Position numbers and translations under genes: made by a program | Shown: one piece after another, positions 1 to 64,000 of the stretch | Numbering within the stretch: the first letter of the stretch is position 1 | Layout of the letters: every line of letters begins with the position of its first letter | Notes under the pieces: model-generated | Databases searched by the model: none | What the model saw: the letters and a program-made list of their open reading frames with translations, nothing else | What the model was told of the DNA's origin: nothing | Origin: Thermus caldilimi | Lineage (GTDB): Bacteria > Deinococcota > Deinococci > Deinococcales > Thermaceae | NCBI RefSeq assembly: GCF_004684245.1 | Contig: NZ_CP038452.1 | Location: 124,001-188,000 of the forward strand | Direction of reading: 5' to 3' | Length of the DNA stretch: 64,000 nucleotides

Positions 1-709
1 CATGCGCCCCCACTGGGGGAACCTGGCGGGAAGTCTTAAGGAGGCCCAGGCCATCCGGCGGGAGGTGGAGGAAACGGAAAGGGCCATAAGCCTGCATGGG
101 GCCAAGGTGCTAAGGGGCCAGGTCCTCACCCACTGCAACACCGGCCCCCTGGCCACAGGGGGGTACGGCACCGCCCTGGGGGCCATTGTGGAGGCCTACC
201 GCCAGGGGCGGGTTTCCCATGTCTGGGTGGATGAAACCCGGCCCTACCTGCAGGGGGCCAGGCTCACCGCCTACGAGCTCAAGAAGGCCGGGGTTCCCGC
301 TACCCTCATCACGGACAACATGGCGGGCTTCCTCATGGGAAAGGGCCTGGTGGACGCGGTGATCGTGGGGGTGGACCGCATGGCCTTAAACGGGGACTTC
401 GCCAACAAGATCGGCACCTATACCCTGGCGGTTCTCGCCCACCACCACGGGATTCCCTTCTATGCCGCCCTGCCCCTTTCCTCCGTGGACCCAAGCCTGG
501 AAAGTGGGCAGGGGATCCCTATAGAGGAACGCTCCCCCGAGGAGGTCTTGGAGCTAAGGGGGGTGCGCCTTGCCCCCTTGGGGGTAACTGCCTACCATCC
601 CGCCTTTGACATCACTCCTCATCGCTACCTTACAGGCATCATCACGGAGAAAGGGATCCTCTACCCACCCTTTGACGAAGCCTTACGGGATGCTTTGGGG
701 ATTTCTTGA
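1..709 (+). CDS. mtnA: S-methyl-5-thioribose-1-phosphate isomerase, 5' truncated by window edge
   Basis: Methionine salvage enzyme that isomerises methylthioribose-1-phosphate to methylthioribulose-1-phosphate. Only the C-terminal ~235 residues are inside the window; the family is normally about 330-350 residues, so the gene starts upstream. The visible part holds the family's active-site cysteine region ([15 protein letters not shown], Cys near residue 45 of the fragment) and the acidic active-site region ([20 protein letters not shown], Asp near residue 125). The 3' end overlaps the comF-like gene by 20 nt, which suggests co-transcription. The first in-frame ATG at base 2 is probably internal. 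Family assignment is secure. Confidence 0.93.
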
Positions 710-1304
710 GAGCCTATCGGGCCATGCCTGCCCGGGATGCGGTGGGAAGTTGGATGCGCCCCTTCTTTGCTCCGCCTGCCGCCAGGGCCTGAGGGCCTTT
801 GCTGCGGGGGAGATGGTTTACCTGGGCCTTTACGGGCGGGTGGGAGGGATGGTGCGGGCCTTGAAGTACGGCAGACGGTTCGGCCTTGCCCCCCTCCTGG
901 CCGAGCCCTTGGCGGAGGCCGTCTTGGCCCAGGGCTGGAAGCTTTCCGGGGTTACCGCCGTCCCCACCCTGCTTCCCCGGTTGGTTGTTAGGGGCTACAA
1001 TCCCCCAGAGCTCCTGGGGCGGATCCTGGCAGCCCGCCTTGGGCTTCCCTATCTCCGGGTTTTGCGGCGGGTGCGCTACACCCCAGGCCAGCCCACCCGG
1101 GGCCGGGCCCGGCGTCGCCTGCCCGAGGATCTTTTTGTTCCCGCGCTGCGGGTGGAGGGAAGCTGGCTTCTCGTGGACGATGTTCTCACCAGCGGGGCCA
1201 CCTTCTTAAGGGCCAAGGAAGCCCTTCTTAAGGCAGGGGCGAGCCGGGTGTACGGGGCTTTTTTAGCGGTGCGGGACCCTTCCGCCCTGGGCCCTTACCG
1301 CTAA
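690..1304 (+). CDS. comF: ComF-family phosphoribosyltransferase-like protein
   Basis: About 204 residues. An N-terminal zinc ribbon (CPGC near residue 14, CSAC near residue 28) is followed by a type I PRTase fold ending in the PRPP-binding loop [12 protein letters not shown] near residue 168. This is the ComF/GntX architecture, and ComF proteins support DNA uptake in naturally competent bacteria; Thermus is competent, so a transformation role is reasonable but not shown here. I chose ATG 690 because it sits just before the zinc ribbon; a longer in-frame start at 606 lies inside mtnA. It overlaps the mtnA end by 20 nt. Confidence 0.82.
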
Positions 1305-1361
1305 AGGGCACACTTTTCTCCGCTCCTAGCCCTAAACTGGGGCCAAAGGGGGTGGGTTTGC

Positions 1362-1760
1362 GTGCGCAAGCTCCGTAGGCTAGAAGACCTTCTTCCCCAC
1401 CTCCGGGAAGGCCGCTACCGCCTGGGGCCCCATGTGGCCAAGCACATGCTTCAGGAGGGCTTTACCGAGCTGGACGTGCTAAGGGCCTTGGAATGGGGCA
1501 GGGAGCTGGCCATCTATCCCGAGGAGCAAAGGATGCTGGTCCTGGGCTACATGGTCTTTCCTCCCCGCTTGAAGCTTCCCCTGCACGTGGTACTGGAGTA
1601 CGCCACCCCTCGGCACGTGGACATCGTGACCGCCTTCATCCCCAAGGAGCCCTACCGGGTTTACTCCCGGGCCCGGCTGGCGGCCATCCTGCGCTTTGAT
1701 GGGGCCCTCGAGGAGGTTCGCTGGAGCGCACCCTGGGCCCTCTACCCAGCCTGGGAGTAG
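1362..1760 (+). CDS. DUF4258-like conserved protein
   Basis: 132 residues, soluble, GTG start with AAAGGGGGT about 8 nt upstream. The pattern resembles DUF4258: an HVAKHML stretch near residue 24, then a strand-rich middle (RMLVLGYMVF, LHVVLEYA) and a DIVTAFIP strand. DUF4258 proteins sometimes resemble toxins of the RelE/BrnT type, but no antitoxin-like gene is next to it. It follows comF by 57 nt on the same strand and may be its operon partner. Function unknown. Confidence 0.65.
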   Translation: MRKLRRLEDLLPHLREGRYRLGPHVAKHMLQEGFTELDVLRALEWGRELAIYPEEQRMLVLGYMVFPPRLKLPLHVVLEYATPRHVDIVTAFIPKEPYRVYSRARLAAILRFDGALEEVRWSAPWALYPAWE

Positions 1761-1762
1761 GC

Positions 1763-1801
1763 GTTCACCGGGGGTTCACGGTTTGGGGCTCCCGGGTTCA
1801 C
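1763..1801 (+). promoter_or_regulatory. PHO-box-like 11-bp-phased GTTCAC direct repeats
   Basis: The hexamer GTTCAC occurs at 1763, 1774 and 1796, i.e. at offsets of 11 and 22 bp, so all copies lie on one helical face. 11-bp-spaced GTTCACC-type repeats are the known form of PhoP/PhoB boxes in actinobacteria, and PhoB boxes generally use 11-bp phasing. A weak -10-like CATGCT lies at 1813-1818, upstream of the DUF2202 gene at 1853. Function is inferred. Confidence 0.5.
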
Positions 1802-1852
1802 CGCCTTCCCCGCATGCTGGGGTTCGGCCTTAGGGCCGGGAGGTGAGTGAAG

Positions 1853-2461
1853 ATGCGAGGCATGCTTTGGACGTTAACTTCAGCGGCGGTGGCGGTGCTT
1901 TTGGGAATGGGTGCGGCGCAGGTGGGTGTTTCGCCCGCCTCTACCCTGACGCCCCAAGAACGCGAGGGGCTTTTGTGGATGCGGGAGGAGGAGAAGCTGG
2001 CGAGGGACGTGTACCTGACCTTGGGTAAGCTCTACCCCATCCCGGCCTTCCAGAACATTGCCCGCAGCGAGGAGCAACACATGGCCGCGGTGGCGCGCCT
2101 GCTCACGGCCTACGGCCTGTCCGATCCTGCCCAAGGCAAGGGCGTGGGCGAGTTCAGCAATCCTGAGCTGGCCCGGTTGTACCAGGAGCTTGTGGCCAAG
2201 GGGCAGGCTTCCCTTCAGGCTGCCTTGGCGGTGGGGGCCTACATAGAAGAGCTGGACATTCAGGACCTGCGGGTACGCCTGGCCCAGACCCAGCGGCCGG
2301 ACATTGTGGCGCTGTACCAGAACCTCATGCAAGGTTCTTGGAACCACCTGAGGGCCTTTGCGGGAAACCTCTCGGCCATCACCGAGGAACCCTACCGGGC
2401 CCAGCTGTTGTCCCAGGCGGAAGTGGATGCGGCCTTGAAGCGTTCGCCGGGCCGTCCCTAG
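1853..2461 (+). CDS. Secreted DUF2202 (ferritin-like) protein
   Basis: 202 residues with an N-terminal signal-like segment (hydrophobic LTSAAVAVLLGMGAAQ). The mature part matches DUF2202: REEEKLARDVYLTLG, then SEEQHMAAVARLL, EELDIQDL and WNHLRAFAGNL. These E/ExxH-type helices are those of ferritin-like four-helix bundles, so metal binding is plausible. ATG 1853 is chosen because GGGAGGTGA sits about 8 nt upstream; GTG 1843 and 1847 lie inside or next to that site. PHO-box-like repeats lie upstream. Its stop overlaps the stop of the convergent Fur-family gene by 4 nt. Physiological role unknown. Confidence 0.75.
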   Translation: MRGMLWTLTSAAVAVLLGMGAAQVGVSPASTLTPQEREGLLWMREEEKLARDVYLTLGKLYPIPAFQNIARSEEQHMAAVARLLTAYGLSDPAQGKGVGEFSNPELARLYQELVAKGQASLQAALAVGAYIEELDIQDLRVRLAQTQRPDIVALYQNLMQGSWNHLRAFAGNLSAITEEPYRAQLLSQAEVDAALKRSPGRP

Positions 2462-2826
2462 GTGCAGTCTGGGCAGCGGCCGTAAACCGTCACCTCGTGC
2501 CCCTCGGCCAGGAAGCCCGGGGGCAGGTGGCTTTCCAAGGCTAGGTCGCAACCGGAAAGCTCATACACCCTTCCGCAAAAGCGGCATAGAAAGTGGTGGT
2601 GGTGCTCCCGGCCCGCGGGCTCATAGCGGGCGGGTTCGCCGGGGAGGGCCACTGGGGTAAGGAACCCCTCCTCCACCAGGCCCTTCAGGGTGCGGTATAC
2701 GGTGGCGAGGCCCAAGGAGGGCACCTTCTTCCTGGCCAGCTCCAGGACCTCCTGGGGCGATAGGGGCCGGCCGGCTTCCAGAAAGGCTTCCCGGATAGCC
2801 CGCCGTTGCCGGGTGGAGCGCTCCAT
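2458..2826 (-). CDS. Fur-family metal-responsive repressor (Fur/Zur/PerR type)
   Basis: 122 residues. The N-terminal winged helix has the family pattern (TRQRRAIREAFLEAG ... GLATVYRTLKGLVEEGFL). The C-terminal metal/dimer domain has HHHHFLCRFCG and a terminal CPDC, giving the two CxxC pairs of the structural zinc site. Sequence alone does not separate Fur, Zur and PerR. The start is leaderless: a TACCCT box (2833-2838 on the minus strand) ends 6 nt before the ATG. It is divergent from the YibE/F gene (57-nt gap), so both promoters share this gap and could be co-regulated. Confidence 0.88.
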   Translation of the reverse strand: MERSTRQRRAIREAFLEAGRPLSPQEVLELARKKVPSLGLATVYRTLKGLVEEGFLTPVALPGEPARYEPAGREHHHHFLCRFCGRVYELSGCDLALESHLPPGFLAEGHEVTVYGRCPDCT

Positions 2827-2883
2827 ACCCCTAGGGTAGCATCTTGAGAAGAAATTTTCATCCGGGGCGGGTAGAGTGGGGCC

Positions 2884-3903
2884 ATGCGCCTTGTATGGCT
2901 TTCCCTATGGTTGTGGCTGCTTTCCGCCTGGGCTCAAGGCGAGGGGGCTTACCTGGTGGGGCGGATCCTCTCCCTGGACCCCGGGAGGGGGGTGGCCCAG
3001 GTGGCCGTGGCGGGGACGCAGCGGGAAGCCCTTCTGCCCGTGGACGGGGGCAGGTACCGAGTGGGCCAACGGGTGGTCCTCTACCAGGAGGGCGGCAAAA
3101 CCTACGTGACCGAGCCCGACCGCATCCCCTGGCTTTTTGGCCTTTTGGGCCTTTTCGCTTTCCTGGCCGCCCTCCTGGGCCGGGGGAAGGGAGTTAGGGG
3201 GCTTCTAGGCACCTTCCTGAGCCTTTTGGTGGTGGTCTACTTCGTGGTTCCCAAGGTGGCGGCGGGGGGGAATCCCCTTCTCTTCGCCTTCTTGGGAAGC
3301 GTGGGGGTGCTTCTTCTTACCGTCTACCTGGTCCACGGGGTAAACCGCAAGACCACCGCGGCCCTCTTGGGCACCCTGGCCTCGGTGGCCTTCGTCCTGT
3401 TCCTGGCGCTCTTCTTCACCCGGGGCATGGGGTTTACGGGCCTGGCCTCGGAGGAGGCCCTGCTCCTCCGGCAGTGGGGGGGTGTGGACCTCCTCTCCCT
3501 CTTCCTGGCGGGGGTGGTGGTGGGCACCTTGGGGGCCTTGACCGATGTGAGCGTGACCCAGGCGGCGGTGGTCCAGGCCCTGGCCCACGCCAACCCCCGC
3601 TTTGGCCTTGGGGAGCTCTACCGTAGGGGCATGGAGGTGGGCTACGACCACATCGGCAGCCTGGTGAACACCCTGGTCCTGGCCTACGCCGCGGGCTCCT
3701 TGCCCCTTTTCCTCCTCCTCACCAAGGACCCCACCCCCTTGCGCTTCCTCCTCAACACCGAGCCCTTTGCCGCCGAGATCGCCTCCATGGTGCTGGGCTC
3801 CTTGGGGCTTTTATTGGCGGTACCCCTCACCACCCTGATGGCGGCCTGGTTCTTCCGGGGGGGGAGAAGTGGGCCGCCCGAGGATCATGGCCACACCCAT
3901 TAG
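2884..3903 (+). CDS. YibE/F-family multi-pass membrane protein
   Basis: 339 residues. An N-terminal signal-like segment and a small extracytoplasmic beta domain (residues ~20-80) precede about seven to eight transmembrane segments. The YibE/F signature is seen in GTLGALTDVSVTQAAVV and EVGYDHIGSLVNTLVLAY. The family is widespread, probably a transporter or receptor, with unproven substrate. The C-terminus ends in a His-rich tail (EDHGHTH), which may bind metal; this fits the adjacent divergent Fur-family gene, but the link is inference. A TAGAGT box at 2872-2877 ends 6 nt before the ATG, so the mRNA is probably leaderless. Confidence 0.83.
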   Translation: MRLVWLSLWLWLLSAWAQGEGAYLVGRILSLDPGRGVAQVAVAGTQREALLPVDGGRYRVGQRVVLYQEGGKTYVTEPDRIPWLFGLLGLFAFLAALLGRGKGVRGLLGTFLSLLVVVYFVVPKVAAGGNPLLFAFLGSVGVLLLTVYLVHGVNRKTTAALLGTLASVAFVLFLALFFTRGMGFTGLASEEALLLRQWGGVDLLSLFLAGVVVGTLGALTDVSVTQAAVVQALAHANPRFGLGELYRRGMEVGYDHIGSLVNTLVLAYAAGSLPLFLLLTKDPTPLRFLLNTEPFAAEIASMVLGSLGLLLAVPLTTLMAAWFFRGGRSGPPEDHGHTH

Positions 3904-3936
3904 GGCGGGGGGCCGCCGGCTGGCATAATGGGAGCC

Positions 3937-5060
3937 GTGCGCCTATTGCACACCGCGGACTGGCATCTGGGCAAGGTATTAAAGGGCGTGGACCGCACCC
4001 CCGAGATCGGGGAAGCGTTGAAAACCCTTCTGGAGATGGTGGCCAAGGAGGGGGTAGACCTGGTGGTGGTTTCCGGGGACCTCTTTGACCGCCCCCAGGT
4101 CTCCGCCGAGGCCGAGGCCATGGCGGTGGAGTTTTTCCTGCGCCTTAGGGAGCTTGGGGTTCCCGCCTTGGTCATCGCGGGCAACCACGACCCCAAGGAG
4201 CGCCTCGAGGCCCTCGCCCCCCTTTTCGCCCTGGCGGGGGCGGCGGTGCGGGGAAGGCCCCTTTTCCGGGAGGAGGGGGGGTGGTGGAGGTGGGAGGGCT
4301 CAGGGCGGCCCTTCTCCCCTTTGTATCCGAGCGCATCCTGGTGAAAAAGGTCCTGCAGGAGGCCGAGGAGCGCCACCGCACCTACGCGGAGGCCATGCGG
4401 CGGATCCTTGCCAACCTGGAAAGCCCCCTTATGCTGGGGCACTTTGCCCTGGAGGGGATTCGCCCGGGGGCGGGGGAGTTCGTCTTCCACCTCACGGGAA
4501 GCTACGCTGTTCCTCCTTCTACCCTCCCCCTGGGAGCCCGCTACGTGGCCTTGGGCCATATCCACCGCCAGCAACAGGTTTCCGAGGCCCCCGTGGCCTG
4601 GTATGCGGGAAGCCTCGTCCAGCTGGACTTCGGCGAAGGGGAGGAGGCGGAACGGGGAGCTTTGCTGGTGGAGGTGCCGGAAAGGGGGCCGGTGCGGGTC
4701 CACCCCATAAGGGAGCGCTGGGGCAAGCCCCTTAAAACCCTCCGCCTGAAGCCCGAGGAGCTGGACGCCAGGCTTTCCGAGCTGGAGCGCTTTCCCGGGT
4801 ACCTCAGGGTGGTGGTGGAGGGCCGGCTTTCCCCGGCGGTGAAGGAGAGGCTCTTCCAGGGGCTCCCCCATCTCCTGGCGGTGGAAACCACGGGAGGGCC
4901 TGAGGACGGGGGGAATGGGACCTTGGCCCCAGAGCTGGGTCTGGTGGAGGCCTACGAACGCTACCTGAAGGAACGGGGGCGGGAGGAGGAAGGGCTTCTG
5001 GAGCGGTTTAACCAGGTGCTTAAGGAGGTGGAGCTTGAGGCCCTTGCGCCTGGAGCTTGA
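3937..5060 (+). CDS. sbcD: SbcCD nuclease subunit D, split by a one-base frameshift
   Basis: Mre11-type Mn-dependent nuclease subunit that works with SbcC on DNA ends and hairpins. The first frame holds HTADWHLGK, SGDLFDRPQ and the GNHDPKE phosphoesterase motif. The second frame, from about 4281, holds LMLGHFALEG and ALGHIHRQQ, the C-terminal metal-ligand motifs. The break is at a G7 run (4275-4281). Adding one G joins the frames and gives about 374 residues, a normal SbcD length. GTG 3937 gives the usual MRLLHTADWH N-terminus and lies 7 nt after a CATAAT box (3924-3929), so it is probably leaderless. Likely a sequencing error; real inactivation is possible. Confidence 0.88.
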
Positions 5061-7968
5061 GGGGTTTGGCCCCTACCGGGAGCGGCAGGGGGTGGACTTC
5101 TCCGATGTGGAGCTTTTCGCCATCACCGGGCCCACGGGGAGCGGGAAGAGTACCCTCCTGGACGCCATGGCCTTTGCCCTCTATGGGGTGGTGCCCCGGG
5201 TGGGGCGGAATGTAGCCAGCCTGGTCCACCCGGGGGCTAGCGAGGCCCGGGTGCGCCTCACCTTCCAGGTGGGGGGAAGGGTCTACAGGGTGGAGCGGGT
5301 GCGGGGGAAGCGGAGCGAAGGACGGCTTTTTGAGCTGGGTCCGGTGGGGGAGCGGCTGTTACCCTTGGAGACCCTGGACGCCTTGAACCGGGCCTTGGAG
5401 GAGCTTTTGGGCCTCACCTACGAGGCCTTCACCCGGGCCCTCCTCCTTCCCCAGGGGGAGTTTGACCGTTTCCTTAAGGGAGAGGCCAAGGAGAGGCGCA
5501 GGATTCTCCTGGACCTCTTTGAGCTTACCCGGCTGGAAAGGGCCAGGGAAAAGGCGGCTTCCCGCAGGGCGGCCCTCCTGGAGGAGAAGGGCCGGCTGGA
5601 AGGGGAACTTGCGGGGCTTCTTGGGGTGAGCCTCGAGGCCAAGGAGGACCTGGAAAGGGCCCTGGCGGACCTAACCCGGGAGATCGCCCGCCTTCAGGGA
5701 GAGAAAAAGCGCCTGGAGGAGGGGATTGCGGAGCTCAAGGGCCTTCAGGCGCTTCTCCTCCGCAAAGGAGAGCTGGAAGGCCGTCTGGGCCGCCTGAAGG
5801 CCGAGGCTTCCCGCATGGCGGAGGTGGAGGAAAGGCTCAAGAAGGCCTCGGAGGCGGAGGTAGCCCTGCCTCTGTGGCAGGACTTGAGAAGGAAGGAGGA
5901 AGCCCTGGCGGCCACGGAGAGGGAGCTCCAAAGGGTGCGCGCCCGGCTTGTCCAGCTGGAAGGGGACCGCCGGGCCCTGGCCTTTGACCCCGAGGCCCTG
6001 AAGGAAGCGCAGAGGGCCCTTCTGCAGGCGGAGGGGCTAAGGGCCCTCGAGGCCCTTTGGCGGCGGGTGGGAGTGAAGGAGCACCTGGCTCCCAGGCTGG
6101 GCCTGGCTCCCGAGGCCTACGCGGAGGCCTTGGAATCCCTCCTCCAGGAGGAGGCCTATTTGGCGGAGAAGGAGCGAGAGCTATCCCGCACGGTGGAGGT
6201 GCAGGGGCGGTTAAGGGAAAAGGAAGAAGCCCTGAAGCGGGTTAGGGAGGCCCTGGCGGCCTTGGTGGAGGAGGGAGGGCGGGCCCGAGCCCAGGTGGAG
6301 GCCCTGGAGAGGGCGCTTAAGGGTGCGGAAGCCCACCGGCTTCAGCAGGAGCTGGAGGAGATCGGGAGGCAACGGGGGCTTTTGCAGGCGGAAAAGGAGC
6401 GCCTAGAGTCGGAACTCGCCCACCTGGCCCGGGAGGAGCGGCGGCTTGGGCTCCTGGCCTACCGCGACCTTTTGCGCCCGGGGGAGCCCTGCCCCCTTTG
6501 CGGCAGCGTGGTCCACGGCCTCCCCCTGGCGTTGGAGGGGCACGGGGCTATCGCCCTTAGGGAAAGGCGGGAGGAGGCGGAGAAGGCCTTGCGGGAGGTC
6601 CTGACCCGGCTTGGGGCTGTGGCGGAGGAGGAAAGGGCCAAACGTGAGGCCCTGGAGACCCTGGGTGTGGAGCCCATCCCTGGGGATCCCAAGGAGCTGG
6701 AGGGGAAGCTGCAGGAGGCGCAGGCGAGGCTTCAGGAGCTTAGGGAAAAGTACCGGGAAAAACAGGGAGAGGCCAGGGCCCTCGAGGAGGAGGTGAAGCG
6801 GCTTTCCCAGGAGAAGGAGCGTTTGCACCAGGGGTTTTCCCGCCTGGAGGAGGAGGTGGAAATCGCCTGGGAAAAGACCCGGGAAGCCCTGGCCTCCCTG
6901 CGCCGGGAGAAGGAGGCCCTGGCGGCCGGGCTTTACCGCCTGCTTTGGGAGAGGACGGGAGGCAGGCCGGTGCCGGAGCACATCGCGGCCCTTTCCCGGA
7001 GGGTGGAGGAGCTGGAGAAAAAGGAAAAGCAGGACCGCGATCTCGCCCGGGCCTGGGAGGAGGCCTCCCGGACCCTGGCGGGGCTTTTGGCCCAGGAGGA
7101 GGAGCAGCGAAAGGCCTTGGAGGAGGCCAAGGGCCGGGTGGTGGACCTGATGCCCGAGGAGGAGGCCAAGGTTCTTTACCTTCCCCCCAAGGAGCGGGAG
7201 GCCCTGGCGGAGAGGATCCGGGCCCACCGGGAGGAGCTTGCCCAGGTGGAAGCCCTCCTGGAGGAGGTGGAACGGGAGGCCAGGGCTCGCTTTCCTGGTT
7301 CCCTTCCCCCTTTGGCGGAAGTGGAGGCCCGCTTGCGCCGGGAAGAGGAAAGGCTTTCTGAGGTGCAGGGGAGCCTCGAGGCCAGGATGGGAGAAAAGGC
7401 CGTTTTGGAGGAGCGGCTTAAGGAGATGGGGGAAAGGATAAAGCGCCGCCGGGAGATGGAAGCCCGCCTGGCGGAGGTGGTGCGGGAGATGGACCTCTGG
7501 GAGAAGCTGGCCTTTGACCTCCAGCAGAATAACTTCCCCGCCTACCTCCTGGGCCTTAGGCAGAGGAACCTGGTGGAGCGGGCGGATGAGCTCATGGCTA
7601 CCCTTTCCGCCGGACGTTACCGCCTGCGCTCCAAGGAGGACGAGTACCAGGTCCTGGATCTCTGGACCGAGGCGGTGCGCCCGGTAAAGACCCTTTCCGG
7701 AGGGGAGAGCTTCCTGGCAAGCCTCTCCTTGGCCCTGGCCCTTTCCGAAGAGCTTTCCCGGGGGCGGCTTGGGGCTTTGTTTTTGGACGAGGGCTTCGGT
7801 ACCCTGGACCCGGAGACCCTGGAGGTGGTGGCGGGGGTGCTGGAGGCCCTTCCCACCCGGGGGCGGCTGGTGGGCATCGTCACCCACGTGGAGGCTTTGG
7901 CGGAAAGGCTTCCCGCAAGGCTCGTGGTGTGTAAGCATCCCTCGGGAAGCCGGGTGGAGTGGGCTTAG
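5035..7968 (+). CDS. sbcC: SbcCD nuclease subunit C (SMC-like ATPase)
   Basis: 977 residues, Rad50-type. Walker A is GPTGSGKST near residue 35. Two long Glu/Arg/Leu-rich coiled coils flank a zinc hook CPLCG near residue 485. The ABC signature LSGGESFLASLSLALA (~887) and Walker B ALFLDEGFGTLD (~918) close the ATPase head. The start is TTG 5035, preceded by AAGGAGGTG and overlapping the sbcD end by 26 nt, so the subunits are translationally coupled. Partner of SbcD in repair and in processing of inverted repeats. Confidence 0.95.
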   Translation: MRPLRLELEGFGPYRERQGVDFSDVELFAITGPTGSGKSTLLDAMAFALYGVVPRVGRNVASLVHPGASEARVRLTFQVGGRVYRVERVRGKRSEGRLFELGPVGERLLPLETLDALNRALEELLGLTYEAFTRALLLPQGEFDRFLKGEAKERRRILLDLFELTRLERAREKAASRRAALLEEKGRLEGELAGLLGVSLEAKEDLERALADLTREIARLQGEKKRLEEGIAELKGLQALLLRKGELEGRLGRLKAEASRMAEVEERLKKASEAEVALPLWQDLRRKEEALAATERELQRVRARLVQLEGDRRALAFDPEALKEAQRALLQAEGLRALEALWRRVGVKEHLAPRLGLAPEAYAEALESLLQEEAYLAEKERELSRTVEVQGRLREKEEALKRVREALAALVEEGGRARAQVEALERALKGAEAHRLQQELEEIGRQRGLLQAEKERLESELAHLAREERRLGLLAYRDLLRPGEPCPLCGSVVHGLPLALEGHGAIALRERREEAEKALREVLTRLGAVAEEERAKREALETLGVEPIPGDPKELEGKLQEAQARLQELREKYREKQGEARALEEEVKRLSQEKERLHQGFSRLEEEVEIAWEKTREALASLRREKEALAAGLYRLLWERTGGRPVPEHIAALSRRVEELEKKEKQDRDLARAWEEASRTLAGLLAQEEEQRKALEEAKGRVVDLMPEEEAKVLYLPPKEREALAERIRAHREELAQVEALLEEVEREARARFPGSLPPLAEVEARLRREEERLSEVQGSLEARMGEKAVLEERLKEMGERIKRRREMEARLAEVVREMDLWEKLAFDLQQNNFPAYLLGLRQRNLVERADELMATLSAGRYRLRSKEDEYQVLDLWTEAVRPVKTLSGGESFLASLSLALALSEELSRGRLGALFLDEGFGTLDPETLEVVAGVLEALPTRGRLVGIVTHVEALAERLPARLVVCKHPSGSRVEWA

Positions 7969-8120
7969 AGCTGCCGGTGATCACGGTAAACCCTGACCTG
8001 GGTGTGGAGTACGTGGCCCGGCTCTTCGCCAACACCGGCATCCGCCGCGCCCCCGTCATCCAAGGGGAGGTGATCGGCATCGTTTCCGTGACGGATATCC
8101 TACGCAAGGCGGTGTTCTAG
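7959..8120 (+). pseudogene. CBS-domain remnant
   Basis: A reading frame with no convincing start begins across the sbcC stop and ends at TAG 8118. It encodes about half a CBS pair: VITVNPDLGVEYVARLF, RRAPVIQGEVIGIVSVTDIL, then a stop. That is a well preserved second CBS motif with its N-terminal half missing. GTG codons at 7959 or 7977 could start a 47-53 residue peptide, but there is no Shine-Dalgarno sequence. Most simply it is the tail of a CBS-domain gene whose front was deleted at the sbcC junction. Confidence 0.65.
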
Positions 8121-8208
8121 AGGGGGTTTTGCCCCTGGGGCAGCCGGGAGGGCTACCCTTTCTTGACCTGGTTCAAGATTCCTTATACACTGCAGGCGGA
8201 GGTGAACA

Positions 8209-9198
8209 ATGCGGCGGTTGCTCGCCTTGCTTTTACTTTTGGGTTTGGCCCTGGCCCAGGGCCTCGAGGCCCTCTGGAAGGCGGTGGAGGTGCCGGGGGG
8301 CGTATGCGCGGACGGCTCCCCTTATCGCTTTTACGTGAGCCCGGGAGATCCCAAAAAGGTGGTCATCGACTTCCAGGGGGGCGGGGCCTGCTGGGACGCC
8401 GCCACCTGCGGCCCGCAAAGCCAGACCTACCGCAAGCGGGTGGATGTTCAAGAGCTCCTCTTGGCCCAGGGCATCTACAACCGCATAAGCGTGGCCAACC
8501 CCTTCCACGGTTGGACCCATGTCTTTGTGCCCTACTGCACGGGGGATCTCCACGTGGGGCGGGCCACGGTGGACTACGGGGGCTTCAAGGTCCACCACCA
8601 GGGGGCCAGGAACGCCCTGGCAGCCTTGGAGTACGTCTTCCGCAACCACACCAATCCCGATCGGGTCTTCGTGACCGGGTGCTCCGCCGGGGCCTACGGG
8701 GCGGTCTTCTGGGCGGACAAGGTGCTGTCCACCTACAAAAACGCCCAGGTGGCCGTCTGCGGGGACGCCGGGGTGGGGGTGCGCACCCCGGACTTCCCTG
8801 GCTTCAGGGTTTGGAAACCGCGCCTGCCTGAGCTTCCTGGCCTTTCCCAAAACCCAGAGGTGGCCGAGATCTACCTGGTCCTGGCCAAAGCCTTCCCTAA
8901 GGCCCGTATCGCCCAGTACACCACCCTCCTGGACGGCACCCAGATCTTCTTCTACGGCCTCATGAAGGGGGAGCGGGCCCCCTCTGAGGCCACCGCCCGG
9001 GAGTGGGCGGAAGGCGCCATGAGGGCGGTCCTGGCCCCAGCCCAGGCGGAAAACTATACCTTCTACCTTGCCCCGGGTGGCCAGCACTGCATCCTGCCCC
9101 GGCCGGAGCTCTATACCTTGAAGGTGGGGGAGGTTTCCTTCCTGGAGTGGCTTAGGGCCCTGGCGGAGGGGAAGGCGGCGCCTAGGGTGCGTCCTTAA
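8209..9198 (+). CDS. Secreted pectinacetylesterase-family (Notum-like) alpha/beta hydrolase
   Basis: 329 residues with a clear signal peptide (LLALLLLLGLALAQ). Family hallmarks: VVIDFQGGGACWD (oxyanion region, residues ~45-60), nucleophile elbow GCSAGAYG (~165), Asp in LLDGTQ (~245) and His in GGQHCIL (~290). Several Cys suggest disulfides, consistent with export. Known members are carboxylesterases; plant ones deacetylate pectin, animal Notum removes a lipid. The substrate here is unknown. A promoter-like TTGACC (8163) and TATACA (8184) lie upstream with a short 15-nt spacer, and GGCGGAGGTG provides a ribosome site. Convergent with the next gene, overlapping 17 nt. Confidence 0.85.
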   Translation: MRRLLALLLLLGLALAQGLEALWKAVEVPGGVCADGSPYRFYVSPGDPKKVVIDFQGGGACWDAATCGPQSQTYRKRVDVQELLLAQGIYNRISVANPFHGWTHVFVPYCTGDLHVGRATVDYGGFKVHHQGARNALAALEYVFRNHTNPDRVFVTGCSAGAYGAVFWADKVLSTYKNAQVAVCGDAGVGVRTPDFPGFRVWKPRLPELPGLSQNPEVAEIYLVLAKAFPKARIAQYTTLLDGTQIFFYGLMKGERAPSEATAREWAEGAMRAVLAPAQAENYTFYLAPGGQHCILPRPELYTLKVGEVSFLEWLRALAEGKAAPRVRP

Positions 9199-9928
9199 GG
9201 CCGAAGGCGGCGAACCAGGCCTTAAGCTCAGGGTATAGCTCCAGTAATATCCTGTGCCCCTTTTTCCGCTCCAGGGGGGCGGCCTCGAGGAAGGCCAGGA
9301 GGAGGCCGTCCCCCTTCCTTTCCAGGATTTCCCGGGACTTCAGCGTGAACTGGGCCTGGAACCAGAGGGCGCTTTTCAGGTTCCCCCGCCTCCTCTCGTA
9401 GGCGGAAAGGCTTCGCCTTTCCGGTTCCAGGAGGCCCAGGTAGCGGCTAAAGGCCAGGAGGGATTCCGCTAGATCCGGTCTGGCCTTGCCCAGGCCCAGG
9501 AGGAAAAGGTAGTTGGCGAAGAACTCGTCCAGCCACCTCACCCCCGTCCTCAGGTGCCAGGCCACCTGCAGGGCGTGGGCGTACTCGTGGCCCAGGTTCA
9601 GGTCCAAGAAGGAGGCGATTTCCATGGGAGGCGGTCCTAGGGGAAGCAGGACCTCTCGGAAACGGTGGAGGAGCCTTTCGGGGTAGGTGAGGGGAGCAAA
9701 CAGGGAAAGCCTTCCCCCCTCGCTTCGTTGAAAGGCCAGGCCGTAGGGGTAGGGCACCAGGGCCCGCCAGTCCCCCTCGGAGAGCACGTAAAGGGTCACG
9801 GGGGGTACCGGGGCGTAGGCAGTGTAGGCCTCCCGCAGCTCCAGAAGGTAGCTTCGGAGGCTTTCGGCCCTAAGGACTCCCCCCTCGGAGGCGAAGGCGG
9901 GGATATGGGGATGGGGCAGGGCCTTCAT
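9182..9928 (-). CDS. Putative zinc metallopeptidase-like protein (HEYAH)
   Basis: 248 residues, no signal peptide or membrane segment. It has LNLGHEYAHAL near residue 115, an HExxH motif, and a downstream acidic motif RWLDEFFANYLFLLG about 20 residues later, the gluzincin-like layout (HExxH plus a Glu). The C-terminal half is helical and basic. I cannot name a family; similar proteins are usually called hypothetical. ATG 9928 is preceded by AGAGGTGAGGG. It lies 42 nt downstream of the recG stop on the same strand, so it may be in the recG transcript. Metallopeptidase activity is inferred. Confidence 0.6.
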   Translation of the reverse strand: MKALPHPHIPAFASEGGVLRAESLRSYLLELREAYTAYAPVPPVTLYVLSEGDWRALVPYPYGLAFQRSEGGRLSLFAPLTYPERLLHRFREVLLPLGPPPMEIASFLDLNLGHEYAHALQVAWHLRTGVRWLDEFFANYLFLLGLGKARPDLAESLLAFSRYLGLLEPERRSLSAYERRRGNLKSALWFQAQFTLKSREILERKGDGLLLAFLEAAPLERKKGHRILLELYPELKAWFAAFGLKDAP

Positions 9929-9970
9929 CCCTCACCTCTTGGCGAGGATTTGCCCAGGCCCCGCCATTCC

Positions 9971-12297
9971 CTAGATGACCTCCCGGAAGCCGATGCGCTC
10001 CGCCTGGGCCCGGAGCTCCTCCTTAAGGGCCTGGTGCTGGGGCAGGGAAAGGTTGGGGTCCATCTCCAGGATGCGCTTGGCCAGGGCCCGGGCTTGCTCG
10101 ATGACCTCGGTGTCCTGGGGGAGGTCCCCGAGCTTCAGCTCCGGGTAGCCGGACTGCCGGGTGCCCCTGAGTTCCCCAGGGCCCCTTAGCTTCAGGTCCA
10201 TCTCGGCGATGTAGAAGCCGTCTCCCGATTCCTCCAGGACCTTAAGGCGCTTTAGGGTTTTCTGACTGGCTTCCCCGGCGATGAGGATGGCGTAGCCTTC
10301 AAGCCCCCCTCGCCCCACCCGGCCCCTAAGCTGGTGGAGCTGAGCCAGGCCGAAGCGCTCAGCGTTTTCCACGATGATGAGGCTGGCCTTGGGGATATCC
10401 ACCCCCACCTCCACCACGGTGGTGGACACCAGGAGGTCAAACTCCCCCTTTCGGAAGGCTTCCATGACGCTATCCTTCTCCCGTGCGGACATCCTGCCGT
10501 GGAGAAGGGCCATGCGCACCTCGGGGAGAAGGCCCTTTAGCTCCTCGTAGAGGGCGGTGGCCGCCTTTAGGTCCAGCTCCTCCGATTCCTCGATGGCCGG
10601 GGCCACCACGAAGACCTGGTGCTCCTTTCTCACCTCCTCCCGGGCGAAGGCGTAGGCCTGGAGGCGGAGGCGGTGGGGGAGGACCTTGGTCTTAACGGGC
10701 TTCCTCCCCGGGGGCATCTCGTCCAGGATGCTGACCTCGAGGTCCCCATAAAGGGTCAGGGCCAGGGAGCGGGGGATGGGGGTGGCGGACATCACCAGCA
10801 CATCGGGAGGGACCTTGGCCAGCTTCAGGAGGGCCCGCCGCTGCAACACGCCGAAGCGGTGCTCCTCGTCCACCACCGCCAGGCCCAGGTCCCGAAAGCC
10901 CACCCCCTCCTGGATGAGGGCGTGGGTGCCCACCGCCACCTGGGCCTCCCCGGAAAGAAGCCTCTCAATAGCCCCTTCCCTTTCCTTGGAGGTCATGGAG
11001 CCCAGAAGGAGCTCCACCCGCACCCCTAAGGGGAAGAGGTAGCGGGTGAGGTTCTGGTAGTGCTGCTTGGCCAGGATCTCCGTGGGGGCCATAAGGGCCC
11101 CCTGGGCTCCGTTCATGGCCGCCAGGTAGAGGGCGTAGGCGGCCACCACGGTCTTACCCGAGCCCACATCCCCCTGGAGGAGGCGGGCCATCTGCCTGGG
11201 GCTTTGCATGTCCTGGGCGATCTCCGCCATGACCCTTTCCTGGGCCCGGGTTAGGGGGAAGGGAAGGGCTTTCTTGAAGGTTTCCGTCCAGGTTTCCTCC
11301 ACCGTAAAGCCTCGGCCCAGGACCAGCCCCCCGGCGTCCAAGAGAGCCTTTAGCTCCAAGAGCACGTACTCGTCAAACTTAAGGCGGAGGAGGGCCTTCC
11401 TCAGGGCCTCCTCGTCCTCAGGGAAGTGGATTTGGCGAAGGGCCTCGGAGTAGGGGAGAAGGCGGTGCTCCTCCCGGTAAGGCTCCAGGGGGTCGGGGAG
11501 AGGGAGGGCTGTTTCCAGGGCCCGGTGGACGGTGCGGCGCAAAAAGGCCTGTCCGATGCCCTCCTTGGCAGGGTAGATGGGCACGATCCGGCCCGTGGAG
11601 AGGGACTCGGTGCCCTCGTTCTCGAAGTGCTCCACGTAGAGCTGCACCCCGTTTCGCCTCTGTACCCTTCCCGTGACGATGAGGGTCTCCCCCTCCTGGA
11701 TCTGGGAAAGGACCCAGGTCTGGTTGAACCAAACCAGGGTGATGCGAAAGCCCCAGGCATCCTGGGCCCTCACCTGCACCAGTTGCATCCCCTTCTTGGG
11801 GGTTCTCACCAGCTCCTTGCTCAAGACCTGCACGGAGAGGGTGGCCTTCTGGCCTTCCTCCAGGAAGCGCACCCCGGGGAGAGTCCTGCGGTCTTCATAG
11901 CGGCGGGGGAAGTAGTAGAGGAGGTCCCGCACCGTGTGGAGGGAAAGCTCCGTAAGCTTCTTCCGGCTCTGGGGGGGAACCAGGAGGTGGGCGGCGTCCT
12001 GGGGGTAAGGCGGCGGGACGGGGAAGGGGTGGGGGCCGCCTGGGCCCTGGAGGGAGGGGCCGCCAGGCCGTCTTTAAGGAAACGGATGGCCTCCGTCAGG
12101 ATCTCCTTTCGCTCCTCCGGGGTCTTCTCCCCGTACCCCTGGAAGAGGTTCTGGAGCCTGGGGAAGGGTTTGGCCAGGTTCTGGATGAGGTTTTCCAGGC
12201 CTCCCACCACCACCTGGTCCCTGGCTCCATCCTTTAGCTCCCGCAGGATGGGCCTGAGGAGCCTTTCCCGAAGTTCCCCTTCCCTCACGCCCTCCAT
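9971..12297 (-). CDS. recG: ATP-dependent DNA helicase RecG, split by a one-base frameshift
   Basis: Branch-migrating helicase that remodels stalled forks and Holliday junctions. The main frame (11932 down to 9971) carries the OB/wedge domain (DLLYYFPRRYEDRR), Walker A LLQGDVGSGKTVVA, DEEH box VVDEEHRFGV, MSATPIPRSLAL and the C-terminal motifs HGRMSAREKD and QLRGRVGRG. The N-terminus (MEGVREGELRERLL ..., start 12297) is in another frame; the frames meet in a Pro-rich linker near 11995-12070, rich in G/C runs. Adding one base gives about 775 residues, plausible for RecG with an N-terminal extension. Divergent from the M16 gene by 15 nt. Confidence 0.9.
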
Positions 12298-12312
12298 GAT
12301 ACCCTTAGGCCT

Positions 12313-13527
12313 GTGAGCCGCGTGGAGCGACTGCCAAATGGGCTTGTTCTGGCCCTCGAGGAGCGGGACTACCCCGGGGTAGCCTTCCAGCTACTGGTGC
12401 CCGCCGGGGCGGTGAACGAGCCCGAGGGGCTTCTGGGGGCCAGTACCCTCATGGAGGGCTGGTTGTGGAAGGGGGCTGGGGAGCTGGATGCCCGGGGCCT
12501 GGCCCAGGCCCTAGACGCCTTAGGGGTCAGGCGGCAAAGCGGGGCGGGGCTGGAGTACACCCTTTTTGCCGCCGCCTTTTTGCCGGAGGTGCTGGAGGAG
12601 GTTTTCCGGCTCTATGCCCTTCTTCTCTTGAATCCCCGGCTTCCCGAGGAAGGCTTTGAAGCGGTGAGAAGCGTGGCCCTGCAGGCCCTTCTTTCCCAGG
12701 AGGACCAGCCCGCCAGGAAGCTTTTCTCCGAACTCCGGAAACGGGTCTTCCTCTCCCCCCACGGCCGGGACCCCTTGGGGGAGGAAGCGAGCTTGAAACG
12801 GGCTACCCCTGAGGCGGTGCGGGAGGACTATCGGCGCCGCTACACCCCTAAGGGGGCCATCCTGGCGGTGGCGGGAGGGGTTTCCTGGGAAAGGCTTCTT
12901 GGGGCGGTGGAGCCCCTTTTGGCCTGGGAGGGGGAAGGGGCCTCCTACCCACCCCCCCTTCTTTCGGAGCCCCACTCCTTTGCCCTCAGGCGGCCTACGG
13001 CCCAGGTGCAAATCGGTCTGGCCTACCCCGACGTGGGGCCGGAGGACCCCCGTTTTTACGCGGCCAGGCTGGCCTTGGAGGTGCTTTCGGGAGGTATGAG
13101 CAGCCGCCTTTTCACCGAGGTGCGGGAGAAAAGGGGCCTGGTCTATGCGGTGAGCGCCTTCCCCGCCGGGGTGAAGGGCCAGGGCCTCCTCATGGCCTAC
13201 GGGGGCACCACCAAGGAGCGGGCCAGGGAAACCCTAAGGGTCATGCTGGCCGAGATGGAGCGCCTGGCGGAGGGCGTCACGGAGGAGGAGCTTTCCCGGG
13301 CCAAGGTGGGTTTGAAGACCGCCTTGGTGATGGCGGATGAATCCATCCGTAGCCGGGCGGGTTCCATGGCCCGGGACCTCCACATGTTGGGGCGGATCCG
13401 GCCCCTTTCCGAGATCGAGGGGGCCATAGAGAACACGGGCCTCGAGGCGGTGAACGCCTTCTTGCGGGCGCATCCCTACCGCAACCCCTGGGTGGGGCTT
13501 TTGGGCGAGGTGGACGATGTTTTGTGA
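12313..13527 (+). CDS. M16-family peptidase, non-catalytic-type subunit
   Basis: 404 residues with the M16 (pitrilysin/MPP) two-lobe fold. The zinc motif HxxEH is missing: the position reads ASTLMEGW. The substrate-binding end is kept (GGMSSRLFTEVREKRGLVYAVSAF near residue 258). This is how the inactive partner of heterodimeric M16 proteases looks, and the next gene encodes a subunit with an intact zinc site. The GTG start lies 7 nt after a TACCCT box (12300-12305), probably leaderless. The reading frame overlaps the next gene by 11 nt. Confidence 0.85.
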   Translation: MSRVERLPNGLVLALEERDYPGVAFQLLVPAGAVNEPEGLLGASTLMEGWLWKGAGELDARGLAQALDALGVRRQSGAGLEYTLFAAAFLPEVLEEVFRLYALLLLNPRLPEEGFEAVRSVALQALLSQEDQPARKLFSELRKRVFLSPHGRDPLGEEASLKRATPEAVREDYRRRYTPKGAILAVAGGVSWERLLGAVEPLLAWEGEGASYPPPLLSEPHSFALRRPTAQVQIGLAYPDVGPEDPRFYAARLALEVLSGGMSSRLFTEVREKRGLVYAVSAFPAGVKGQGLLMAYGGTTKERARETLRVMLAEMERLAEGVTEEELSRAKVGLKTALVMADESIRSRAGSMARDLHMLGRIRPLSEIEGAIENTGLEAVNAFLRAHPYRNPWVGLLGEVDDVL

Positions 13528-14737
13528 AGCGGAACTAAGGAATGGCCTGAGGGTCATCGCTGAGGTGGTTCCTGGGGCCCGCAGCGTGGCCTTGGGGTAT
13601 TTCGTCAAGACCGGGGCCCGGGACGAGGCCCCCGGGGAGAGCGGGGTAAGCCATTTCCTGGAGCACATGGTCTTCAAGGGCCCCGAGGGGATGGATGCCC
13701 TTTCGGTGAACCTGGCCTTTGACCGCCTGGGGGCCCAGTACAACGCCTTCACCTCCGAGGAGGCCACGGTTTTCTACGGGGCTGTGTTGCCGGAGTTCGC
13801 CTTTCCCCTTCTGGAACTCTTTTCCAGGCTCATGCGCCCCGCCTTGCGCCAAGAGGACTTTGACACCGAGAAGAAGGTGATCCTGGAGGAGATCGCCCGT
13901 TACCAGGACCGCCCCGGTTTTATGGCCTACGACTGGGCCCGGGCTCGGTTCTTCGCCGGCCACCCCTTGGGGAATAGCGTGTTGGGGACGGGGGAAAGCA
14001 TCACAGCCCTCACCCGGGACCAGATGGCCCAGTACCACGGAAGGCGCTACCTTCCTGGGAACATGGTCCTGGCCGCCACGGGAAACGTGGATTTCGGGGC
14101 CCTGGTGGCTGAGGCGGAAAGGCTTACGGAGGATTGGCCCTTGGGGGAGGCGGGAAGGGCCTACCCGCCCTTAAGCCCCGCCCAGGGGGTGGAGGAGCAC
14201 CCCTACGAGAAGGCCCGGGCCCTCTATTTGGTGGGCCTTTTCCCTGGGGTAGGCTATCAGGCGGAGGAACGCTTTGCCGCCCAGGTACTGGCCCATCTTC
14301 TGGGGGAGGAGGGTTCGGGGCGGCTCCATTTCGCCCTGGTGGATACGGGCCTCGCCGAGGCGGCCTCCTTTGGCCACGAGGAGGCGGACCGGGCAGGCTT
14401 CTTCCACGCCTACCTGCAGGCGGACCCAGAGAACAAGGAGGCGGTGCTGGGTGTCCTTCAGGAGGAACTGGGCCGGATCGCCCTCAAGGGCGTGCGGGAG
14501 GAGGAGGTGGAGAGGGCCAAGACGCCCCTGGCCACGGCGCTGGTGTTTGCGGGGGAAACCCCCATGGGGAGGCTTTTCCACCTGGGGATGGAATACCTTT
14601 ACACGGGGCGCTACCTTTCCCTTTCCGCGGTCAAGGAGCGGGTGAGCAAGGTGGAGGCCAAGGAGGTAAACGCCCTTTTGGAGAGGGGGTTTTTGCACCA
14701 GGGGCTCTACTATCTGGTGGGTCCTTATGGAACCTAA
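13517..14737 (+). CDS. M16-family zinc peptidase, catalytic subunit
   Basis: 406 residues. The inverted zinc motif is intact: [13 protein letters not shown] near residue 50 (HxxEH), with the distal Glu in TSEEATVF about 75 residues on. The C-terminal half is more diverged. Paired with the preceding HxxEH-less paralogue, it forms a predicted heterodimer like mitochondrial processing peptidase. No signal peptide, so it is probably cytoplasmic. ATG 13517 overlaps the upstream gene; its stop overlaps the DMT transporter start by 11 nt, so the three are one operon. Confidence 0.9.
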
Positions 14738-15587
14738 GGCCCTGGCAGCCGCCTTCCTCACCATCCTCTTCTGGGCCAGCGCCTTCGCGGGGATCCGCGC
14801 GGGTTTGCAGGGCCTGAGTCCGGGCCACCTGGTCCTCCTGCGCTTTTTGGTGGCCAGCGCCCTTCTCCTCCTCTATGCCCGGTTTCAGGGCCTCCGCCCC
14901 CCCAGGAGGGAGGACCTTCCCCGGCTTTTCCTCCTGGGGGTGTTGGGCATCACCGTGTACCACACCGCCTTGGTCTACGGGGAGCTTACGGTGAGCGCCG
15001 GGGCGGCGAGCCTCCTCATCGCCACGGGGCCGGTGTTTACCGCACTTCTCTCCTACTTCCTTCTCGGGGAGCGGCTTAAGCCCCTGGGGCTACTGGGATT
15101 TGCCCTGGCCTTCATGGGTTCCTTGTTCATCGCCTTTGGCGAGGGGGGTGGGGTGTCTTTGAGCCCGGGAGCTTTTTTGATCCTGCTTTCTGCCCTTTCC
15201 ACCTCCTTGTACTTCGTCTGGCAGAAACCTCTTTTTGCCCGTTACAACAGCCGGGAGATGACGGTCTACACCATGGTGCTGGGTACGGTTCCCCTTCTCG
15301 TTTTCCTTCCCGGCCTGGGGGAGGCCCTTCGCGCCGCCCCTCGCCCGGCCCTTCTCAGCACCGTCTATTTGGGGATTTTCCCGGGTGCTTTGGCCTACCT
15401 CACCTGGACCTACGCCCTTTCCCGCACCCCGGCCTCCCGTTTGTCCAGCTTTTTGTACCTTTCCCCGGTCCTGGCCATCCTGATCGCCTACCTTTGGCTG
15501 GGCGAGGTGCCCTCCCCCTTATCCCTGGTGGGCGGGACCCTGGCCCTGATGGGCGTCCTTTTGGTGAACCTTAAGGGCGTAAAATAG
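14727..15587 (+). CDS. EamA/DMT-family transporter
   Basis: 286 residues, about ten transmembrane segments in two EamA repeats (residues ~5-135 and ~145-280). Features such as [29 protein letters not shown] and the second-repeat [24 protein letters not shown] are typical of drug/metabolite exporters. The substrate cannot be predicted; amino acids and nucleotide-like metabolites are common in the family. It overlaps the M16 peptidase gene by 11 nt at its start. Confidence 0.87.
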
Positions 15588-15603
15588 CCCCCGAGGTGCC
15601 GGT

Positions 15604-16476
15604 ATGGAGGTGAAGAAAATCGGCGTGGTGGGCGCAGGGCAGATGGGAAGCGGGATCGCCCAGGTGGCGGCCCAGGCGGGTTTTGAGGTGGTGCTGGTGG
15701 ACGTGGCCGAAAGCTTCCTGGAAAGGGGCCTGAAGGCCATCCAGCGTTCCCTAGGCAGGTTCGTGGAGAAGGGGCGGATTGCCCCGCAGGACCTCGAGGC
15801 CACCTTAGGGCGGATCCGCTCCACCGTGGTCCTGGGGGACCTGGCGGAGGCGGACCTGATCGTAGAGGCCATCGTGGAGGACGAGGGGGAAAAACGCCGC
15901 CTCTTTGAGCGCCTGGGAAGCCTGGTGAAGCCCGAGGCGATTCTGGCCAGCAACACCTCTTCCATTCCCATCACCGCCTTGGCCCGCTACTCGGGTAGGC
16001 CCGAGCGCTTCATTGGCATGCACTTCTTCAACCCCGTGCCCGTCATGCAGCTGGTGGAGGTAATCCGGGGGGAGCTTACCTCCGAGGAAACCCGGGATGT
16101 GGTGGTGGAGGTGGCGAGGCGGATGGGGAAAACCCCCCTCGAGGTCCAGGACTACCCCGGTTTCGTTTCCAACCGCCTCCTCATGCCCATGATCAACGAG
16201 GCCATTGAGGCCCTAAGGGAAGGGGTGGCCACCAAGGAGGCCATCGACGGGGTCATGCGCCTGGGGATGAACCATCCTATGGGTCCCTTGGAACTTGCGG
16301 ACTTCATCGGCCTGGACACCTGTTTGGCCATCATGGAGGTGCTGCACCGGGGCTTTGGCGACGACAAGTACCGGCCCTCCCCCCTTCTCCGCCGCATGGT
16401 GCAGGCGGGGCTTCTGGGTCGCAAGACGGGCCGAGGGTTTTACACCTACGACGAGAAGGGGAACAAGGTGGGCTAG
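15604..16476 (+). CDS. hbd: 3-hydroxyacyl/3-hydroxybutyryl-CoA dehydrogenase
   Basis: 290 residues, single-domain type. The N-terminal Rossmann fold has [17 protein letters not shown], with the catalytic region [18 protein letters not shown] near residue 140 and [17 protein letters not shown]. It oxidises (S)-3-hydroxyacyl-CoA with NAD in beta-oxidation or butanoate metabolism. ATG 15604 is preceded by CGAGGTG. A TAAAAT box at the DMT gene end (15580-15585) could give it its own promoter. An enoyl-CoA hydratase lies separately at 31688-32449. Confidence 0.93.
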
Positions 16477-16567
16477 ACAGGGGCTTGCCCGGTTCCCTGG
16501 TGGACCCAAACCGCTTAGGCCCTGTCAGCCTCTGGAAGGGTTTCCAAACCTGGGGTAAACTGGGCCC

Positions 16568-18070
16568 ATGGAGCTTCCGCGCGCCTACGGCCTGCTTCTC
16601 CACCCCACCAGCCTTCCCGGACCCTATGGGGTTGGCGTTCTGGGCAGGGAGGCTTTCGCCTTCCTCCGATTCCTGGGGGAGTTTGGGGCCCGCTACTGGC
16701 AGGTCCTGCCCTTAGGGCCCACAGGGTACGGAGACTCCCCCTACCAGTCCTTCAGCGCCTTTGCCGGGAACCCCTACCTCATCGACCTCCGCCCTTTGGC
16801 GGAGGCGGGGTATCTCCGCCTCGAGGACCCCGGTTTTCCGGAGGACCGGGTGGATTACGGCTGGCTCTACGCCTGGAAGTGGCCGGCGCTTAGGGAAGCC
16901 TTCCGGGGTTTCCAGGAGCGGGCTTGCCGGGAGGAAAAGGAGGCCTTCCAGGCCTTTCGGGACCGGGAAAGGAACTGGTTGGATGACTACGCCCTCTTCA
17001 TGGCCTTGAAGGCCCACCACGGGGGCCTTCCCTGGAACCGCTGGCCCATGCCCCTACGCCTGAGGGAGGAAAGGGCTTTAAGGGAAGCGTCGTCGGCCCT
17101 CTCCCAAGAGGTGGTCTTCCACGCCTGGACCCAGTGGCTTTTCTTCCGGCAGTGGGGGGAGTTGCGGCGGGAAGCGGAGGCGTTGGGTCTTCAGGTGATC
17201 GGGGACATGCCCATCTTCGTGGCCGAGGACTCCGCAGAGGTCTGGGCCCACCCCGAGTGGTTCCACCTGGATGAGGAGGGAAGGCCCACGGTGGTGGCGG
17301 GGGTGCCACCGGATTACTTTTCGGAAACGGGCCAGCGCTGGGGGAACCCCCTCTACCGCTGGGAGGTGCTGGAAAAGGAGGGCTTCTCCTTCTGGATAGA
17401 CCGCCTGAGGAAGGCCCTGGAGCTCTTCCACCTAGTGCGCATCGACCACTTCCGGGGCTTCGAAGCCTACTGGGAGATCCCCGCCTCCTGCCCCACGGCG
17501 GTGGAGGGACGCTGGGTGAAGGCCCCGGGGGAGAAGCTCTTTCAGAAGATTCAGGAAACCTTTGGCCGGGTGCCCATCTTGGCGGAGGATCTAGGGGTGA
17601 TCACTCCCGAGGTGGAGGCCCTAAGGGACCGGTTTGGCCTTCCGGGGATGAAGGTCCTGCAGTTCGCCTTTGATGGGGGGATGGAAAACCCCTTCCTGCC
17701 CCACAACTACCCCTCCCACGGCCGGGTGGTGGTCTACACCGGCACCCACGACAACGACACCACCCTGGGCTGGTACCGCACCGCTACCCCCCACGAGCGG
17801 GCTTTCCTTGGGCGCTACCTGGCGGCGTGGGGGATTGGGTTCCACGGGGAAGGGGAGATCCCCTGGGCCCTCATGCACCTGGGGATGAAGTCGGTGGCAA
17901 GGTTGGCCGTCTACCCCGTGCAGGATGTGTTGGCGTTGGGAAGCGAGGCCCGGATGAACTACCCCGGCCGCCCCTCGGGCAACTGGGCTTGGCGGCTTAG
18001 GCCCGGCCAGCTCCTTGCCGAGCACGGGGAACGGCTTCGCTGGATGGCCGAGGCCACGGGCAGGGTATGA
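16568..18070 (+). CDS. malQ: 4-alpha-glucanotransferase (amylomaltase, GH77)
   Basis: 500 residues, the length of Thermus amylomaltase. Conserved blocks include GILLHPTSLPGPYGVG-like sequence near the start, PLGPTGYGDSPYQ, VRIDHFRGFEAYW (nucleophile Asp region near residue 293), LAEDLGVITPEV (acid/base Glu near 340) and YTGTHDNDTT (~394). It transfers alpha-1,4-glucan chains and can make cycloamyloses. A TAAACT box (16556-16561) ends 6 nt before the ATG, so it is probably leaderless. A terminator shared with sucD follows. Confidence 0.96.
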   Translation: MELPRAYGLLLHPTSLPGPYGVGVLGREAFAFLRFLGEFGARYWQVLPLGPTGYGDSPYQSFSAFAGNPYLIDLRPLAEAGYLRLEDPGFPEDRVDYGWLYAWKWPALREAFRGFQERACREEKEAFQAFRDRERNWLDDYALFMALKAHHGGLPWNRWPMPLRLREERALREASSALSQEVVFHAWTQWLFFRQWGELRREAEALGLQVIGDMPIFVAEDSAEVWAHPEWFHLDEEGRPTVVAGVPPDYFSETGQRWGNPLYRWEVLEKEGFSFWIDRLRKALELFHLVRIDHFRGFEAYWEIPASCPTAVEGRWVKAPGEKLFQKIQETFGRVPILAEDLGVITPEVEALRDRFGLPGMKVLQFAFDGGMENPFLPHNYPSHGRVVVYTGTHDNDTTLGWYRTATPHERAFLGRYLAAWGIGFHGEGEIPWALMHLGMKSVARLAVYPVQDVLALGSEARMNYPGRPSGNWAWRLRPGQLLAEHGERLRWMAEATGRV

Positions 18071-18076
18071 AAACAC

Positions 18077-18101
18077 CCCACCCTGGCCAAGCCAGGGTGG
18101 G
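18077..18101. terminator. Bidirectional terminator between malQ and sucD
   Basis: An 11-bp perfect stem (CCCACCCTGGC / GCCAGGGTGGG) with a 3-nt loop sits between the convergent ends of malQ and sucD. An AAAACA run lies on one side and TTAATTT on the other, so it could stop transcription both ways. The same stem motif recurs downstream of leuA. Confidence 0.85.
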
Positions 18102-18110
18102 AGCCTTAAT

Positions 18111-18977
18111 TTAGCCCAAGGCCTTTTTCACCAGCTCCACGATCTCGTCGATGGTGTCGGCCACGGGGATACCTGCCTCGGCGAAGGCCTTCAGCTTGGA
18201 CTCCGGGGTGCCCACGTTCCCCATGATGATGGCCCCGGCGTGGCCCATGCGCTTGCCCTTGGGGGCGCTACGGCCGCCGATAAAGCCCACCACGGGCTTT
18301 TTCATGTTTTCCTTGATCCAGGCTGCGGCCTCCTCCTCGTCGGATCCCCCGATCTCCCCGATGAGGACCACGGCCTCGGTCTCGGGATCCTCGTTGAAGA
18401 GGGGGAGGAGGTCCTTAAAGGTGGTGCCGATCACCGGGTCGCCGCCAATCCCCACCGTGGTGGTGGTGCCCAGGCCCGCCTGGGAGAGGGCGGCCGCCGC
18501 TTCGTAGGTGAGGGTGCCGGAGCGGCTGATGAGCCCCACCTTGCCCCGCTTGAACACGTGGCCGGGCATGATGCCGATCTTGGCCTCTTCAGCGCTGATG
18601 ATGCCGGGGCAGTTCCCGCCGATGAGGCGGCTTCCTAAGGCCTTGATCTCCTCCACCGCCCGCACCATGTCCAGCGTGGGGATGCCTTCGGTGATGAGGA
18701 CGATGAGGGGGATGCCCGCGTGGGCAGCCTCCAAGGCGGCGTCCGCCGCCGCAGGGGCGGGCACGAAGATGATGGAGGCGTCGATGGGGTGGTGGGCCAC
18801 CGCCTCCCTCACCGTGTCGTAGACGGGGAGGCCCAGGACCTCCGTACCTCCCTTGCCTGGGGTCACCCCCGCCACCACCTTGGTGCCGTAAGCGAGCATC
18901 TGTTGGGCGTGGAACTGCCCTTCCCGGCCGGTGATGCCCTGGACCAGGACGCGGGTTTCACGGTTTACCAGGATCAC
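18111..18977 (-). CDS. sucD: Succinyl-CoA ligase, alpha subunit
   Basis: 288 residues. CoA-binding domain at the N-terminus ([25 protein letters not shown]), then the ligase domain with the phospho-His loop GHAGAIIMG near residue 245. It makes ATP or GTP from succinyl-CoA in the TCA cycle. Translation is coupled to sucC by a 4-nt overlap (18974-18977). It ends at the terminator shared with malQ. Confidence 0.97.
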
Positions 18978-20110
18978 GCCGCACCTCCCACCATGGCCAC
19001 GATGGCCTTGGCCGCTTCAATGGACGTGGGGTACATGTAGATGGGCTTGCCCTCGAGGAGCCTCTTGGCCTCCTCCTCGGCGGTGCCCGCCACCCGCATG
19101 ACCACGGGCTTGGTGAGGAGGCCCTCCTCCAGGGCCCGGATCACCCCCTTGGCCACCTCGTCCGCCCGGGTGATGCCGCCGAAGATGTTGATGAAGACCC
19201 CCTTGACGTCCGGGTCCTTGAGGACCACCTTGAGGGCGTTGTAGACCACCTCCGCCTTGGCCCCGCCCCCGATGTCCAGGAAGTTGGCGGGCTTGCCGCC
19301 CACCCGGTTCACCAGGTCCAGGGTGTACATGACGAGGCCCGCCCCGTTGCCGATGATGCCGATGTTGCCCTGGAGCTTCACGTAGGCGAAGCCGTAGTTG
19401 CTGGCCTCCACCTCCAGGGGATGCTCGGCCTCGATCTCCCTGAGCTCCGCCAGATCCGGGTGGCGGAAGAGGGCGTTGTCGTCCAGGACGATCTTGGCGT
19501 CGGCGGCCACCACCTGGCCGTCCGTGGTGATGACCAAGGGGTTGATCTCGGCGATGGAGGCGTCCACCCCCTCGTAGGCCCGGTAGAGGGCTACCAGGAC
19601 CTGGGCCAGCTTGTTGAGGTTGCCCTCGAGGCCCGCCCGTTTCACCATCTCCCGGGCCTCAAAGGCGCGGAAGCCCTTGTGGGGGTCGATCCAGAACTTG
19701 TGGATGGCCTCGGGGCGCTCGGCGGCCACCTCCTCGATGTCCACCCCTCCTTCCTTGGAGAGCATGAGGACCACCCGTTTCTGGGCGCGGTCCAGGATGA
19801 GGCCGGCGTAGTACTCCTTGGCGATGTCCACCGCCTCGGCCACCAGGACCTTCTTCACCGTGAGGCCCTTGATGTTCATGCCCAGGATGGCCTGGGCTTT
19901 CTCGTAGGCTTCCTGCGGGGTGTCCGCCAGCTTCACGCCCCCGGCCTTACCTCTCCCGCCCACGTGCACCTGGGCCTTGATCACCACCCGCCGGCCCAGC
20001 TCCTCCGCGATCCTTTTGGCCTCGTCGGGGGTGTAGGCCACCTTGCCGGGGGGCACCGGTACCCCGTAGCGGGCCAGGATCTCCTTGGCTTGATACTCGT
20101 GCAGGTTCAA
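18974..20110 (-). CDS. sucC: Succinyl-CoA ligase, beta subunit
   Basis: 378 residues. ATP-grasp domain from the N-terminus ([39 protein letters not shown]) and a C-terminal CoA ligase domain with [11 protein letters not shown] and [16 protein letters not shown] place the start at TTG 20110, which gives the standard [11 protein letters not shown]-terminus and has GGGAGG 6 nt upstream; an upstream in-frame start would add an unconserved 14-residue tail. A TATAAT box lies at 20151-20156 (minus strand), leaving about a 35-nt leader. Operon sucC-sucD. Confidence 0.96.
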
Positions 20111-20150
20111 GGTCCACCTCCCTGACCTTGGTCGGCCAAGGCCGAGGGGC

Positions 20151-20156
20151 ATTATA
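20151..20156 (-). promoter_or_regulatory. -10 box (TATAAT) for sucCD
   Basis: A perfect TATAAT on the minus strand lies 40 nt upstream of the sucC TTG. No good -35 hexamer is seen at 16-18 nt, so it may depend on an extended -10 or an activator. Confidence 0.55.
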
Positions 20157-20208
20157 CCCTTCTCAGGAGCGGCTAGGCCCGGTAGCCTGGAGGGGAAAGA
20201 GGGCGCTC

Positions 20209-20811
20209 ATGGCGGGCAAAGGCGGCGGTTGGGCCCTAGGGGTGGCGCTTGTGCTTTTGGGAGTTCTGCTCCTCCTCCAGAACCTGGGGGTGGAGCTTGG
20301 GCGGGTGCTCCTGGGCCTGGTGTTCCTGGGGGGTGGGGGAGGGTTTCTGGTGGCGTACCTCCAGGACCGGAGCCTCTGGTGGGCCTTGATCCCCGGTGGG
20401 GGCCTGCTGGGCTTGGGGCTGGCCCTGTTGGCGGGGGAAGCGGCCTGGGGTGGGGCGCTCTTCCTGCTGGGGGTGGGCTTAGGCTTCGCCGGGGTCTATG
20501 TGGCAGACCGGGGGCAATGGTGGGCCCTGATCCCTGGGGGGATCCTCCTCTCCCTGGCGGCGGTGGCCCTGGTGGAGGGGCTTTTTCCGGGCACGGACGC
20601 GGGTTTCCTGCTCTTCCTCGGCCTGGCCCTCACCTTCGGGCTTCTCTTCCTGCTGGGCCACCGCTGGGCCCTGTGGCCGGCCCTGGGGGTCTTGGTGCCC
20701 CTGGGCTTGGCCAGCGCCCCCTTGCGGAGCTTTCTCACCTACGCCCTGCCCCTGGTCCTTATCCTAGCGGGGGCCTACCTCCTTTGGCGGGGCTGGAGGC
20801 GGGCTTCCTAA
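20209..20811 (+). CDS. Multi-pass membrane protein, unknown function
   Basis: 200 residues, almost wholly hydrophobic, about seven transmembrane helices. It contains an internal duplication: DRSLWWALIPGGGLLGLGLAL and DRGQWWALIPGGILLSLAAVAL, about 43 residues apart, each a loop-helix unit. This repeat resembles short membrane modules seen near LiaF/DUF5668-type proteins, but I cannot assign a family. ATG 20209 (MAGKGGGWALG) is chosen over an upstream start at 20128 that overlaps the sucC promoter. Confidence 0.65.
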   Translation: MAGKGGGWALGVALVLLGVLLLLQNLGVELGRVLLGLVFLGGGGGFLVAYLQDRSLWWALIPGGGLLGLGLALLAGEAAWGGALFLLGVGLGFAGVYVADRGQWWALIPGGILLSLAAVALVEGLFPGTDAGFLLFLGLALTFGLLFLLGHRWALWPALGVLVPLGLASAPLRSFLTYALPLVLILAGAYLLWRGWRRAS

Positions 20812-20869
20812 CCCACCCTGTGCGGGCGGAGGGGTCCAGAGGGCAGGGAAGGGCCCTTTAGGGGGTTCC

Positions 20870-21877
20870 TTAGGCTTCCGCGGCGGGCCGGGCGAAGAAG
20901 AGGCGCCCTACCTGGGTCTGGATGGCCTGGGTGACCACCACCTCGATCTCCTGCCCCCGGTAGCGGATGCCCCCGTCCACCACCACCATGGAGCCATCCT
21001 CCAGGTAGCCCACCCCTTGGTGGGGCTCTTTCCCCTCCTTCATGATCAGGAGCTTCAGGGTGTCCCCCACCTGGAGCTGGGGCCTTAGGGCCTGGGCCAG
21101 GGCCTGGACGGAAAGGGCCTTTACCCCGTAGATCCTGGCCATCTGCAAGAGGGCCAGGTCGTTGCTCACCAGGGCGGCGCCCAAGGAGCGGGCCTGGAAG
21201 AGGAGCTTTTCGTCGACGCTTTCCCCCTTGGGGATCTCCTCCAGCACCTCGAGGCCCGCGGTCTCCTTGAGCCGCTCCAGGGTTTCCAACCCCCGCCGGC
21301 CCTTGGCCCGCTTTAGGGGGTCTTGGCTATCGGCGAAGTGCTGGAGCTCCTTCAGCACGAAGTGGGGCACATAAAGGGGGCCTTCCAGGAAACCCGTGGC
21401 CGCCACCTCCGCCACGCGGCCGTCCACCAGGACGCTGGTGTCCAGCACCTTACCCCCCAGGGGTCGGGGTGGCTTTTGCGGTAAGCGCAAGTAGTCCTTG
21501 TACCCCAGGGCCAGGTAGCTGAAGAGCCCCACCAGGAACAGGGCCAAGAGGAGGCTATGGTAAGGGGAAAACCCTGGGATCTGGGAAAGGAGGCTGGTGA
21601 GGAGCACGGTAAAGAGAAGCCCCAGGGTAGCTCCCAGGGTCAGGGCCACCGGCAATTCCGGGGGAAGCTCCCTGAGGCGCCCAAGCCGCTTTTCCCAGAA
21701 GTTTTCCAGTCTGGGGGCCAGGAGAACCCCTGCCAGGAAACCTGCCAGGCTCAGATAGAGGCGGTTGAGGGAGAGGAGGCCAGCCGAGCGGGGAAGGAGG
21801 CCTAGGCCCTCCAGGGCCACCGCCAGCTGGTAGCCCAGGAAGGCGAAAAGGAGGTAGAAGAGGAGTTGGGGGCTCAT
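20870..21877 (-). CDS. PIN-TRAM domain membrane-anchored protein (YacL-like)
   Basis: 335 residues. Four N-terminal transmembrane helices (residues ~1-125) are followed by a PIN nuclease domain (KVLDTSVLVDGRVAEV near 140, DQ/SNDLALLQMARIYGV near 235) and a C-terminal TRAM RNA-binding domain (VGDTLKLLIMKEGKEPHQGVGYL). The PIN acidic residues are present, so RNase activity is possible. Its start overlaps the radA stop by 4 nt (ATGA), so they are co-translated; the radA neighbourhood of this family is common in Gram-positives. Confidence 0.88.
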   Translation of the reverse strand: MSPQLLFYLLFAFLGYQLAVALEGLGLLPRSAGLLSLNRLYLSLAGFLAGVLLAPRLENFWEKRLGRLRELPPELPVALTLGATLGLLFTVLLTSLLSQIPGFSPYHSLLLALFLVGLFSYLALGYKDYLRLPQKPPRPLGGKVLDTSVLVDGRVAEVAATGFLEGPLYVPHFVLKELQHFADSQDPLKRAKGRRGLETLERLKETAGLEVLEEIPKGESVDEKLLFQARSLGAALVSNDLALLQMARIYGVKALSVQALAQALRPQLQVGDTLKLLIMKEGKEPHQGVGYLEDGSMVVVDGGIRYRGQEIEVVVTQAIQTQVGRLFFARPAAEA

Positions 21878-23154
21878 CCCAGGTACTGCTCCACCGCTTT
21901 CCCCAAGGAGCGGGTGTTCCCCGGGTGCACAAAACGGGAAAACCCCGCCCGCTCCCCTTCCCTAAGCCGCCTTTCCAGTCCCATGACGCTTCGCACCTCG
22001 CCCAAAAGCCCCACCTCGCCCACCAGGGCGAGGTCCGGGGGTAGGGCCTTGCCCACCACCGCAGAATACACCGCCAGGGCCACCGCCAGATCTAGGCCTG
22101 GGTCCAAAACCCTAAGCCCCCCGGCCAGATTCACGTAGATGTCCAGGTTTCCCAAGGGGAGACCAAGCCGCCTTTCCAGGACTGCCAGGACCATGTCCAC
22201 CCGCCTGGCGTCCAGGCCCTGCACCACCCGCCTGGGGGCGGGGAAGGGCGTCTTGGCGGCCAGGGCCTGGACCTCGAGGGCCAAGGCCCGTTCCCCCGCC
22301 AGGGCCAGGGCCACGGCGCTTCCCGGCACCCCCAAAGGTCTTTCTAGGAGAAAGGCCTCCGAGGGGTTGTTCACCTCCACCAAGCCCTCCTCCTCCATGC
22401 GAAAGACCCCGAGCTCCCCCACGGGGCCGAAGCGGTTCTTGGCGCTCCTCAGCACCCGGTAGACCCCGGCGGTTTCCAGGTAGAGGGTGGCGTCCACCGC
22501 GTGCTCAATGCTCTTGGGCCCGGCCACCACCCCCTCCTTGGTCACGTGGCCCACCAAAAGGGTGGTGATGCCTCCCTCCTTGGCCAGGCGCACGAAGGCA
22601 TGGGTGGCCTCCCGCACCGCCACCAGGCTGCCAGGGCTTCCCCCCGCCTCGATGGTCTGTATGGAGTCCACAAAAAGCACCTCGGGAGGGTCCCGTTCCA
22701 GGAGGGAAAGAAGGGGTTCCAAGCGGACTTCCTTTAGGAGGAGGAGCTCTTCCACCCCGAGCCTCCTGGCCCGGAGCTTGATCTGGGCTGGGGACTCTTC
22801 CCCGGCCAGGTAGTAGACCTTCCGGGTAAGATGCTTGGCCAGCTCCAGAAGAAGGGTGCTCTTGCCCACCCCGGGTTCCCCCCCCAGGAGGACCACCTCC
22901 CCCGGCACGAACCCCCCGCCCAGGACCCGGTCCACCTCAGAAAGACCCGAGGAAAAGCGCTTCTCCTCGGCCTCGTTCACCTGGGAAAGGGGAATCGGCG
23001 AGGGGGCTTCCAGGTGGGCTTGGCGGGATGGGGCACGGGCGGGGGAGGGGGCTACTTCCTGGAAGCTGTCCCAGGCGCCGCAGGCCGGGCACCGCCCCAG
23101 GGGCTTGGGGGTGCGGTAACCGCATTCCACGCAGGCGTAGGAGGTCCTGGCCAT
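21874..23154 (-). CDS. radA: DNA repair/recombination protein RadA
   Basis: 426 residues. N-terminal zinc finger (CVECGYRTPKPLGRCPAC), RecA-like ATPase with Walker A GGEPGVGKSTLL near residue 95, the RadA-specific KNRFG motif near 250, and a C-terminal Lon-like domain. It promotes branch migration during recombination and aids natural transformation. It is downstream of clpC (76-nt gap) and translationally coupled to the PIN-TRAM gene. The clpC-radA-PIN/TRAM order resembles the Firmicute ctsR-clpC-radA-yacL arrangement, without ctsR. Confidence 0.95.
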   Translation of the reverse strand: MARTSYACVECGYRTPKPLGRCPACGAWDSFQEVAPSPARAPSRQAHLEAPSPIPLSQVNEAEEKRFSSGLSEVDRVLGGGFVPGEVVLLGGEPGVGKSTLLLELAKHLTRKVYYLAGEESPAQIKLRARRLGVEELLLLKEVRLEPLLSLLERDPPEVLFVDSIQTIEAGGSPGSLVAVREATHAFVRLAKEGGITTLLVGHVTKEGVVAGPKSIEHAVDATLYLETAGVYRVLRSAKNRFGPVGELGVFRMEEEGLVEVNNPSEAFLLERPLGVPGSAVALALAGERALALEVQALAAKTPFPAPRRVVQGLDARRVDMVLAVLERRLGLPLGNLDIYVNLAGGLRVLDPGLDLAVALAVYSAVVGKALPPDLALVGEVGLLGEVRSVMGLERRLREGERAGFSRFVHPGNTRSLGKAVEQYLG

Positions 23155-23230
23155 GGGTTCAAGCCTCTAGGGGCCCAAGAAAAAGCGGCCCCCTCGGGAG
23201 GAGGCAGGGCCTTGGGATTCCTGGGAACAT

Positions 23231-25441
23231 CTAGACCAAAAGCTCCTCCCCCTCCACCTCGTGGAAGGCCAGGTGCCCATCCTCCACGTTCACGTAGAGG
23301 TGACCGGTGGGCTTTTTGAGGAGGGCCAGGGAGAGGGGATCTTCGATGCGTTCCCGGATGATGCTCCGGATGGCCCGGGCACTCCCCGTCTTGGGGGCCT
23401 GCTCCACCACGAAGCGGGCCACCTCGGGGGAAAAGCGCACGATGATGTCCCGACCCTTGAGCTCCTTCTGGATGTCCTCCAGCATCATCCGGGCCACCTG
23501 CACCAGCTCTTCTTCCGTGAGGGGGCGGAAGCGGATGACCTCGTCCAGGCGGTCCAGGAACTCGGGGGTGAAGAGGGCCTTGAGGGGGGATTCCGTGTCC
23601 ACTTCCTTGCTGGTGAAGCCGATGGCCGGGCCCACGTTGTAGCCGGTGTTGGAGGTCATGATGAGGATAACCCGGCGGAAGTCCACGGTGCGCCCCATGC
23701 CGTCCGTGAGGCGGCCTTCGTCCAGCACCTGTAGGAAGGTGTTGTACACATCGGGGTGGGCCTTCTCGATCTCGTCCAGGAGCACCACGCTGAAGGGCTG
23801 GCGGCGCACCGCCTCCGTGAGCCGGCCCCCCTGCTCGTAGCCCACGTAGCCCGGAGGGGCCCCGATCAGCTTGGAGACGGAGTGGGGCTCCTGGAACTCG
23901 GACATGTCAAAGCGGATGAGGGCCCTTTCAGAGCCGAAGAGGACCTCGGCCAGGGCCTTGGCCAGCTGGGTCTTGCCCACCCCGCTTTGCCCCACGAAGA
24001 GGAAACTGGCCGCCACCCGGGTCCTCCCCCCAAGGCCCACCCGGGCCCGACGGAGGGCGCTGGCCAGGGCACGGATGGCCTCCTCCTGGCCCACCACCCG
24101 CTTTCTGAGTTCCTCCTCGAGGCGCATGAGCTTCTCGTCGTCCTTGTCGTCCACGTAGACTCCGCCCCAGGAGTCCACCACCGCCTCGATGTCCTCCCGG
24201 GTGACCATGGGGGTTCCGTCCTCCTCCTCGGCCACGGGGAGGCCCAGGGAGGCGTTGAGGCGCACCCGGCTCGCCGCCTCGTCGATGAGGTCGATGGCCT
24301 TATCGGGGAAGTTGCGCCCGGGGAGGGAGCGGATGCCGATCTTCACGGAAAGCTCCAGGATCTCGTCGGGGATGATGACCCCGTGGTGAGCCTCGTAGCG
24401 GGGCCTTAGCCCTTTCAGGATCTCCAGGGTCTCCTCCGGAGAAGGCTCCAAGACGATCACCGGCTGGAAGCGCCTCTCCAGGGCGGCGTCCTTCTCGATG
24501 TAGCGGTGGTACTCCCCCGTGGTGGTGGCTCCGATCACCTGGATCTCCCCCCGGGCCAAGGCGGGCTTCAGGATGTTGGCGGCGTCCAAGGTGCCCTCTG
24601 CCCCCCCGGCCCCGATCAGGGTATGGAGCTCGTCGATAAAGGCGATGACCTTGGCGTTCTTGAGTTCCTCAATGATCTGGCGGAGGCGTTCCTCAAACTC
24701 CCCCCGGTACTTGGTGCCCGCCACCACCCCCGCCAGGTCCAGGGCCACCACCCGCGCCCCCTTGAGGATGGGGGGTACCCGGCCCTCCACGATGGCCTGG
24801 GCCAGGCCCTCCACGATGGCGGTCTTGCCCACCCCAGGGTCCCCGATGAGGACCGGGTTGTTCTTGGTGCGCCGGGCCAGGATCTGGATCACCCGGTTGA
24901 TCTCCTCCTGCCGGCCGATCACCGGGTCCAGCTTGCCTTCCCGGGCTTCCTTGGTGAGGTCGCGGCCGTACTCGTCCAGGAAGGGGGTGTTCACCGGCTT
25001 TTCCCGTTCCCGGCCCTCGGCCATGGAGAGGATACGCCAGCGGATGGCGTCCACGTCCTTGGCGAAGTGGGAAAGGATGCGGTAGGCGATCCCGTCCCCC
25101 TCGCGGATGATGCCCAGGAGGATGTGCTCGGTGCCGATCACCGGGGCCCCCATGTTGCGGGCCTCGGCGCTGGCCAGCTCCATGACCCGCCTGGCCCTGG
25201 GCGTAATGGCAGGGGGTTCTCCGGTGCGGCTTCCCTCCCCGCGGCCCACCAGCTCCTCCACCATACGGCGCATGGCCTCGAGGCTTGCCCCGTACTCCTG
25301 GAGGATGCGGGCCGCGGTACCCCCCTCGCGCATCAGGCCCAGGAGGAGGTGCTCTGGGCCGATCATGGAGTGGCCTAAGCGGCTCCCCTCCTCCCTTGCG
25401 TAGTGAAAAACCAGCCTGGCGCGATCGTCGTACCTGTTCAT
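23231..25441 (-). CDS. clpC: Clp protease ATP-binding subunit ClpC, lacking most of the M domain
   Basis: 736 residues, shorter than typical ClpC (~810). Two Clp-N repeats, AAA-1 with [11 protein letters not shown] (~205), AAA-2 with [11 protein letters not shown] (~500), and an IGF tripeptide ([10 protein letters not shown], ~630) fitting the ClpP-binding loop. Between the AAA domains there is only a short linker ([22 protein letters not shown]), not the UVR/coiled-coil middle domain that binds adaptors such as MecA. ATG 25441 ([12 protein letters not shown]) has GAGGGGAG upstream, and TAGAAT lies at 25458-25463. Unfolds substrates for ClpP. Confidence 0.94.
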
Positions 25442-25610
25442 GCTCCCCTCTTCCCACATTCTAGCCTAATGGAGCCCGCGGTGGAGTTTGCGCCTGGGAT
25501 TACCTTGGCCTTGGGGAAGGTCCTTGGCCGGGGCTGCCAGGAGCAAAAAGGGCCCAGCATCCGGTAAGATGCCCTTTAACCGGGGGCCAAGCCCCCTTTC
25601 GGGAGGGACG

Positions 25611-27130
<1,520 letters not shown>

Positions 27131-27161
27131 ACTAAAGAACAACAGTTTGCCGGGTGGCGAC

Positions 27162-27353
27162 GTGGGCATCAACAAGCATATCCGCAAGCGGTTGGAGGGT
27201 TTGGAGCGGCAGATCCAGGCACACCAGGAGAAGATCAGGGCGGAGCTGGAGAAGTCCCAGCCGGACTGGGGCCTCATTGGGAAGTGGGAGAGGGAGATCC
27301 GGGTATGGGAAAGGGAACGAAGGCGGCTCATCCGCAGGCTGAGGGGGTCGTAG
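27162..27353 (+). CDS. Small basic helical protein, unknown
   Basis: 63 residues from GTG 27162 (MGINKHIRKRLEGLERQI), or 68 from TTG 27147. It is almost entirely charged helix (RLEGLERQIQAHQEKIRAEL, then [19 protein letters not shown]), probably a coiled coil. It lies 31 nt after glyS, just ahead of another small helical gene and asd. No known domain; the codon pattern matches neighbours, so it is probably real. Function unknown. Confidence 0.55.
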   Translation: MGINKHIRKRLEGLERQIQAHQEKIRAELEKSQPDWGLIGKWEREIRVWERERRRLIRRLRGS

Positions 27354-27550
27354 GCATCCCCGAAGCCTTCTGGCAGGAGCTTTTCGGGGAGGTGGACCAC
27401 CTCCGCGTCCTCTATGAGCGGTTCAAGGGAGCTGGAGAGGAAGAGAGGAAGGTCTTGGAGGAGGAGATCCTCCACAGCCTTACCCACCTTTGGGCCCACG
27501 CCAAGGTGATGTGGGAGGAGATAAGCCTCAGCGAGGAGGGCGGGGCATGA
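27305..27550 (+). CDS. Small helical protein, unknown
   Basis: About 81 residues from ATG 27305, the nearest possible start to the conserved-looking part ([24 protein letters not shown]); a GTG at 27284 is also possible. It overlaps the preceding small gene by 49 nt and its stop overlaps asd by 4 nt (ATGA), so it is coupled to asd. Acidic, helical, no transmembrane segment. With the basic upstream protein it could form an acidic/basic pair, but this is speculative. Confidence 0.5.
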
Positions 27551-28542
27551 GGGTGGCGGTGGTGGGGGCCACGGGGGCCGTGGGGCAAGAGATGCTGAAG
27601 GTCCTCGAGGCCCGCAACTTTCCCTTGAGCAAACTGAGGCTGTACGCCTCCCCCCGCTCCGCGGGCAGGACCATCTCCTTCCGGGGGGAAGCCATCCCGG
27701 TGGAGCCCCTCCCCGAGGGGCCCTTGCCCGTGGACCTGGTCTTGGCGAGCGCCGGGGGTTCCCTCTCCAAGGCCCTGGCCCCGGTCTGGGCCCAAGGGGG
27801 AGCCTTGGTGATCGACAACTCCAGCGCCTGGCGCTACGAGCCCCAGGTGCCCCTGGTGGTGCCGGAGGTGAACCGCCAGGAGATCTTCCGGCACCAGGGC
27901 ATCATCGCCAACCCCAACTGCACCACGGCCATCCTGGCCATGGCCCTCTGGCCGTTGCACCGGGCCTTCCGGGCCAAGAGGGTCATCGTGGCCACCTACC
28001 AGGCGGCCAGCGGCGCGGGGGCCAAGGGGATGGAGGAGCTCCTCCACGAGACCCACCGCTACCTCCACGGGGAGGCCCCCAAGGCTGAGGTCTTCGCCCA
28101 CCCCCTGCCCTTCAACGTCCTCCCCCACATCGACGCCTTCCAGGAAAACGGCTACACCCGGGAGGAGATGAAGGTGGTGTGGGAGACCCACAAGATCTTC
28201 GGGGATGCCTCCCTCCGCATCAGCGCCACCGCGGTGCGGGTGCCCACCCTGAGGGCCCACGCGGAGGCGGTGAGCGTGGAGTTCGAGCGCCCTGTTACCC
28301 CGGAGGCGGCCCGGGAGGTCCTGGCCCAGGCCCCCGGGGTGGAGGTGGTGGACGAACCCCAGGCCCGGCGCTACCCCATGCCCCTCACGGCCAGCGGCAA
28401 GTGGGCGGTGGAGGTGGGCAGGATCCGGCAAAGCCTGGCCTTTGACAACGGCCTGGACTTCTTCGTGGTGGGGGACCAGCTCCTGAAGGGGGCGGCCCTC
28501 AATGCGGTGCAGATCGCCGAGGAGTGGCTTAAGGGACCTTAA
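27547..28542 (+). CDS. asd: Aspartate-semialdehyde dehydrogenase
   Basis: 331 residues. Nucleotide-binding [17 protein letters not shown] at the N-terminus, catalytic Cys in NPNCTTA near residue 127, and substrate motif [13 protein letters not shown] near 190. It makes aspartate semialdehyde for lysine, threonine and methionine. Start ATG 27547 overlaps the upstream small gene. It converges with the tlyA-like gene, overlapping it by 14 nt. Confidence 0.96.
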
Positions 28543-29236
28543 GCCAGAGCCAGAACTCCCGGTTTCCTTCCTTACCCGGCAAGGGGCTTTCCCTTTCCCC
28601 CAGCGCCTGATAGCCCAGTTCCTGGGCCTGCTCCCGTACCCGGGCCAGGGCCTTTTGCCGGAGGCCTTCCTCCCGCACCACTCCCTTGTGCGCTCCCGGG
28701 CCCAGTTCAAACTGAGGCTTCACCAGGACGAGGGCCTCGCCTCCCGGCTTAAGGAGCTCCTTTACCTTGGGCAGAAGCAGGGTGGAGGAGATGAAGGACA
28801 CGTCCATCACCACCAGGTCCACGGGCTCGGGAAGAAGGAGGTCCCTGGCGTCCTGCTCCTCGAGGCTCACCACCCGGGAGTCCTCCCTTAGGCGGGGATG
28901 GAGCTGATTCCTGCCCACGTCCACCGCATAGACCCGCCGGGCGCCCCTTTCCAGGAGCACCTGGGTGAACCCGCCGGTGCTGGCCCCAAGGTCCGCGGCC
29001 ACCTGGTCCTTCACCTCCAGGGAGAAGGCCTCGAGGGCACCCAGGAGCTTGTAGGCCCCCCGGCTCACGTACCTTTCCGGGGAGAGGACCTCCACCTGGG
29101 CTCCTTCCGGCACCCTGTGGGCGGGCTTGGTCACCACCTGCCCGGCCACCTTGACCTGGCCGGATTGGATAAGCCTCTGGGCCTTCTCCCGGCTTTCCGC
29201 TAGGCCCCTTTCCACCAGGTAGCGGTCCAGCCTCAC
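28529..29236 (-). CDS. tlyA: TlyA-family rRNA 2'-O-methyltransferase / hemolysin-like
   Basis: 235 residues. N-terminal S4 RNA-binding domain ([22 protein letters not shown]), then an FtsJ-like methyltransferase with [20 protein letters not shown] (SAM motif I, ~85) and [14 protein letters not shown]. TlyA methylates 16S and 23S rRNA in mycobacteria; the specificity here is inferred. GTG 29236 gives the standard MRLDRYL start and lies 7 nt after a CATAAT box (29244-29249, minus strand), so it is leaderless. Longer in-frame starts cross that promoter and are rejected. Confidence 0.88.
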
Positions 29237-29242
29237 GAGGGG

Positions 29243-29249
29243 TATTATG
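29243..29249. promoter_or_regulatory. Overlapping divergent -10 boxes for two leaderless genes
   Basis: The same few bases read TATTAT (29243-29248) on the plus strand and CATAAT (29249-29244) on the minus strand. Each ends 7 nt from the start codon of a leaderless gene (ATG 29256 plus, GTG 29236 minus), so the two RNA polymerase sites exclude each other. Confidence 0.65.
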
Positions 29250-29255
29250 CCGGGG

Positions 29256-29561
29256 ATGGATCTCTCGGGGCCCTGGTACATCCTGGAGGGGGAGCCTGGG
29301 GAACACCTTGTGTTGGAGGTCTTGGGGCAGAGGCTTTCCGGTATCTGGACTTCCGAGGCCCTGGCCCAGAGCTTCCTGGCCCGGCATCCTGAGCTAGGGA
29401 TGCGGGTAAGTGCCCTGGAAAGCCCTGCCTTGAAGGAAGCCTTCCTCAGGGCCTTGGGCATGCTCAAGGTGGATGGGGTCCTGGTGGATTACGAACCCGG
29501 GGCCCACCGGGCCCGGATGGCCCGGGTGGAGGTACTTTTAGAGGAGGTGCGGCGTGCGTAG
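29256..29561 (+). CDS. Conserved protein of unknown function
   Basis: 101 residues from ATG 29256 (MDLSGPWYILEGEPGE), 7 nt after TATTAT; an in-frame ATG 29247 lies inside the -10 box and is less likely. Mixed alpha/beta, no signal peptide. It has the look of a small SseB-like fold (strands GPWYILEG, EHLVLEVLGQRL; then helix LKEAFLRALGML and VDGVLVDYEPG), but this is weak. It overlaps the next gene by 8 nt. Confidence 0.6.
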   Translation: MDLSGPWYILEGEPGEHLVLEVLGQRLSGIWTSEALAQSFLARHPELGMRVSALESPALKEAFLRALGMLKVDGVLVDYEPGAHRARMARVEVLLEEVRRA

Positions 29562-29982
29562 GTGGCTTGCGGTGTTTTCGGTGGCTTTGGCCTTGGGTCT
29601 GGCCCAGCGGGCTGAGGTGAGCGGGGGAAGCCCTTTTGGGGTGCAGGGGGGATTGCGCTTTCCCCTGGTGCCCCTCCTGCTGGATGGGCGGGTCTACGGG
29701 GGCGTGGGCCTCGAGGCCCTGGGGGGCGGGGCGGACCTCCTCCTCAAGGTGCCCCTCACCGACCTCTACCTGGGGCTTGGGGCCTTTTACGGCAGCGGTC
29801 CTGGCCTCACCCTGCCCCAGGACGCCCGGGGCCAAGGAGGCCTGCGGGCGGTCCTCGGCACCTGGCTCAACCTGCCCCTCCCCTTCGTGGGGGTCTACGC
29901 CGAGCTCCACCCCACCTACTACCTGGCTCCCGCCCAGGGCTTCGGCCTCGGGGGGGCGGTGGGCTTGAGCGTGGGGCTTTAG
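29554..29982 (+). CDS. Secreted small beta-barrel-like protein
   Basis: 142 residues, GTG start overlapping the upstream gene. A signal peptide (RRWLAVFSVALALGLAQ) is followed by alternating Gly/hydrophobic strands (VYGGVGLEALGGGADLLL, LYLGLGAFYGSGPGL, VGVYAELHPTYYLAP), the pattern of a small outer-membrane beta-barrel. The ending GAVGLSVGL has no terminal aromatic. No family recognised. Convergent with glnS, 4-nt overlap. Confidence 0.6.
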   Translation: MRRWLAVFSVALALGLAQRAEVSGGSPFGVQGGLRFPLVPLLLDGRVYGGVGLEALGGGADLLLKVPLTDLYLGLGAFYGSGPGLTLPQDARGQGGLRAVLGTWLNLPLPFVGVYAELHPTYYLAPAQGFGLGGAVGLSVGL

Positions 29983-31625
29983 GCCCGGTACCCCTCCTTG
30001 AGGGGCACGATGCGGTTCATCACCAGGGCCTCGGGCCTCGAGTCCACCGGGTCTTGCCAGAAGTAGCCGAGGCGCTCCAGCTGGTAGCGGGTGTCCTTGG
30101 GGTCCTGGAGGACGCTGGGCTCGATGAAACCCCGCCGGACCTCGAGGGCCCTTGGGTTCAGGTTCTTGAGGAAATCCCCGCCCTCTTCCGGGTCCTTCGT
30201 GAGGAAGAGCCGGTTGTAGAGCCGGAACTCCACGGGCAGGGCGTGGCGGGCGGAAACCCAGTGGATGACCCCTTTGGGCTTCACCCCGTCCTCGGGGTTG
30301 GCCCCCAGGGTGCCGGGAACGATGCGGGCCTTGAGGAGACGCACCTCCCCCCCTTCCTCCACCGCGTCCTCCAGCTCCAGCACGTAGGCGTGCCGTAGGC
30401 GCACCCTTTGCCCCGGGGCGAAGCGCTTCCAGCCCTTGGGCGGATTCAGGCTAAAGTCGGACCGCTCGATGTAGAGCTCGGGGGAGAAGGGCAGGGCCCT
30501 TGTTCCCTCCCTAGGGATATCCCGGGGCCAGTAGGGGGCTTCTAGCCACTCCTCCCCCTGATAGTTGGTAAGGACCACCCTTAGGGGGTCCAGTACCCCT
30601 AGGACCCTGGGGGCGATGGGGTTCAGGTCGTCCCGCACCACCTCCTCAAAGAGCTCCATCTCGATGAGGGCCTCGTTCCTGGAGATCCCCGTGCGCCGCA
30701 CGAACTCCCTTATGGCCTCAGGCCGCACCCCCCGCCGGCGTAGGGCCCTTAGGGTGGGGAGCCTGGGGTCGTCCCAACCCCACACGTACCCCCCTTCCAC
30801 GAGCCGGATGAGCTTCCGCTTGGAGAGCACCGTGTGGGTGAGGTCCAGGCGGGCGAATTCGTACTGGTAGGGCCTGGGGGCGAGGGGCAGGCCGCACTTC
30901 CCCTTGAGGTTTTCGATCACCCAGTCGTAGATGGCCCGGTTGTTCTCAAATTCCAGGGTGCAAAGGGAGTGGCTGACGCCCTCGATGAAGTCCTCCAGGG
31001 GATGGGCGTAGTCGTACATGGGGTAGACCACCCACCGGTCCCCGGCGTGGTAGTGGGGAGCGTGCACGATGCGGTAGAGCACGGGGTCCCGCAGCTTGAA
31101 GTTGGGGTGGGCGGGGTCAATCTTGGCCCTTAGAACCCGGCTTCCCGTGGGGAACTCCCCCCGGCGCATCCTTTCAAAGAGTTCCAGGTTTTCCTCCACA
31201 CTCCGGTTCCGGTAGGGGCTTGGCTTTCCCTGGGCTCTGAGCTCGCTCATCTCCTCTTCCGAGAGGTCGTCCACGTAGGCCTTGCCCTCCCGGATGAGCT
31301 CGAGGGCACACTGGTACATGGTTTCAAAGTAGTCGGAGGCGTAGAGGACCCGATCGGGGGTGAAGCCCAGCCAGCGCACATCCTCTTCTATGGCCCGGGC
31401 GTACTCCTCCTTTTCCGTTTCCGGGTTGGTGTCGTCGTAGCGCAGGTTGCACTCTCCACCAAAGTCCAGGGCCAGGCCGAAGTTCAGCACGATGCTCCGG
31501 GCGTGGCCGATGTGCAAATAGCCGTTGGGTTCTGGAGGAAAGCGGGTAAGGAGCTTCTCGTACTTCCCTTCCCGCAGGTCCTTCTCCACGATCTCGGTGA
31601 TGAAGCAGGGGGGAACAAGGCCCAT
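29979..31625 (-). CDS. glnS: Glutaminyl-tRNA synthetase
   Basis: 548 residues, class Ic. HIGH motif in PPEPNGYLHIGHARS near residue 35, and the KMSKS-type VLSKRKLIRLVE near residue 262; the C-terminal anticodon-binding beta-barrels are present. It charges tRNA-Gln directly; Thermus/Deinococcus GlnRS is regarded as horizontally acquired. TATACT (31632-31637, minus strand) ends 6 nt before the ATG, so it is leaderless. Confidence 0.95.
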   Translation of the reverse strand: MGLVPPCFITEIVEKDLREGKYEKLLTRFPPEPNGYLHIGHARSIVLNFGLALDFGGECNLRYDDTNPETEKEEYARAIEEDVRWLGFTPDRVLYASDYFETMYQCALELIREGKAYVDDLSEEEMSELRAQGKPSPYRNRSVEENLELFERMRRGEFPTGSRVLRAKIDPAHPNFKLRDPVLYRIVHAPHYHAGDRWVVYPMYDYAHPLEDFIEGVSHSLCTLEFENNRAIYDWVIENLKGKCGLPLAPRPYQYEFARLDLTHTVLSKRKLIRLVEGGYVWGWDDPRLPTLRALRRRGVRPEAIREFVRRTGISRNEALIEMELFEEVVRDDLNPIAPRVLGVLDPLRVVLTNYQGEEWLEAPYWPRDIPREGTRALPFSPELYIERSDFSLNPPKGWKRFAPGQRVRLRHAYVLELEDAVEEGGEVRLLKARIVPGTLGANPEDGVKPKGVIHWVSARHALPVEFRLYNRLFLTKDPEEGGDFLKNLNPRALEVRRGFIEPSVLQDPKDTRYQLERLGYFWQDPVDSRPEALVMNRIVPLKEGYRA

Positions 31626-31687
31626 AAGGGGAGTATAGCCCTTGCCGGGTGTCCAAAACCCTCCTACCGCTCCAAGGCTATGCCTTT

Positions 31688-32449
31688 TCAGAACCTAGGG
31701 GGCCGCTTCTCAAAGAAGGCCCGGATGCCCTCCTTGAGGTCCCCTGTCTCCCGCACCCAGGCGTTGGCCAAGGCCGCCAGGCGGAAGCCGTCCTCCAGGC
31801 CCATCCCCGGGAGGGCCAAGAGGAGCTCCTTGCTGAGGCGCAAGGAGGTGGGGGCATTTTTGGCCAGCTCCTCCGCCAGGGCCAAAGCCTCCTCCAGAGC
31901 CTTGCCAGGAGGGGCCACGCGGTTCGCCAGCCCAAGAGCCTTGGCCTCCTCGGCCCCCATGAGCCTGCCCATGAGGAGGAGGTCCTTGGCCACCTTCTCC
32001 CCCACGGCCCGCACCAGGATCACCGAGACCAAGGCGGCCACAAAGCCGATCTTTACCTCGGTGTAGCCCAGCTTGGCCTCTTGGTCCATGACCACCAGGT
32101 CGCAGGCGGTGGCCAGGCCCGCTCCTCCCGCCACCGCCGGGCCGTTCACCGCCGCCACCGTGGGCTTAGGGAAGGTGTAGAGGCGGTGGAAGAGGCGCAT
32201 GAGGGAAAGGGAGTGGCGGTAGTTCTCCTCGGCTCCCAGCTCCGTCACCTTTTCCAAGAAGGCCAGGTCGGCCCCGGCGCTGAAGGCGCTTCCCCGGCCC
32301 GAAAGGACCAGGACCCGGGCCTCGGGATCTCTCTCCGCTTCCTCGAGGGCCTGCAAAAGCCCCTCCACCATCTCGGGGGAAAGGGGGTTTCGCCGTTCTG
32401 GATCGTTGAGGAAAACCCGATAGATCCGACCTTTCTCCAGCTGAACCAT
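31688..32449 (-). CDS. Enoyl-CoA hydratase/isomerase family protein
   Basis: 253 residues. Oxyanion-hole segments LSGRGSAFSAGADLAFLEKV (~60) and AAVNGPAVAGGAGLATACDL (~100), then the C-terminal helices of the crotonase fold. The hydratase catalytic Glu pair is not fully clear, so isomerase or other crotonase activity is possible. TACAAT (32456-32461, minus strand) ends 6 nt before the ATG, hence leaderless. Divergent from infC. Confidence 0.88.
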   Translation of the reverse strand: MVQLEKGRIYRVFLNDPERRNPLSPEMVEGLLQALEEAERDPEARVLVLSGRGSAFSAGADLAFLEKVTELGAEENYRHSLSLMRLFHRLYTFPKPTVAAVNGPAVAGGAGLATACDLVVMDQEAKLGYTEVKIGFVAALVSVILVRAVGEKVAKDLLLMGRLMGAEEAKALGLANRVAPPGKALEEALALAEELAKNAPTSLRLSKELLLALPGMGLEDGFRLAALANAWVRETGDLKEGIRAFFEKRPPRF

Positions 32450-32480
32450 GCCCCCATTGTAGGCGCTGGGGTTTTCCTGC

Positions 32481-32527
32481 TACACTCCCCTTAGCCCGCA
32501 AGCCATGCAGGGAGAGCCCGCGGGCTA
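32481..32527 (+). promoter_or_regulatory. infC promoter and leader hairpin next to the Shine-Dalgarno
   Basis: TACACT (32481-32486) is a likely -10. Downstream, TAGCCCGC (32492-32499) is perfectly complementary to GCGGGCTA (32520-32527), an 8-bp stem with a 20-nt loop. The 3' arm touches the Shine-Dalgarno AGGAGGTG (32527-32534), so folding would probably affect ribosome access. Confidence 0.6.
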
Positions 32528-32540
32528 GGAGGTGGTGTAG

Positions 32541-33056
32541 ATAAAGGAGTATCTGGTTAACGAACGCATTCGCGCACGGCAGGTGCGGGTCATCGGGGCC
32601 GATGGGCAGCAGCTGGGCATTATGGACACCCGGGAGGCCTTGCGCCTGGCCCAGGAGCAGGACCTGGATCTCGTGCTGGTGGGTCCCACCGCCGATCCGC
32701 CCGTGGCCCGCATCATGGACTACTCCAAGTGGCGCTACGAGCAGCAGGTGGCGGAGAAGGAGGCCCGCAAGAAGGCCAAGCGCACCGAGGTGAAGTCCAT
32801 CAAGTTCCGGGTCAAGATCGACGACCACGACTATCAGACCAAGCTGAACCATATCAAGCGCTTTTTGGCCGAAGGCCACAAGGTCAAGGTCACCATCATG
32901 TTCCGGGGAAGGGAGATGTCCCATCCCGAGCTAGGGGAGAGGCTTCTCGAGCGGGTGGCCGAGGACCTGAAGGGCCTGGCCGTGGTGGAGATGAAGCCCG
33001 AACTCTTGGGCCGGGATATGAACATGCTCCTGGCCCCGGCCAAGGTATCCGCCTAG
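32541..33056 (+). CDS. infC: Translation initiation factor IF-3, ATA start
   Basis: 171 residues, the T. thermophilus IF3 length. The N-domain begins KEYLVNERIRARQVRVIGADGQ and the C-domain carries KSIKFRVKIDDHDYQTKLNH. The codon at the conserved N-terminus is ATA (32541-32543), 6 nt after a perfect AGGAGGTG. No ATG, GTG or TTG gives the full N-domain: the first GTG (32583) would remove 14 conserved residues. IF3 genes are known to use rare starts (ATT in E. coli), because IF3 rejects non-canonical initiation and so limits its own synthesis. First gene of infC-rpmI-rplT. Confidence 0.93.
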   Translation: MKEYLVNERIRARQVRVIGADGQQLGIMDTREALRLAQEQDLDLVLVGPTADPPVARIMDYSKWRYEQQVAEKEARKKAKRTEVKSIKFRVKIDDHDYQTKLNHIKRFLAEGHKVKVTIMFRGREMSHPELGERLLERVAEDLKGLAVVEMKPELLGRDMNMLLAPAKVSA

Positions 33057-33127
33057 GCCAGCCCCGGAAGGGCTAAATGGCGTAAGCCTAGGTCAGCCCC
33101 ATGGGGGCTAAATGGCGAAAGCCTAGA
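33051..33127 (+). repeat. 35-nt tandem repeats between infC and rpmI
   Basis: GCCTAGG/GCCTAGA recurs at 33051, 33086 and 33121, a period of exactly 35 nt, giving two full units and the start of a third. Each unit holds AGCCCC..GGGGCT (loop varies, stem kept) followed by GGCTAAATGGCG(T/A)AAGCC, so two competing hairpins are possible. It begins at the infC stop codon. It may be an autoregulatory element for L20/L35 or simply a duplicated spacer. Confidence 0.6.
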
Positions 33128-33146
33128 CCTTTTCGTTTCCCTTTGG

Positions 33147-33152
33147 TATAGT
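33147..33152 (+). promoter_or_regulatory. Internal -10 box (TATAGT) upstream of rpmI
   Basis: TATAGT lies 65 nt before the rpmI ATG, just after the tandem repeats, so rpmI-rplT may have its own promoter besides infC read-through. No convincing -35 hexamer is seen. Confidence 0.45.
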
Positions 33153-33216
33153 GTGAGGGCTTTGGGGAGCCTGCAAGACCCCCTGTGGGGCGCTTCCCAG
33201 GGCTTGGAGGAAGGGT

Positions 33217-33414
33217 ATGCCGAAGATGAAGACCCACAAGGGCGCCAAGAAGCGGGTGAAGGTGACCGCTTCGGGCAAGGTGATGGCCATGAAGACGGGA
33301 AAGCGGCACCTCAACTGGCACAAGTCCGGGAAGGTCATCCGCCAGAAGGGGCGGAGGTTCGCCCTGGCCCAGGCGGAGGCGGAGCGGGTAAAGCTCCTTC
33401 TGCCCTACGAGTGA
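33217..33414 (+). CDS. rpmI: 50S ribosomal protein L35
   Basis: 65 residues, Lys/Arg-rich: [20 protein letters not shown] at the start and [19 protein letters not shown] in the middle, with normal family length. GGAGGAAGG precedes the ATG. Sits between infC and rplT as in most bacteria. Confidence 0.97.
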
Positions 33415-33425
33415 GGAGGTAGAGG

Positions 33426-33782
33426 ATGCCGCGCGCCAAAACCGGTGTCGTTCGCCGCAGGAAGCACAAGAAGATCCTTAAGCTGGCCAAGGGCTACTGG
33501 GGCCTTCGCTCCAAGAGCGTCCGCAAGGCCCGGGAAACCCTCTTCGCCGCGGGCAACTACGCTTATGCCCACCGCAAGCGCAAGAAGCGGGATTTCCGCA
33601 AGCTCTGGATCGTGCGCATTAATGCCGCCTGCCGCCAGCACGGCCTAAACTACTCCAGCTTTATCCACGGCCTGAAGCGGGCGGGGGTGGAGCTGGACCG
33701 CAAGGTGCTGGCCGATTTGGCGGTGCGGGAGCCCCGGGCCTTTGCCGAGCTGGTGGAGAAGGCCAAGGCAGCCCGCGCCTAA
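33426..33782 (+). CDS. rplT: 50S ribosomal protein L20
   Basis: 118 residues: [20 protein letters not shown], then [20 protein letters not shown] and [21 protein letters not shown]20 is an early assembly protein and, where studied, represses its own operon by binding mRNA that mimics its 23S site. A strong GAGGAGGT ribosome site lies upstream; it follows rpmI by 11 nt. Confidence 0.98.
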
Positions 33783-33800
33783 GGCATTGTTTCCCGTGAT

Positions 33801-33844
33801 CCGCCGTCCGGATCCCGTCCCGATCTGGCGGCGGGTTTCCTTTT
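33801..33844 (+). terminator. Possible terminator after rplT
   Basis: CCGCCG (33801-33806) can pair with CGGCGG (33829-33834) over a GC-rich loop, followed by GTTTCCTTTT. The stem is short for its 22-nt loop, and an alternative GATCC/GGATC pairing exists, so strength is uncertain. Confidence 0.4.
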
Positions 33845-33850
33845 GTGAGC

Positions 33851-34315
33851 ATGCCTCCTGAACTCTACGTGGTCCTGGTGGCCGCCCTGCCGGTGGTGGA
33901 GCTGAGGGGAGCCATTCCCCTGGGGGTGGCCCTGGGGCTTTCCCCAGGAGAGGCTTTCCTGCTGGCCCTCTTGGGCAACCTGCTGGTGGCCCCGGTGGCC
34001 CTCTTCCTTTTGCCTTGGGCGGTGGCGCTTTTGATCCGGGTGCCCTTCCTGGCCAAACTCTGGGCGGCCCTCGAGGCCCGGGTGCGCCTTAAGGGGGAAG
34101 AGCAGGTGCAGCGCCTGGGGGCCCTGGGCCTTTTCCTCTTCGTGGCCGTGCCCTTGCCGGGCACCGGGGCCTGGAGCGGGGCGGTGCTGGCGGTGGTCTT
34201 GGGTCTAAAAAGGCGCTACGCCCTCCTGGCCATCTCCCTGGGGGTGCTGGCTGCCGGGCTTATCGTTTTCCTCCTTACGGGTGGGGCGGTGGCCGGGCTA
34301 AACTACCTGCGATGA
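33851..34315 (+). CDS. Small multidrug export-family (COG2426) membrane protein
   Basis: 154 residues, about four transmembrane helices. VAALPVVELRGAIPLGVALG near the start is the signature of PF06695 proteins, with PLPGTGAWSGAVLAVVLGLKRR near residue 100. The family name implies drug export but evidence is thin; homology to DedA-like membrane proteins is possible. ATG 33851 chosen; GTG 33845 also possible, neither with a Shine-Dalgarno. The stop overlaps the next ATG by 4 nt, so this gene is coupled to the PlsY-AAR fusion. Confidence 0.78.
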   Translation: MPPELYVVLVAALPVVELRGAIPLGVALGLSPGEAFLLALLGNLLVAPVALFLLPWAVALLIRVPFLAKLWAALEARVRLKGEEQVQRLGALGLFLFVAVPLPGTGAWSGAVLAVVLGLKRRYALLAISLGVLAAGLIVFLLTGGAVAGLNYLR

Positions 34316-35973
34316 TGTTCGTCCTTTTGCCCCTTTCCTATGCCCTGGGCGCCTTGCCCTTGGGGTACTGGCTGGCCAGGCGGCGGGGGGTGGACTTGCG
34401 CACGGCAAGCCCCTACGCCCTGGGCTTGGAAACCGCCCTGAAGCGGCTGGGCTTGGGACTCACCCTCTTGACCTTTCTCCTGGACTTCCTCAAGGGGTAC
34501 CTGCCCCTGGCCTTGGGCCGGGCCTTGGGCCTTGGTTTTCCGGAGCTTTTGGCCCTGGGGGTGGCGGTTTACCTGGGCCACCTTTATCCCCTCTTCTTCC
34601 GCGATCCCTGGCCCCTCCGGGCTAAGGGGGCGGGGGTGCTCCTCGGGATCCTGGCGGGTTTACCTTTGGCTCCGGCCCTAGGGATGGTGCCCGTGGCCCT
34701 GGCCCTCGCCCTCTACGCCCTCACGGGGTACGCCTCCTTGGGGGCCCTGGGGCTTCCCCTGGGCCTCTTTGGGGTCGCCCTCTTCGGCGGGTTTGGACTT
34801 CAGGAGAAGCTTCTTTCCGGCCTCCTCTTCCTCCTCGCCCTTTGGCGCTACAAGGAGAACCTGGGCCGTATCCTGGAAGGCACCGAGCCCAGGCTCGGTA
34901 ACCCCATGCCCTTGCCCTCGGAAAGGCAGGTGGTCTGCGCCTTCCTCATCCATCCCCTTACGGTGGAGGATTTCTGGCAAAGCCCCCGCTTCCGCTGGGC
35001 CCGTCCTCTGGTGCGCCTGGGGCTTTTGCGGCAGGCCTGGATGGAACGTTTGGCGGAGCTTTTCCGCCCCATGAAGGTGGGGGAGGTGAGGGGAGTGAGG
35101 ACGGCGGATGGCCGGGAGGTTCTGTGCCACCTCATCTCCGCTCCCCTTCTGCCCCACCAGATCAAGGCTAAGCCGGAGCTGGCGGTAAGGCGGGCCATCC
35201 AAGGGGCCAGGCTCGCCAAGGAGCTTGGGGCCACGGTGGTGGGCCTGGGAGCCTTCTGGAGCGTGGTGGGGGAGAAGGGCAAAAGGGTACAGGAGGCGGT
35301 GCCGGGTATAGAGGTGACGAACGGGGGGGCCTACACCGCGGGCACCGTCAAAGCCGCCATCCCCGGTATCCTGGCCCACTTTGCCCAAGGCGGCAAGGAA
35401 CTGGGAAACACCACGGCGGCGGTGGTGGGGGCGAACGGGGTGGTGGCCTTCGGCATCGCCCGACAGATCGCCCCTCTGGTGGGCAGGCTCATCCTGGTGG
35501 GCCGGGACCGGGAGCGCCTGGAGAAGTCAGCGGAAAGCCTTCGGAAAAACCTGGAGCGAAAGGGGAAAGCGCCTGAGATCCAGGTGACCACCGAGGTGAC
35601 CGCCATTCGGGAGGCGGATTTGGTCTTCACCGCCACCAGCGATCCGAACCCGGTGATCTACCCTGAACACGTGAAGCCAGGGGCCTGGATCTATGACGAG
35701 GGCGTGCCCCCCGACGTGCATCCTTCGGTTAAAAAGGTACCTGGGGTCAGGGTCATCCCCGGGGGTGTGGTGCGGCTTCCCGGGAGGGCCAAGGCTACCC
35801 TAGACCTTCACTTCGGTTCCCCCGACCAGGTGCCCGCCTGCTTGGCCGAGACCATGATTCTGGCGGCGGAGGAGGCCTTTGATCGCAAGAGCCTGGGGGG
35901 CGAGGTGAAGGCGGAGAACATCCAGTTCTTCGTGGAGCGGGCCGAGGCCTTGGGATTTAAGGTGGTGGAGTGA
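34312..35973 (+). CDS. Fusion: PlsY-like membrane domain + acyl-ACP-reductase-like (AAR) domain
   Basis: 553 residues. Residues 1-200 are a membrane domain like PlsY acyltransferase: YALGALPLGYWLARRRGVDL matches motif 1 and YLGHLYPLFF the later GHN-type motif, but the GSGNIGATN and GGKGVAT motifs are degraded (ASPYALGLETA, LRAKGAGVL). Residues ~205-553 resemble cyanobacterial long-chain acyl-ACP reductase: start FLIHPLT, HQIKAKPELAVRRAIQGA, LGAFWSVV, NAD(P)H site VVGANGVVAFGIA (~371), and PACLAETMIL with Cys510 at the AAR catalytic cysteine. Predicted to reduce acyl-ACP/CoA to aldehyde at the membrane. Between a membrane protein and mqnB, overlapping both. Function is inference. Confidence 0.8.
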   Translation: MMFVLLPLSYALGALPLGYWLARRRGVDLRTASPYALGLETALKRLGLGLTLLTFLLDFLKGYLPLALGRALGLGFPELLALGVAVYLGHLYPLFFRDPWPLRAKGAGVLLGILAGLPLAPALGMVPVALALALYALTGYASLGALGLPLGLFGVALFGGFGLQEKLLSGLLFLLALWRYKENLGRILEGTEPRLGNPMPLPSERQVVCAFLIHPLTVEDFWQSPRFRWARPLVRLGLLRQAWMERLAELFRPMKVGEVRGVRTADGREVLCHLISAPLLPHQIKAKPELAVRRAIQGARLAKELGATVVGLGAFWSVVGEKGKRVQEAVPGIEVTNGGAYTAGTVKAAIPGILAHFAQGGKELGNTTAAVVGANGVVAFGIARQIAPLVGRLILVGRDRERLEKSAESLRKNLERKGKAPEIQVTTEVTAIREADLVFTATSDPNPVIYPEHVKPGAWIYDEGVPPDVHPSVKKVPGVRVIPGGVVRLPGRAKATLDLHFGSPDQVPACLAETMILAAEEAFDRKSLGGEVKAENIQFFVERAEALGFKVVE

Positions 35974-36626
35974 TGTGGCTCCTCCTTTCCCCCACGCCCC
36001 TCGAGGCCCCCTTCCTCCAGGGGGAGCCCTTTACCTTCCTTGAAAGGAAGGGGCTTAGGGGAGAGGGGTTTGTCTGGCTGGAAACCGGTATCGGCAAGGT
36101 GAACGCGGCCCTCACCCTGGCGGCCTGGGCCAGCCAAAACCCGGTGGAGAAAGCCTTGCTTTTTGGCATCGCCGGGGCTTACCCGGGCTCGGGTCTGGCC
36201 CTAGGGGAGGCCGTCTTGGTGGGGGAGGAGGTGGAGGCGGACCTGGGGCTTCGCGGGGGGCTTGAGCCCCTGGGGTTCCCCGCTCTGGTCCTCCAGGGAA
36301 AGACCTTCTACAACCGCTTTCCCCTTGATCCGGGCCTCACGGGGGAGATGGCCCAGGCCCTGGGCTTTAAGGTGGCGGTGGGCCTCACCCGGGATCTGGT
36401 CACGGAAAGCCCGGAGGAGGCGGAGGCCCTGGCCTCCCGTTGGGGGGCCCAGGTGGAGAGCATGGAGGGGGCGGCCTTCGCCCGGGCCTGCCTGGCCCTG
36501 GGGGTGCGGGGGGCGGAGCTCAGGGCCATTTCCAACCCCGCCGGGGCGCGGGACAAGGGGGCCTGGCGGGTGCGAGAGGCGGTGGAGGCCTTGGAGGAGG
36601 CGGTAAGGCGAATCCTAAAAACATAG
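35973..36626 (+). CDS. mqnB: Futalosine hydrolase (menaquinone biosynthesis)
   Basis: 217 residues, PNP/MTAN nucleosidase fold. LETGIGKVNAALTLA near residue 35, GIAGAYPGSGLALGEAVLV, and the purine-site motif QVESMEGAAFARAC near residue 165 are diagnostic. It removes the base from futalosine in the futalosine menaquinone pathway that Thermus uses. ATG 35973 overlaps the fusion gene stop; GTG 35970 is an alternative. Its stop is the first base of the terminator stem. Confidence 0.87.
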   Translation: MWLLLSPTPLEAPFLQGEPFTFLERKGLRGEGFVWLETGIGKVNAALTLAAWASQNPVEKALLFGIAGAYPGSGLALGEAVLVGEEVEADLGLRGGLEPLGFPALVLQGKTFYNRFPLDPGLTGEMAQALGFKVAVGLTRDLVTESPEEAEALASRWGAQVESMEGAAFARACLALGVRGAELRAISNPAGARDKGAWRVREAVEALEEAVRRILKT

Positions 36627-36648
36627 CCCGGGGCCAAGGGCCCCGGGC
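36626..36648. terminator. Bidirectional terminator between mqnB and sodA
   Basis: A perfect 10-bp stem GCCCGGGGCC / GGCCCCGGGC with a 3-nt loop, beginning at the last base of the mqnB stop and ending 15 nt from the convergent sodA stop. No long T tract, but the stem is very strong. Confidence 0.75.
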
Positions 36649-36662
36649 CAAGACGGCGAGGT

Positions 36663-37277
36663 TTAGCCCCGCTTGTAGATTTCTTCCGCCTTGTCCCAGT
36701 TGATCACGTTCCAAATGGCCTGCAGGTAGTCGGCCCGGCGGTTTTGGTACTTGAGGTAGTAGGCGTGCTCCCAGACGTCGATGCCCACGATGGGGGTGAA
36801 CCCCTCCATGATGGGGTTGTCCTGGTTGGGGGTGGAGATGACGTGGAGCTTGCCGAAGGGATCCTTGACCAGCCAGGCCCAGCCGGAGCCGAAGCGGGCC
36901 ATGGCCGCCTGGGTGAGCTTTTCCTTTAGGGCTTGGAAGCCGCCAAACTGCTCGTCGATGGCCTTTTTTAGCTCCCCTACGGGCTCCTTGGCCCCCCCAG
37001 GGGTGAGGAGTTCCCAGAAGAGGCTGTGGTTCAGGTGCCCGCCCCCGTTGTTGCGCACCGCGGTCTGGATGTCCGCGGGCAGGGCGGCCAGGTGACGGAG
37101 CAGGGTCTCCACTTCGGCCCCGTGCAGGTAGGGGTACTTCTCCAAGGCAGCGTTGAGGTTAGCCACGTAGCCCCCATGGTGCTTCTGGTGGTGGATCTCC
37201 ATGGTCTTGGCGTCGATGTGGGGCTCGAGGGCCTCGTACGGGTAACCCAGTTCCGGTAGCTTAAACGGATACGGCAT
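36663..37277 (-). CDS. sodA: Superoxide dismutase (Mn type)
   Basis: 204 residues, the T. thermophilus MnSOD size. Metal ligands are recognisable: His in [12 protein letters not shown] (~28), His in [10 protein letters not shown] (~83), and Asp/His in [14 protein letters not shown] (~165-170). Gly in GGGHLNHS favours Mn over Fe. It has GGGAGGTGAGGT as ribosome site and TATAGT (37297-37302, minus strand) as -10, just downstream of the fumC terminator, so it has its own promoter. Confidence 0.97.
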
Positions 37278-37307
37278 ACCTCACCTCCCAAACCTCACTA
37301 TAGTAGT

Positions 37308-37329
37308 GCCCACCCCAAGCGGGGTGGGC
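37308..37329 (-). terminator. fumC terminator hairpin
   Basis: A 9-bp stem GCCCACCCC / GGGGTGGGC with a 4-nt loop lies between the fumC stop and the sodA promoter. No T tract follows on the minus strand (ACTACTATAG), so it depends on stem strength. Confidence 0.65.
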
Positions 37330-37345
37330 GTTCTCACAAATGACC

Positions 37346-38743
37346 TCAAGCCTCATGAGGTTTGGCCAGCCTCACGGGAACTACGATGCGGTCAAACTCC
37401 TCCTCCGTGAGGTAACCCAGCTCTAGGGCAGCTTGCTTCAGGGTCTTCTTTTCCTTTATAGCCTTCTTCACAATTTCCGCCGCCTTGTCGTAGCCGATGG
37501 CCTTGTTCAAGGCGGTGGCCAGCATGGGGTTTTTCTGGAGGTGTTCCTCTATTCGCTCCAGGTTGGGCTCGATGCCTTTAGCCAGGTTCTCGTTGAAGGA
37601 CTCCATGGCGTCGGCCAGGAGTTTGATGGACTCGAGGGCGGCATCCACCATCACCGGCTTGTAGACGTTGAGCTGGAAGTTCCCCTGGCTTCCGGCGAAG
37701 GCCACCGTGTGGTCGTTGCCGAAGACCCGCACCACCACCATGGTGAGGGCCTCCACCTGGGTGGGGTTCACCTTGCCGGGCATGATGGAGCTTCCGGGTT
37801 CGTTGGCAGGGATGAAGATCTCCCCGATGCCCCCGTAGGGCCCGGAGGCCAGCCAGCGGATGTCGTTGCCGATCTTCATGAGGGCCCCGGCCAAGGTCCT
37901 GAGGGCCCCCATAAGGTGCACCAGCTCGTCGTGGGCGGCCAAGGCGGCGAAGCGGTTTTCCGCCACCCGGAAGGGGAGGCCCGTTTCCTCGGCCAGGTAC
38001 TGGGCCACCAGCTCACCAAAATGGGGATGGGCGTTCAGGCCCGTGCCCACCGCCGTGCCCCCAATGGCCAGGTTATAAAGTCCTTTTTCCGCCTCCTTGA
38101 CCATGGCCAGGGTGTTCTTGAGCTGGGCCGCCCAGCTCCCCACCTCCTGCCCCAGGGTGATGGGCACCGCGTCCATGAGGTGGGTGCGGCCCACCTTCAC
38201 GATGCCGTCAAAGGCCTTGGCCTTTTCCTCAAAGGTGGCGATGAGGGCCTCCGTTGCCGGGTAAAACCTCTGGTGGAGGGCCAAAGCCACGGCCACGTAC
38301 ATGGCGGTGGGGAAGGTGTCGTTAGAACTCTGGCCCCGGTTCACGTGATCGTTGGGGTGAACGTACTTGGAGCCCAGGGGCTTCCCCAGAAGCTCCGAGG
38401 CCCGGTTGGCGATGACCTCGTTCACGTTCATGTTGGTCTGGGTGCCGCTTCCCGTCTGGAAGACCACCAGGGGGAAGTGGTCGTCCAGCTTCCCCTGGAT
38501 GACCTCCTCCGCCGCCTGGATGATGGCCCTCGCGATTTCCTCGGGAAGTTCCCCCAGTTCTAAGTTGGCTCTGGCCGCCGCTTTCTTCAGCATCCCGTAG
38601 GCGCGGATCACCTCCAGGGGCATGCGGAAGCGAAAGGCCCCTATTTTGAAGTGCTCGAGGGAGCGCTGGGTCTGGGCACCCCAGTAGCGGTCCGCTGGTA
38701 CCTTGACCTCGCCCATGGTGTCCCGCTCAATCCGGTATTCCAT
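37346..38743 (-). CDS. fumC: Fumarate hydratase class II
   Basis: 465 residues, oxygen-stable class. Signature [13 protein letters not shown] near residue 318, and [13 protein letters not shown] and [16 protein letters not shown] in the active-site regions. TCA-cycle hydration of fumarate to malate. GGAGGTG lies ahead of the ATG. It follows terC by 20 nt, with a TAAAAT box in that gap, so it may have both read-through and its own promoter. Confidence 0.97.
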
Positions 38744-38763
38744 AAGGCACCTCCAGCTCGATT

Positions 38764-39507
38764 TTACGCTTCCTCCTCGTAGGGCTCGTGGAGCTTGACG
38801 GGTTTCCCCCTAAGCCCTGCACGAAGGTTCAGCCACTCCACCAGCACGGCGAAGCCCATGGCGAAGTAGATGTACCCCTTGGGGATGTGCACCCCCGTGC
38901 CCTCGGCCACCAGGGTGAAGCCGATGAGGAGAAGGAAGGCGAGGGCCAGCATTTTCACCGTGGGGTGACGGTTCACGAAGGCGTAGATGCCCTTGGAGGC
39001 CAGGAGCATCACCGCCACCGAGGTGAGGATGGCCGCCACCATCACCGGCACATGGGGGGTGAGGCCCACGGCGGTGATGACGGAGTCTATGGAGAAAACG
39101 ATATCCAGAAGAAGCACCTGCCCGATCACTGCGGCGAAGGAGGGGGCCACCCTTTTGATGGCGTGGCCCGGTTCTCCTTCCAGCTTCTCGTGGATTTCCC
39201 GCACCGACTTGTAGAGGAGGAAAAGCCCTCCGGCGATCAGCACCAGGTCCTTTCCGGTAACCTCGTGGCCCAAGAGGGCGAAGAGGGGCTTTTTCAGGGC
39301 CATGATCCAGGCGATGGAAAGGAGAAAGAGGATCCGGGTAACCGCCGCCAGGGAGATGCCCACCACGCGGGCTCGGTCCTGCTCTTCCTGCGGCAGCTTG
39401 GAGGCCAGGATGCTGATGAAAATCACGTTGTCCACGCCCAGGACCACTTCCAGCACCGTGAGGGTGAGGAAGGCCACCCAGACCTCGGGGCTTGTGAGCC
39501 ATTCCAC
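38764..39507 (-). CDS. TerC-family integral membrane protein
   Basis: 247 residues, about seven transmembrane helices. Two family motifs with membrane-buried acidic residues: [17 protein letters not shown] (~18) and [17 protein letters not shown] (~130). TerC/YkoY proteins are linked to Mn efflux and metalation of exported proteins; the nearby MnSOD makes that attractive but unproven. GTG 39507 ([10 protein letters not shown]) lies 7 nt after a TAGACT box (39515-39520, minus strand), leaderless. Divergent from ypdA. Confidence 0.88.
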
Positions 39508-39543
39508 GGGAGAAAGTCTACAAGGTCCTTTAAACTCAGGGGC

Positions 39544-40509
39544 ATGGTGGATGTGCTGGTGGTGGGGGCGGGGCCTGTAGGGCTGGCGGCGGCCCTCGAG
39601 GCCAAGCGCCAGGGCCTGAGCCACCTGATCCTGGAAAGGGGCACGGTGGCGGAGACCCTCTACCGTTTTCCCCGGCAGATGGTCTTCTTCTCCGAGGCCA
39701 AAAACATCGAGATCGGAGGCCATCCCCTGGTGTCCCAGGGGCCCAAGCCCACCCGCCTCGAGGCGCTCCTCTACTACCAGAAGGTGGCGGAACGCGAGGG
39801 GCTTCGGGTCCTCACCTATACGGAGGCGGTGGGTGTGGAAGGGGAGGAGGGCGCCTTTAAGGTCTTGGCCCGGGACCGGTTTGGGGAGAAGGCTTTCCCT
39901 GCCCGGTACGTGGTGGTGGCCACGGGCTACTTTGGGAACCCTAACCGCTTAGGGGTGCCGGGGGAGGACCTGCCGCACGTGCTGTACCGCTACGAGGAGG
40001 CAGCCCCCTTCTTCGGCCGCAAGGTGGCGGTGGTGGGGGGGAGCAACTCGGCGGTGGAGGTGGCCTTGGACCTGTACCGGGGCGGGGCCCAGGTGGCCTT
40101 GGTCCACCGGGGCAAGTGGGTGCGCCCCAGCGTGAAGTACTGGCTCCTTCCCGACTTCGAAAACCGGGTGAAGGAGGGGAGCATTCTGGCGGTGATGGAG
40201 GCCAGGGTCAAAGCCATCACCCCGGAGGGCCTCGTCCTGGAAAGACCCCAAGGGGAGGAGTTCTTGGAGGCCGACTTCGTCCTGGTCCAGATCGGCTACC
40301 GGGCGGAAGACCATCTCCTTAGGAGGGCGGGGGTGCGCTACGAGGGGGAGAAACCCTGGCTTTCCCCGGAATGGGAAACCTCCCGCAAGGGGCTTTTTGC
40401 CATCGGCTCCAGTGCCTTTGGGCCGGACACCCGCACGGTGTTTATCGAAAACGGCCGGGAGCACGCAAGGGTGGCCATAGCCGCCATCGCCCGCCGCTTG
40501 GGCTCTTGA
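39544..40509 (+). CDS. ypdA: YpdA-family putative bacillithiol disulfide reductase
   Basis: 321 residues, two-Rossmann FAD/NAD(P) enzyme without the CxxC of thioredoxin reductase. FAD site VVGAGPVGLAAALEA at residue ~6, ERGTVAETLYRFPRQMVFFS (a YpdA-specific N-terminal segment), and NADPH site VVGGSNSAVEVALDLYRGG near residue 160. YpdA recycles bacillithiol disulfide in Firmicutes; bshB1 in this window supports the same chemistry here. TAAACT (39531-39536) ends 7 nt before the ATG, leaderless. Confidence 0.9.
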   Translation: MVDVLVVGAGPVGLAAALEAKRQGLSHLILERGTVAETLYRFPRQMVFFSEAKNIEIGGHPLVSQGPKPTRLEALLYYQKVAEREGLRVLTYTEAVGVEGEEGAFKVLARDRFGEKAFPARYVVVATGYFGNPNRLGVPGEDLPHVLYRYEEAAPFFGRKVAVVGGSNSAVEVALDLYRGGAQVALVHRGKWVRPSVKYWLLPDFENRVKEGSILAVMEARVKAITPEGLVLERPQGEEFLEADFVLVQIGYRAEDHLLRRAGVRYEGEKPWLSPEWETSRKGLFAIGSSAFGPDTRTVFIENGREHARVAIAAIARRLGS

Positions 40510-40534
40510 CACCCTTCACAAAGGGGGCTAGGAT
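40506..40534 (+). promoter_or_regulatory. ilvBNC promoter (TTGACA-17-TAGGAT)
   Basis: A perfect TTGACA -35 (40506-40511) and TAGGAT -10 (40529-40534) are separated by 17 nt, the best sigma-A promoter in the window. It overlaps the ypdA stop and begins transcription just before the leader peptide ATG at 40545. Confidence 0.85.
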
Positions 40535-40544
40535 AAAGCCCAAG

Positions 40545-40613
40545 ATGCGCTTCGGCCTCGTCCTATCCCTAGGCCTGGTCCTAATCGTAGGGCCAGCGGG
40601 GGGTAGGGTGTAG
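40545..40613 (+). CDS. Branched-chain leader peptide (attenuator ORF)
   Basis: 22 codons, MRFGLVLSLGLVLIVGPAGG plus RV: five Leu, four Val and one Ile, ten of 22. Three of the Leu codons are CTA, uncommon in this GC-rich genome, so the ribosome would pause when Leu-tRNA is scarce. It begins about 10 nt after the -10 box. The final codons (GCG GGG GGT) hold the antiterminator arm, so a ribosome finishing at TAG 40611 would cover it. Confidence 0.85.
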   Translation: MRFGLVLSLGLVLIVGPAGGRV

Positions 40614-40661
40614 CGTTTTAGGGCGCATCCAAGACCCCCCGGAGAATCCGGGGGGTCTTGG
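40597..40661 (+). promoter_or_regulatory. ilvBNC transcription attenuator (antiterminator and terminator)
   Basis: Terminator: CCAAGACCCCCCGGA (40629-40643) pairs perfectly with TCCGGGGGGTCTTGG (40647-40661), 15 bp with a GAA loop, then TTT. Antiterminator: CGGGGGGT (40597-40604), inside the leader peptide, is complementary to ACCCCCCG (40634-40641) in the terminator's left arm. The two are mutually exclusive. AGGAGG for ilvB follows at 40665. Confidence 0.85.
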
Positions 40662-40675
40662 TTTAGGAGGGGGAG

Positions 40676-42364
40676 ATGAAGGGAGCGGAGGCACTTTTGA
40701 AAGCGCTGGAGCGGGAAGGGGTGGAGGTCATCTTCGGCCACCCGGGTGGGGCCATCATGCCCGTCTACGATGCCCTTTACGACAGCGGGATCCGCCACAT
40801 CCTGGTGCGGCACGAACAAGGGGGAGTCCACGCCGCCACCGCCTACGCTCGGGCTTCGGGCAAGGTGGGGGTGGTGATGGCCACCAGCGGTCCCGGGGCC
40901 TTGAACCTGGTGACCGGCCTGGCGGATGCCTACATGGACTCTACCCCCGTGGTGGCCATCACCGGGAACGTGCCCCGGAGCCTCATCGGTACCGACGCCT
41001 TCCAGGAGGCGGACGTCACCGGGGTCACCATGCCCATCACCAAGCACAACTACCTGGTGCAGGAGGCGAACGACATCCCCGGGGTGGTGCGGGAGGCCTT
41101 CCACATCGCCTCGAGCGGGAGGCCGGGGCCGGTGCTGATCGATCTGCCCAAGGATGTGCAGCTGGCGGAATTCACCGGTACCTTTGATGTGGAGCTGGAC
41201 CTTCCCGGGTACAAGCCCACCACCAGGGGCCACCCCAAGCAGATCGAGCGGGCCCTCGAGGCCCTGGAGAAGGCGGAAAGGCCCATCCTCATGGTGGGGG
41301 GTGGGGCCCAGCACGCCCACGGGGAGCTTCTGGCCTTCGCGGAAAGGACGGGAATCCCCGTGATCACCACCCTCATGGGCCTGGGGGCTTTCCCTGGCAA
41401 TCACCCCCTTTGGCTGGGGATGCCGGGCATGCACGGCACCGTGGCCGCTAACCGGGCCATCCACCATGCGGACGTGATCCTGGCCATCGGCCTCCGCTTT
41501 GACGACCGGGTCACGGGGAAGGTTTCCCGTTTTGCCCCCCATGCCCACACCATCATCCACGTGGACATCGACCCGGCGGAGATCGGGAAGCTGGTGCGGA
41601 CCCACATTCCCATCGTGGGGGATGCCCGCTTTGTGCTTCGGGAGATGCTGAAAGGGGCTAAGCCCCTGAAGCTGGCCTCCTGGTGGCGGCAACTGGAGGA
41701 GTGGCGCACCCGCTACCCCTTGCGCTGGAAACCCAGGCCCCACTTGCAGAGCCAGGAGGTCATCAAGGCCTTCGCCGAGGCCACGGGGGGGCATGCCATC
41801 GTCACCACCGGGGTGGGGCAGCACCAGATGTTCGCCGCCCAGTTCTTTCCCGTGACCCGGCCGAGGAGCTTCATCACCTCTGGGGGCTTGGGCACCATGG
41901 GGGTGGGCCTGCCCTTCGCCATCGGGGCCAAGGTGGCCCGGCCGGAGGAACTGGTCATCGACTTCGACGGGGACGGTTCCTTCCAGATGACCCTCCAGGA
42001 GCTGGCCACCTTGGTGAAGTACAAGCTGGACGTGAAGGTGGTGGTTCTGAATAACGGCTATCTGGGCATGGTGCGCCAGTGGCAGGACCTCTTCCACGCC
42101 AGGCGCTACTCCGAGGTCTACCTGGCGGACTCCAACCCCGATTTCGCCCGCCTGGCGGAGGCCTACGGCATCAAGGGGGTCAGGGTGGAGCGCAAGGAGG
42201 ATCTGATGAAAGGAGTGGAAGCCGTGCTTTCCACCGATGGGCCCGTGGTGGCGGAGTTCAAGGTCTACCACGAGGAAGGGGTCTTCCCCATGATCCCCGC
42301 GGGGGGTGCGGCGGAGGACATGATCCTGGAACACCCGGCGGAAAGGGAGGAGGTGGAGGCGTGA
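40676..42364 (+). CDS. ilvB: Acetolactate synthase, large (catalytic) subunit
   Basis: 562 residues, ThDP enzyme. Catalytic Glu region in VRHEQGGVHAATAYARASGK (~45), Rossmann-like central domain (LGMPGMHGTVAANRAI), and the ThDP motif DFDGDGSFQMTLQEL near 428 with NNGYLGMVRQWQ. It condenses pyruvate (or 2-ketobutyrate) in Val, Leu and Ile synthesis. First structural gene after the attenuator; overlaps ilvN by 4 nt. Confidence 0.97.
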   Translation: MKGAEALLKALEREGVEVIFGHPGGAIMPVYDALYDSGIRHILVRHEQGGVHAATAYARASGKVGVVMATSGPGALNLVTGLADAYMDSTPVVAITGNVPRSLIGTDAFQEADVTGVTMPITKHNYLVQEANDIPGVVREAFHIASSGRPGPVLIDLPKDVQLAEFTGTFDVELDLPGYKPTTRGHPKQIERALEALEKAERPILMVGGGAQHAHGELLAFAERTGIPVITTLMGLGAFPGNHPLWLGMPGMHGTVAANRAIHHADVILAIGLRFDDRVTGKVSRFAPHAHTIIHVDIDPAEIGKLVRTHIPIVGDARFVLREMLKGAKPLKLASWWRQLEEWRTRYPLRWKPRPHLQSQEVIKAFAEATGGHAIVTTGVGQHQMFAAQFFPVTRPRSFITSGGLGTMGVGLPFAIGAKVARPEELVIDFDGDGSFQMTLQELATLVKYKLDVKVVVLNNGYLGMVRQWQDLFHARRYSEVYLADSNPDFARLAEAYGIKGVRVERKEDLMKGVEAVLSTDGPVVAEFKVYHEEGVFPMIPAGGAAEDMILEHPAEREEVEA

Positions 42365-42873
42365 GGCACGTGATCTCCGTGTTGGTGCAGGACCACCCCC
42401 GGGTTTTGAACCGCATCACGGGCCTTTTCGCCCGCCGGGGCTTCAACCTGGAGAGCCTGGCGGTGGGGACCACCCATGTGCCGGGGCTTTCCCGCATCAG
42501 CCTGGTGGTCTCGGGGGACGACCGCACCCTGGAGCAGGTGGAAAAACAGCTGAACCGCCTGATCGAGGTTTTGAAGGTGACGGACCACGCCGAGCCCCAT
42601 GTGGAGCGGGAGCTGGCCCTGGTAAAGGTCCACGTGGCCGGGGTGGAGGAAAGATTGGCGGTGAAGGACATCCAGGAAGCCTTCCGGGCCCGGGTGGTGG
42701 ATGTGGCCCAGAAAAGCCTGATCCTGGAGCTCACCGGGGACTCCAAGAAGATAGACTCCTTCATCGAGGCCCTTAGGCCTTACGGGATCCTCGAGGTCAT
42801 GCGCACCGGAGCGGTGGCCATGAGCCGCGGGGAGCGCACCCTTAAGGTCAGGGAAAAACGGGAGGCGGTATGA
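42361..42873 (+). CDS. ilvN: Acetolactate synthase, small (regulatory) subunit
   Basis: 170 residues. N-terminal ACT domain ([21 protein letters not shown]) with the valine-binding-type [12 protein letters not shown], and a C-terminal ALS_ss domain ([21 protein letters not shown]). GTG 42361 overlaps the ilvB TGA, so the subunits are coupled. Confers valine feedback and stimulates IlvB. Overlaps ilvC by 4 nt. Confidence 0.96.
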
Positions 42874-43883
42874 AGATCTACTACGAGCACGACGCGGATC
42901 TGGGGTTCATCCAAGGCAAGAAGGTGGCGGTGCTGGGCTTCGGCTCCCAGGGGCACGCCCACGCCTTGAACCTTAAGGAGTCGGGGGTGGACGTGCGGGT
43001 GGGGCTTAGGCCCGGGTCTAAAAGCGCCGCCAAGGCGGAGGCCATGGGCCTTAGGGTCCTTTCCGTGGCCGAGGCGGTGCGGGAGGCGGACATCGTGATG
43101 GTCCTCCTTCCCGACGAGACCCAGGGCCGGGTTTACCGGGAGGAGATCGAGCCCAACCTTAAGGAGGGGGCAGCTTTGGCCTTCGCCCACGGCTTCAACA
43201 TCCACTTCGGCCAGATCAAGCCCAGGCGGGACCTGGACGTCTGGATGGTGGCCCCTAAGGGGCCTGGCCACCTGGTGCGGAGCGAGTACGTGAAGGGAAG
43301 TGGGGTGCCGGCTCTGGTGGCCGTGCACCAGGATGCTTCGGGTTCGGCCTTCCCCACCGCCTTGGCCTACGCCAAGGCCATAGGGGCGGCCCGGGCTGGG
43401 GTCATCCCCACCACCTTCAAGGACGAAACGGAAACCGACCTCTTCGGGGAGCAGGCGGTGCTTTGCGGGGGGCTTACCCGGCTCATCCAGGCGGGGTTTG
43501 AAACCCTGGTGGAGGCGGGCTACCCTCCGGAGATGGCCTACTTTGAAACGGTGCACGAGGTGAAGCTCATTGTGGACCTCATCTACGAGGCGGGCTTCGC
43601 CGGGATGCGCTACTCCATCTCCAATACCGCCGAGTACGGGGATTACACCCGGGGCGAGGTTTCGGTGCCGGTGGAGGAAACCAAGAAGCGCATGCGGGAG
43701 ATCCTCCGGCAGATCCAGTCCGGGGAGTTCGCCCGGGAGTGGATGCTGGAAAACCAGGTGGGCCAGCCGGTCTTAGAGGCGAACCGCAAGCGCTGGAAGG
43801 AGCACCCCATCGAGGAGGTGGGGGCGAGGCTTCGGGCCATGATGCCCTTCCTGCGGGCAAGGGTATTGGAGGAGGTAGGCTAG
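42870..43883 (+). CDS. ilvC: Ketol-acid reductoisomerase
   Basis: 337 residues, class I. NADPH site [21 protein letters not shown] near residue 18, [21 protein letters not shown] (~130), and the Mg-binding acidic motif [15 protein letters not shown] (~188). Converts acetolactate to dihydroxyisovalerate. Start overlaps ilvN by 4 nt. Confidence 0.97.
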
Positions 43884-43895
43884 GTGGGTACCAAG

Positions 43896-43916
43896 GGCCC
43901 CCCAATCTGGGGGGCC
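43896..43916 (+). terminator. Hairpin between ilvC and leuA
   Basis: A 9-bp stem GGCCCCCCA / TGGGGGGCC with an ATC loop, then TAGTGCGTTTTAGGG. The 11-mer GCGTTTTAGGG (43921-43931) also occurs in the ilvB leader (40613-40623). It could be an intercistronic terminator or processing site. Confidence 0.65.
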
Positions 43917-43940
43917 TAGTGCGTTTTAGGGAGGGAGAAG

Positions 43941-45497
43941 ATGGAAAGGCACATCCGCATCTTTGACACCACGCTTAGGGATGGGGAGCAGAGCCCAGGG
44001 GTGGCCCTTTCCCTGGACCAGAAGCTGGAGATCGCCCACGCCTTGGCCCGACTCAACGTGGACATCATCGAGGCGGGCTTCCCCGTATCCGGGCCCTTGG
44101 AGTTTGAGGCGGTAAGGCGGATCGCTGAGGAGGTAAGGGGCCCCATCATCGCCGCCTTGGCCCGCACCCACACCCTGGACATCGACCAGGCGGCCAAGGC
44201 CCTGGAGAAGGCGGAAAAACCCCGCATCCACGTCTTCACCTCGGCTTCCAAGATCCACCTCGAGTACATGCTGAAGAAAACCGAGGAGGAGGTCTTGGAG
44301 ATGGCGGACAAGATGGTCCGCTACGCCAGGAGGTACGTGGACGACGTGGAGTTTTCCGCCCAGGACGTGATGCGGGCGGACTGGGACTTCGTGAAGCGCC
44401 TCTACGAGGTGGCCATCGAGGCCGGGGCCACCACCATCAACATCCCCGATACCACGGGCTACGGCACCCCCGGGGAGTATGGGGCCTTGATCCGGCGCAT
44501 CCGGGATGAGGTGGTGCGGGGTAGGGATGTGATCATCTCCACCCACACCCACGACGACCTGGGCCTGGCCACCGCCAACGCCCTGGCGGGCATCGAGAAC
44601 GGGGCGGGGCAGGTGGAGTGCACCATCAATGGCATCGGGGAGCGGGCGGGCAACACCTCCTTGGAGGAAGTGGTCATGGCCCTTTACGTGCGCCGGGACT
44701 GGTACAAGGCCAAAACCCAGATCAACACCCGGGAGATCTACCGGGTTTCCCGCCTGGTGGAGCGCTACACCGGGATGCCCGTGCCCCCCAACAAGGCCAT
44801 CGTGGGGGATAACGCCTTTGCCCACGAGTCGGGGATCCACCAGGATGGCGTCCTGAAGCACCGCTCCACCTACGAGATCATGGACGCCGAGCTCATCGGC
44901 AGGCGCCCTGCCGTGATCGTGCTGGGCAAGCACTCCGGGCGGGCGGCCTTCAAGAAGGCCCTCGAGGACCTGGGCTATAAGGACCTCACGGAAGAGCAGC
45001 TTAAGGTGCTCTTCTCCCGCTTCAAGGAGATCGCCGAGAAGAAGGGACCTTTGTCCGCCGAGGAGCTTCAGGCCCTGGTGGAAAGCGAACGGGAGCCCGC
45101 TTCCCAGTTCTTCGCCCTGGAGCACGTGCAGTTCTTCTCGGGCTCGGGACTTCTGCCCACGGCCACGGTGAAGGTGAGGACCCCGGATGGGGAAAGGGTG
45201 GCCACGCACACCGGGGATGGGCCGGTGGATGCCGTGTACAAGGCCATTCAGGACGCCATTGGCCTCAGGCCCGAGCTGGAGCTCTACCGGGTGGAGGCCA
45301 TCACGGGTTCCACCGAGGCCCTGGGCCAGGTGACGGTGAGGCTCCGCCTGGGGGAGCTCCAGGCGGTGGGGGTGGGGGTATCCCCCGACATCATTGAGGC
45401 CTCGGCCCTGGCCTTCCTGGACGCCGCCGGCAAGCTGGCGAGCGGCCGTGCCACCCGCCATCCACCCTCCATCGAGGAGGTCCAGCGGGGAGTCTAG
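43941..45497 (+). CDS. leuA: 2-isopropylmalate synthase
   Basis: 518 residues. HMGL-like TIM barrel with IFDTTLRDGEQSPGV at the start, HTHDDLGLATANAL metal-binding motif near residue 200, and NGIGERAGNTSLEEV. The C-terminal LeuA allosteric domain (FSGSGLLPTATVKVRT onwards) is present, so leucine feedback is expected. GGGAGGGAG precedes the ATG. Part of the ilv-leu cluster, separated from ilvC by a hairpin. Confidence 0.95.
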   Translation: MERHIRIFDTTLRDGEQSPGVALSLDQKLEIAHALARLNVDIIEAGFPVSGPLEFEAVRRIAEEVRGPIIAALARTHTLDIDQAAKALEKAEKPRIHVFTSASKIHLEYMLKKTEEEVLEMADKMVRYARRYVDDVEFSAQDVMRADWDFVKRLYEVAIEAGATTINIPDTTGYGTPGEYGALIRRIRDEVVRGRDVIISTHTHDDLGLATANALAGIENGAGQVECTINGIGERAGNTSLEEVVMALYVRRDWYKAKTQINTREIYRVSRLVERYTGMPVPPNKAIVGDNAFAHESGIHQDGVLKHRSTYEIMDAELIGRRPAVIVLGKHSGRAAFKKALEDLGYKDLTEEQLKVLFSRFKEIAEKKGPLSAEELQALVESEREPASQFFALEHVQFFSGSGLLPTATVKVRTPDGERVATHTGDGPVDAVYKAIQDAIGLRPELELYRVEAITGSTEALGQVTVRLRLGELQAVGVGVSPDIIEASALAFLDAAGKLASGRATRHPPSIEEVQRGV

Positions 45498-45502
45498 TCC
45501 CA

Positions 45503-45529
45503 CCCCACCCTGGTCACCCCAGGGTGGGG
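45503..45529 (+). terminator. leuA terminator hairpin
   Basis: An 11-bp stem CCCCACCCTGG / CCAGGGTGGGG with a 5-nt loop, 5 nt after the leuA stop. The core CCACCCTGG/CCAGGGTGG matches the malQ-sucD terminator. A TT and mixed sequence follow. Confidence 0.75.
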
Positions 45530-45592
45530 GTTCCAGGAAGGGGAGTTTGGCTTAGCGAGGAAGGGCATAAGGCTGCCCAAGGGGATGAAGAG

Positions 45593-47176
45593 ATGGTGGA
45601 GATCCTAGACACCACCCTCAGGGACGGGACACAGGGGGAAGGCATCAGCCTTTCCGTGGACGATAAGGTGGCCATCGCCAAACGCCTGGCGGCCTTCGGC
45701 GTACACCTCATCGAGGGAGGTTGGCCGGGGTCCAATCCCAAGGACGCCGAGTTTTTCCAGCGCATGAAGGGGGTGGACCTGGGGGAGGCCAAGCTTTCCG
45801 CCTTCGGGGCCACCCGTAGGAAGGGGCTTTTGCCGGAGGAGGACCCTTCGGTTCTGGCCCTGTTGGAGGCGGAAACCCCGGTGGTGGTCCTCTTCGGCAA
45901 GAGCTGGACCCTGCATGTCCTCGAGGCTCTGGAAACCACTTTGGAGGAAAACCTCCGCATGATCCAGGACACCGTGGCCTTCTTCGTCCGGCGGGGGAAG
46001 CGGGTGGTCTACGACGCCGAGCACTTCTTTGACGGGTACAAGGAGGACCCCGGCTACGCCCTGGCCACCCTGGAGGCGGCGGCCGAAGGGGGAGCGGACA
46101 CCCTGGTCCTTTGCGACACCAACGGGGGCACCCTGCCCGAGGAGGTCTACGCCATCACCAAGGCGGTGGTGGAGCGCTTTCCCCACCTGCGGATCGGCAT
46201 CCACCCCCACAACGACGCCGAGCTGGCGGTGGCCAACGCCCTGGCGGCGGTGCGGGCCGGGGCCACCCACGCCCAAGGCACCATCAACGGCTACGGGGAG
46301 CGCTGCGGCAACCTGAACCTGACCAGCTTCCTCCCCACCCTGGTCTTCAAGTACGGCATTCCCGCCATTCCCCAGGAGAGGCTTAAAGGGTTAAAGGAGC
46401 TTTCCCACTTCGTGGACGAGAGGGCCAACCAGACCCCCAACCGCCGGGCTCCCTACGTGGGGGAGTCAGCCTTCGCGCACAAGGCGGGGGTGCACGTCTC
46501 CGCCGTCTTGAAGAACCCCCGCACCTACGAGCACATTCCTCCGGAGTGGGTGGGGAATAGCCGCCGCTTCCTGGTGTCCGATGTGGCGGGCCGTTCCAAC
46601 CTCCTGGCCAAGCTGCAGGAGCTGGGGGTGGATCTTTCCAAGGAGGAGGCCAAGCGCTTGTTGGACGAGGTCAAGGCCCTGGAGTACGAGGGCTACGCCT
46701 TCGAGGGGGCGGAGGCCAGCTTCTACCTCCTGGCCCACCGCCTGAAGGGGGGGAGCCTGCCCTTCAGCGTGGAGGGGTTTTCCGTCTTCGTCCACGGAAG
46801 CGGCCTGGACACCGCCTGGGCCGAGGCCACGGTGCGGGTTCGGGTGGGGGAGAGCCTGCAGCACACCGCAGCGGAAAGCCCCTCGGGGCCGGTTTCCGCC
46901 CTGGACAGGGCCTTCCGCAAGGCGGTGTTGCAGTTTTACCCGGAGCTTTCCGATGTGGAGCTCACCGATTACAAGGTGCGCATCCTCTCCGGCCAGGAGT
47001 CGGGGACCAACTCCGGGGTGCGGGTGATGATCGAGATGAAGCGGGGGGAGGAGCGCTTCGCCACCGTGGGGGCCAGTGAGAACATCCTCGAGGCCTCCTT
47101 GAAGGCCCTCACCGACGGCTACGCCTACGCCCTCCTCCACCCGAGCCTCAAGGAGATGGTGCCCAGGGCAGGCTGA
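45593..47176 (+). CDS. cimA: (R)-citramalate synthase
   Basis: 527 residues. HMGL-like barrel with ILDTTLRDGTQGEGISLSVD and the CimA-type substrate segment LIEGGWPGSNPKD, HPHNDAELAVANAL metal motif (~202) and a C-terminal LeuA-type regulatory domain. Makes citramalate from pyruvate and acetyl-CoA, feeding isoleucine synthesis without threonine. ATG 45593 chosen because the upstream in-frame stretch crosses the leuA terminator. Its 3' end overlaps the convergent Uma2 gene by 29 nt. Confidence 0.93.
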   Translation: MVEILDTTLRDGTQGEGISLSVDDKVAIAKRLAAFGVHLIEGGWPGSNPKDAEFFQRMKGVDLGEAKLSAFGATRRKGLLPEEDPSVLALLEAETPVVVLFGKSWTLHVLEALETTLEENLRMIQDTVAFFVRRGKRVVYDAEHFFDGYKEDPGYALATLEAAAEGGADTLVLCDTNGGTLPEEVYAITKAVVERFPHLRIGIHPHNDAELAVANALAAVRAGATHAQGTINGYGERCGNLNLTSFLPTLVFKYGIPAIPQERLKGLKELSHFVDERANQTPNRRAPYVGESAFAHKAGVHVSAVLKNPRTYEHIPPEWVGNSRRFLVSDVAGRSNLLAKLQELGVDLSKEEAKRLLDEVKALEYEGYAFEGAEASFYLLAHRLKGGSLPFSVEGFSVFVHGSGLDTAWAEATVRVRVGESLQHTAAESPSGPVSALDRAFRKAVLQFYPELSDVELTDYKVRILSGQESGTNSGVRVMIEMKRGEERFATVGASENILEASLKALTDGYAYALLHPSLKEMVPRAG

Positions 47177-47681
47177 TCTCGGGGAAGGCCAAGGGGCTTA
47201 CGGGCTCGGAGGGGGAGAGGAGGCGGATGGACCGGTAGCGTCCCTCACGGGGCTCCCGGTAGACCTCGAGGAGGTCCTCCTTGAGGTTCACCAGCCAGAC
47301 CTCGGGGATCCCGGCCTCGGCATAAAGGGGAAGCTTTACCTCCCGGTCAAACTCCAAGGAGGTGTCGGCTACCTCCACGAGCAGAAGAACATCCTCAGGG
47401 CGGGGGAGCCGGCCCTCGTAGCGTTCCAAGGGGGGTTGAAGCACCAGGAGATCGGGTTCTGGCTCGGAATCCTCTGAAAGATGAAGGGGGGACTGCACCG
47501 CCACCAAGGCCTTGCCTTGGAGGGCCTCCTTCAACATGTGATCAAGGCGCATCGCCGCAAGAAAGTGCTTGGGTCCAATCGGGCTCATCTGGTAGACCTC
47601 TCCCCTTAGGAGCTCCACCCGGGGCACATCCCGGAAGGCCCGCTCAAACTCCTCCACGCGGAAGCGGTAGCGGGTGGCCAT
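47148..47681 (-). CDS. Uma2-family (DUF820) PD-(D/E)xK nuclease-like protein
   Basis: 177 residues. Uma2 pattern: RVELLRGEVYQMSPIGPKH near residue 20, SEPEPDLLVLQPP (acidic strand, ~75), LLLVEVADTSLEFDREVKLPLYAEAGIPEVWLV split over residues ~97-130 with the E...K core. These proteins are abundant in Thermus and cyanobacteria with unknown role. It converges on cimA and follows the ABC operon by 7 nt. Confidence 0.85.
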   Translation of the reverse strand: MATRYRFRVEEFERAFRDVPRVELLRGEVYQMSPIGPKHFLAAMRLDHMLKEALQGKALVAVQSPLHLSEDSEPEPDLLVLQPPLERYEGRLPRPEDVLLLVEVADTSLEFDREVKLPLYAEAGIPEVWLVNLKEDLLEVYREPREGRYRSIRLLSPSEPVSPLAFPEISLPWAPSP

Positions 47682-47688
47682 ACCCTCA

Positions 47689-48465
47689 TTATGCTCCTTG
47701 GCTCGAGTAGTGCCTTAGCCCCATGCGCCACAAGAGCCGCCAGAGGAGAAGAAAGGCTACGCCCCAGAAGAGCATCACCCAAACCCCCGGGAACAGATCC
47801 ACCTTTTGCCCGGCCAGGAGGGCTGCGGGCAGGTAGACCAGGTAGGGGAAGGGGGTGAGGAGGGCTAGGGTCCTTAGGGGCTCGGGGAAGACCTCGAGGG
47901 GGGCGATGGTGCCGGAGAGGAAGAGGTAGAGGAGGAAGAAGACCTCTTCCACCGAAACCGCCCGCTCCGTGAAGAAGGTGAGCATGGCGGTGGTGTACTG
48001 CATCAGGTAGCGGAGCAAAAAGGCCAAAAGGGTGAAAAGGAACCCCAGGAGGAAGGGGCCAGGTTCAGGCACAAAGCGGGCCTCGGGGAAGAGCCAGAAG
48101 AAGAGGAGGGTGAGGAGCACCACGAAGGGCAACCGGGCCAGGCGCTCGGCCACGTGGGCCGCCAGGTGGTCAAAAAAGGGGTCCAGGGGCCTTAAGAGCC
48201 GGAAGGAAAGCCGCCCTTCCACCACATCCCGCTCAAACTCCCACACCACCCAGACCACCGTGGCCTGGCGCACCAGGAAGACCATGAGGAAGTAACGGGC
48301 AAACTCCCCCGGGGACAGGGCAAACTCCCCGCCCCTGGCTGCCTCGGTCCAGACCCCGAGGAGGATCAGGGGCAAGGCCCCGGCCAGGGCCCAGAGGAAG
48401 AGCTCCGCCCGGTACTCCAGCATGTAGGCCAGGTAGACGGCGAGGAGGGTTTTGGCTTTCCTCAT
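47689..48465 (-). CDS. ABC-2 type permease (COG3694-like)
   Basis: 258 residues, six transmembrane helices; EFERDVVEGRLSFRLLRPLDPFFDHLA is the conserved cytoplasmic coupling segment of this family. It forms one half of the transporter with the divergent permease at 49518. Overlaps the ATPase gene stop by 4 nt. Confidence 0.85.
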   Translation of the reverse strand: MRKAKTLLAVYLAYMLEYRAELFLWALAGALPLILLGVWTEAARGGEFALSPGEFARYFLMVFLVRQATVVWVVWEFERDVVEGRLSFRLLRPLDPFFDHLAAHVAERLARLPFVVLLTLLFFWLFPEARFVPEPGPFLLGFLFTLLAFLLRYLMQYTTAMLTFFTERAVSVEEVFFLLYLFLSGTIAPLEVFPEPLRTLALLTPFPYLVYLPAALLAGQKVDLFPGVWVMLFWGVAFLLLWRLLWRMGLRHYSSQGA

Positions 48466-49484
48466 GCCTCCTCCAGGGCGGGGGTTTCGCTCAGCCCCGA
48501 AGGGGCGATCTTGTACACCCGGGCGATGACCTCTTCCAAAGGGGGCTCCCGCACCTCTAGGTCCTCCACGGGAAGGCTTTTAAGGATCTCCGCCACCCTT
48601 TCCGTAAGCCTCTCCCGGGGCACCAGAAGCCGGGCCTTTAGGCCCTCGAGGTCCCTGACCTCCCCGAAGGCCAGGAAGGCTTCCCTGGGCAGGGGGTAGG
48701 CCAGGGTGAGCCCCACCTCCCGGTAGGGGGCGAAGCGTTCCAGAAGCCCTGCCAGGGGTCCATCGTAGAGGAGCCTTCCCTGGTGGATCACCAAGACCCG
48801 TTCCGCCAGGGCGGCGATGTCCGCCATGTAATGGCTGGTGAGGAGAACCGTGGCCCCGTAGCGCCGGTTGTACTCCCGGATGAACTCCCGCACCGCCACC
48901 TGGGCGTTCACGTCCAGGCCCAGGGTGGGCTCGTCCAGAAAGAGCACCTCCGGGCGGTGGAGAAGGGCCGCCAGAAGCTCGGCCTTCATCCTTTCCCCCA
49001 GGGAGAGCTTGCGCACGGGCTGGTGGAGCTTATTCGTTAGGGAAAGCATTTCCGAAAGCTCCGAAACCCGCTTCCGGAACTCCCCTTCGGGGATATCGTA
49101 GATGGCGGCGTTGAGGCGGAAGGTGTCCAGGGCGGGCAGGTCCCAGATGAGCTGCTGCTTGTTGCCCATCACCAGGGTGATCTTTTTCAAGAAGGCCTTT
49201 TCCCGCCGCCAGGGAATGTGTCCCGCCACCACCGCCTTACCCCGGGTGGGGTGGATCAGGCCGGTGAGCATCTTCAAGGTGGTGGTCTTACCCGCCCCGT
49301 TGGGGCCCAGAAAGCCTACCACCTCGCCCCTTGCGATTTGAAAGCTCACCCCTTCCACCGCCTTCACCGTGCGGTACTGGCGCAGGAGAAAGTGGCGCAG
49401 GGTGGCGAGGAGGCTTTCCTCCTTCAGGGCCACCCGGTAGTGCTTGGTGAGGTCCTGGGCAAGGATGATGGGTTCCGCCGACAC
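48462..49484 (-). CDS. ABC transporter ATPase (COG4586-like)
   Basis: 340 residues. Walker A FLGPNGAGKTTTLKML (~55), Q-loop region, signature LSLGERMKAELLAALL (~155), Walker B VLFLDEPTLGLD (~175). Long C-terminal extension, typical of the COG4586 family linked to two ABC-2 permeases. GTG 49484 lies 6 nt after TAGACT (49491-49496, minus strand), leaderless. Substrate unknown. Confidence 0.9.
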   Translation of the reverse strand: MSAEPIILAQDLTKHYRVALKEESLLATLRHFLLRQYRTVKAVEGVSFQIARGEVVGFLGPNGAGKTTTLKMLTGLIHPTRGKAVVAGHIPWRREKAFLKKITLVMGNKQQLIWDLPALDTFRLNAAIYDIPEGEFRKRVSELSEMLSLTNKLHQPVRKLSLGERMKAELLAALLHRPEVLFLDEPTLGLDVNAQVAVREFIREYNRRYGATVLLTSHYMADIAALAERVLVIHQGRLLYDGPLAGLLERFAPYREVGLTLAYPLPREAFLAFGEVRDLEGLKARLLVPRERLTERVAEILKSLPVEDLEVREPPLEEVIARVYKIAPSGLSETPALEEA

Positions 49485-49517
49485 CCCTATAGTCTACCCT
49501 GTGGTCTAATGTTCCCT

Positions 49518-50291
49518 GTGCGGTACCTGAGGGTTTTCCTGCTTTTCCTTCGCCTCAGCCTGGCGGCGGAGATGGAGTACCGGCTCAACTTCCTCCTGGG
49601 CCTTCTCTCCTCGGCCCTGACCCTTCTTGGGGCCCTGTTCGGTCTGGTGCTCCTCTACCAAGGAGGGTACCGGCCCGGAGGGTGGGCCTGGGAGGAGGCG
49701 CTTTTGGTCCTGGCGGCTTTCACCCTTCTGCAGGGCCTGGGGAGCACCCTTCTGGCCCCAAATCTCAACAAGATCGTGGAACACGTGCAGCAGGGCACCC
49801 TGGACTTCGTCCTTCTGAAGCCCTTGGATTCCCAGTTCTGGCTTTCCTTGAGGGTCTTTTCCCCTTGGGGCCTGGGGGATTTTCTCCTGGGGCTCGGCCT
49901 TCTTTTCTATGCAGGGATGCGCCTGGGGCTTGGACCCTGGGACTATCTGGCCTTCGCCGGGTACTGGGTGCTGGGGGCCTTGATGCTCTATAGCCTCTGG
50001 TTCCTCCTGGCCACCACCAGTATCTGGTTCGTGAAGATCTACAACGCCACCGAGGTCCTTAGGGGGCTACTGGAGGCGGGCCGGTTTCCCGTGGGGGCCT
50101 ATCCGGCCTTGTACCGGGTCTTCTTCACCTTCGTGGTTCCCGTGGCCTTTCTCACCACCGTGCCCGCCCAGGCCGCCCTAAAAAGGGGGGAGGTTCCCCT
50201 TCTCGCCTCGGCCCTCGCCCTTTCCCTCTTCCTCCTTTGCCGGGGGTTTTTCCGCTTCGCCTTAAGGGGTTATACCTCGGCGAGCAGTTAA
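49518..50291 (+). CDS. ABC-2 type permease (COG4587-like)
   Basis: 257 residues from GTG 49518 ([13 protein letters not shown]), six transmembrane helices; [25 protein letters not shown] split near residue 85 is the paired-family coupling segment. GTG 49518 is 7 nt after TCTAAT (49505-49510); ATG 49509 overlaps that box, as in sbcD. It is divergent from the ATPase gene and completes the transporter. Confidence 0.82.
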
Positions 50292-50301
50292 AATCCCCCC
50301 T

Positions 50302-50903
50302 ATGGGGTCGGTGCTTTTGGCTTTGCTGGTGGCCTACCTCTTCGGCTCCATACCCGCCGGGGTTCTGGTGGCCAGAACCTACGGGGTGGACATCCGCAAG
50401 GTGGGTTCGGGCAACATCGGGGCCACCAATGTCCTCAGGGCCCTGGGGCCTGGGCCCGCCTTGGTGGTGGCCTTCTTTGACGTCTTTAAGGGTGGGATTG
50501 CCGTCTTGATCGCGCGGGCGGTGGGAATAGAGGGGCCCCTGCTGGGCGGGGTGGCGTTGGCGGCGGTGCTGGGCCACAACTACTCCCTGTTTTTGGGGTT
50601 CAAGGGAGGGAAGGGGGTGGCCACCAGCTTCGGCACCCTCCTCTTTCTGGACCCCATCCTGGCCCTGTGGACCTTTCCCATAGGGGTATCCGTGATGCTC
50701 CTCACCCGGTACGTGTCTGCGGGGAGCCTGACCGGGGGGTGGCGGCCACGGTTTTGGCCCTGGCCCTTTCCCGTCCCCTTTGGGAGGTGGTCACCGTGGG
50801 CCTCATGGCCCTTCTCATCTTCTGGACCCACCGGGAAAACTTAAAGCTCCTCCAGGCGGGGACGGAAAGGCGCCTGGGGGAAAAGGAGGGAGGCCGTGCT
50901 TGA
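50302..50903 (+). CDS. plsY: Glycerol-3-phosphate acyltransferase PlsY, split by a one-base frameshift
   Basis: Transfers acyl groups from acyl-phosphate to glycerol-3-phosphate, the first step of phospholipid synthesis. All three PlsY motifs are intact: [34 protein letters not shown] and [13 protein letters not shown]. The frame breaks at a G6 run (50734-50739); one more G gives [16 protein letters not shown] and about 200 residues, the usual length. TAAAAT (50289-50294) overlaps the upstream stop and ends 7 nt before the ATG, leaderless. Contrast the degraded PlsY-like domain at 34312. Confidence 0.92.
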
Positions 50904-51579
50904 CCTCCTGGTCCTTGCCCCTCATCCCGATGACGGGGAGCTGGGATGCGGGGGAACCCTGGCCCGGGCCAAGGCCGAGGGGCTCAGCACGGGGATTTTG
51001 GACCTCACCCGGGGCGAGATGGGCTCCAAGGGTACGCCGGAGGAGAGGGCCAAGGAGGTGGAGGAGGCAAGCCGTATCCTGGGTCTGGACTATAGGGGCA
51101 ACCTGGGCCTGCCGGATGGGGGCCTTGGGGATGTCCTGGAGCAACGCCTTAAGCTTGCCCAGGCCTTGAGGCAGCTTAGGCCCCGCATCGTCCTCGCTCC
51201 CCTCGAGGCCGACCGCCACCCCGACCACACCGCAGCAAGCCGCCTGGCGGTGGCGGCGGTGCATCTGGCAGGCCTCAGGAAAGCCCCCCTCGAGGGGGAG
51301 CCCCACCGGGTGGAGCGGCTTTTCTTCTACCCTGGAAACCATCCCTTTACCCCGAGCTTCCTGGTGAAGATCTCCGCCTTCATAGACCAGTGGGAGCAGG
51401 CAGTGCTGGCCTACAGGAGCCAGTTTTCCGGGGAGGGGGTGAGCGAGACCGTAGGGCCCAAGGGGGTGGAGGCCAGGAAGGCCATGCGCCGCCACTTCGG
51501 CAACTACCTGGGGGTGGACTACGCCGAGCCCTTCGTGAGCCCCTTGCCCGTCCTCTACACCCCCTGGAGCCGGGCTTAA
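50896..51579 (+). CDS. bshB1: Bacillithiol biosynthesis deacetylase BshB1-like
   Basis: 227 residues, PIG-L/LmbE fold. Zinc motif LAPHPDDGELGCGG at residue ~7 (HPDD), and the second-site DRHPDHTAAS near residue 108. FFYPGNHPFTPSFLVKIS matches the BshB1 C-terminal region. It deacetylates GlcNAc-malate in bacillithiol synthesis. Overlaps plsY by 8 nt and udg by 4 nt. Confidence 0.88.
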   Translation: MLDLLVLAPHPDDGELGCGGTLARAKAEGLSTGILDLTRGEMGSKGTPEERAKEVEEASRILGLDYRGNLGLPDGGLGDVLEQRLKLAQALRQLRPRIVLAPLEADRHPDHTAASRLAVAAVHLAGLRKAPLEGEPHRVERLFFYPGNHPFTPSFLVKISAFIDQWEQAVLAYRSQFSGEGVSETVGPKGVEARKAMRRHFGNYLGVDYAEPFVSPLPVLYTPWSRA

Positions 51580-52192
51580 AAGAGGGGCTCCTGGCTCACC
51601 GCCTTCACCTGGCGGCGTTCCTTGGGGGGAAGGGCGTCCAGGGCCCGCTTCACCTCCTGGATGTCCAGCCAGGTGAGGTGTTTGGGGCTTCCCGGGGTAC
51701 GGCTGGGATTTCGCAGGAGGTAGGCGGGGTGGAACATGGGGAAGACCCGGATCCCGTGCCACTCAAACCACTGCCCCCGCACCTTGGTGATGGAAACCTT
51801 CTCCCCCAGGAAGAACTCCGCCGCCACCGCCCCTAAGGGGACGATGATCTGGGGGGCGATGAGCTCGATCTGCTTGAGGAGCCACTTGTCCGTGCAGACC
51901 TTGGCCTCGTCGGGCAGGGGGGCGCGGTTTCCCGGGGGCGGCATTTGACGATGTTGGTGATGTACACGGATTCCCGGGGGATGCCGGCGGCCTCGAGGAT
52001 CCGGTTGAGAAGCTGCCCCGCTTTCCCTACGAAAGGGCGCCCCGTCCGGTCCTCTTCCTCGCCCGGCCCTTCCCCCACGATCATCAGCTGGGCGTCGGGG
52101 TTCCCTTCCCCGAAGACCACCTGGGTGCGGCCTTCCGCCAGGCGGCAGGCGGTGCAGGCCTTGGCCTGGGCTTGTAGCAGTTCCAGGGTCAT
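51576..52192 (-). CDS. udg: Type-4 uracil-DNA glycosylase, split by a one-base frameshift
   Basis: Iron-sulfur UDG that removes uracil from DNA. First frame: Fe-S cysteines CTACR (~13-16), active-site GEGPGEEEDRTGRPFVGKAG and NIVKCRP. Second frame: remaining Cys in AKVCTDKWLLKQ and HPAYLLRNPS. The break is at a G5 run on the plus strand (51934-51938); one more base gives KCRPPGNRAPLPDEA and 205 residues, the T. thermophilus UDGA length. Start overlaps the upstream gene by 4 nt. Confidence 0.9.
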
Positions 52193-52557
52193 TGCAAGGG
52201 TTTCCGGGCCTTCCGGGCTTCCCGCCTTGTCTTGGGGTCCAGGCCGATCATGAGGAAGAAGTTCTCCAGGGCGTTTTCCTGACCCTTGATCTCAGGGTAC
52301 TGGTCCTCCGGGGTGCCGGTGACAAAGGGCAGGGATTTGTAGAGCTCCAGGGCGTACTGCACCACGGCCTCCGGCCCCTCGGCCTCCGCCACCTCGGCCA
52401 GCTTGGCGTAGACCTCGCGCCGGGCTTCCGCATGGCGGCGGAAGACCTCCGGATTCGGCGTCTCCGGCGCCCGGAGAACGTCCTGCTTGGCGATGCGGCG
52501 GTAATGCTTCAAGCCCCGAACGATCTCCTCCGTGGTCAGCGTGATCTTGAACTCCAT
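52189..52557 (-). CDS. Conserved protein upstream of udg, unknown function
   Basis: 122 residues, soluble, mostly helical and charged (EEIVRGLKHYRRIAKQDVL, REVYAKLAEVAEAEG). AAGGAG precedes ATG 52557, and TATAAT lies at 52597-52602 (minus strand), so it leads the udg operon. No recognised domain. Confidence 0.65.
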   Translation of the reverse strand: MEFKITLTTEEIVRGLKHYRRIAKQDVLRAPETPNPEVFRRHAEARREVYAKLAEVAEAEGPEAVVQYALELYKSLPFVTGTPEDQYPEIKGQENALENFFLMIGLDPKTRREARKARKPLQ

Positions 52558-52739
52558 CCCCGCTCCTTTCCGGCCTAAGGGCCCTACCTTTGGGAGATTA
52601 TATAGCCGGAAGGAAGGGCAAAGCCAGGTAAAGGGGGACCCTTGTCAGGGCCCAGGGCCGGGCGGGTTATCGGGGGATTCTGGTGCCTCCTTGGGGACCT
52701 CGAGGGCCAGCGTAGGTTAAAGTGGCTATACTTGGGGGG

Positions 52740-53870
52740 ATGGAGGTTTTGGGGAACTATTGGCTGCGGCGCATTCTTGCCCGTATTGCTTCCGTGGTTG
52801 TTTACGAAGGCCAGGATACCCACACCGGGATGCCGGTGATGGTGCTCAAGGGGGCTCAGGGGGTACCGGTTTTGGAGGAGGGGGTACTTCCCCTTTTGGA
52901 GGAGACCCCGGAAGTCTGGGTGCTGGAGTGGCCCATCGGGGCGGTTCCCTTAAGCCAGTACCTGGGGGTGGCGGATCTGGAGCGCCTGGAGCATTGGGTA
53001 AGGGAGATGGCCCGTATTCTGGCCTCCTTGAAGGCCCGGGGGGTGTCCCATGCCCCCATTCCCGAGCTTTGCCTGGTGAAGGGCAAGCGGGTTTGGCTGG
53101 CCGGGGCAGGGCTTAAGGAGCTTTCCGGGGAGCCGGAGAAGGCTCTTGCCGCTTTGGCTCGAGCCTTGGCCGGGGAGCGCTATCCCGAGTTTCCCTTAAG
53201 AGAAACCTTGGAAAGGATTGAGGCCAGGGAGGAATCCCTGGAGGTTCTTTTCTCCGAGCCCGCCCATGGTGCACAGGAGGCCAAGGCCCTGACCCCGGAG
53301 ACCCCTGGCCAGGAGGCTGGGCCCCTCCAGGATGCCTCCTCCAAGCCCGAGGAGTCCAGGCTCCCTTCCGCCTCGCGGAAGGTGCTGAGCGTGGACCCTG
53401 TTTCCGAACCCCCGGAGGACCAGGAGGGTTCTCCGACCAAGGAAACCATGCCCCTCGAGGGCAAAACCCCAAGCCGGCCCCGGGTCGTCCGCATCGAGGA
53501 GCCCGAGGAGCCTTCTTTTGCCGTGGTGGAACCTCCGCGGCCCAGAAGGCGGACCGTGCTTTTGGGGCTTCTGGTCGCCGTGGTGCTTTTGGGTCTGGCC
53601 CTTTTGTTCCTTCGCCCTTCCCCCCCTTCCCGAGGGGGCTACGTGATGGAGTTCCGCACCGATCCTCCCACGGAGCGGGCGGAGGTGTTTCTCCTCGAGG
53701 CGCCGGAAGGTTCCAGGATGGCGCCCGGCCAGCTGCTCCTCACCGCTCCAGGCCGGGCGGAGTTCGACCAGAAGGGGGTATACCGCCTGCGCATCAGAGT
53801 GGCAGGCCGCGATCCCGTGGACTACCTCCTGGAGGTACCGGGTCCGCCCCTGGTCATCAGGGTACGCTAA
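52740..53870 (+). CDS. Kinase-derived membrane protein with degraded catalytic motifs (pseudokinase)
   Basis: 376 residues. The N-terminus reads like a Ser/Thr kinase N-lobe (LGNYWLRRILARIASVVVYEGQD, VMVLKG with Lys37 at the ATP-Lys position). At the catalytic loop HRDIKPEN is replaced by HAPIPELC (104-111) and DFG by GAG (122-124). Then a Pro/Glu-rich linker (~170-270), one transmembrane helix (~273-297) and a C-terminal beta domain (GYVMEFRTDPPTERAEVFLLE) resembling PEGA-type repeats outside the membrane. Looks like a PknB-type receptor that lost catalysis. TATACT (52727-52732) ends 7 nt before the ATG, leaderless. Confidence 0.68.
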   Translation: MEVLGNYWLRRILARIASVVVYEGQDTHTGMPVMVLKGAQGVPVLEEGVLPLLEETPEVWVLEWPIGAVPLSQYLGVADLERLEHWVREMARILASLKARGVSHAPIPELCLVKGKRVWLAGAGLKELSGEPEKALAALARALAGERYPEFPLRETLERIEAREESLEVLFSEPAHGAQEAKALTPETPGQEAGPLQDASSKPEESRLPSASRKVLSVDPVSEPPEDQEGSPTKETMPLEGKTPSRPRVVRIEEPEEPSFAVVEPPRPRRRTVLLGLLVAVVLLGLALLFLRPSPPSRGGYVMEFRTDPPTERAEVFLLEAPEGSRMAPGQLLLTAPGRAEFDQKGVYRLRIRVAGRDPVDYLLEVPGPPLVIRVR

Positions 53871-53874
53871 GGCC

Positions 53875-54474
53875 ATGACCGAGCACCCCGCCGTTTACCT
53901 GTACCGTTACTTCTTCGCCGGGGAGGAAGCCGGGGAGGGGAGGTTGGAGGTGCGCCCCCAGCCGGGAGAGGGGGTAAAGGCCACCCTCACCGCCGAGGTG
54001 AACCTGCCCCTGCCCAAGACCCGCCAGCGCTGGCAGACGGAAACGGACGCTGAGGGCTTCTCCCTATACTTCGCCGAGCGGGTGGAGGGGCGGGAGAGCC
54101 GGGTGTTCACCGTGGAGCGGCTGGAGGAGGAAGGGCTAGTGTTGGTGACCCAGGGCAAGGAAAGCCTGGCCCTGCCCTTCTTGGTGCCCTACCACGATCC
54201 TCTTTCCCTCCTCCTGGCCCTGCCCCGCCTAGCACTGGAGCCGGGGGGGGTGGCCCGCTTCCCCATGCCCGGGGGGCGGGTGTATGTGGAAAGGCTTGCA
54301 GACCTCGAGGTGAATGGGCGCAGGCGCTGGCATTACCGCTTGCGCCCGGGGCTTACCCTGGTGGAGCTGGAGGAAGGCCTTCCCGCAAGGATGGCCCAGC
54401 AGGTGCAGGACCATGTGTTTGAGGCGGTGCTCGAGGGGGTGGAGGAAGTGAAAAGGCGCCGCCGCTGGGTATAG
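53875..54474 (+). CDS. Beta-rich conserved protein, unknown function
   Basis: 199 residues, no signal peptide or membrane helix. Strand-rich: [60 protein letters not shown], and [26 protein letters not shown]. The order, ending in a product such as GLPARM, recalls DUF3108-like proteins, but this is tentative. It follows the kinase-like gene by 4 nt, probably in one operon. Its stop overlaps the hisD -10 box. Confidence 0.6.
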
Positions 54475-54481
54475 TGGAGGC

Positions 54482-55720
54482 ATGATCTACCGCGCGGAGG
54501 AGGTGAGGGAGCGCTTCGCCCGCCGGGGCCTTTCCTTTGACCCCACGGTGGAGGAGATCGTGCGGGGTATCCTGGCCGCGGTGCGGGAGGAAGGGGATGC
54601 GGCCCTAGACCGCTTCAGCCTGGACCTGGACGGCCACCCCGTGGAGGAGATTCCCAAGAAGGCCTGGCGCCAGGCCTACGAGGACCTGGACGAGGAGCTG
54701 AGGGACGCCCTGGAAACGGCCAAGGAGCGCATAGAGGCTTTCTATCGGGAAGAGGCCAAGGGGGGATTTTTGAGGGCGGACGAAAGCGGCCTCTTGGGCC
54801 AGCTGGTCCGCCCCCTTTCCCGGGTGGGGGTGTACGTCCCCGGGGGCAGCGCCCCCCTTCTTTCCAGCCTCCTCATGAGCGTGGTGCCCGCCAAGGTGGC
54901 CGGGGTGGCGGAGGTGATCGTGGCCAGTCCCCCAAGGGTCCACCCCGGGGTGCTGGCCGCCGCCTGGGTGGCGGGGGCGGACCGGCTTTTCGCCATGGGC
55001 GGGGCCCAGGCCATCGCCGCCATGGCCTACGGGACGGAGCGGGTTCCCCGGGTGGACAAGATCGTGGGGCCGGGCAACGCCTACGTGGTGGCGGCCAAGC
55101 GCCAGGTGTATGGTGCCGTGGGCATCGACGGCCTGGCGGGGCCCACGGAAACCCTTATCATCGCCGACGGTTCCGCCTCGCCCAGGCTCCTCGCTGCCGA
55201 CCTCCTGGCCCAGGCAGAGCACGGCCCCGACTCTGAGCCCTGGCTCCTTTCTCCGGAGCGGGCCCTTTTGGAGCGGGTGGAGGCGGAGCTTTCCAAGCAG
55301 CTTTCCCAGCTTCCCCGGGCGGAGATCGCCCACCGTGCCCTAGAGAAGGGAGGGTTGGTGCTGACCAAAGACCTCGAGGAGGCCCTGGAACTGGCCAACC
55401 TCTACGCTCCCGAGCACCTCTGCCTGGCCCTGGCCGACCCCTTGCCCTGGTTGGGGAAGGTGCAGAACGCCGGAGGGGTCTTCCTGGGGGAGGGGAGCCC
55501 TGAGGCCCTGGGGGACTACATCGCCGGGCCCAGCCACGTGATGCCCACCTCGGGCACCGCCCGCTTCCAGGGGGGGCTTTCGGTGCGGGATTTCTTGAAG
55601 GTGATCCCCGTGATGGGCCTGGCGGAGGAGGCGGTAAAGGGGCTGGCCCAGAAGGGGGCGCTTCTTGCCCGGGCGGAGGGCCTCGAGGCCCACGCCCGTT
55701 CCCTGGACCTTAGGCGATGA
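54482..55720 (+). CDS. hisD: Histidinol dehydrogenase
   Basis: 412 residues. [22 protein letters not shown] near residue 118, [21 protein letters not shown] (~180), and zinc/catalytic region [12 protein letters not shown] (~243) with [11 protein letters not shown] (~350). Oxidises histidinol to histidine. TATAGT (54470-54475) ends 6 nt before the ATG; the intervening GGAGGC is too close to act as a usual Shine-Dalgarno, so leaderless start is likely. No other his genes are in the window. Confidence 0.95.
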
Positions 55721-56514
55721 AGCTCTTTCACGAGCTCCTGGGCCCCGTGGAGCTTCCCGACCGGTTGGAGCGCATCGTCAGCCTGGCTCCCAACGTGACC
55801 GATGCCCTTTTCGCCCTGGGGGTGGGGGAGAGGATTTTGGGCCGAAGTGCCTTCTGCCACCGCCCAGCGGAGGTCCTCTCCTTGCCGGTCCTGGCTTCCT
55901 ACACCAAGACCCGCACCGAGCTTCTTCGGAGCCTGAAACCCGATGTGGTCCTCCTTTCCACCGGGGTGCAGCGGGATCAGGCCCTGCGGCTTAAGGAGGA
56001 GGGCTTTCCCGTCTACGCCCTTCCCCTGCCCTTGAGCCCCTACGGCATCCTGGAAAACCTCTCCACCTTGGGGCATCTTCTGGACCTGGAGGAGAGGGCT
56101 TCGGAGCTCGCCCACCAGCTTGCCGAGCGGTATGGCCGCCTCAAGGGGCGGTTTGACGTGAAGGTCTACTTTGAGATGGACCTGGGCGGGCCCATCACCG
56201 TGGGCCGGGGGAGCTATATCGCCCAGGCGCTTTTGCACCTGGGGCTTAGGCCCATCTTCCTGGATGTGCCCCAGGCGTATTTCCCACCGGACCTCGAGGA
56301 GGTAAAGCGCCGCAAGCCTGACCTCTTCCTATACGAGCCCAAGCCCTGGGGCCGGAATCCCCTGGAGAAGGCCCGAGCCCTGGCCAGGGAAAGGGGCTGG
56401 GATCTCCCCGTGGTGGCCACGGATGGGGACGAGCTCGCCCACTACGGGCCCATGTTCTTCGCCTTCCTGGAGAAGCTGGCGGACCGGGTGGCGGAAACCT
56501 TAGGCCAAGGTTAA
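55717..56514 (+). CDS. BtuF-like helical-backbone metal/cobalamin-binding protein, no signal peptide
   Basis: 265 residues with the periplasmic-binding fold of BtuF/FhuD ([58 protein letters not shown]). There is no signal peptide or lipobox, so it appears cytoplasmic, and no permease is adjacent. It overlaps hisD by 4 nt. Role unknown; a cytoplasmic cobalamin or metal-chelate binder is one guess. Confidence 0.75.
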
Positions 56515-56549
56515 GAAGACCCGGCTTCGGAGCGTGTAGAGTAGGGGCC

Positions 56550-57983
56550 ATGAAGCGAGTTCTTTTCCCAGCGCTCCTTGCGGCCACGGCGCTTCTCCTC
56601 ACGGCGTGCCCTCAAACGCCTCCTCCGCTCCCGCCCTCAGCTTGTTCGGCTGTCCCCACGAGTCTTTCGGTTCAGGGGGGCCAGGCGCAGTCCGCCAACC
56701 AGCCCTTTGGGGTAGGTGACTTCACAGCCCCGCATGTGCCGGGTGAACTCCTCGTCATTTCTGGAGGTTTGTCACCCCAGGCCCTCACCTCCCGTGTGGC
56801 AGAAATCCAGGTTCAGGCTTCCTTGCCTGGTGGGGTTTTGCATGTTAAGGTGCCAGTGGGTCAAGAAAGGGTGAAAGCCAGAGAGCTCGTCCAGGCAGGC
56901 GCGCGGTATGTGCAGCCGAACTACCTTTACTTCTCGCTTTATGCACCCAACGATCCCCTTTACCTGCCTAGTTTGCAGGATGGTTCAAGGGTCCACCCCT
57001 TCTACCAAAAGATGAACCTCGAGGGGGCTTGGGATGTTGTAAGGGCCAGCTCATGGGATTTTACCCCGGTGGTGGCCGTGTTGGATACGGCCTTCAATCC
57101 CAATCATCCGGACCTTAGGGACAACTTGCTTCCCGGTAGAAACCTGACTCCTGACGGCCTTCCTCAAGATGACCTGCGCCCTAGCCCTCCGCCAAACGGG
57201 GTTATGTACAACAGAAACGAGCCTGACCACGGCCAGGCGGTGGCCGGATTGGTAGCGGCCATCGCTGATAACGAAGAGGGTATCCCGGGAGTTGGGCTTA
57301 ACCGGGTGAAGGTGCTCCCAGTGAAGGTCTTTTTCTGGGTTTGGAATACCAAAGATCAGTGTTATGCGTATAGCTCAACCAGTGCGGTGCTAAGTTCTGC
57401 CATCCGGTATGCTGCGGATCAGGGGGCCAGTGTTATCAACATGAGTTTAGGTAGTCCCACGCCCCTTGATGCGGTGGTCGAGAATGCGCTGAGCTATGCC
57501 CTTTCCAAGGGCAGTCTGCCGGTGGCTGCGGCGGGAAACAATGGAACTGATGGGCTTATGTACCCAGCGCGTTATCCCGGGGTCCTGGCAGTGGGTTCGG
57601 TCCGATTAAATGGGACGCGTTCAGACTTCTCCAACTATTCCACTACCCAGACGGATCTGGTCATGGCCGCAGCTGGCAATATAACTCCCGGCGAGAGCCT
57701 TTGGTCATTGGCGTTGGGAGCCTCGTACCCTTACTACACCAGCCAGGATCAGTACTTGACCTGGGCTGGGACTTCCTTTGCGGCTCCTCAAGTAAGTGGG
57801 GTAGCGGCCCTTTATGTGGCCAAATATGCAACGCTTTACGGAAAGGCGCCTAGCCCAGACCAAATCAGGCTCTGCTTGGAGCAAACGGCTAGCAATGATG
57901 GCACCTATGATTCTCAGACGGGTTATGGCATCGTCCAGGCCGACCGGGTGATGACGGACACCACCTACTGCTTCCCTCCTTAA
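56550..57983 (+). CDS. Subtilisin-like (S8) serine protease lipoprotein
   Basis: 477 residues. Lipobox LLLTAC at residues ~16-20 ahead of a Pro-rich linker; an inhibitor-like prodomain (~60-125) then the S8 domain. Triad: Asp179 in VAVLDTAFNPNHPDL, His227 in DHGQAVAGLVAA, Ser409 in GTSFAAPQVSGVAALY. The Asp motif reads DTA instead of DTG and the His motif HGQ instead of HGT. The gene is visibly richer in A/T and uses more A/T-ending codons than its neighbours, suggesting transfer or relaxed codon selection. TAGAGT (56537-56542) ends 7 nt before the ATG, leaderless. Confidence 0.92.
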   Translation: MKRVLFPALLAATALLLTACPQTPPPLPPSACSAVPTSLSVQGGQAQSANQPFGVGDFTAPHVPGELLVISGGLSPQALTSRVAEIQVQASLPGGVLHVKVPVGQERVKARELVQAGARYVQPNYLYFSLYAPNDPLYLPSLQDGSRVHPFYQKMNLEGAWDVVRASSWDFTPVVAVLDTAFNPNHPDLRDNLLPGRNLTPDGLPQDDLRPSPPPNGVMYNRNEPDHGQAVAGLVAAIADNEEGIPGVGLNRVKVLPVKVFFWVWNTKDQCYAYSSTSAVLSSAIRYAADQGASVINMSLGSPTPLDAVVENALSYALSKGSLPVAAAGNNGTDGLMYPARYPGVLAVGSVRLNGTRSDFSNYSTTQTDLVMAAAGNITPGESLWSLALGASYPYYTSQDQYLTWAGTSFAAPQVSGVAALYVAKYATLYGKAPSPDQIRLCLEQTASNDGTYDSQTGYGIVQADRVMTDTTYCFPP

Positions 57984-58018
57984 TCCGCCTCACCTCAGGG
58001 GTTGTATGCTAAACCCCC

Positions 58019-59173
58019 GTGCGGCGGTTACTTCTCCTCCTGTTTTTGGCCTTGTTGGTGGCGGTGGGGCTATGGGTCTACCCCTTGTTGGGCCCCGTGG
58101 TGCGGCACGGGGCCCTGCCAGCCCCCGAAGGGTTGAAGGCCCCCCTCACGGTGCTGGTCTACGGCTCCAGCCCCGAGTACTCCGGCTACCACCGAAGGGC
58201 CCCGGAGCGGTTTCGGGGCCTGGCGGACACCATCCTCCTGGTGCGCCTGGACCCGGGGGCGGGCCGGGTGGTGGTCCTCTCCATTCCCCGGGACGTCTGG
58301 GTGAACCTCCCTGGCTACGGCTGGCACAAGGTGAACGCGGCCAGCCCCTTGGGCGGCCCGGACCTCATGAAGGAGGCGGTGGCCCAGATCACCGGGGTGC
58401 AGGCGGAGCGCTACGTGGTGGTGAGCACCGAGGCCCTCCGCCGGGGGGTGGACGCTTTGGGGGGGGTTAGGGTCTGTGTGGAGAAGCCCATGCGCTACCG
58501 GGACACCGCTGCTGGGCTTTCCATCAACCTGGAGCCGGGATGCCAGGTGCTGGATGGGGAAAAGGCGGAGGAGTACCTCCGCTTCCGCAAGGACGCTTTG
58601 GGGGATATCGGGCGCATCCAGCGTCAGCAGGCCTTCCTCTATGCCCTCAAGGAACAGGTGCTTTCTCCTTCCGGCCTACTTCGCCTACCTAGGGCGGTGG
58701 CGGCGGTGGAGCCCTACGTGCAGACCGACCTCACCCGCCAGGAAACGGGGGCCATCCTGGGTTTCGCCATGAAGCGGCCCGCCCTAGTGAGCCTCCTTCT
58801 GCCAGGACGCTTTGGCGGCGGGGGTTGGAGCGTGGACGAGGGGGCTCTGCGGGAACTGGTGGGCCTCTACTTCAACGGGGAGGGCACCGCGGAGGAAGTG
58901 TCGCTTTCTGGGAAACGGGTAGCCCTGGTCTTCGGCCCCGGGCAGGAGGGCCAGGCTGAGCGGGTCAGGGAGAAGCTTCAGGCGCTGGGCCTGCGGGTGG
59001 TCCTGCACCCGGTGGAACTTTCCCCCACCCGCACCGAAGTGCTGGAGAACGGGCCGGGGGTACTGGCCCGAACGTTGGGGGAGAAGCTGGGGGTGCCCTA
59101 CCGCATCTCTGGGGAGGCGGTTTTGGGGGCTGACCTCACCCTGCGCCTTGGCGCCGAGGCTCCCTTTTTGTAG
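58019..59173 (+). CDS. LytR-CpsA-Psr (LCP) family protein with LytR_C domain
   Basis: 384 residues. One N-terminal transmembrane anchor (LLLLLFLALLVAVGLWVYP), LCP domain with LADTILLVRLDP, the Arg-rich SIPRDVWVNLPGYGWHKVNAA (~95) and DALGDIGRIQRQQAFLYAL (~195), and a C-terminal LytR_C domain (GKRVALVFGPGQEGQAERVR, ~300). LCP enzymes ligate undecaprenyl-linked glycopolymers to the cell wall. A TATGCT box (58005-58010) is 8 nt before GTG 58019. Confidence 0.88.
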   Translation: MRRLLLLLFLALLVAVGLWVYPLLGPVVRHGALPAPEGLKAPLTVLVYGSSPEYSGYHRRAPERFRGLADTILLVRLDPGAGRVVVLSIPRDVWVNLPGYGWHKVNAASPLGGPDLMKEAVAQITGVQAERYVVVSTEALRRGVDALGGVRVCVEKPMRYRDTAAGLSINLEPGCQVLDGEKAEEYLRFRKDALGDIGRIQRQQAFLYALKEQVLSPSGLLRLPRAVAAVEPYVQTDLTRQETGAILGFAMKRPALVSLLLPGRFGGGGWSVDEGALRELVGLYFNGEGTAEEVSLSGKRVALVFGPGQEGQAERVREKLQALGLRVVLHPVELSPTRTEVLENGPGVLARTLGEKLGVPYRISGEAVLGADLTLRLGAEAPFL

Positions 59174-59187
59174 TATGGAAGGCGCCC

Positions 59188-59275
59188 GCCGGGGTGGCGG
59201 AACGGTAGACGCTGCGGACTTAAAATCCGCTGGGGGGTTACCCCCGTACGGGTTCGAGTCCCGTCCCCGGCACCA
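59188..59275 (+). tRNA. tRNA-Leu (anticodon TAA)
   Basis: Acceptor stem GCCGGGG / CCCCGGC, long variable arm (GGGGGGTTACCCCC), T-arm GGGTTCGAGTCCC, encoded CCA end. Anticodon stem GCGGA/TCCGC encloses loop CTTAAAA with anticodon TAA at 59221-59223. A TAGTAT box (59171-59176) is 11 nt upstream. Confidence 0.96.
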
Positions 59276-59278
59276 GGT

Positions 59279-59304
59279 GGCTCCGGGACAACCGGGGCCT
59301 TTTT
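59279..59304 (+). terminator. tRNA-Leu terminator
   Basis: GGCTCCGG pairs with CCGGGGCC (one G-U) over a 5-nt loop, followed by five T: a standard intrinsic terminator 3 nt after the tRNA. Confidence 0.85.
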
Positions 59305-59328
59305 CTTGATCTTGGTATGCTAGGCCCC

Positions 59329-60444
59329 GTGGGCGTTCTCACCCGGTATTTGGAAAGCATTATGGCTCAGGCCCGTTACGACCTGCTGGGTCCGGGGCGG
59401 TTTGTGGCGGAGCTTCCCCAACAGGGTCTAAGGGTGGAAGCGGAACACCTGGAAGCCGCCCGTAAAGCCCTGAGGGAGGCCCTCGAGGCCTGGCTCCTGG
59501 ACGCCCTGCGCTCGGGCCTCACCCCCCCGGGCCTGGAGGGGGAAGAGGACCCGGTGCGGGCCCGCTTTTTTGCCCTGGCCGGGGAGATGTGGCGGCTGGT
59601 GAAGGAGAAGCCTGCGGAGGCGCCCAAAGCTCCCCCGCCCCCGCCTGAGCCCGCCAGGATCCAGGAAGCCTCGAGGTCCAGGCGGGTTTCCTCCATAGAG
59701 GACTGGCTTAAGAGTCTGGGCATCCAGGTGGTGAAGAAGCCTCGGGAAGATGCTTTGCCCGAAGGACAAACCGATTTGCGTAAGCAAGAGGAGGAGAAGG
59801 AGAAGGTGCTCACCCGCCTGGCCCTGTTCCTGGGGGACCGCTACCCCAGCCTGGAAAAGCTCTACGAGCGCCTGAAGCAGAGCCTCTCCACCAAGCGCCA
59901 GTTTGAACTCTCCCTCTCGGAAGCCTCCCAGGAGGAGATCGCCAACTCCACCCAGTTTTGCACCCTGCTCAAGCAGTACGCCCTCCTCACCTCCTACCAC
60001 TACAAGAGCGAGGAGCGTCGCATCCGCGCCAAGGCCAGCACCGAGGGCTGGGTGCAGAACTTCCTCACCGGAGGCTGGTTGGAGCGGTACGTGGCCGAGA
60101 GGGTGCGGAAGTTCCTGCGCTCCAAGAACCTGCCCCACGAGGTGGCGGTGGGCTACCAGGTAGCGCTCCCCAATGGGGACGCTATGGAGCTGGACGTGCT
60201 GGTGCGGGTGGGGGAGCGGGTCTACTGGTTTGAGGCCAAGACGGGGGACTTCCAGGCCCACATCGCCAAGTACGCGGGGCTCAAGAAGGTGCTGGGGCTT
60301 TCCGCTCGGGAAAGCTTCCTGGTCCTTCTGGGCATGGACAAGGCCCGGGCCAAGGAGCTCTCCGCCCTCCACGGGCTCACGGTGGTAAACCAGGCCAACT
60401 TCCTCGAGGTCTTCCAGGAGGTTCTGGAGGGGAATGCTCCGTAA
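59329..60444 (+). CDS. DUF1887-like PD-(D/E)xK nuclease-domain protein
   Basis: 371 residues. Helical N-terminus, Pro-rich linker (~90-105), helical middle, and a C-terminal nuclease domain with ELDVLVRVGERVYWFEAKTG (~285-305: D then ExK) and HIAKYAGLKKVLGLSARES. This end resembles DUF1887/Card1-type nucleases that in CRISPR systems carry a CARF sensor; no CARF domain is visible here. GTG 59329 is 7 nt after TATGCT (59316-59321), leaderless; the listed upstream ATG overlaps that box. The next gene, murJ, overlaps by 11 nt. Confidence 0.72.
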   Translation: MGVLTRYLESIMAQARYDLLGPGRFVAELPQQGLRVEAEHLEAARKALREALEAWLLDALRSGLTPPGLEGEEDPVRARFFALAGEMWRLVKEKPAEAPKAPPPPPEPARIQEASRSRRVSSIEDWLKSLGIQVVKKPREDALPEGQTDLRKQEEEKEKVLTRLALFLGDRYPSLEKLYERLKQSLSTKRQFELSLSEASQEEIANSTQFCTLLKQYALLTSYHYKSEERRIRAKASTEGWVQNFLTGGWLERYVAERVRKFLRSKNLPHEVAVGYQVALPNGDAMELDVLVRVGERVYWFEAKTGDFQAHIAKYAGLKKVLGLSARESFLVLLGMDKARAKELSALHGLTVVNQANFLEVFQEVLEGNAP

Positions 60445-61921
60445 GGTTCTCCTGGTCATGGGGGGTACCCTGGCCTCGAGGGTCCTGGGCCTGGTGCGCC
60501 AGGCGGTCTTCAATGCCCTTTATCCCGATACCCTCAAGGACGCCTTCAACGTGGCCTACCGGGTGCCGAACCTCCTCCGGGAGCTTTTGGCCGAGGGAGC
60601 GGTGCAAAACGCCCTCATCCCCCTCCTGAAGAACCTGCCCGAGGAGGAGGCCCGGTCCTTTGCCCGGCGCTTTGGGGCGTTCCTCTTGGGGGTGAACTTT
60701 TTGGTCCTGGGCCTGGGGTACCTCTTGGCCCCCTGGGTGGTGAACCTGTTGGTGGCCCAGGAAAGCCACCTCCGGCAGGGGGAGGCCTTGGGGCAGGTGG
60801 TCTACCTCACCCGGCTTCTCTTGCCCTTTCTCCTGGGCATCTCCATGGCTGCCCTCTTCTCCGCTCTGCTGCAGGCAGAGGAGCGCTTTTTGCCCTACGC
60901 CCTGGGGCCCATCGCCTTCAACCTGGTGGCCATCGGCCTCATGGCCCTCTTCCCTGGAGACCCCACCTTCTTGGGGCTTTCCGTGGCCCTGGGGGGGCTG
61001 GTCCAGGCCTTGGTGCAGCTTCCCTTTCTCAGGAACTACGCCCTGGAGTGGCGCTGGCACCAGGCCATTGCCCCGGCCCTCCTGCGCATGGGGCCCTTTG
61101 CCTTCACCACCTCCCTGCGGCAGTTTCTCAACCTGGTGCTCACCCACATCCTGACCCGTTACCCCCCGGCGGCGGTCACGGGGTTCTACAACGCCGAGGT
61201 GATCTTCCAGATGGTCCTGGGGCTTTTCGCCACCTCTCCCGCCATCGCCCTTTTTCCCCGGATGAGCGCTCTGAAGGGCGAGGAGTTGGCCCGCTTCCTT
61301 GTGGGCCCCCTGAAGCGGCTTATCCTTCTTCTTTCCCTTCTCGGGGGGATGCTGGTGGCCCTGGCTCCCTTTGTGGTGATCTTGCTCTTCGGCCTCTTTG
61401 GCCCCCTTACCCCGGAGAACCGGGCGTACAGTACCCAGGTCCTCGCCGCCTTGGGGTTTGCCGTCCTGCCCTGGGGGGTGAACACCCTGCTTCTCAGGGG
61501 GCTCTATGCCCTGGGGCGGATACGAGAGGCGGTTTTCGCCAGCGCCTTGGTCTTCCTCACCAACACCCTGGGGTACTGGCTTCTCAGGGATGCCGGGCTT
61601 TTCGCCTTGAACCTGGCCACCGCTTTGGCGGGGTACCTGGGGCTTTTCCTTTACCTTCATCTCCTGAAGCGGGAGGGGGTGGGGATTCCGGAGCTACCCG
61701 GCTTCCTTCTCAAAGCCTTACTGGCAGGGCTTCCTGTGGCCTCGCTCGGGTGGGTCCTGGGGTGGGTCTTCCCCGTGGCCCAGGCGGGGGAAGCCCTCCT
61801 GCCCCTCCTTCTTGGAGGGGGGTTGGGGCTTGGGGTTTTCCTGCTTGCCGCTTGGCTTCTCGGCCTGCCCCTTAAAGCCCTCCTTGCCAGGACTCCCGCA
61901 GGCGGAAATAAAGGGGTTTAA
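60434..61921 (+). CDS. murJ: Lipid II flippase MurJ (MviN)
   Basis: 495 residues, about 14 transmembrane helices. VMGGTLASRVLGLVRQAVFNAL at the start, FNVAYRVPNLLRELLAEGAVQNALIP split over residues ~38-60, the family hallmark. Exports lipid II for peptidoglycan. ATG 60434 overlaps the nuclease-like gene by 11 nt. Its last 50 nt overlap the convergent glycosidase gene. Confidence 0.94.
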   Translation: MLRKVLLVMGGTLASRVLGLVRQAVFNALYPDTLKDAFNVAYRVPNLLRELLAEGAVQNALIPLLKNLPEEEARSFARRFGAFLLGVNFLVLGLGYLLAPWVVNLLVAQESHLRQGEALGQVVYLTRLLLPFLLGISMAALFSALLQAEERFLPYALGPIAFNLVAIGLMALFPGDPTFLGLSVALGGLVQALVQLPFLRNYALEWRWHQAIAPALLRMGPFAFTTSLRQFLNLVLTHILTRYPPAAVTGFYNAEVIFQMVLGLFATSPAIALFPRMSALKGEELARFLVGPLKRLILLLSLLGGMLVALAPFVVILLFGLFGPLTPENRAYSTQVLAALGFAVLPWGVNTLLLRGLYALGRIREAVFASALVFLTNTLGYWLLRDAGLFALNLATALAGYLGLFLYLHLLKREGVGIPELPGFLLKALLAGLPVASLGWVLGWVFPVAQAGEALLPLLLGGGLGLGVFLLAAWLLGLPLKALLARTPAGGNKGV

Positions 61922-64000
61922 GCCTGAGGGCGAAGGCCGGTTCCTCCCAGGTGGACCAGGAGAAGCGGAGAGGTGGGGCCCCTGGGAGGAGGAGGCGGAT
62001 GCCCTCTATAGGGAGGGGCTCGGGGGCGTACCAGGCCAGGCGCCGGCTGGGGTCGGTCACGAGGAGCATGCCCCAGGGGATCCGGAGCTCCAAAAGCCCG
62101 CTTTCCCCCAGGGCGTAGTCCGCGGTGGGGTCCCGGGCTCCTTCCGGATCCAGGCCCCGCCTAAGCTGGCCCAGCTCGTAAACGATGCGGGGGTAGTCGG
62201 TCCCGTCCCTTCCCGTGCGGCGGCGGTTGGGCTCGAGGAGGAAGGGCACGAAGGGGCCTTCCCCCGGCTTGGTGGGCCCGCGGAAGGAAAGGTATACCGT
62301 GCCCGGCAGGCCATGGTCCAGCTCCTGGAAGGGGTAGTAGCCCGCCTCGAGGAGGAGCCTTCCCCTTTCCGGGCCGATCTCCAGGTAGAACTCCGCCCCA
62401 AAGCCCTCGGCCACCGGCACCCCCCCGGGGACGGTGTCCAGGTAGAGCCTTAAGGGCAGGGGCCCCCGGTAGAGGAGCCAGAGGTACTCGGGGTCGGCGT
62501 GGGCCTTGAGGAAGCGGTCCTCCTCCCGCAGGAGGAAGGGCACCCCTTCCCACGCCTCGGCCTTCCCGTCCAGGCGGAAGCCCCCTTGGGCGGTGGCCGC
62601 CAGGAGGCCGTAGTTCTCCTCGGGGTCCAGGGGGTTGTGCCACAGGGGGTCGCGCTCCGCGGGCACTTCAAAGGGGGCGAAAAGCCAGTTTTTCTTGAAC
62701 CACTCGTCCAGAAGGGCGAAGACGAGGCCTCCTGCCAGCTCCAGCCCGGCGATGTCCTGCCAGAGGGCGATGACCCCTTCCGCCTGCGCCGCCTCGGAGT
62801 GCCCCCCGTGGTGGAGGCCCTCGGGGTGGAAGTGGGCGATGCCCCGGCTGGTGGGTAGGCCGAACTCGGCGATGAGGAGGGGCATCTCCCCGTGGTGGGC
62901 CTTGAGCCGGGCCAGATAGTTGCGGTAGCGGCGGGGAGCCAGGTCCGGCTCATGGACCAGGAAGTCGGGGTAGTAGGGGTAGACGTGGTAGGCGGCGAAA
63001 AGGCCTAGAGGACTACCCGGCACGGGTCTTAGATGGCTGGGGTCTAGGGTAACGGTGTCCTCCTCGTGGAGGGGCCCAGTCCGAGGTGGCTCCACCCTCT
63101 CCCCGCGGGCGCGGCGCAGGAGATACTCCTCCTTAAAACTGGCCTCGCTGTTCCAGAAGAGGGGGTCCAGGGTGGGCCAGTTGACGAAGCTCATGGGCCT
63201 CAAGGTGCCGTAGGCTTCCCATTCGTAGGTGGCCAGGCGGTCCAGGACCTCGGCCAGGTAGGCGGCGAAGGGGCTGGCCTCCGGGGCGGCCTCGAGGAAC
63301 CTCCCCCGGTAGGTGCGCCCGGGATGGCGCTCATCGTAGGCCTCCACCGAGTAGGGCTCAAACTCCCGCCCCACCAGGAGGCCCAGGGTCCAGGGAGAGA
63401 CATCCGCGGTGTAGTCCCCGTGGGCGTGCCCCGGGCGGGGAGGGCGGCGGAGATTGCCGTGGAGGGCGTCCAGGACCTCCCGCCCCTCCAGGAGGAACTT
63501 CTCCAGGAAGGGGCCTTCCCAATCGGGGTACCCCTCGTCCTCAGGAAGCTCCGTCCAGACCCCCTGGAAGAGGTAAAGGGGCCGGTCTTTGTGCAAAAGG
63601 TTGTGGTGGAGGAGGGCCCGGTAGAAGGCGGGGGGCAAAAGGGTGTAGGTGCGCACGCTGTTGGCCCCCATGGCCCTTACGAGTTCCAGCCAGGCCCGGT
63701 AGAGGGCCTCCTCCTCGGGGAACTCCGCGGGGAAGCGGCCCGGGAGGGCCACCCCCAGGTTCACCCCCCGCACCGGAAAGGGCTTTCCCTCCACCCAGAA
63801 GCGCCCCTCCCGGGCGGCGAAGGGGGGCGGGCTTTTCCGGACCTTGGGGGCGGGGGTGGGGAAGGGGGAGGGACTGGAGGATGGCCTTTGCGTCCTGGTA
63901 CCCTTGCCGCCAGGCCCAGTCCAGGGCGCTCCGGGCCCCTTCCAGGTCCCCCAGGGCCCTGAGGGTGAGGCCGAAGCCGTAAAGGGCCTCTGAACCCCCC
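61872..64000 (-). CDS. TPR + glycoside hydrolase-like fusion protein, 5' end beyond the window
   Basis: The frame stays open to base 64000, so the N-terminus is outside the window; the GTG at 63794 is internal. Beyond it the frame encodes ALYGFGLTLRALGDLEGARS and ALDWAWRQGYQDAKAIL, a tetratricopeptide-like helix pair, then a Pro-rich linker and EGRFWVEGKPFPVRGVNLGV. The catalytic part looks like a GH TIM barrel (GANSVRTYTLLPPAFYRALL; AEFGLPTSRG with a likely nucleophile Glu; WQDIAGLELAGGLVFALLDEW) and a C-terminal beta-sandwich. Family number and substrate unknown. Overlaps murJ by 50 nt, convergent. Confidence 0.72.
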   Translation of the reverse strand, partial: GVQRPFTASASPSGPWGTWKGPGAPWTGPGGKGTRTQRPSSSPSPFPTPAPKVRKSPPPFAAREGRFWVEGKPFPVRGVNLGVALPGRFPAEFPEEEALYRAWLELVRAMGANSVRTYTLLPPAFYRALLHHNLLHKDRPLYLFQGVWTELPEDEGYPDWEGPFLEKFLLEGREVLDALHGNLRRPPRPGHAHGDYTADVSPWTLGLLVGREFEPYSVEAYDERHPGRTYRGRFLEAAPEASPFAAYLAEVLDRLATYEWEAYGTLRPMSFVNWPTLDPLFWNSEASFKEEYLLRRARGERVEPPRTGPLHEEDTVTLDPSHLRPVPGSPLGLFAAYHVYPYYPDFLVHEPDLAPRRYRNYLARLKAHHGEMPLLIAEFGLPTSRGIAHFHPEGLHHGGHSEAAQAEGVIALWQDIAGLELAGGLVFALLDEWFKKNWLFAPFEVPAERDPLWHNPLDPEENYGLLAATAQGGFRLDGKAEAWEGVPFLLREEDRFLKAHADPEYLWLLYRGPLPLRLYLDTVPGGVPVAEGFGAEFYLEIGPERGRLLLEAGYYPFQELDHGLPGTVYLSFRGPTKPGEGPFVPFLLEPNRRRTGRDGTDYPRIVYELGQLRRGLDPEGARDPTADYALGESGLLELRIPWGMLLVTDPSRRLAWYAPEPLPIEGIRLLLPGAPPLRFSWSTWEEPAFALRLKPLYFRLRESWQGGL

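Follow-up and report, generated by a model that had tools for sequence, protein, structure and literature searches.

In the window, the 64,000-nucleotide stretch of Thermus caldilimi DNA analysed here, we found a gene (34312..35973, + strand) encoding a true two-domain protein in which a PlsY fold is joined to the fold of the cyanobacterial acyl-ACP reductase (AAR). We give about even odds to this fusion acting as an NAD(P)H-dependent fatty-acyl reductase, anchored in the membrane, that supplies the aldehyde for the alkylamine of the glyceroyl-alkylamine phosphoglycolipid. Its component enzymes are of known kinds; the architecture is new, and the joining of a phospholipid-synthesis domain to an acyl reductase is unusual. 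A literature search found no paper on a PlsY-reductase fusion or on genes for the alkylamine.

Gene and protein model

The open reading frame and its translation ran without interruption from an ATG at 34312 to a stop codon at 35971-35973 (553 aa) and overlapped each of its two neighbours by 4 nt. The upstream gene (33845..34315, + strand) encodes a small multi-drug-export-like membrane protein (PF06695), and the downstream gene (35970..36626, + strand) a futalosine hydrolase of the menaquinone pathway (TIGR03664, 188 bits, above the cut-off). The three overlapping genes probably form one transcript. To our knowledge neither neighbour is functionally linked to the fusion.

Curated models for both domains matched all 63 homologues of the fusion. 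An AlphaFold2 model, for which the 63 homologues used all came from the window and the fetched loci, reached a pLDDT of 92.6 and a pTM of 0.89, and was compared with the PDB by Foldseek.

The reductase domain

The C-terminal AAR-like thioester reductase domain (residues 205-553; 34924..35970, + strand) was recognised by the PigE and AAR models, by profile matches to the PDB and by Foldseek. The best curated match was to the NCBIfam PigE reductase region (residues 258-550, 109 bits). The NCBIfam model for AAR, TIGR04058, matched residues 261-549 with 49.7 bits, far under its cut-off of 449.7 for long-chain acyl-ACP reductases proper. A profile made from the reductase domains of six homologues found AAR crystal structures in the PDB with an E-value of 9e-19, PigE with 3e-15 and glutamyl-tRNA reductase (GluTR) with only 6e-4. 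AAR was also the top match of the structural model (E 1.7e-18, TM-score normalised to the target (TMt) 0.76, 373 alignment columns).

A preliminary description of this DNA had already proposed an AAR-like C-terminal domain with Cys510 as the catalytic residue, and the alignments bear this out. Cys510 (codon 35839..35841, + strand) was aligned to the AAR structures 6jzq and 6jzz, and we equate it with AAR Cys294 because the serine substituted in 6jzz, the C294S mutant, stands opposite to it; the cysteine was kept in 49 of 49 aligned homologues. The dinucleotide-binding loop G373-A-N-G376-V-V-A-F-G381 (35428..35454, + strand) aligned with the AAR loop GATGDIG, and its glycines G373, G376 and G381 did not vary among 63 homologues. 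Three features of the AAR/acyl-thioester reductase superfamily were present, namely the AAR fold over the whole domain, the equivalent of Cys294 and the glycine-rich NAD(P)-binding loop. By homology, formation of a fatty aldehyde by this domain is well supported. Compared with cyanobacterial AAR (TIGR04058, PDB 6JZQ/6JZU), with which it shares the fold, the fusion is only about 23% identical, carries an added membrane domain and lacks a partner aldehyde-deformylating oxygenase (ADO). The absence of a nearby ADO had been remarked on before and extends further, as ADO (TIGR04059) was detected in 0 of 111 Deinococcota genomes, and the AAR/ADO alkane pathway was rejected on this ground.

The preliminary description had named a structural match to shikimate dehydrogenase- or GluTR-type enzymes, with the cysteine outside the active site, as the outcome that would speak against an AAR-like domain. 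Such enzymes appeared at rank 39 and lower in the Foldseek results, far behind AAR and never as the best whole-domain match, and the Shikimate_DH and GluTR models gave weak matches limited to the nucleotide-binding part. Identity with either enzyme was therefore rejected. These weak matches are also what would favour a different redox function of a GluTR- or shikimate-dehydrogenase-like kind, with no fatty-acyl substrate. We regard this as highly improbable given the end-to-end match to AAR with its catalytic cysteine, the structural ranking and the joining of the reductase to the membrane domain of a lipid enzyme.

The PlsY-like membrane domain

Residues 1-197 (34312..34902, + strand) form an N-terminal membrane domain with the PlsY fold. 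Both the fold and the membership in the Pfam family were evident, since PF02660 matched residues 8-187 with 90 bits (E 2e-25, cut-off 24) and PlsY structures matched this half of the model with a TMt of 0.83, the best of them being the acyl-phosphate-bound entry 5xj7. The proposed descent of the domain from PlsY was supported.

The accompanying claim that the main PlsY motifs had been lost was only partly right. Motif 1 (GSGNxGATN) is gone, but the histidine of the acyl-phosphate pocket (H90, equivalent to aaPlsY His92) is found in 116 of 117 fusions, and position Lys104 was K or R in 115 of 117 (residue roles according to PMC5700162). Asp58, Lys61 and Gly106 were conserved along with His90. 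The position of Thr41, like His92 a side chain of the acyl-phosphate pocket, was occupied by Glu in 104/117 fusions, and Ser35 was seldom kept; among the fusions of Deinococcota, Ser35, Thr41 and His177 were mostly replaced. The window protein itself has P, K, K, N, A and Y at Ser35, Arg45, Lys104, Asn180, Ser142 and His177, respectively, and so lacks the full set of glycerol-3-phosphate clamp and acceptor residues. Relative to the acyl-phosphate:glycerol-3-phosphate acyltransferase PlsY (PDB 5XJ5-5XJ9), the fusion shares the membrane fold and the pocket residues His92 and Lys/Arg104, whereas motif 1 and Thr41 have changed and a soluble reductase has been added at the C-terminus.

Judged by these residues, the acyl-phosphate pocket has retained its phosphate side, whereas the glycerol-3-phosphate side is mostly gone, a combination which fits repurposing better than decay. 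This pattern suggests that the PlsY domain may still bind an acyl donor, and the docking of acyl donors to the reductase, as envisaged in the preliminary description, is a plausible candidate role.

Two fusions from outside the phylum, L120 and L123, retained all nine PlsY positions tested (S35, N38, T41, R45, H92, K104, S142, H177, N180), and their PF02660 scores climbed to 147-151 bits. With their intact pocket they look like intermediates in the repurposing. They also speak for the idea that acyl transfer, to a different acceptor, is still the activity of the PlsY domain, with the AAR-like domain being secondary or regulatory. We judge this improbable, as Ser35, Thr41 and His177 are mostly replaced in Deinococcota and conservation is higher in the reductase domain than in the PlsY-like half of the fusion.

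Further plsY genes were seen in the same genome. A plsY at 50302-50950 (+ strand) had been described as complete, but in assembly GCF_004684245.1 its frame shifts after about codon 145, and the conserved C-terminal segment with ...THREN... lies in another frame. In the relatives G061, G048 and G067 the plsY match spans residues 5-197 in a single open frame, as it does in related Thermus genomes; the frameshift could reflect an error in sequencing or a genuine lesion. A third PlsY-like gene outside the window (L003, G000:C1:302337-302729, about 181 aa) has the motif 1 sequence GSGNPGALN and a GGKGLAT loop.

Distribution and phylogeny

With the window protein as query, the reductase domain was covered by a match in 107 of the 111 Deinococcota genomes sampled (none of them named Deinococcus), mostly at full length. 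The four genomes without such a match all belonged to family f5, three of them at 67-77% completeness and one (G100) at 96%. A signal of the AAR model was also found in Deinobacterium chartae (Deinococcaceae) and in Thermus composti; as Methanocaldococcus jannaschii gave one too, this is indirect evidence.

Scanning 84,980 species genomes yielded 81 relatives. Among the best 80 of these 81, the fusion was carried by Thermus, Meiothermus, Calidithermus, Trueperaceae, Deinococcales MAGs and Armatimonadota, as well as by a few MAGs labelled Bacillota or Actinomycetota, and unfused reductases came mainly from Chloroflexota. Within the phylum labelled Armatimonadota at least 10 of 43 genomes had the fusion, and most of the rest carried an unfused reductase. 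No match spanning both domains was found in 400 Chloroflexota genomes, many of which had unfused or differently fused reductases. The unfused proteins of Chloroflexota and Armatimonadota are about 31-40% identical to the reductase domain of the fusion and keep the catalytic cysteine; they differ in having no PlsY domain and in their position in the tree.

In the tree of reductase domains all fusions fell into a single clade (100/100), with the unfused proteins outside of it. Deinococcota were monophyletic inside this clade (100/100), and L120 and L123 were their closest relatives (96/93). AAR and PigE sat on long branches, and their placement is not reliable. One genome labelled Armatimonadota encodes, besides an unfused reductase, a fusion that is 62% identical to the one from Thermus (L146/L168, G120:C36:9079-10707), and transfer from Deinococcota or contamination is possible in this case.

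Two other arrangements were observed in Chloroflexota. Many of these genomes have a different fusion, in which a domain of about 300 aa with no Pfam match precedes the same type of reductase (L163:4182-6227 and L164:3847-5904, both - strand). In others, mostly Anaerolineales (L133, L134, L138, L142 and L144), the unfused reductase lies within a conserved row of genes for a DUF4388-like protein, a small GTPase, an alpha/beta hydrolase, a hexapeptide-repeat protein, the reductase, a response regulator and a sensor kinase, named by eye except for the hexapeptide match.

Neither a lipid gene nor an aminotransferase lay beside the reductase gene in Thermus, Trueperaceae, Armatimonadota or Chloroflexota, and operon context was dropped as a functional clue. 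The Trueperaceae loci differ from Thermus in gene order: in L034, L035, L036, L037 and L038 prmA and a gene for an rsmE-like RNA methyltransferase come after the fusion, which is divergent from dnaB (family matches for L034, ORF layout for the other four).

Proposed role in alkylamine synthesis

In Thermus and Meiothermus the major phospholipid is a diacylglycerophospho-GlcNAc-N-glyceroyl alkylamine, which is related to a lipid of Deinococcus radiodurans (PMC3035268, PMC3398001), and the N-glyceroyl-alkylamine phosphoglycolipid has been termed an unambiguous chemical marker for this lineage (PMC3035268). A lipid of equal mobility was described for Oceanithermus (PMC3111992). Synthesis of the alkylamine has been drawn only as a probable pathway in a 2022 paper (PMC9636437). 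The presence of the fusion in nearly all Deinococcota genomes sampled parallels the occurrence of this marker lipid, and an acyl reductase that is found throughout the phylum with no ADO would be a natural supplier of the aldehyde for it.

In the sequence of steps that we propose, the PlsY-fold domain in the cytoplasmic membrane would hold the acyl donor, which could be an acyl-phosphate bound in the kept phosphate pocket or an acyl-ACP held by its chain. The acyl group would pass to Cys510 in the AAR-like domain as a thioester and then be reduced by hydride, giving a long-chain aldehyde at the membrane. A PLP-dependent aminotransferase would turn this aldehyde into a long-chain alkylamine, which an amide bond joins to glyceric acid in the main phosphoglycolipid of Thermus, Meiothermus and Deinococcus. 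The two folds, the conserved catalytic cysteine and dinucleotide loop, the occurrence in nearly the whole phylum and the lack of ADO are observations; the aldehyde product, the donor, the aminotransferase partner and the destination of the alkylamine are inferred. A narrower proposal is that the fusion is a membrane-embedded fatty acyl-phosphate reductase, whose PlsY pocket no longer serves acyl transfer to glycerol-3-phosphate and instead presents acyl-phosphate, the product of PlsX, to the reductase cysteine, with the aldehyde again destined for the alkylamine; this we put forward tentatively. If true, the syntheses of phospholipid and alkylamine would compete for one pool of acyl-phosphate.

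A different use of the aldehyde had been suggested in the preliminary description, which linked the protein to diol lipids. A fatty aldehyde or 2-hydroxy-aldehyde could undergo further reduction, yielding the long-chain 1,2-diols or the fatty alcohols found in Thermus glycolipids; the reductase chemistry would be the same, and diol-linked glycolipids do occur in Thermus (Wait et al. 1997, as cited in PMC3398001). In Meiothermus, however, diols are reported to be minor (PMC3035268). The fusion occurs across the entire phylum, Trueperaceae and Deinococcales MAGs among them, and is missing from the 400 Chloroflexota genomes. Chloroflexota also include producers of diol lipids. The minor role of diols in Meiothermus and the lack of the fusion in Chloroflexota make this use of the aldehyde less likely; the suggested link was not supported by our data and we consider it unlikely.

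The aldehyde might also serve an undescribed product, such as another aldehyde-derived lipid or a signal, with the alkylamine coming from elsewhere. In favour of this, the fusion also occurs in Armatimonadota and other MAGs, for which no alkylamine lipids have been reported, and Chloroflexota have many unfused reductases of the same superfamily with unrelated gene surroundings. The literature found names no such product for Thermus, however, and conservation throughout the phylum fits the known marker lipid, and an undescribed product therefore seems to us rather unlikely.

We prefer the alkylamine as the destination because the characterised relatives PigE and TamH give their aldehyde to a transaminase. 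In these proteins the reductase passes the aldehyde to a class III aminotransferase, yielding an amine (PMC8341465, PMC9594044); in vitro the reductase step of PigE was seen with cell lysate and not with purified PigE. Their reductase domain resembles that of the fusion in the cysteine, the dinucleotide loop and the chemistry from thioester to aldehyde (PMC8341465, PMC9594044). They differ in that the reductase is fused to the aminotransferase, whereas the Thermus protein has the PlsY-like domain instead and any aminotransferase would be a separate gene. Against an alkylamine product stand the lack of an adjoining lipid or aminotransferase gene in every family examined and the distribution of the candidate partner described below. 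Trueperaceae and Armatimonadota also carry the fusion, and we found no evidence either way on alkylamine lipids in them.

Five class III aminotransferases in the Thermus genome scored above the Pfam cut-off. By NCBIfam they comprised LysJ, HemL, two others and one whose best matches were putrescine aminotransferase and PigE. This last, PatA/PigE-type enzyme (L053, G000:C1:294711-295952, between glmM and an RNase R-like gene) was the best match to all three independent aminotransferases that we found fused to a reductase, in Lutispora (L143), Haematobacter (L059) and Thioclava (L060, near an ACP gene), by 85-90 bits above the next. Orthologues were present in most genomes of Thermaceae and Marinithermaceae, and homologues of 48-53% identity in three fusion-bearing genomes outside the phylum. 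No close orthologue was found in f2, f3 or f5, although these families have the fusion, and no linked lipid genes were found around the gene in Thermus or in three other fusion-bearing genomes. The enzyme is the best candidate for the amine-forming partner in Thermaceae and Marinithermaceae.

With the fusion, the question of which genes make the long-chain amine of the phosphoglycolipid of Thermus, Meiothermus and Deinococcus becomes testable with a single gene, and its distribution predicts which uncultured bacteria may have similar lipids. The protein of Lutispora saccharofermentans (L143:4615-7221), an aminotransferase-reductase fusion of 868 aa with the domain order of TamH, is likely a fatty-amine-forming enzyme.

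Follow-up and report, generated by a model that had tools for sequence, protein, structure and literature searches.

What could a membrane protein do whose N-terminal part resembles a Ser/Thr kinase and whose catalytic motifs are eroded? The question is raised by an open frame in the window, the stretch of 64,000 nucleotides of Thermus caldilimi DNA analyzed here (Table 1). The first-pass annotation, made from the letters alone, considered the product a receptor-like pseudokinase. We assessed the fold of the N-terminal part, the fate of its catalytic elements, the spread of the family and the neighboring genes.

Table 1. Features of the locus, in window coordinates
Feature	Positions	Strand	Basis or remark
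Pseudokinase-TM-beta-domain gene	52740..53870	+	open frame, 376 aa plus stop
TATACT box	52727..52732	+	7 nt 5' of ATG; likely -10 element
Cytoplasmic pseudokinase domain, residues 1-175	52740..53264	+	AF2 model, kinase fold matches, profile matches
Leu36 (VAIK-Lys column) and Lys37 (+1)	52845..52850	+	alignments to real kinases
Degenerate catalytic loop HAPIPEL, H104-L110	53049..53069	+	family alignment
GAG replacing DFG, G122-A123-G124	53103..53111	+	family alignment
Pro/Glu-rich variable linker, residues 176-268	53265..53543	+	dN/dS 0.57 vs 0.31 for flanking domains
Juxtamembrane motif PRVVRIEEPEEPSFAVVEPP, residues 247-266	53478..53537	+	conserved island within variable linker
Single TM helix, residues 272-291	53553..53612	+	hydropathy maximum 273-291; AF2 helix
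Extracytoplasmic beta sandwich, possibly transthyretin/PEGA-like, residues 301-376	53640..53867	+	AF2, VIA, profile
DUF3108-like gene (next gene)	53875..54474	+	Pfam DUF3108 E 2.8e-4, below family cut-off; 4 nt past pseudokinase stop
hisD-like gene (presumed), third in Thermus order	54482..55720	+	translation
122 aa protein gene	52189-52557	-	divergent, upstream of pseudokinase gene
Type-4 uracil-DNA glycosylase (presumed)	51576-52192	-	apparently split into overlapping frames 51833-52192 and 51576-51944
LCP-like wall gene (presumed)	58019-59173	+	downstream of pseudokinase gene, in the 4-8 kb zone with murJ
murJ	60434-61921	+	6.6 kb downstream of pseudokinase gene; separate gene

A Hanks-type kinase fold in residues 1-175

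Taken singly, the window protein has no useful match in Pfam, including Pkinase, NCBIfam or the PDB sequences, and its matches to TPR_14 (E 0.095) and 6-phosphogluconolactonase (E 0.44) were taken as chance. AlphaFold2 (AF2) prediction of residues 1-175 from an alignment of 19 sequences yielded a pLDDT of 93.8 and a pTM of 0.88; models 3-5 have a pLDDT of 61, 55 and 50, so that the fold prediction rests on two of the five models. In a Foldseek search of the PDB, the best E value is 4.4e-6 with 950 matches at E <= 0.001, and the best 50 of the matches listed are all kinases. VIA-align places the Rv3910/MviN pseudokinase of M. tuberculosis first among the matches listed (Z 16.0, rmsd 2.5 A, 175 residues), and also recovers CDK2 (Z 14.4) and PknB (Z 13.9). 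EssB/YukC is absent among the best 50 VIA matches listed, which excludes nothing. A fold other than a kinase lobe had been named in advance as the outcome that would speak against the annotation, and the comparison of the model with solved structures, PknB among them, returned a kinase fold.

Sequence profiles point the same way. Profile A1, built from a 20-row family alignment, finds Mycobacterium PknE as its best PDB sequence (E 6.5e-5), and the best 60 matches listed are all kinases. For profile-profile comparison the targets were nine real kinases, seven from genomes of group f3 (which we take to be Trueperaceae) that had given weak hits earlier and two from this genome. Against these, hhalign gave E 2.5e-10 for the whole family and 2.2e-6 for the N-terminal domain alignment of Thermaceae and f4, presumably the Marinithermus/Oceanithermus group. 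As the kinase loci were partly chosen since they had matched, this route is less independent than apparent; L053 of this genome, found by Pfam Pkinase and so unbiased, was matched at E 1.4e-4. Among the open reading frames examined, a profile of residues 1-175 has only eight matches outside the family, all with an HxD-type kinase motif and seven with DFG, and the same profile reversed has zero. A distant homologue, L048, scores 10.7 bits with Pfam Pkinase against a gathering cut-off of 31.7.

Residues 1-175 have a Hanks-type kinase fold and descend in sequence from Hanks-type kinases. The kinase-lobe reading is therefore borne out by Foldseek, VIA-align and the sequence profiles, with the domain extending to about residue 175 rather than the roughly 130 residues first proposed. 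The closest active-looking kinases found are small stand-alone Ser/Thr kinases (L070-L076, about 250 aa, with HxD and DFG) in f3 genomes; the pseudokinase domain could have originated close to them. Elsewhere in this genome, a kinase with a beta-propeller tail lies in two frames at G000:C1:2443464-2444227 on the minus strand (L054/L055).

Catalytic elements and protein layout

Motif columns were counted over 113 family rows, of which two are gapped, leaving 111, with some genomes repeated under several locus ids. Three alignments to real kinases place Leu36 in the column of the VAIK lysine and Lys37 one residue past it, so the claim that the ATP-binding lysine is kept does not hold. Across the 111 rows the column carries Tyr (40), Leu (33), Phe (32), Ile (5) or Val (1) and never Lys, and the +1 position is variable (K 46, R 38, Q 10, and others). 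HRD has become H104-A-P in the window protein, with Pro106 at the position of the Asp, a residue that survives in 16 of 110 rows. Here the annotated loss of HRD stands; the ungapped pairing of HRDIKPEN with HAPIPELC does not, since it is off by one past HAPI and relatives have a one-residue deletion. The replacement of DFG by GAG is confirmed at G122-A-G124, and the column of the DFG Asp holds Gly in all 111 rows. From these counts, inactivity characterizes the whole family and not just the window gene.

In the AF2 model, strands cover residues 7-16, 19-26, 32-37, 52-55, 59-63, 111-114 and 117-120, and helices 71-74 (short), 80-99 (helix E), 132-150 (helix F), 154-161 and 167-171 (both short), the kinase names of these elements being our own assignment. 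Model and alignment agree that helix C, the activation segment and APE are gone, as is the glycine loop. In the C-lobe (71-171), a short helix D and helix E remain, then the hairpin of the catalytic loop, and after it helix F with two more short helices. The statement that most of the C-lobe is missing was thus right for the activation segment and APE, and wrong for helices D, E and F. A stretch in the turn between beta2 and beta3, D26-x-x-T-G-x-x-V, is kept almost throughout (D 110, T 109, G 111 and V 109 of 111 rows). In PknB this turn belongs to the face of the back-to-back dimer, and PknB L33 mutants are named in titles of structures among the VIA matches; by analogy, the conserved stretch hints at a role in dimerization or docking.

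A search for homologues in related families had been suggested, and it did recover members with more kinase motifs. The distant f3 and f5 members retain more of them than the Thermus forms: L048 keeps HGDIRPERFL, EGFG, APE, DVYAWA and a DRPEA motif, and L047, L049 and L050 have HGN, EGWG and DVFAWA. Meiothermus, Calidithermus and f4 forms show HGx (or xGY) and GxG and lack the activation segment, and the Thermus forms have HAP or similar with GxG. With this graded series, from members with HGD, APE and helix F to the stripped Thermus form, the loss versus retention of kinase parts becomes testable.

The remainder of the annotated layout, in which a linker leads to one TM helix and then to an outer beta domain, is corroborated by hydropathy and AF2. 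R251, I252 and P265 of the juxtamembrane motif are conserved in at least 90% of family rows. RPRRR flanks the TM helix on its N-terminal side, and the protein is presumably oriented with its N-terminus inside and its C-terminus outside. Residues 264-376 were modeled with a pLDDT of 82.6, the outer domain as a beta sandwich. Its closest structure is the TTR-like domain of carboxypeptidase D, a weak VIA match (Z 6.9, rmsd 2.1, 66 residues), and Foldseek gave no match to the outer domain model at E <= 0.001. Among the open reading frames examined, a profile of the outer part alone matches only three proteins outside the family, all RodZ (E 7e-4 to 4e-3), and the region matched is where RodZ carries its PEGA domain. 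PEGA (PF08308) has no match in the window protein, and the homologue L050 comes to 17.1 bits against a gathering cut-off of 20.8. Going by the model and these matches, the outer domain may tentatively be called PEGA-like or TTR-like. RodZ (HTH-TM-PEGA) is matched by the profile of TM helix plus C-terminal part as well as by the C-terminal profile alone (Thermaceae and f4), but its cytoplasmic part is an HTH, whereas the Thermus protein has a kinase lobe and no RodZ_C domain. The layout had also been described as PknB-like. With PknB and other PASTA receptor kinases the protein does share the order of kinase lobe, linker, TM helix and outer beta domain; it differs in that catalytic residues are absent and PASTA has no Pfam match in the window protein at E <= 10, so the likeness is confined to the order of parts.

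Distribution, selection and transcription of the family

The family was found by phmmer in 50 of 61 relatives, and by profile A1 in 97 of 111 Deinococcota genomes at E <= 1e-15, a set that may leave out Deinococcaceae proper and a count that includes some fragments and one probably spurious match. The latter (G037/L129, a 592 aa open frame without adjacent guaA, perhaps an antisense frame) is counted among the 97 and as a miss in the guaA counts below. Named members come from Thermus scotoductus, T. tenuipuniceus, T. caliditerrae, T. arciformis, Meiothermus taiwanensis, M. hypogaeus, Calidithermus roseus and C. chliarophilus. Both domains are under purifying selection, with a median dN/dS of 0.31 for the pseudokinase domain and 0.31 for the outer domain, compared with 0.57 for the linker (24 Thermus sequences, pairs with dS < 1). 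An inner stop occurs only in G025 among the relatives, a poor assembly.

A TATACT or TATAAT box precedes the start codon at roughly constant spacing in 32 of the 36 relatives whose upstream regions were compared, including all Thermaceae and f4 rows; the four in which it was not found are the f3 and f5 rows. Its position supports the ATG at 52740 as the start, and the sequence suggests a likely promoter for a transcript with little or no leader, as is common in Thermus. The order pseudokinase, DUF3108-like, hisD-like (the last name being our reading of the translation) recurs in all eight named Thermus loci with enough flanking DNA, and the pseudokinase and DUF3108-like genes are likely co-transcribed in Thermus.

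In searches of the open-access literature on pseudokinases of Thermus and of Deinococcus-Thermus, kinase families of Deinococcus, PEGA in connection with protein kinases, MviN and the Thermus phosphoproteome, none of the titles and abstracts concerned the family, and a 2025 review never mentions Thermus, PEGA or GMP synthase in its main text. The family and its architecture are new; the kind, bacterial pseudokinases, is known. The remark that such truncated forms are rarely described needs qualification in that respect, as types with a deleted activation loop, ActPs3 and EssB/YukC, are already on record (PMC12599244, PMC9600267).

Candidate functions and neighboring genes

We regard it as probable that the gene encodes a single-pass membrane protein with a minimal, catalytically dead kinase domain and a flexible linker, serving as a nucleotide-independent scaffold or co-receptor. 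Descended from a Hanks-type kinase, it has lost the glycine loop, the VAIK lysine, helix C, the HRD and DFG aspartates and the activation segment. Stripped of these parts, among them the Asp that binds metal, the Thermus protein should, judged by sequence and model, neither bind ATP in the manner of kinases nor phosphorylate. The loss of catalytic parts together with the retention of relatives across the phylum argues for a protein-binding scaffold, probably, and not an enzyme. The outer domain might then sense the envelope or anchor the protein in it, and the pseudokinase face and juxtamembrane motif might bind a cytoplasmic partner, by analogy with MviN and EssB/YukC. Other Pkinase genes of the genome could act on or with it. 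Few bacterial pseudokinases have a known role (MviN, EssB/YukC), and the present family spans most of a phylum and occurs in thermophiles that are open to genetic work and whose proteins tend to crystallize well.

EssB/YukC of type VIIb secretion has the same plan, a pseudokinase in the cytosol joined through a single TM helix to an extracellular domain (PMC9600267). The YukC outer domain is all helical, whereas the model of the Thermus protein shows a beta domain; YukC also carries an additional helix in its ATP site, and it is incapable of ATP binding. For MviN and YukC alike, PMC12599244 and PMC9600267 report no ATP binding and action through protein partners.

Which partner, then? Outside Thermus and genus g3, 60 of 66 genomes have guaA immediately after the pseudokinase gene and on its strand (f1 others 20/21, f4 12/12, f3 26/28, f5 1/3, f2 1/2), a count that leaves out three further genomes in which the C-terminal end of the pseudokinase was not seen. 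The gap from pseudokinase stop to guaA start spans -4 to 495 nt, mostly below 100 (49 pairs read as sequence), and the two genes would be co-transcribed as an operon in most of the phylum. The conserved pairing is a tangible lead to a partner, and outside Thermus we would name GuaA first. In its strong form, the protein would be a dedicated receptor, regulator or membrane anchor that binds GMP synthase directly and couples GMP/GTP supply to the state of the envelope, the gene having been moved to a new operon in Thermus later. If so, purine synthesis would be wired to the envelope via a dead kinase. The adjacency does persist across families whose other neighbors differ. However, it may simply reflect a shared promoter, and among genomes with enough flanking DNA guaA lies beside the gene in 0 of 26 in Thermus and 0 of 1 in g3, 0 of 27 together, with the protein retained; there the next gene is the DUF3108-like one, followed in Thermus by the hisD-like gene. 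Looking back from guaA in 12 genomes chosen for a missing or weak pair, the contig ends at guaA in three; of the nine with room, G093 and G106 have the pseudokinase upstream and seven (G110, G046, G045, G052, G040, G048, G037) do not. Control of GuaA is accordingly an idea that we hold to be unlikely. Seven genomes lack a guaA match, six of them also lacking the pseudokinase at E <= 1e-15; little weight was given to this joint absence, as adjacent genes and incomplete bins make joint loss expected. In the near-complete G077 (g4, 3 contigs, 99%), neither gene was found, by joint loss or a sequence gap.

A second alternative takes MviN as its template: a tail, once phosphorylated, would bind an FHA protein and hold MurJ back in flipping lipid II, here with the pseudokinase on a chain of its own rather than fused. 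MviN is the best structural match, and murJ lies within about 8 kb of the gene in 15 of 17 Thermus genomes (G000 counted). But murJ is not near it in Thermus G002 and G021 nor in 11 non-Thermus genomes (nearest about 18 kb, in G036), and we rejected the murJ neighborhood as a phylum-wide link since it is limited to Thermus. FHA has no Pfam match in this genome at E <= 0.01, for which the FHA-dependent mechanism was set aside; a divergent FHA could escape such a search. MviN, assigned to ActPs3, has lost all three catalytic motifs, has a deleted activation loop and carries its TM segment C-terminally, and the Thermus protein likewise shows the activation-loop deletion and C-terminal TM helix by which PMC12599244 delimits ActPs3. 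The differences are that MviN is fused to MurJ while the Thermus protein is encoded by a separate gene of 376 aa, that the MviN domain has about 245 residues against 175, that the phyla differ, and that the outer domain, TTR/PEGA-like if our assignment is right, is unlike MviN. An MviN-like device appears quite improbable to us.

Residual ATP binding or another catalysis (cf. SelO, SidJ), with Lys37 substituting for the lost lysine, would find some basis in the position of Lys37 next to the VAIK site and in the Lys or Arg that 84 of 111 rows carry at +1; with no glycine loop, helix C or DFG Asp, and an aromatic or aliphatic residue in the Lys column, we consider it very unlikely. That the gene is a functionless, decaying kinase would suit the loss of all catalytic motifs and is hardly credible: the dN/dS of both domains rejects pseudogene decay, the promoter box is conserved, and purifying selection together with presence in 97 of 111 genomes argues against a one-off decay. 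Finally, a chance resemblance of motifs without a kinase fold, for which the missing Pkinase match of the window protein alone could be quoted, is refuted computationally, as Foldseek, VIA-align, hhalign and the PDB and N-terminal profiles all give kinases and reversed profiles have no match.

Upstream of the scaffold candidate, the divergent 122 aa gene and the uracil-DNA glycosylase gene recur in most Thermaceae and f4 loci. The pair did not turn up in any f3 or f5 locus scanned, and a functional link to it was rejected on that account. The 122 aa protein is 79-87% identical to its counterparts in f4 loci and in those of Thermaceae other than Thermus, and is much better conserved than its neighbor. 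The apparent split of the glycosylase frames would reflect a frameshift or an assembly indel; a second likely assembly indel lies in what we take to be a PlsY-like glycerol-3-phosphate acyltransferase gene (50302-50903, plus strand), where the frame seems to change between 50670 and 50844. A MAG titled 'uncultured Acidimicrobiales' (L092) carries a copy of the locus that resembles Meiothermus and shares its neighbors with L094, probably on a mis-binned contig.
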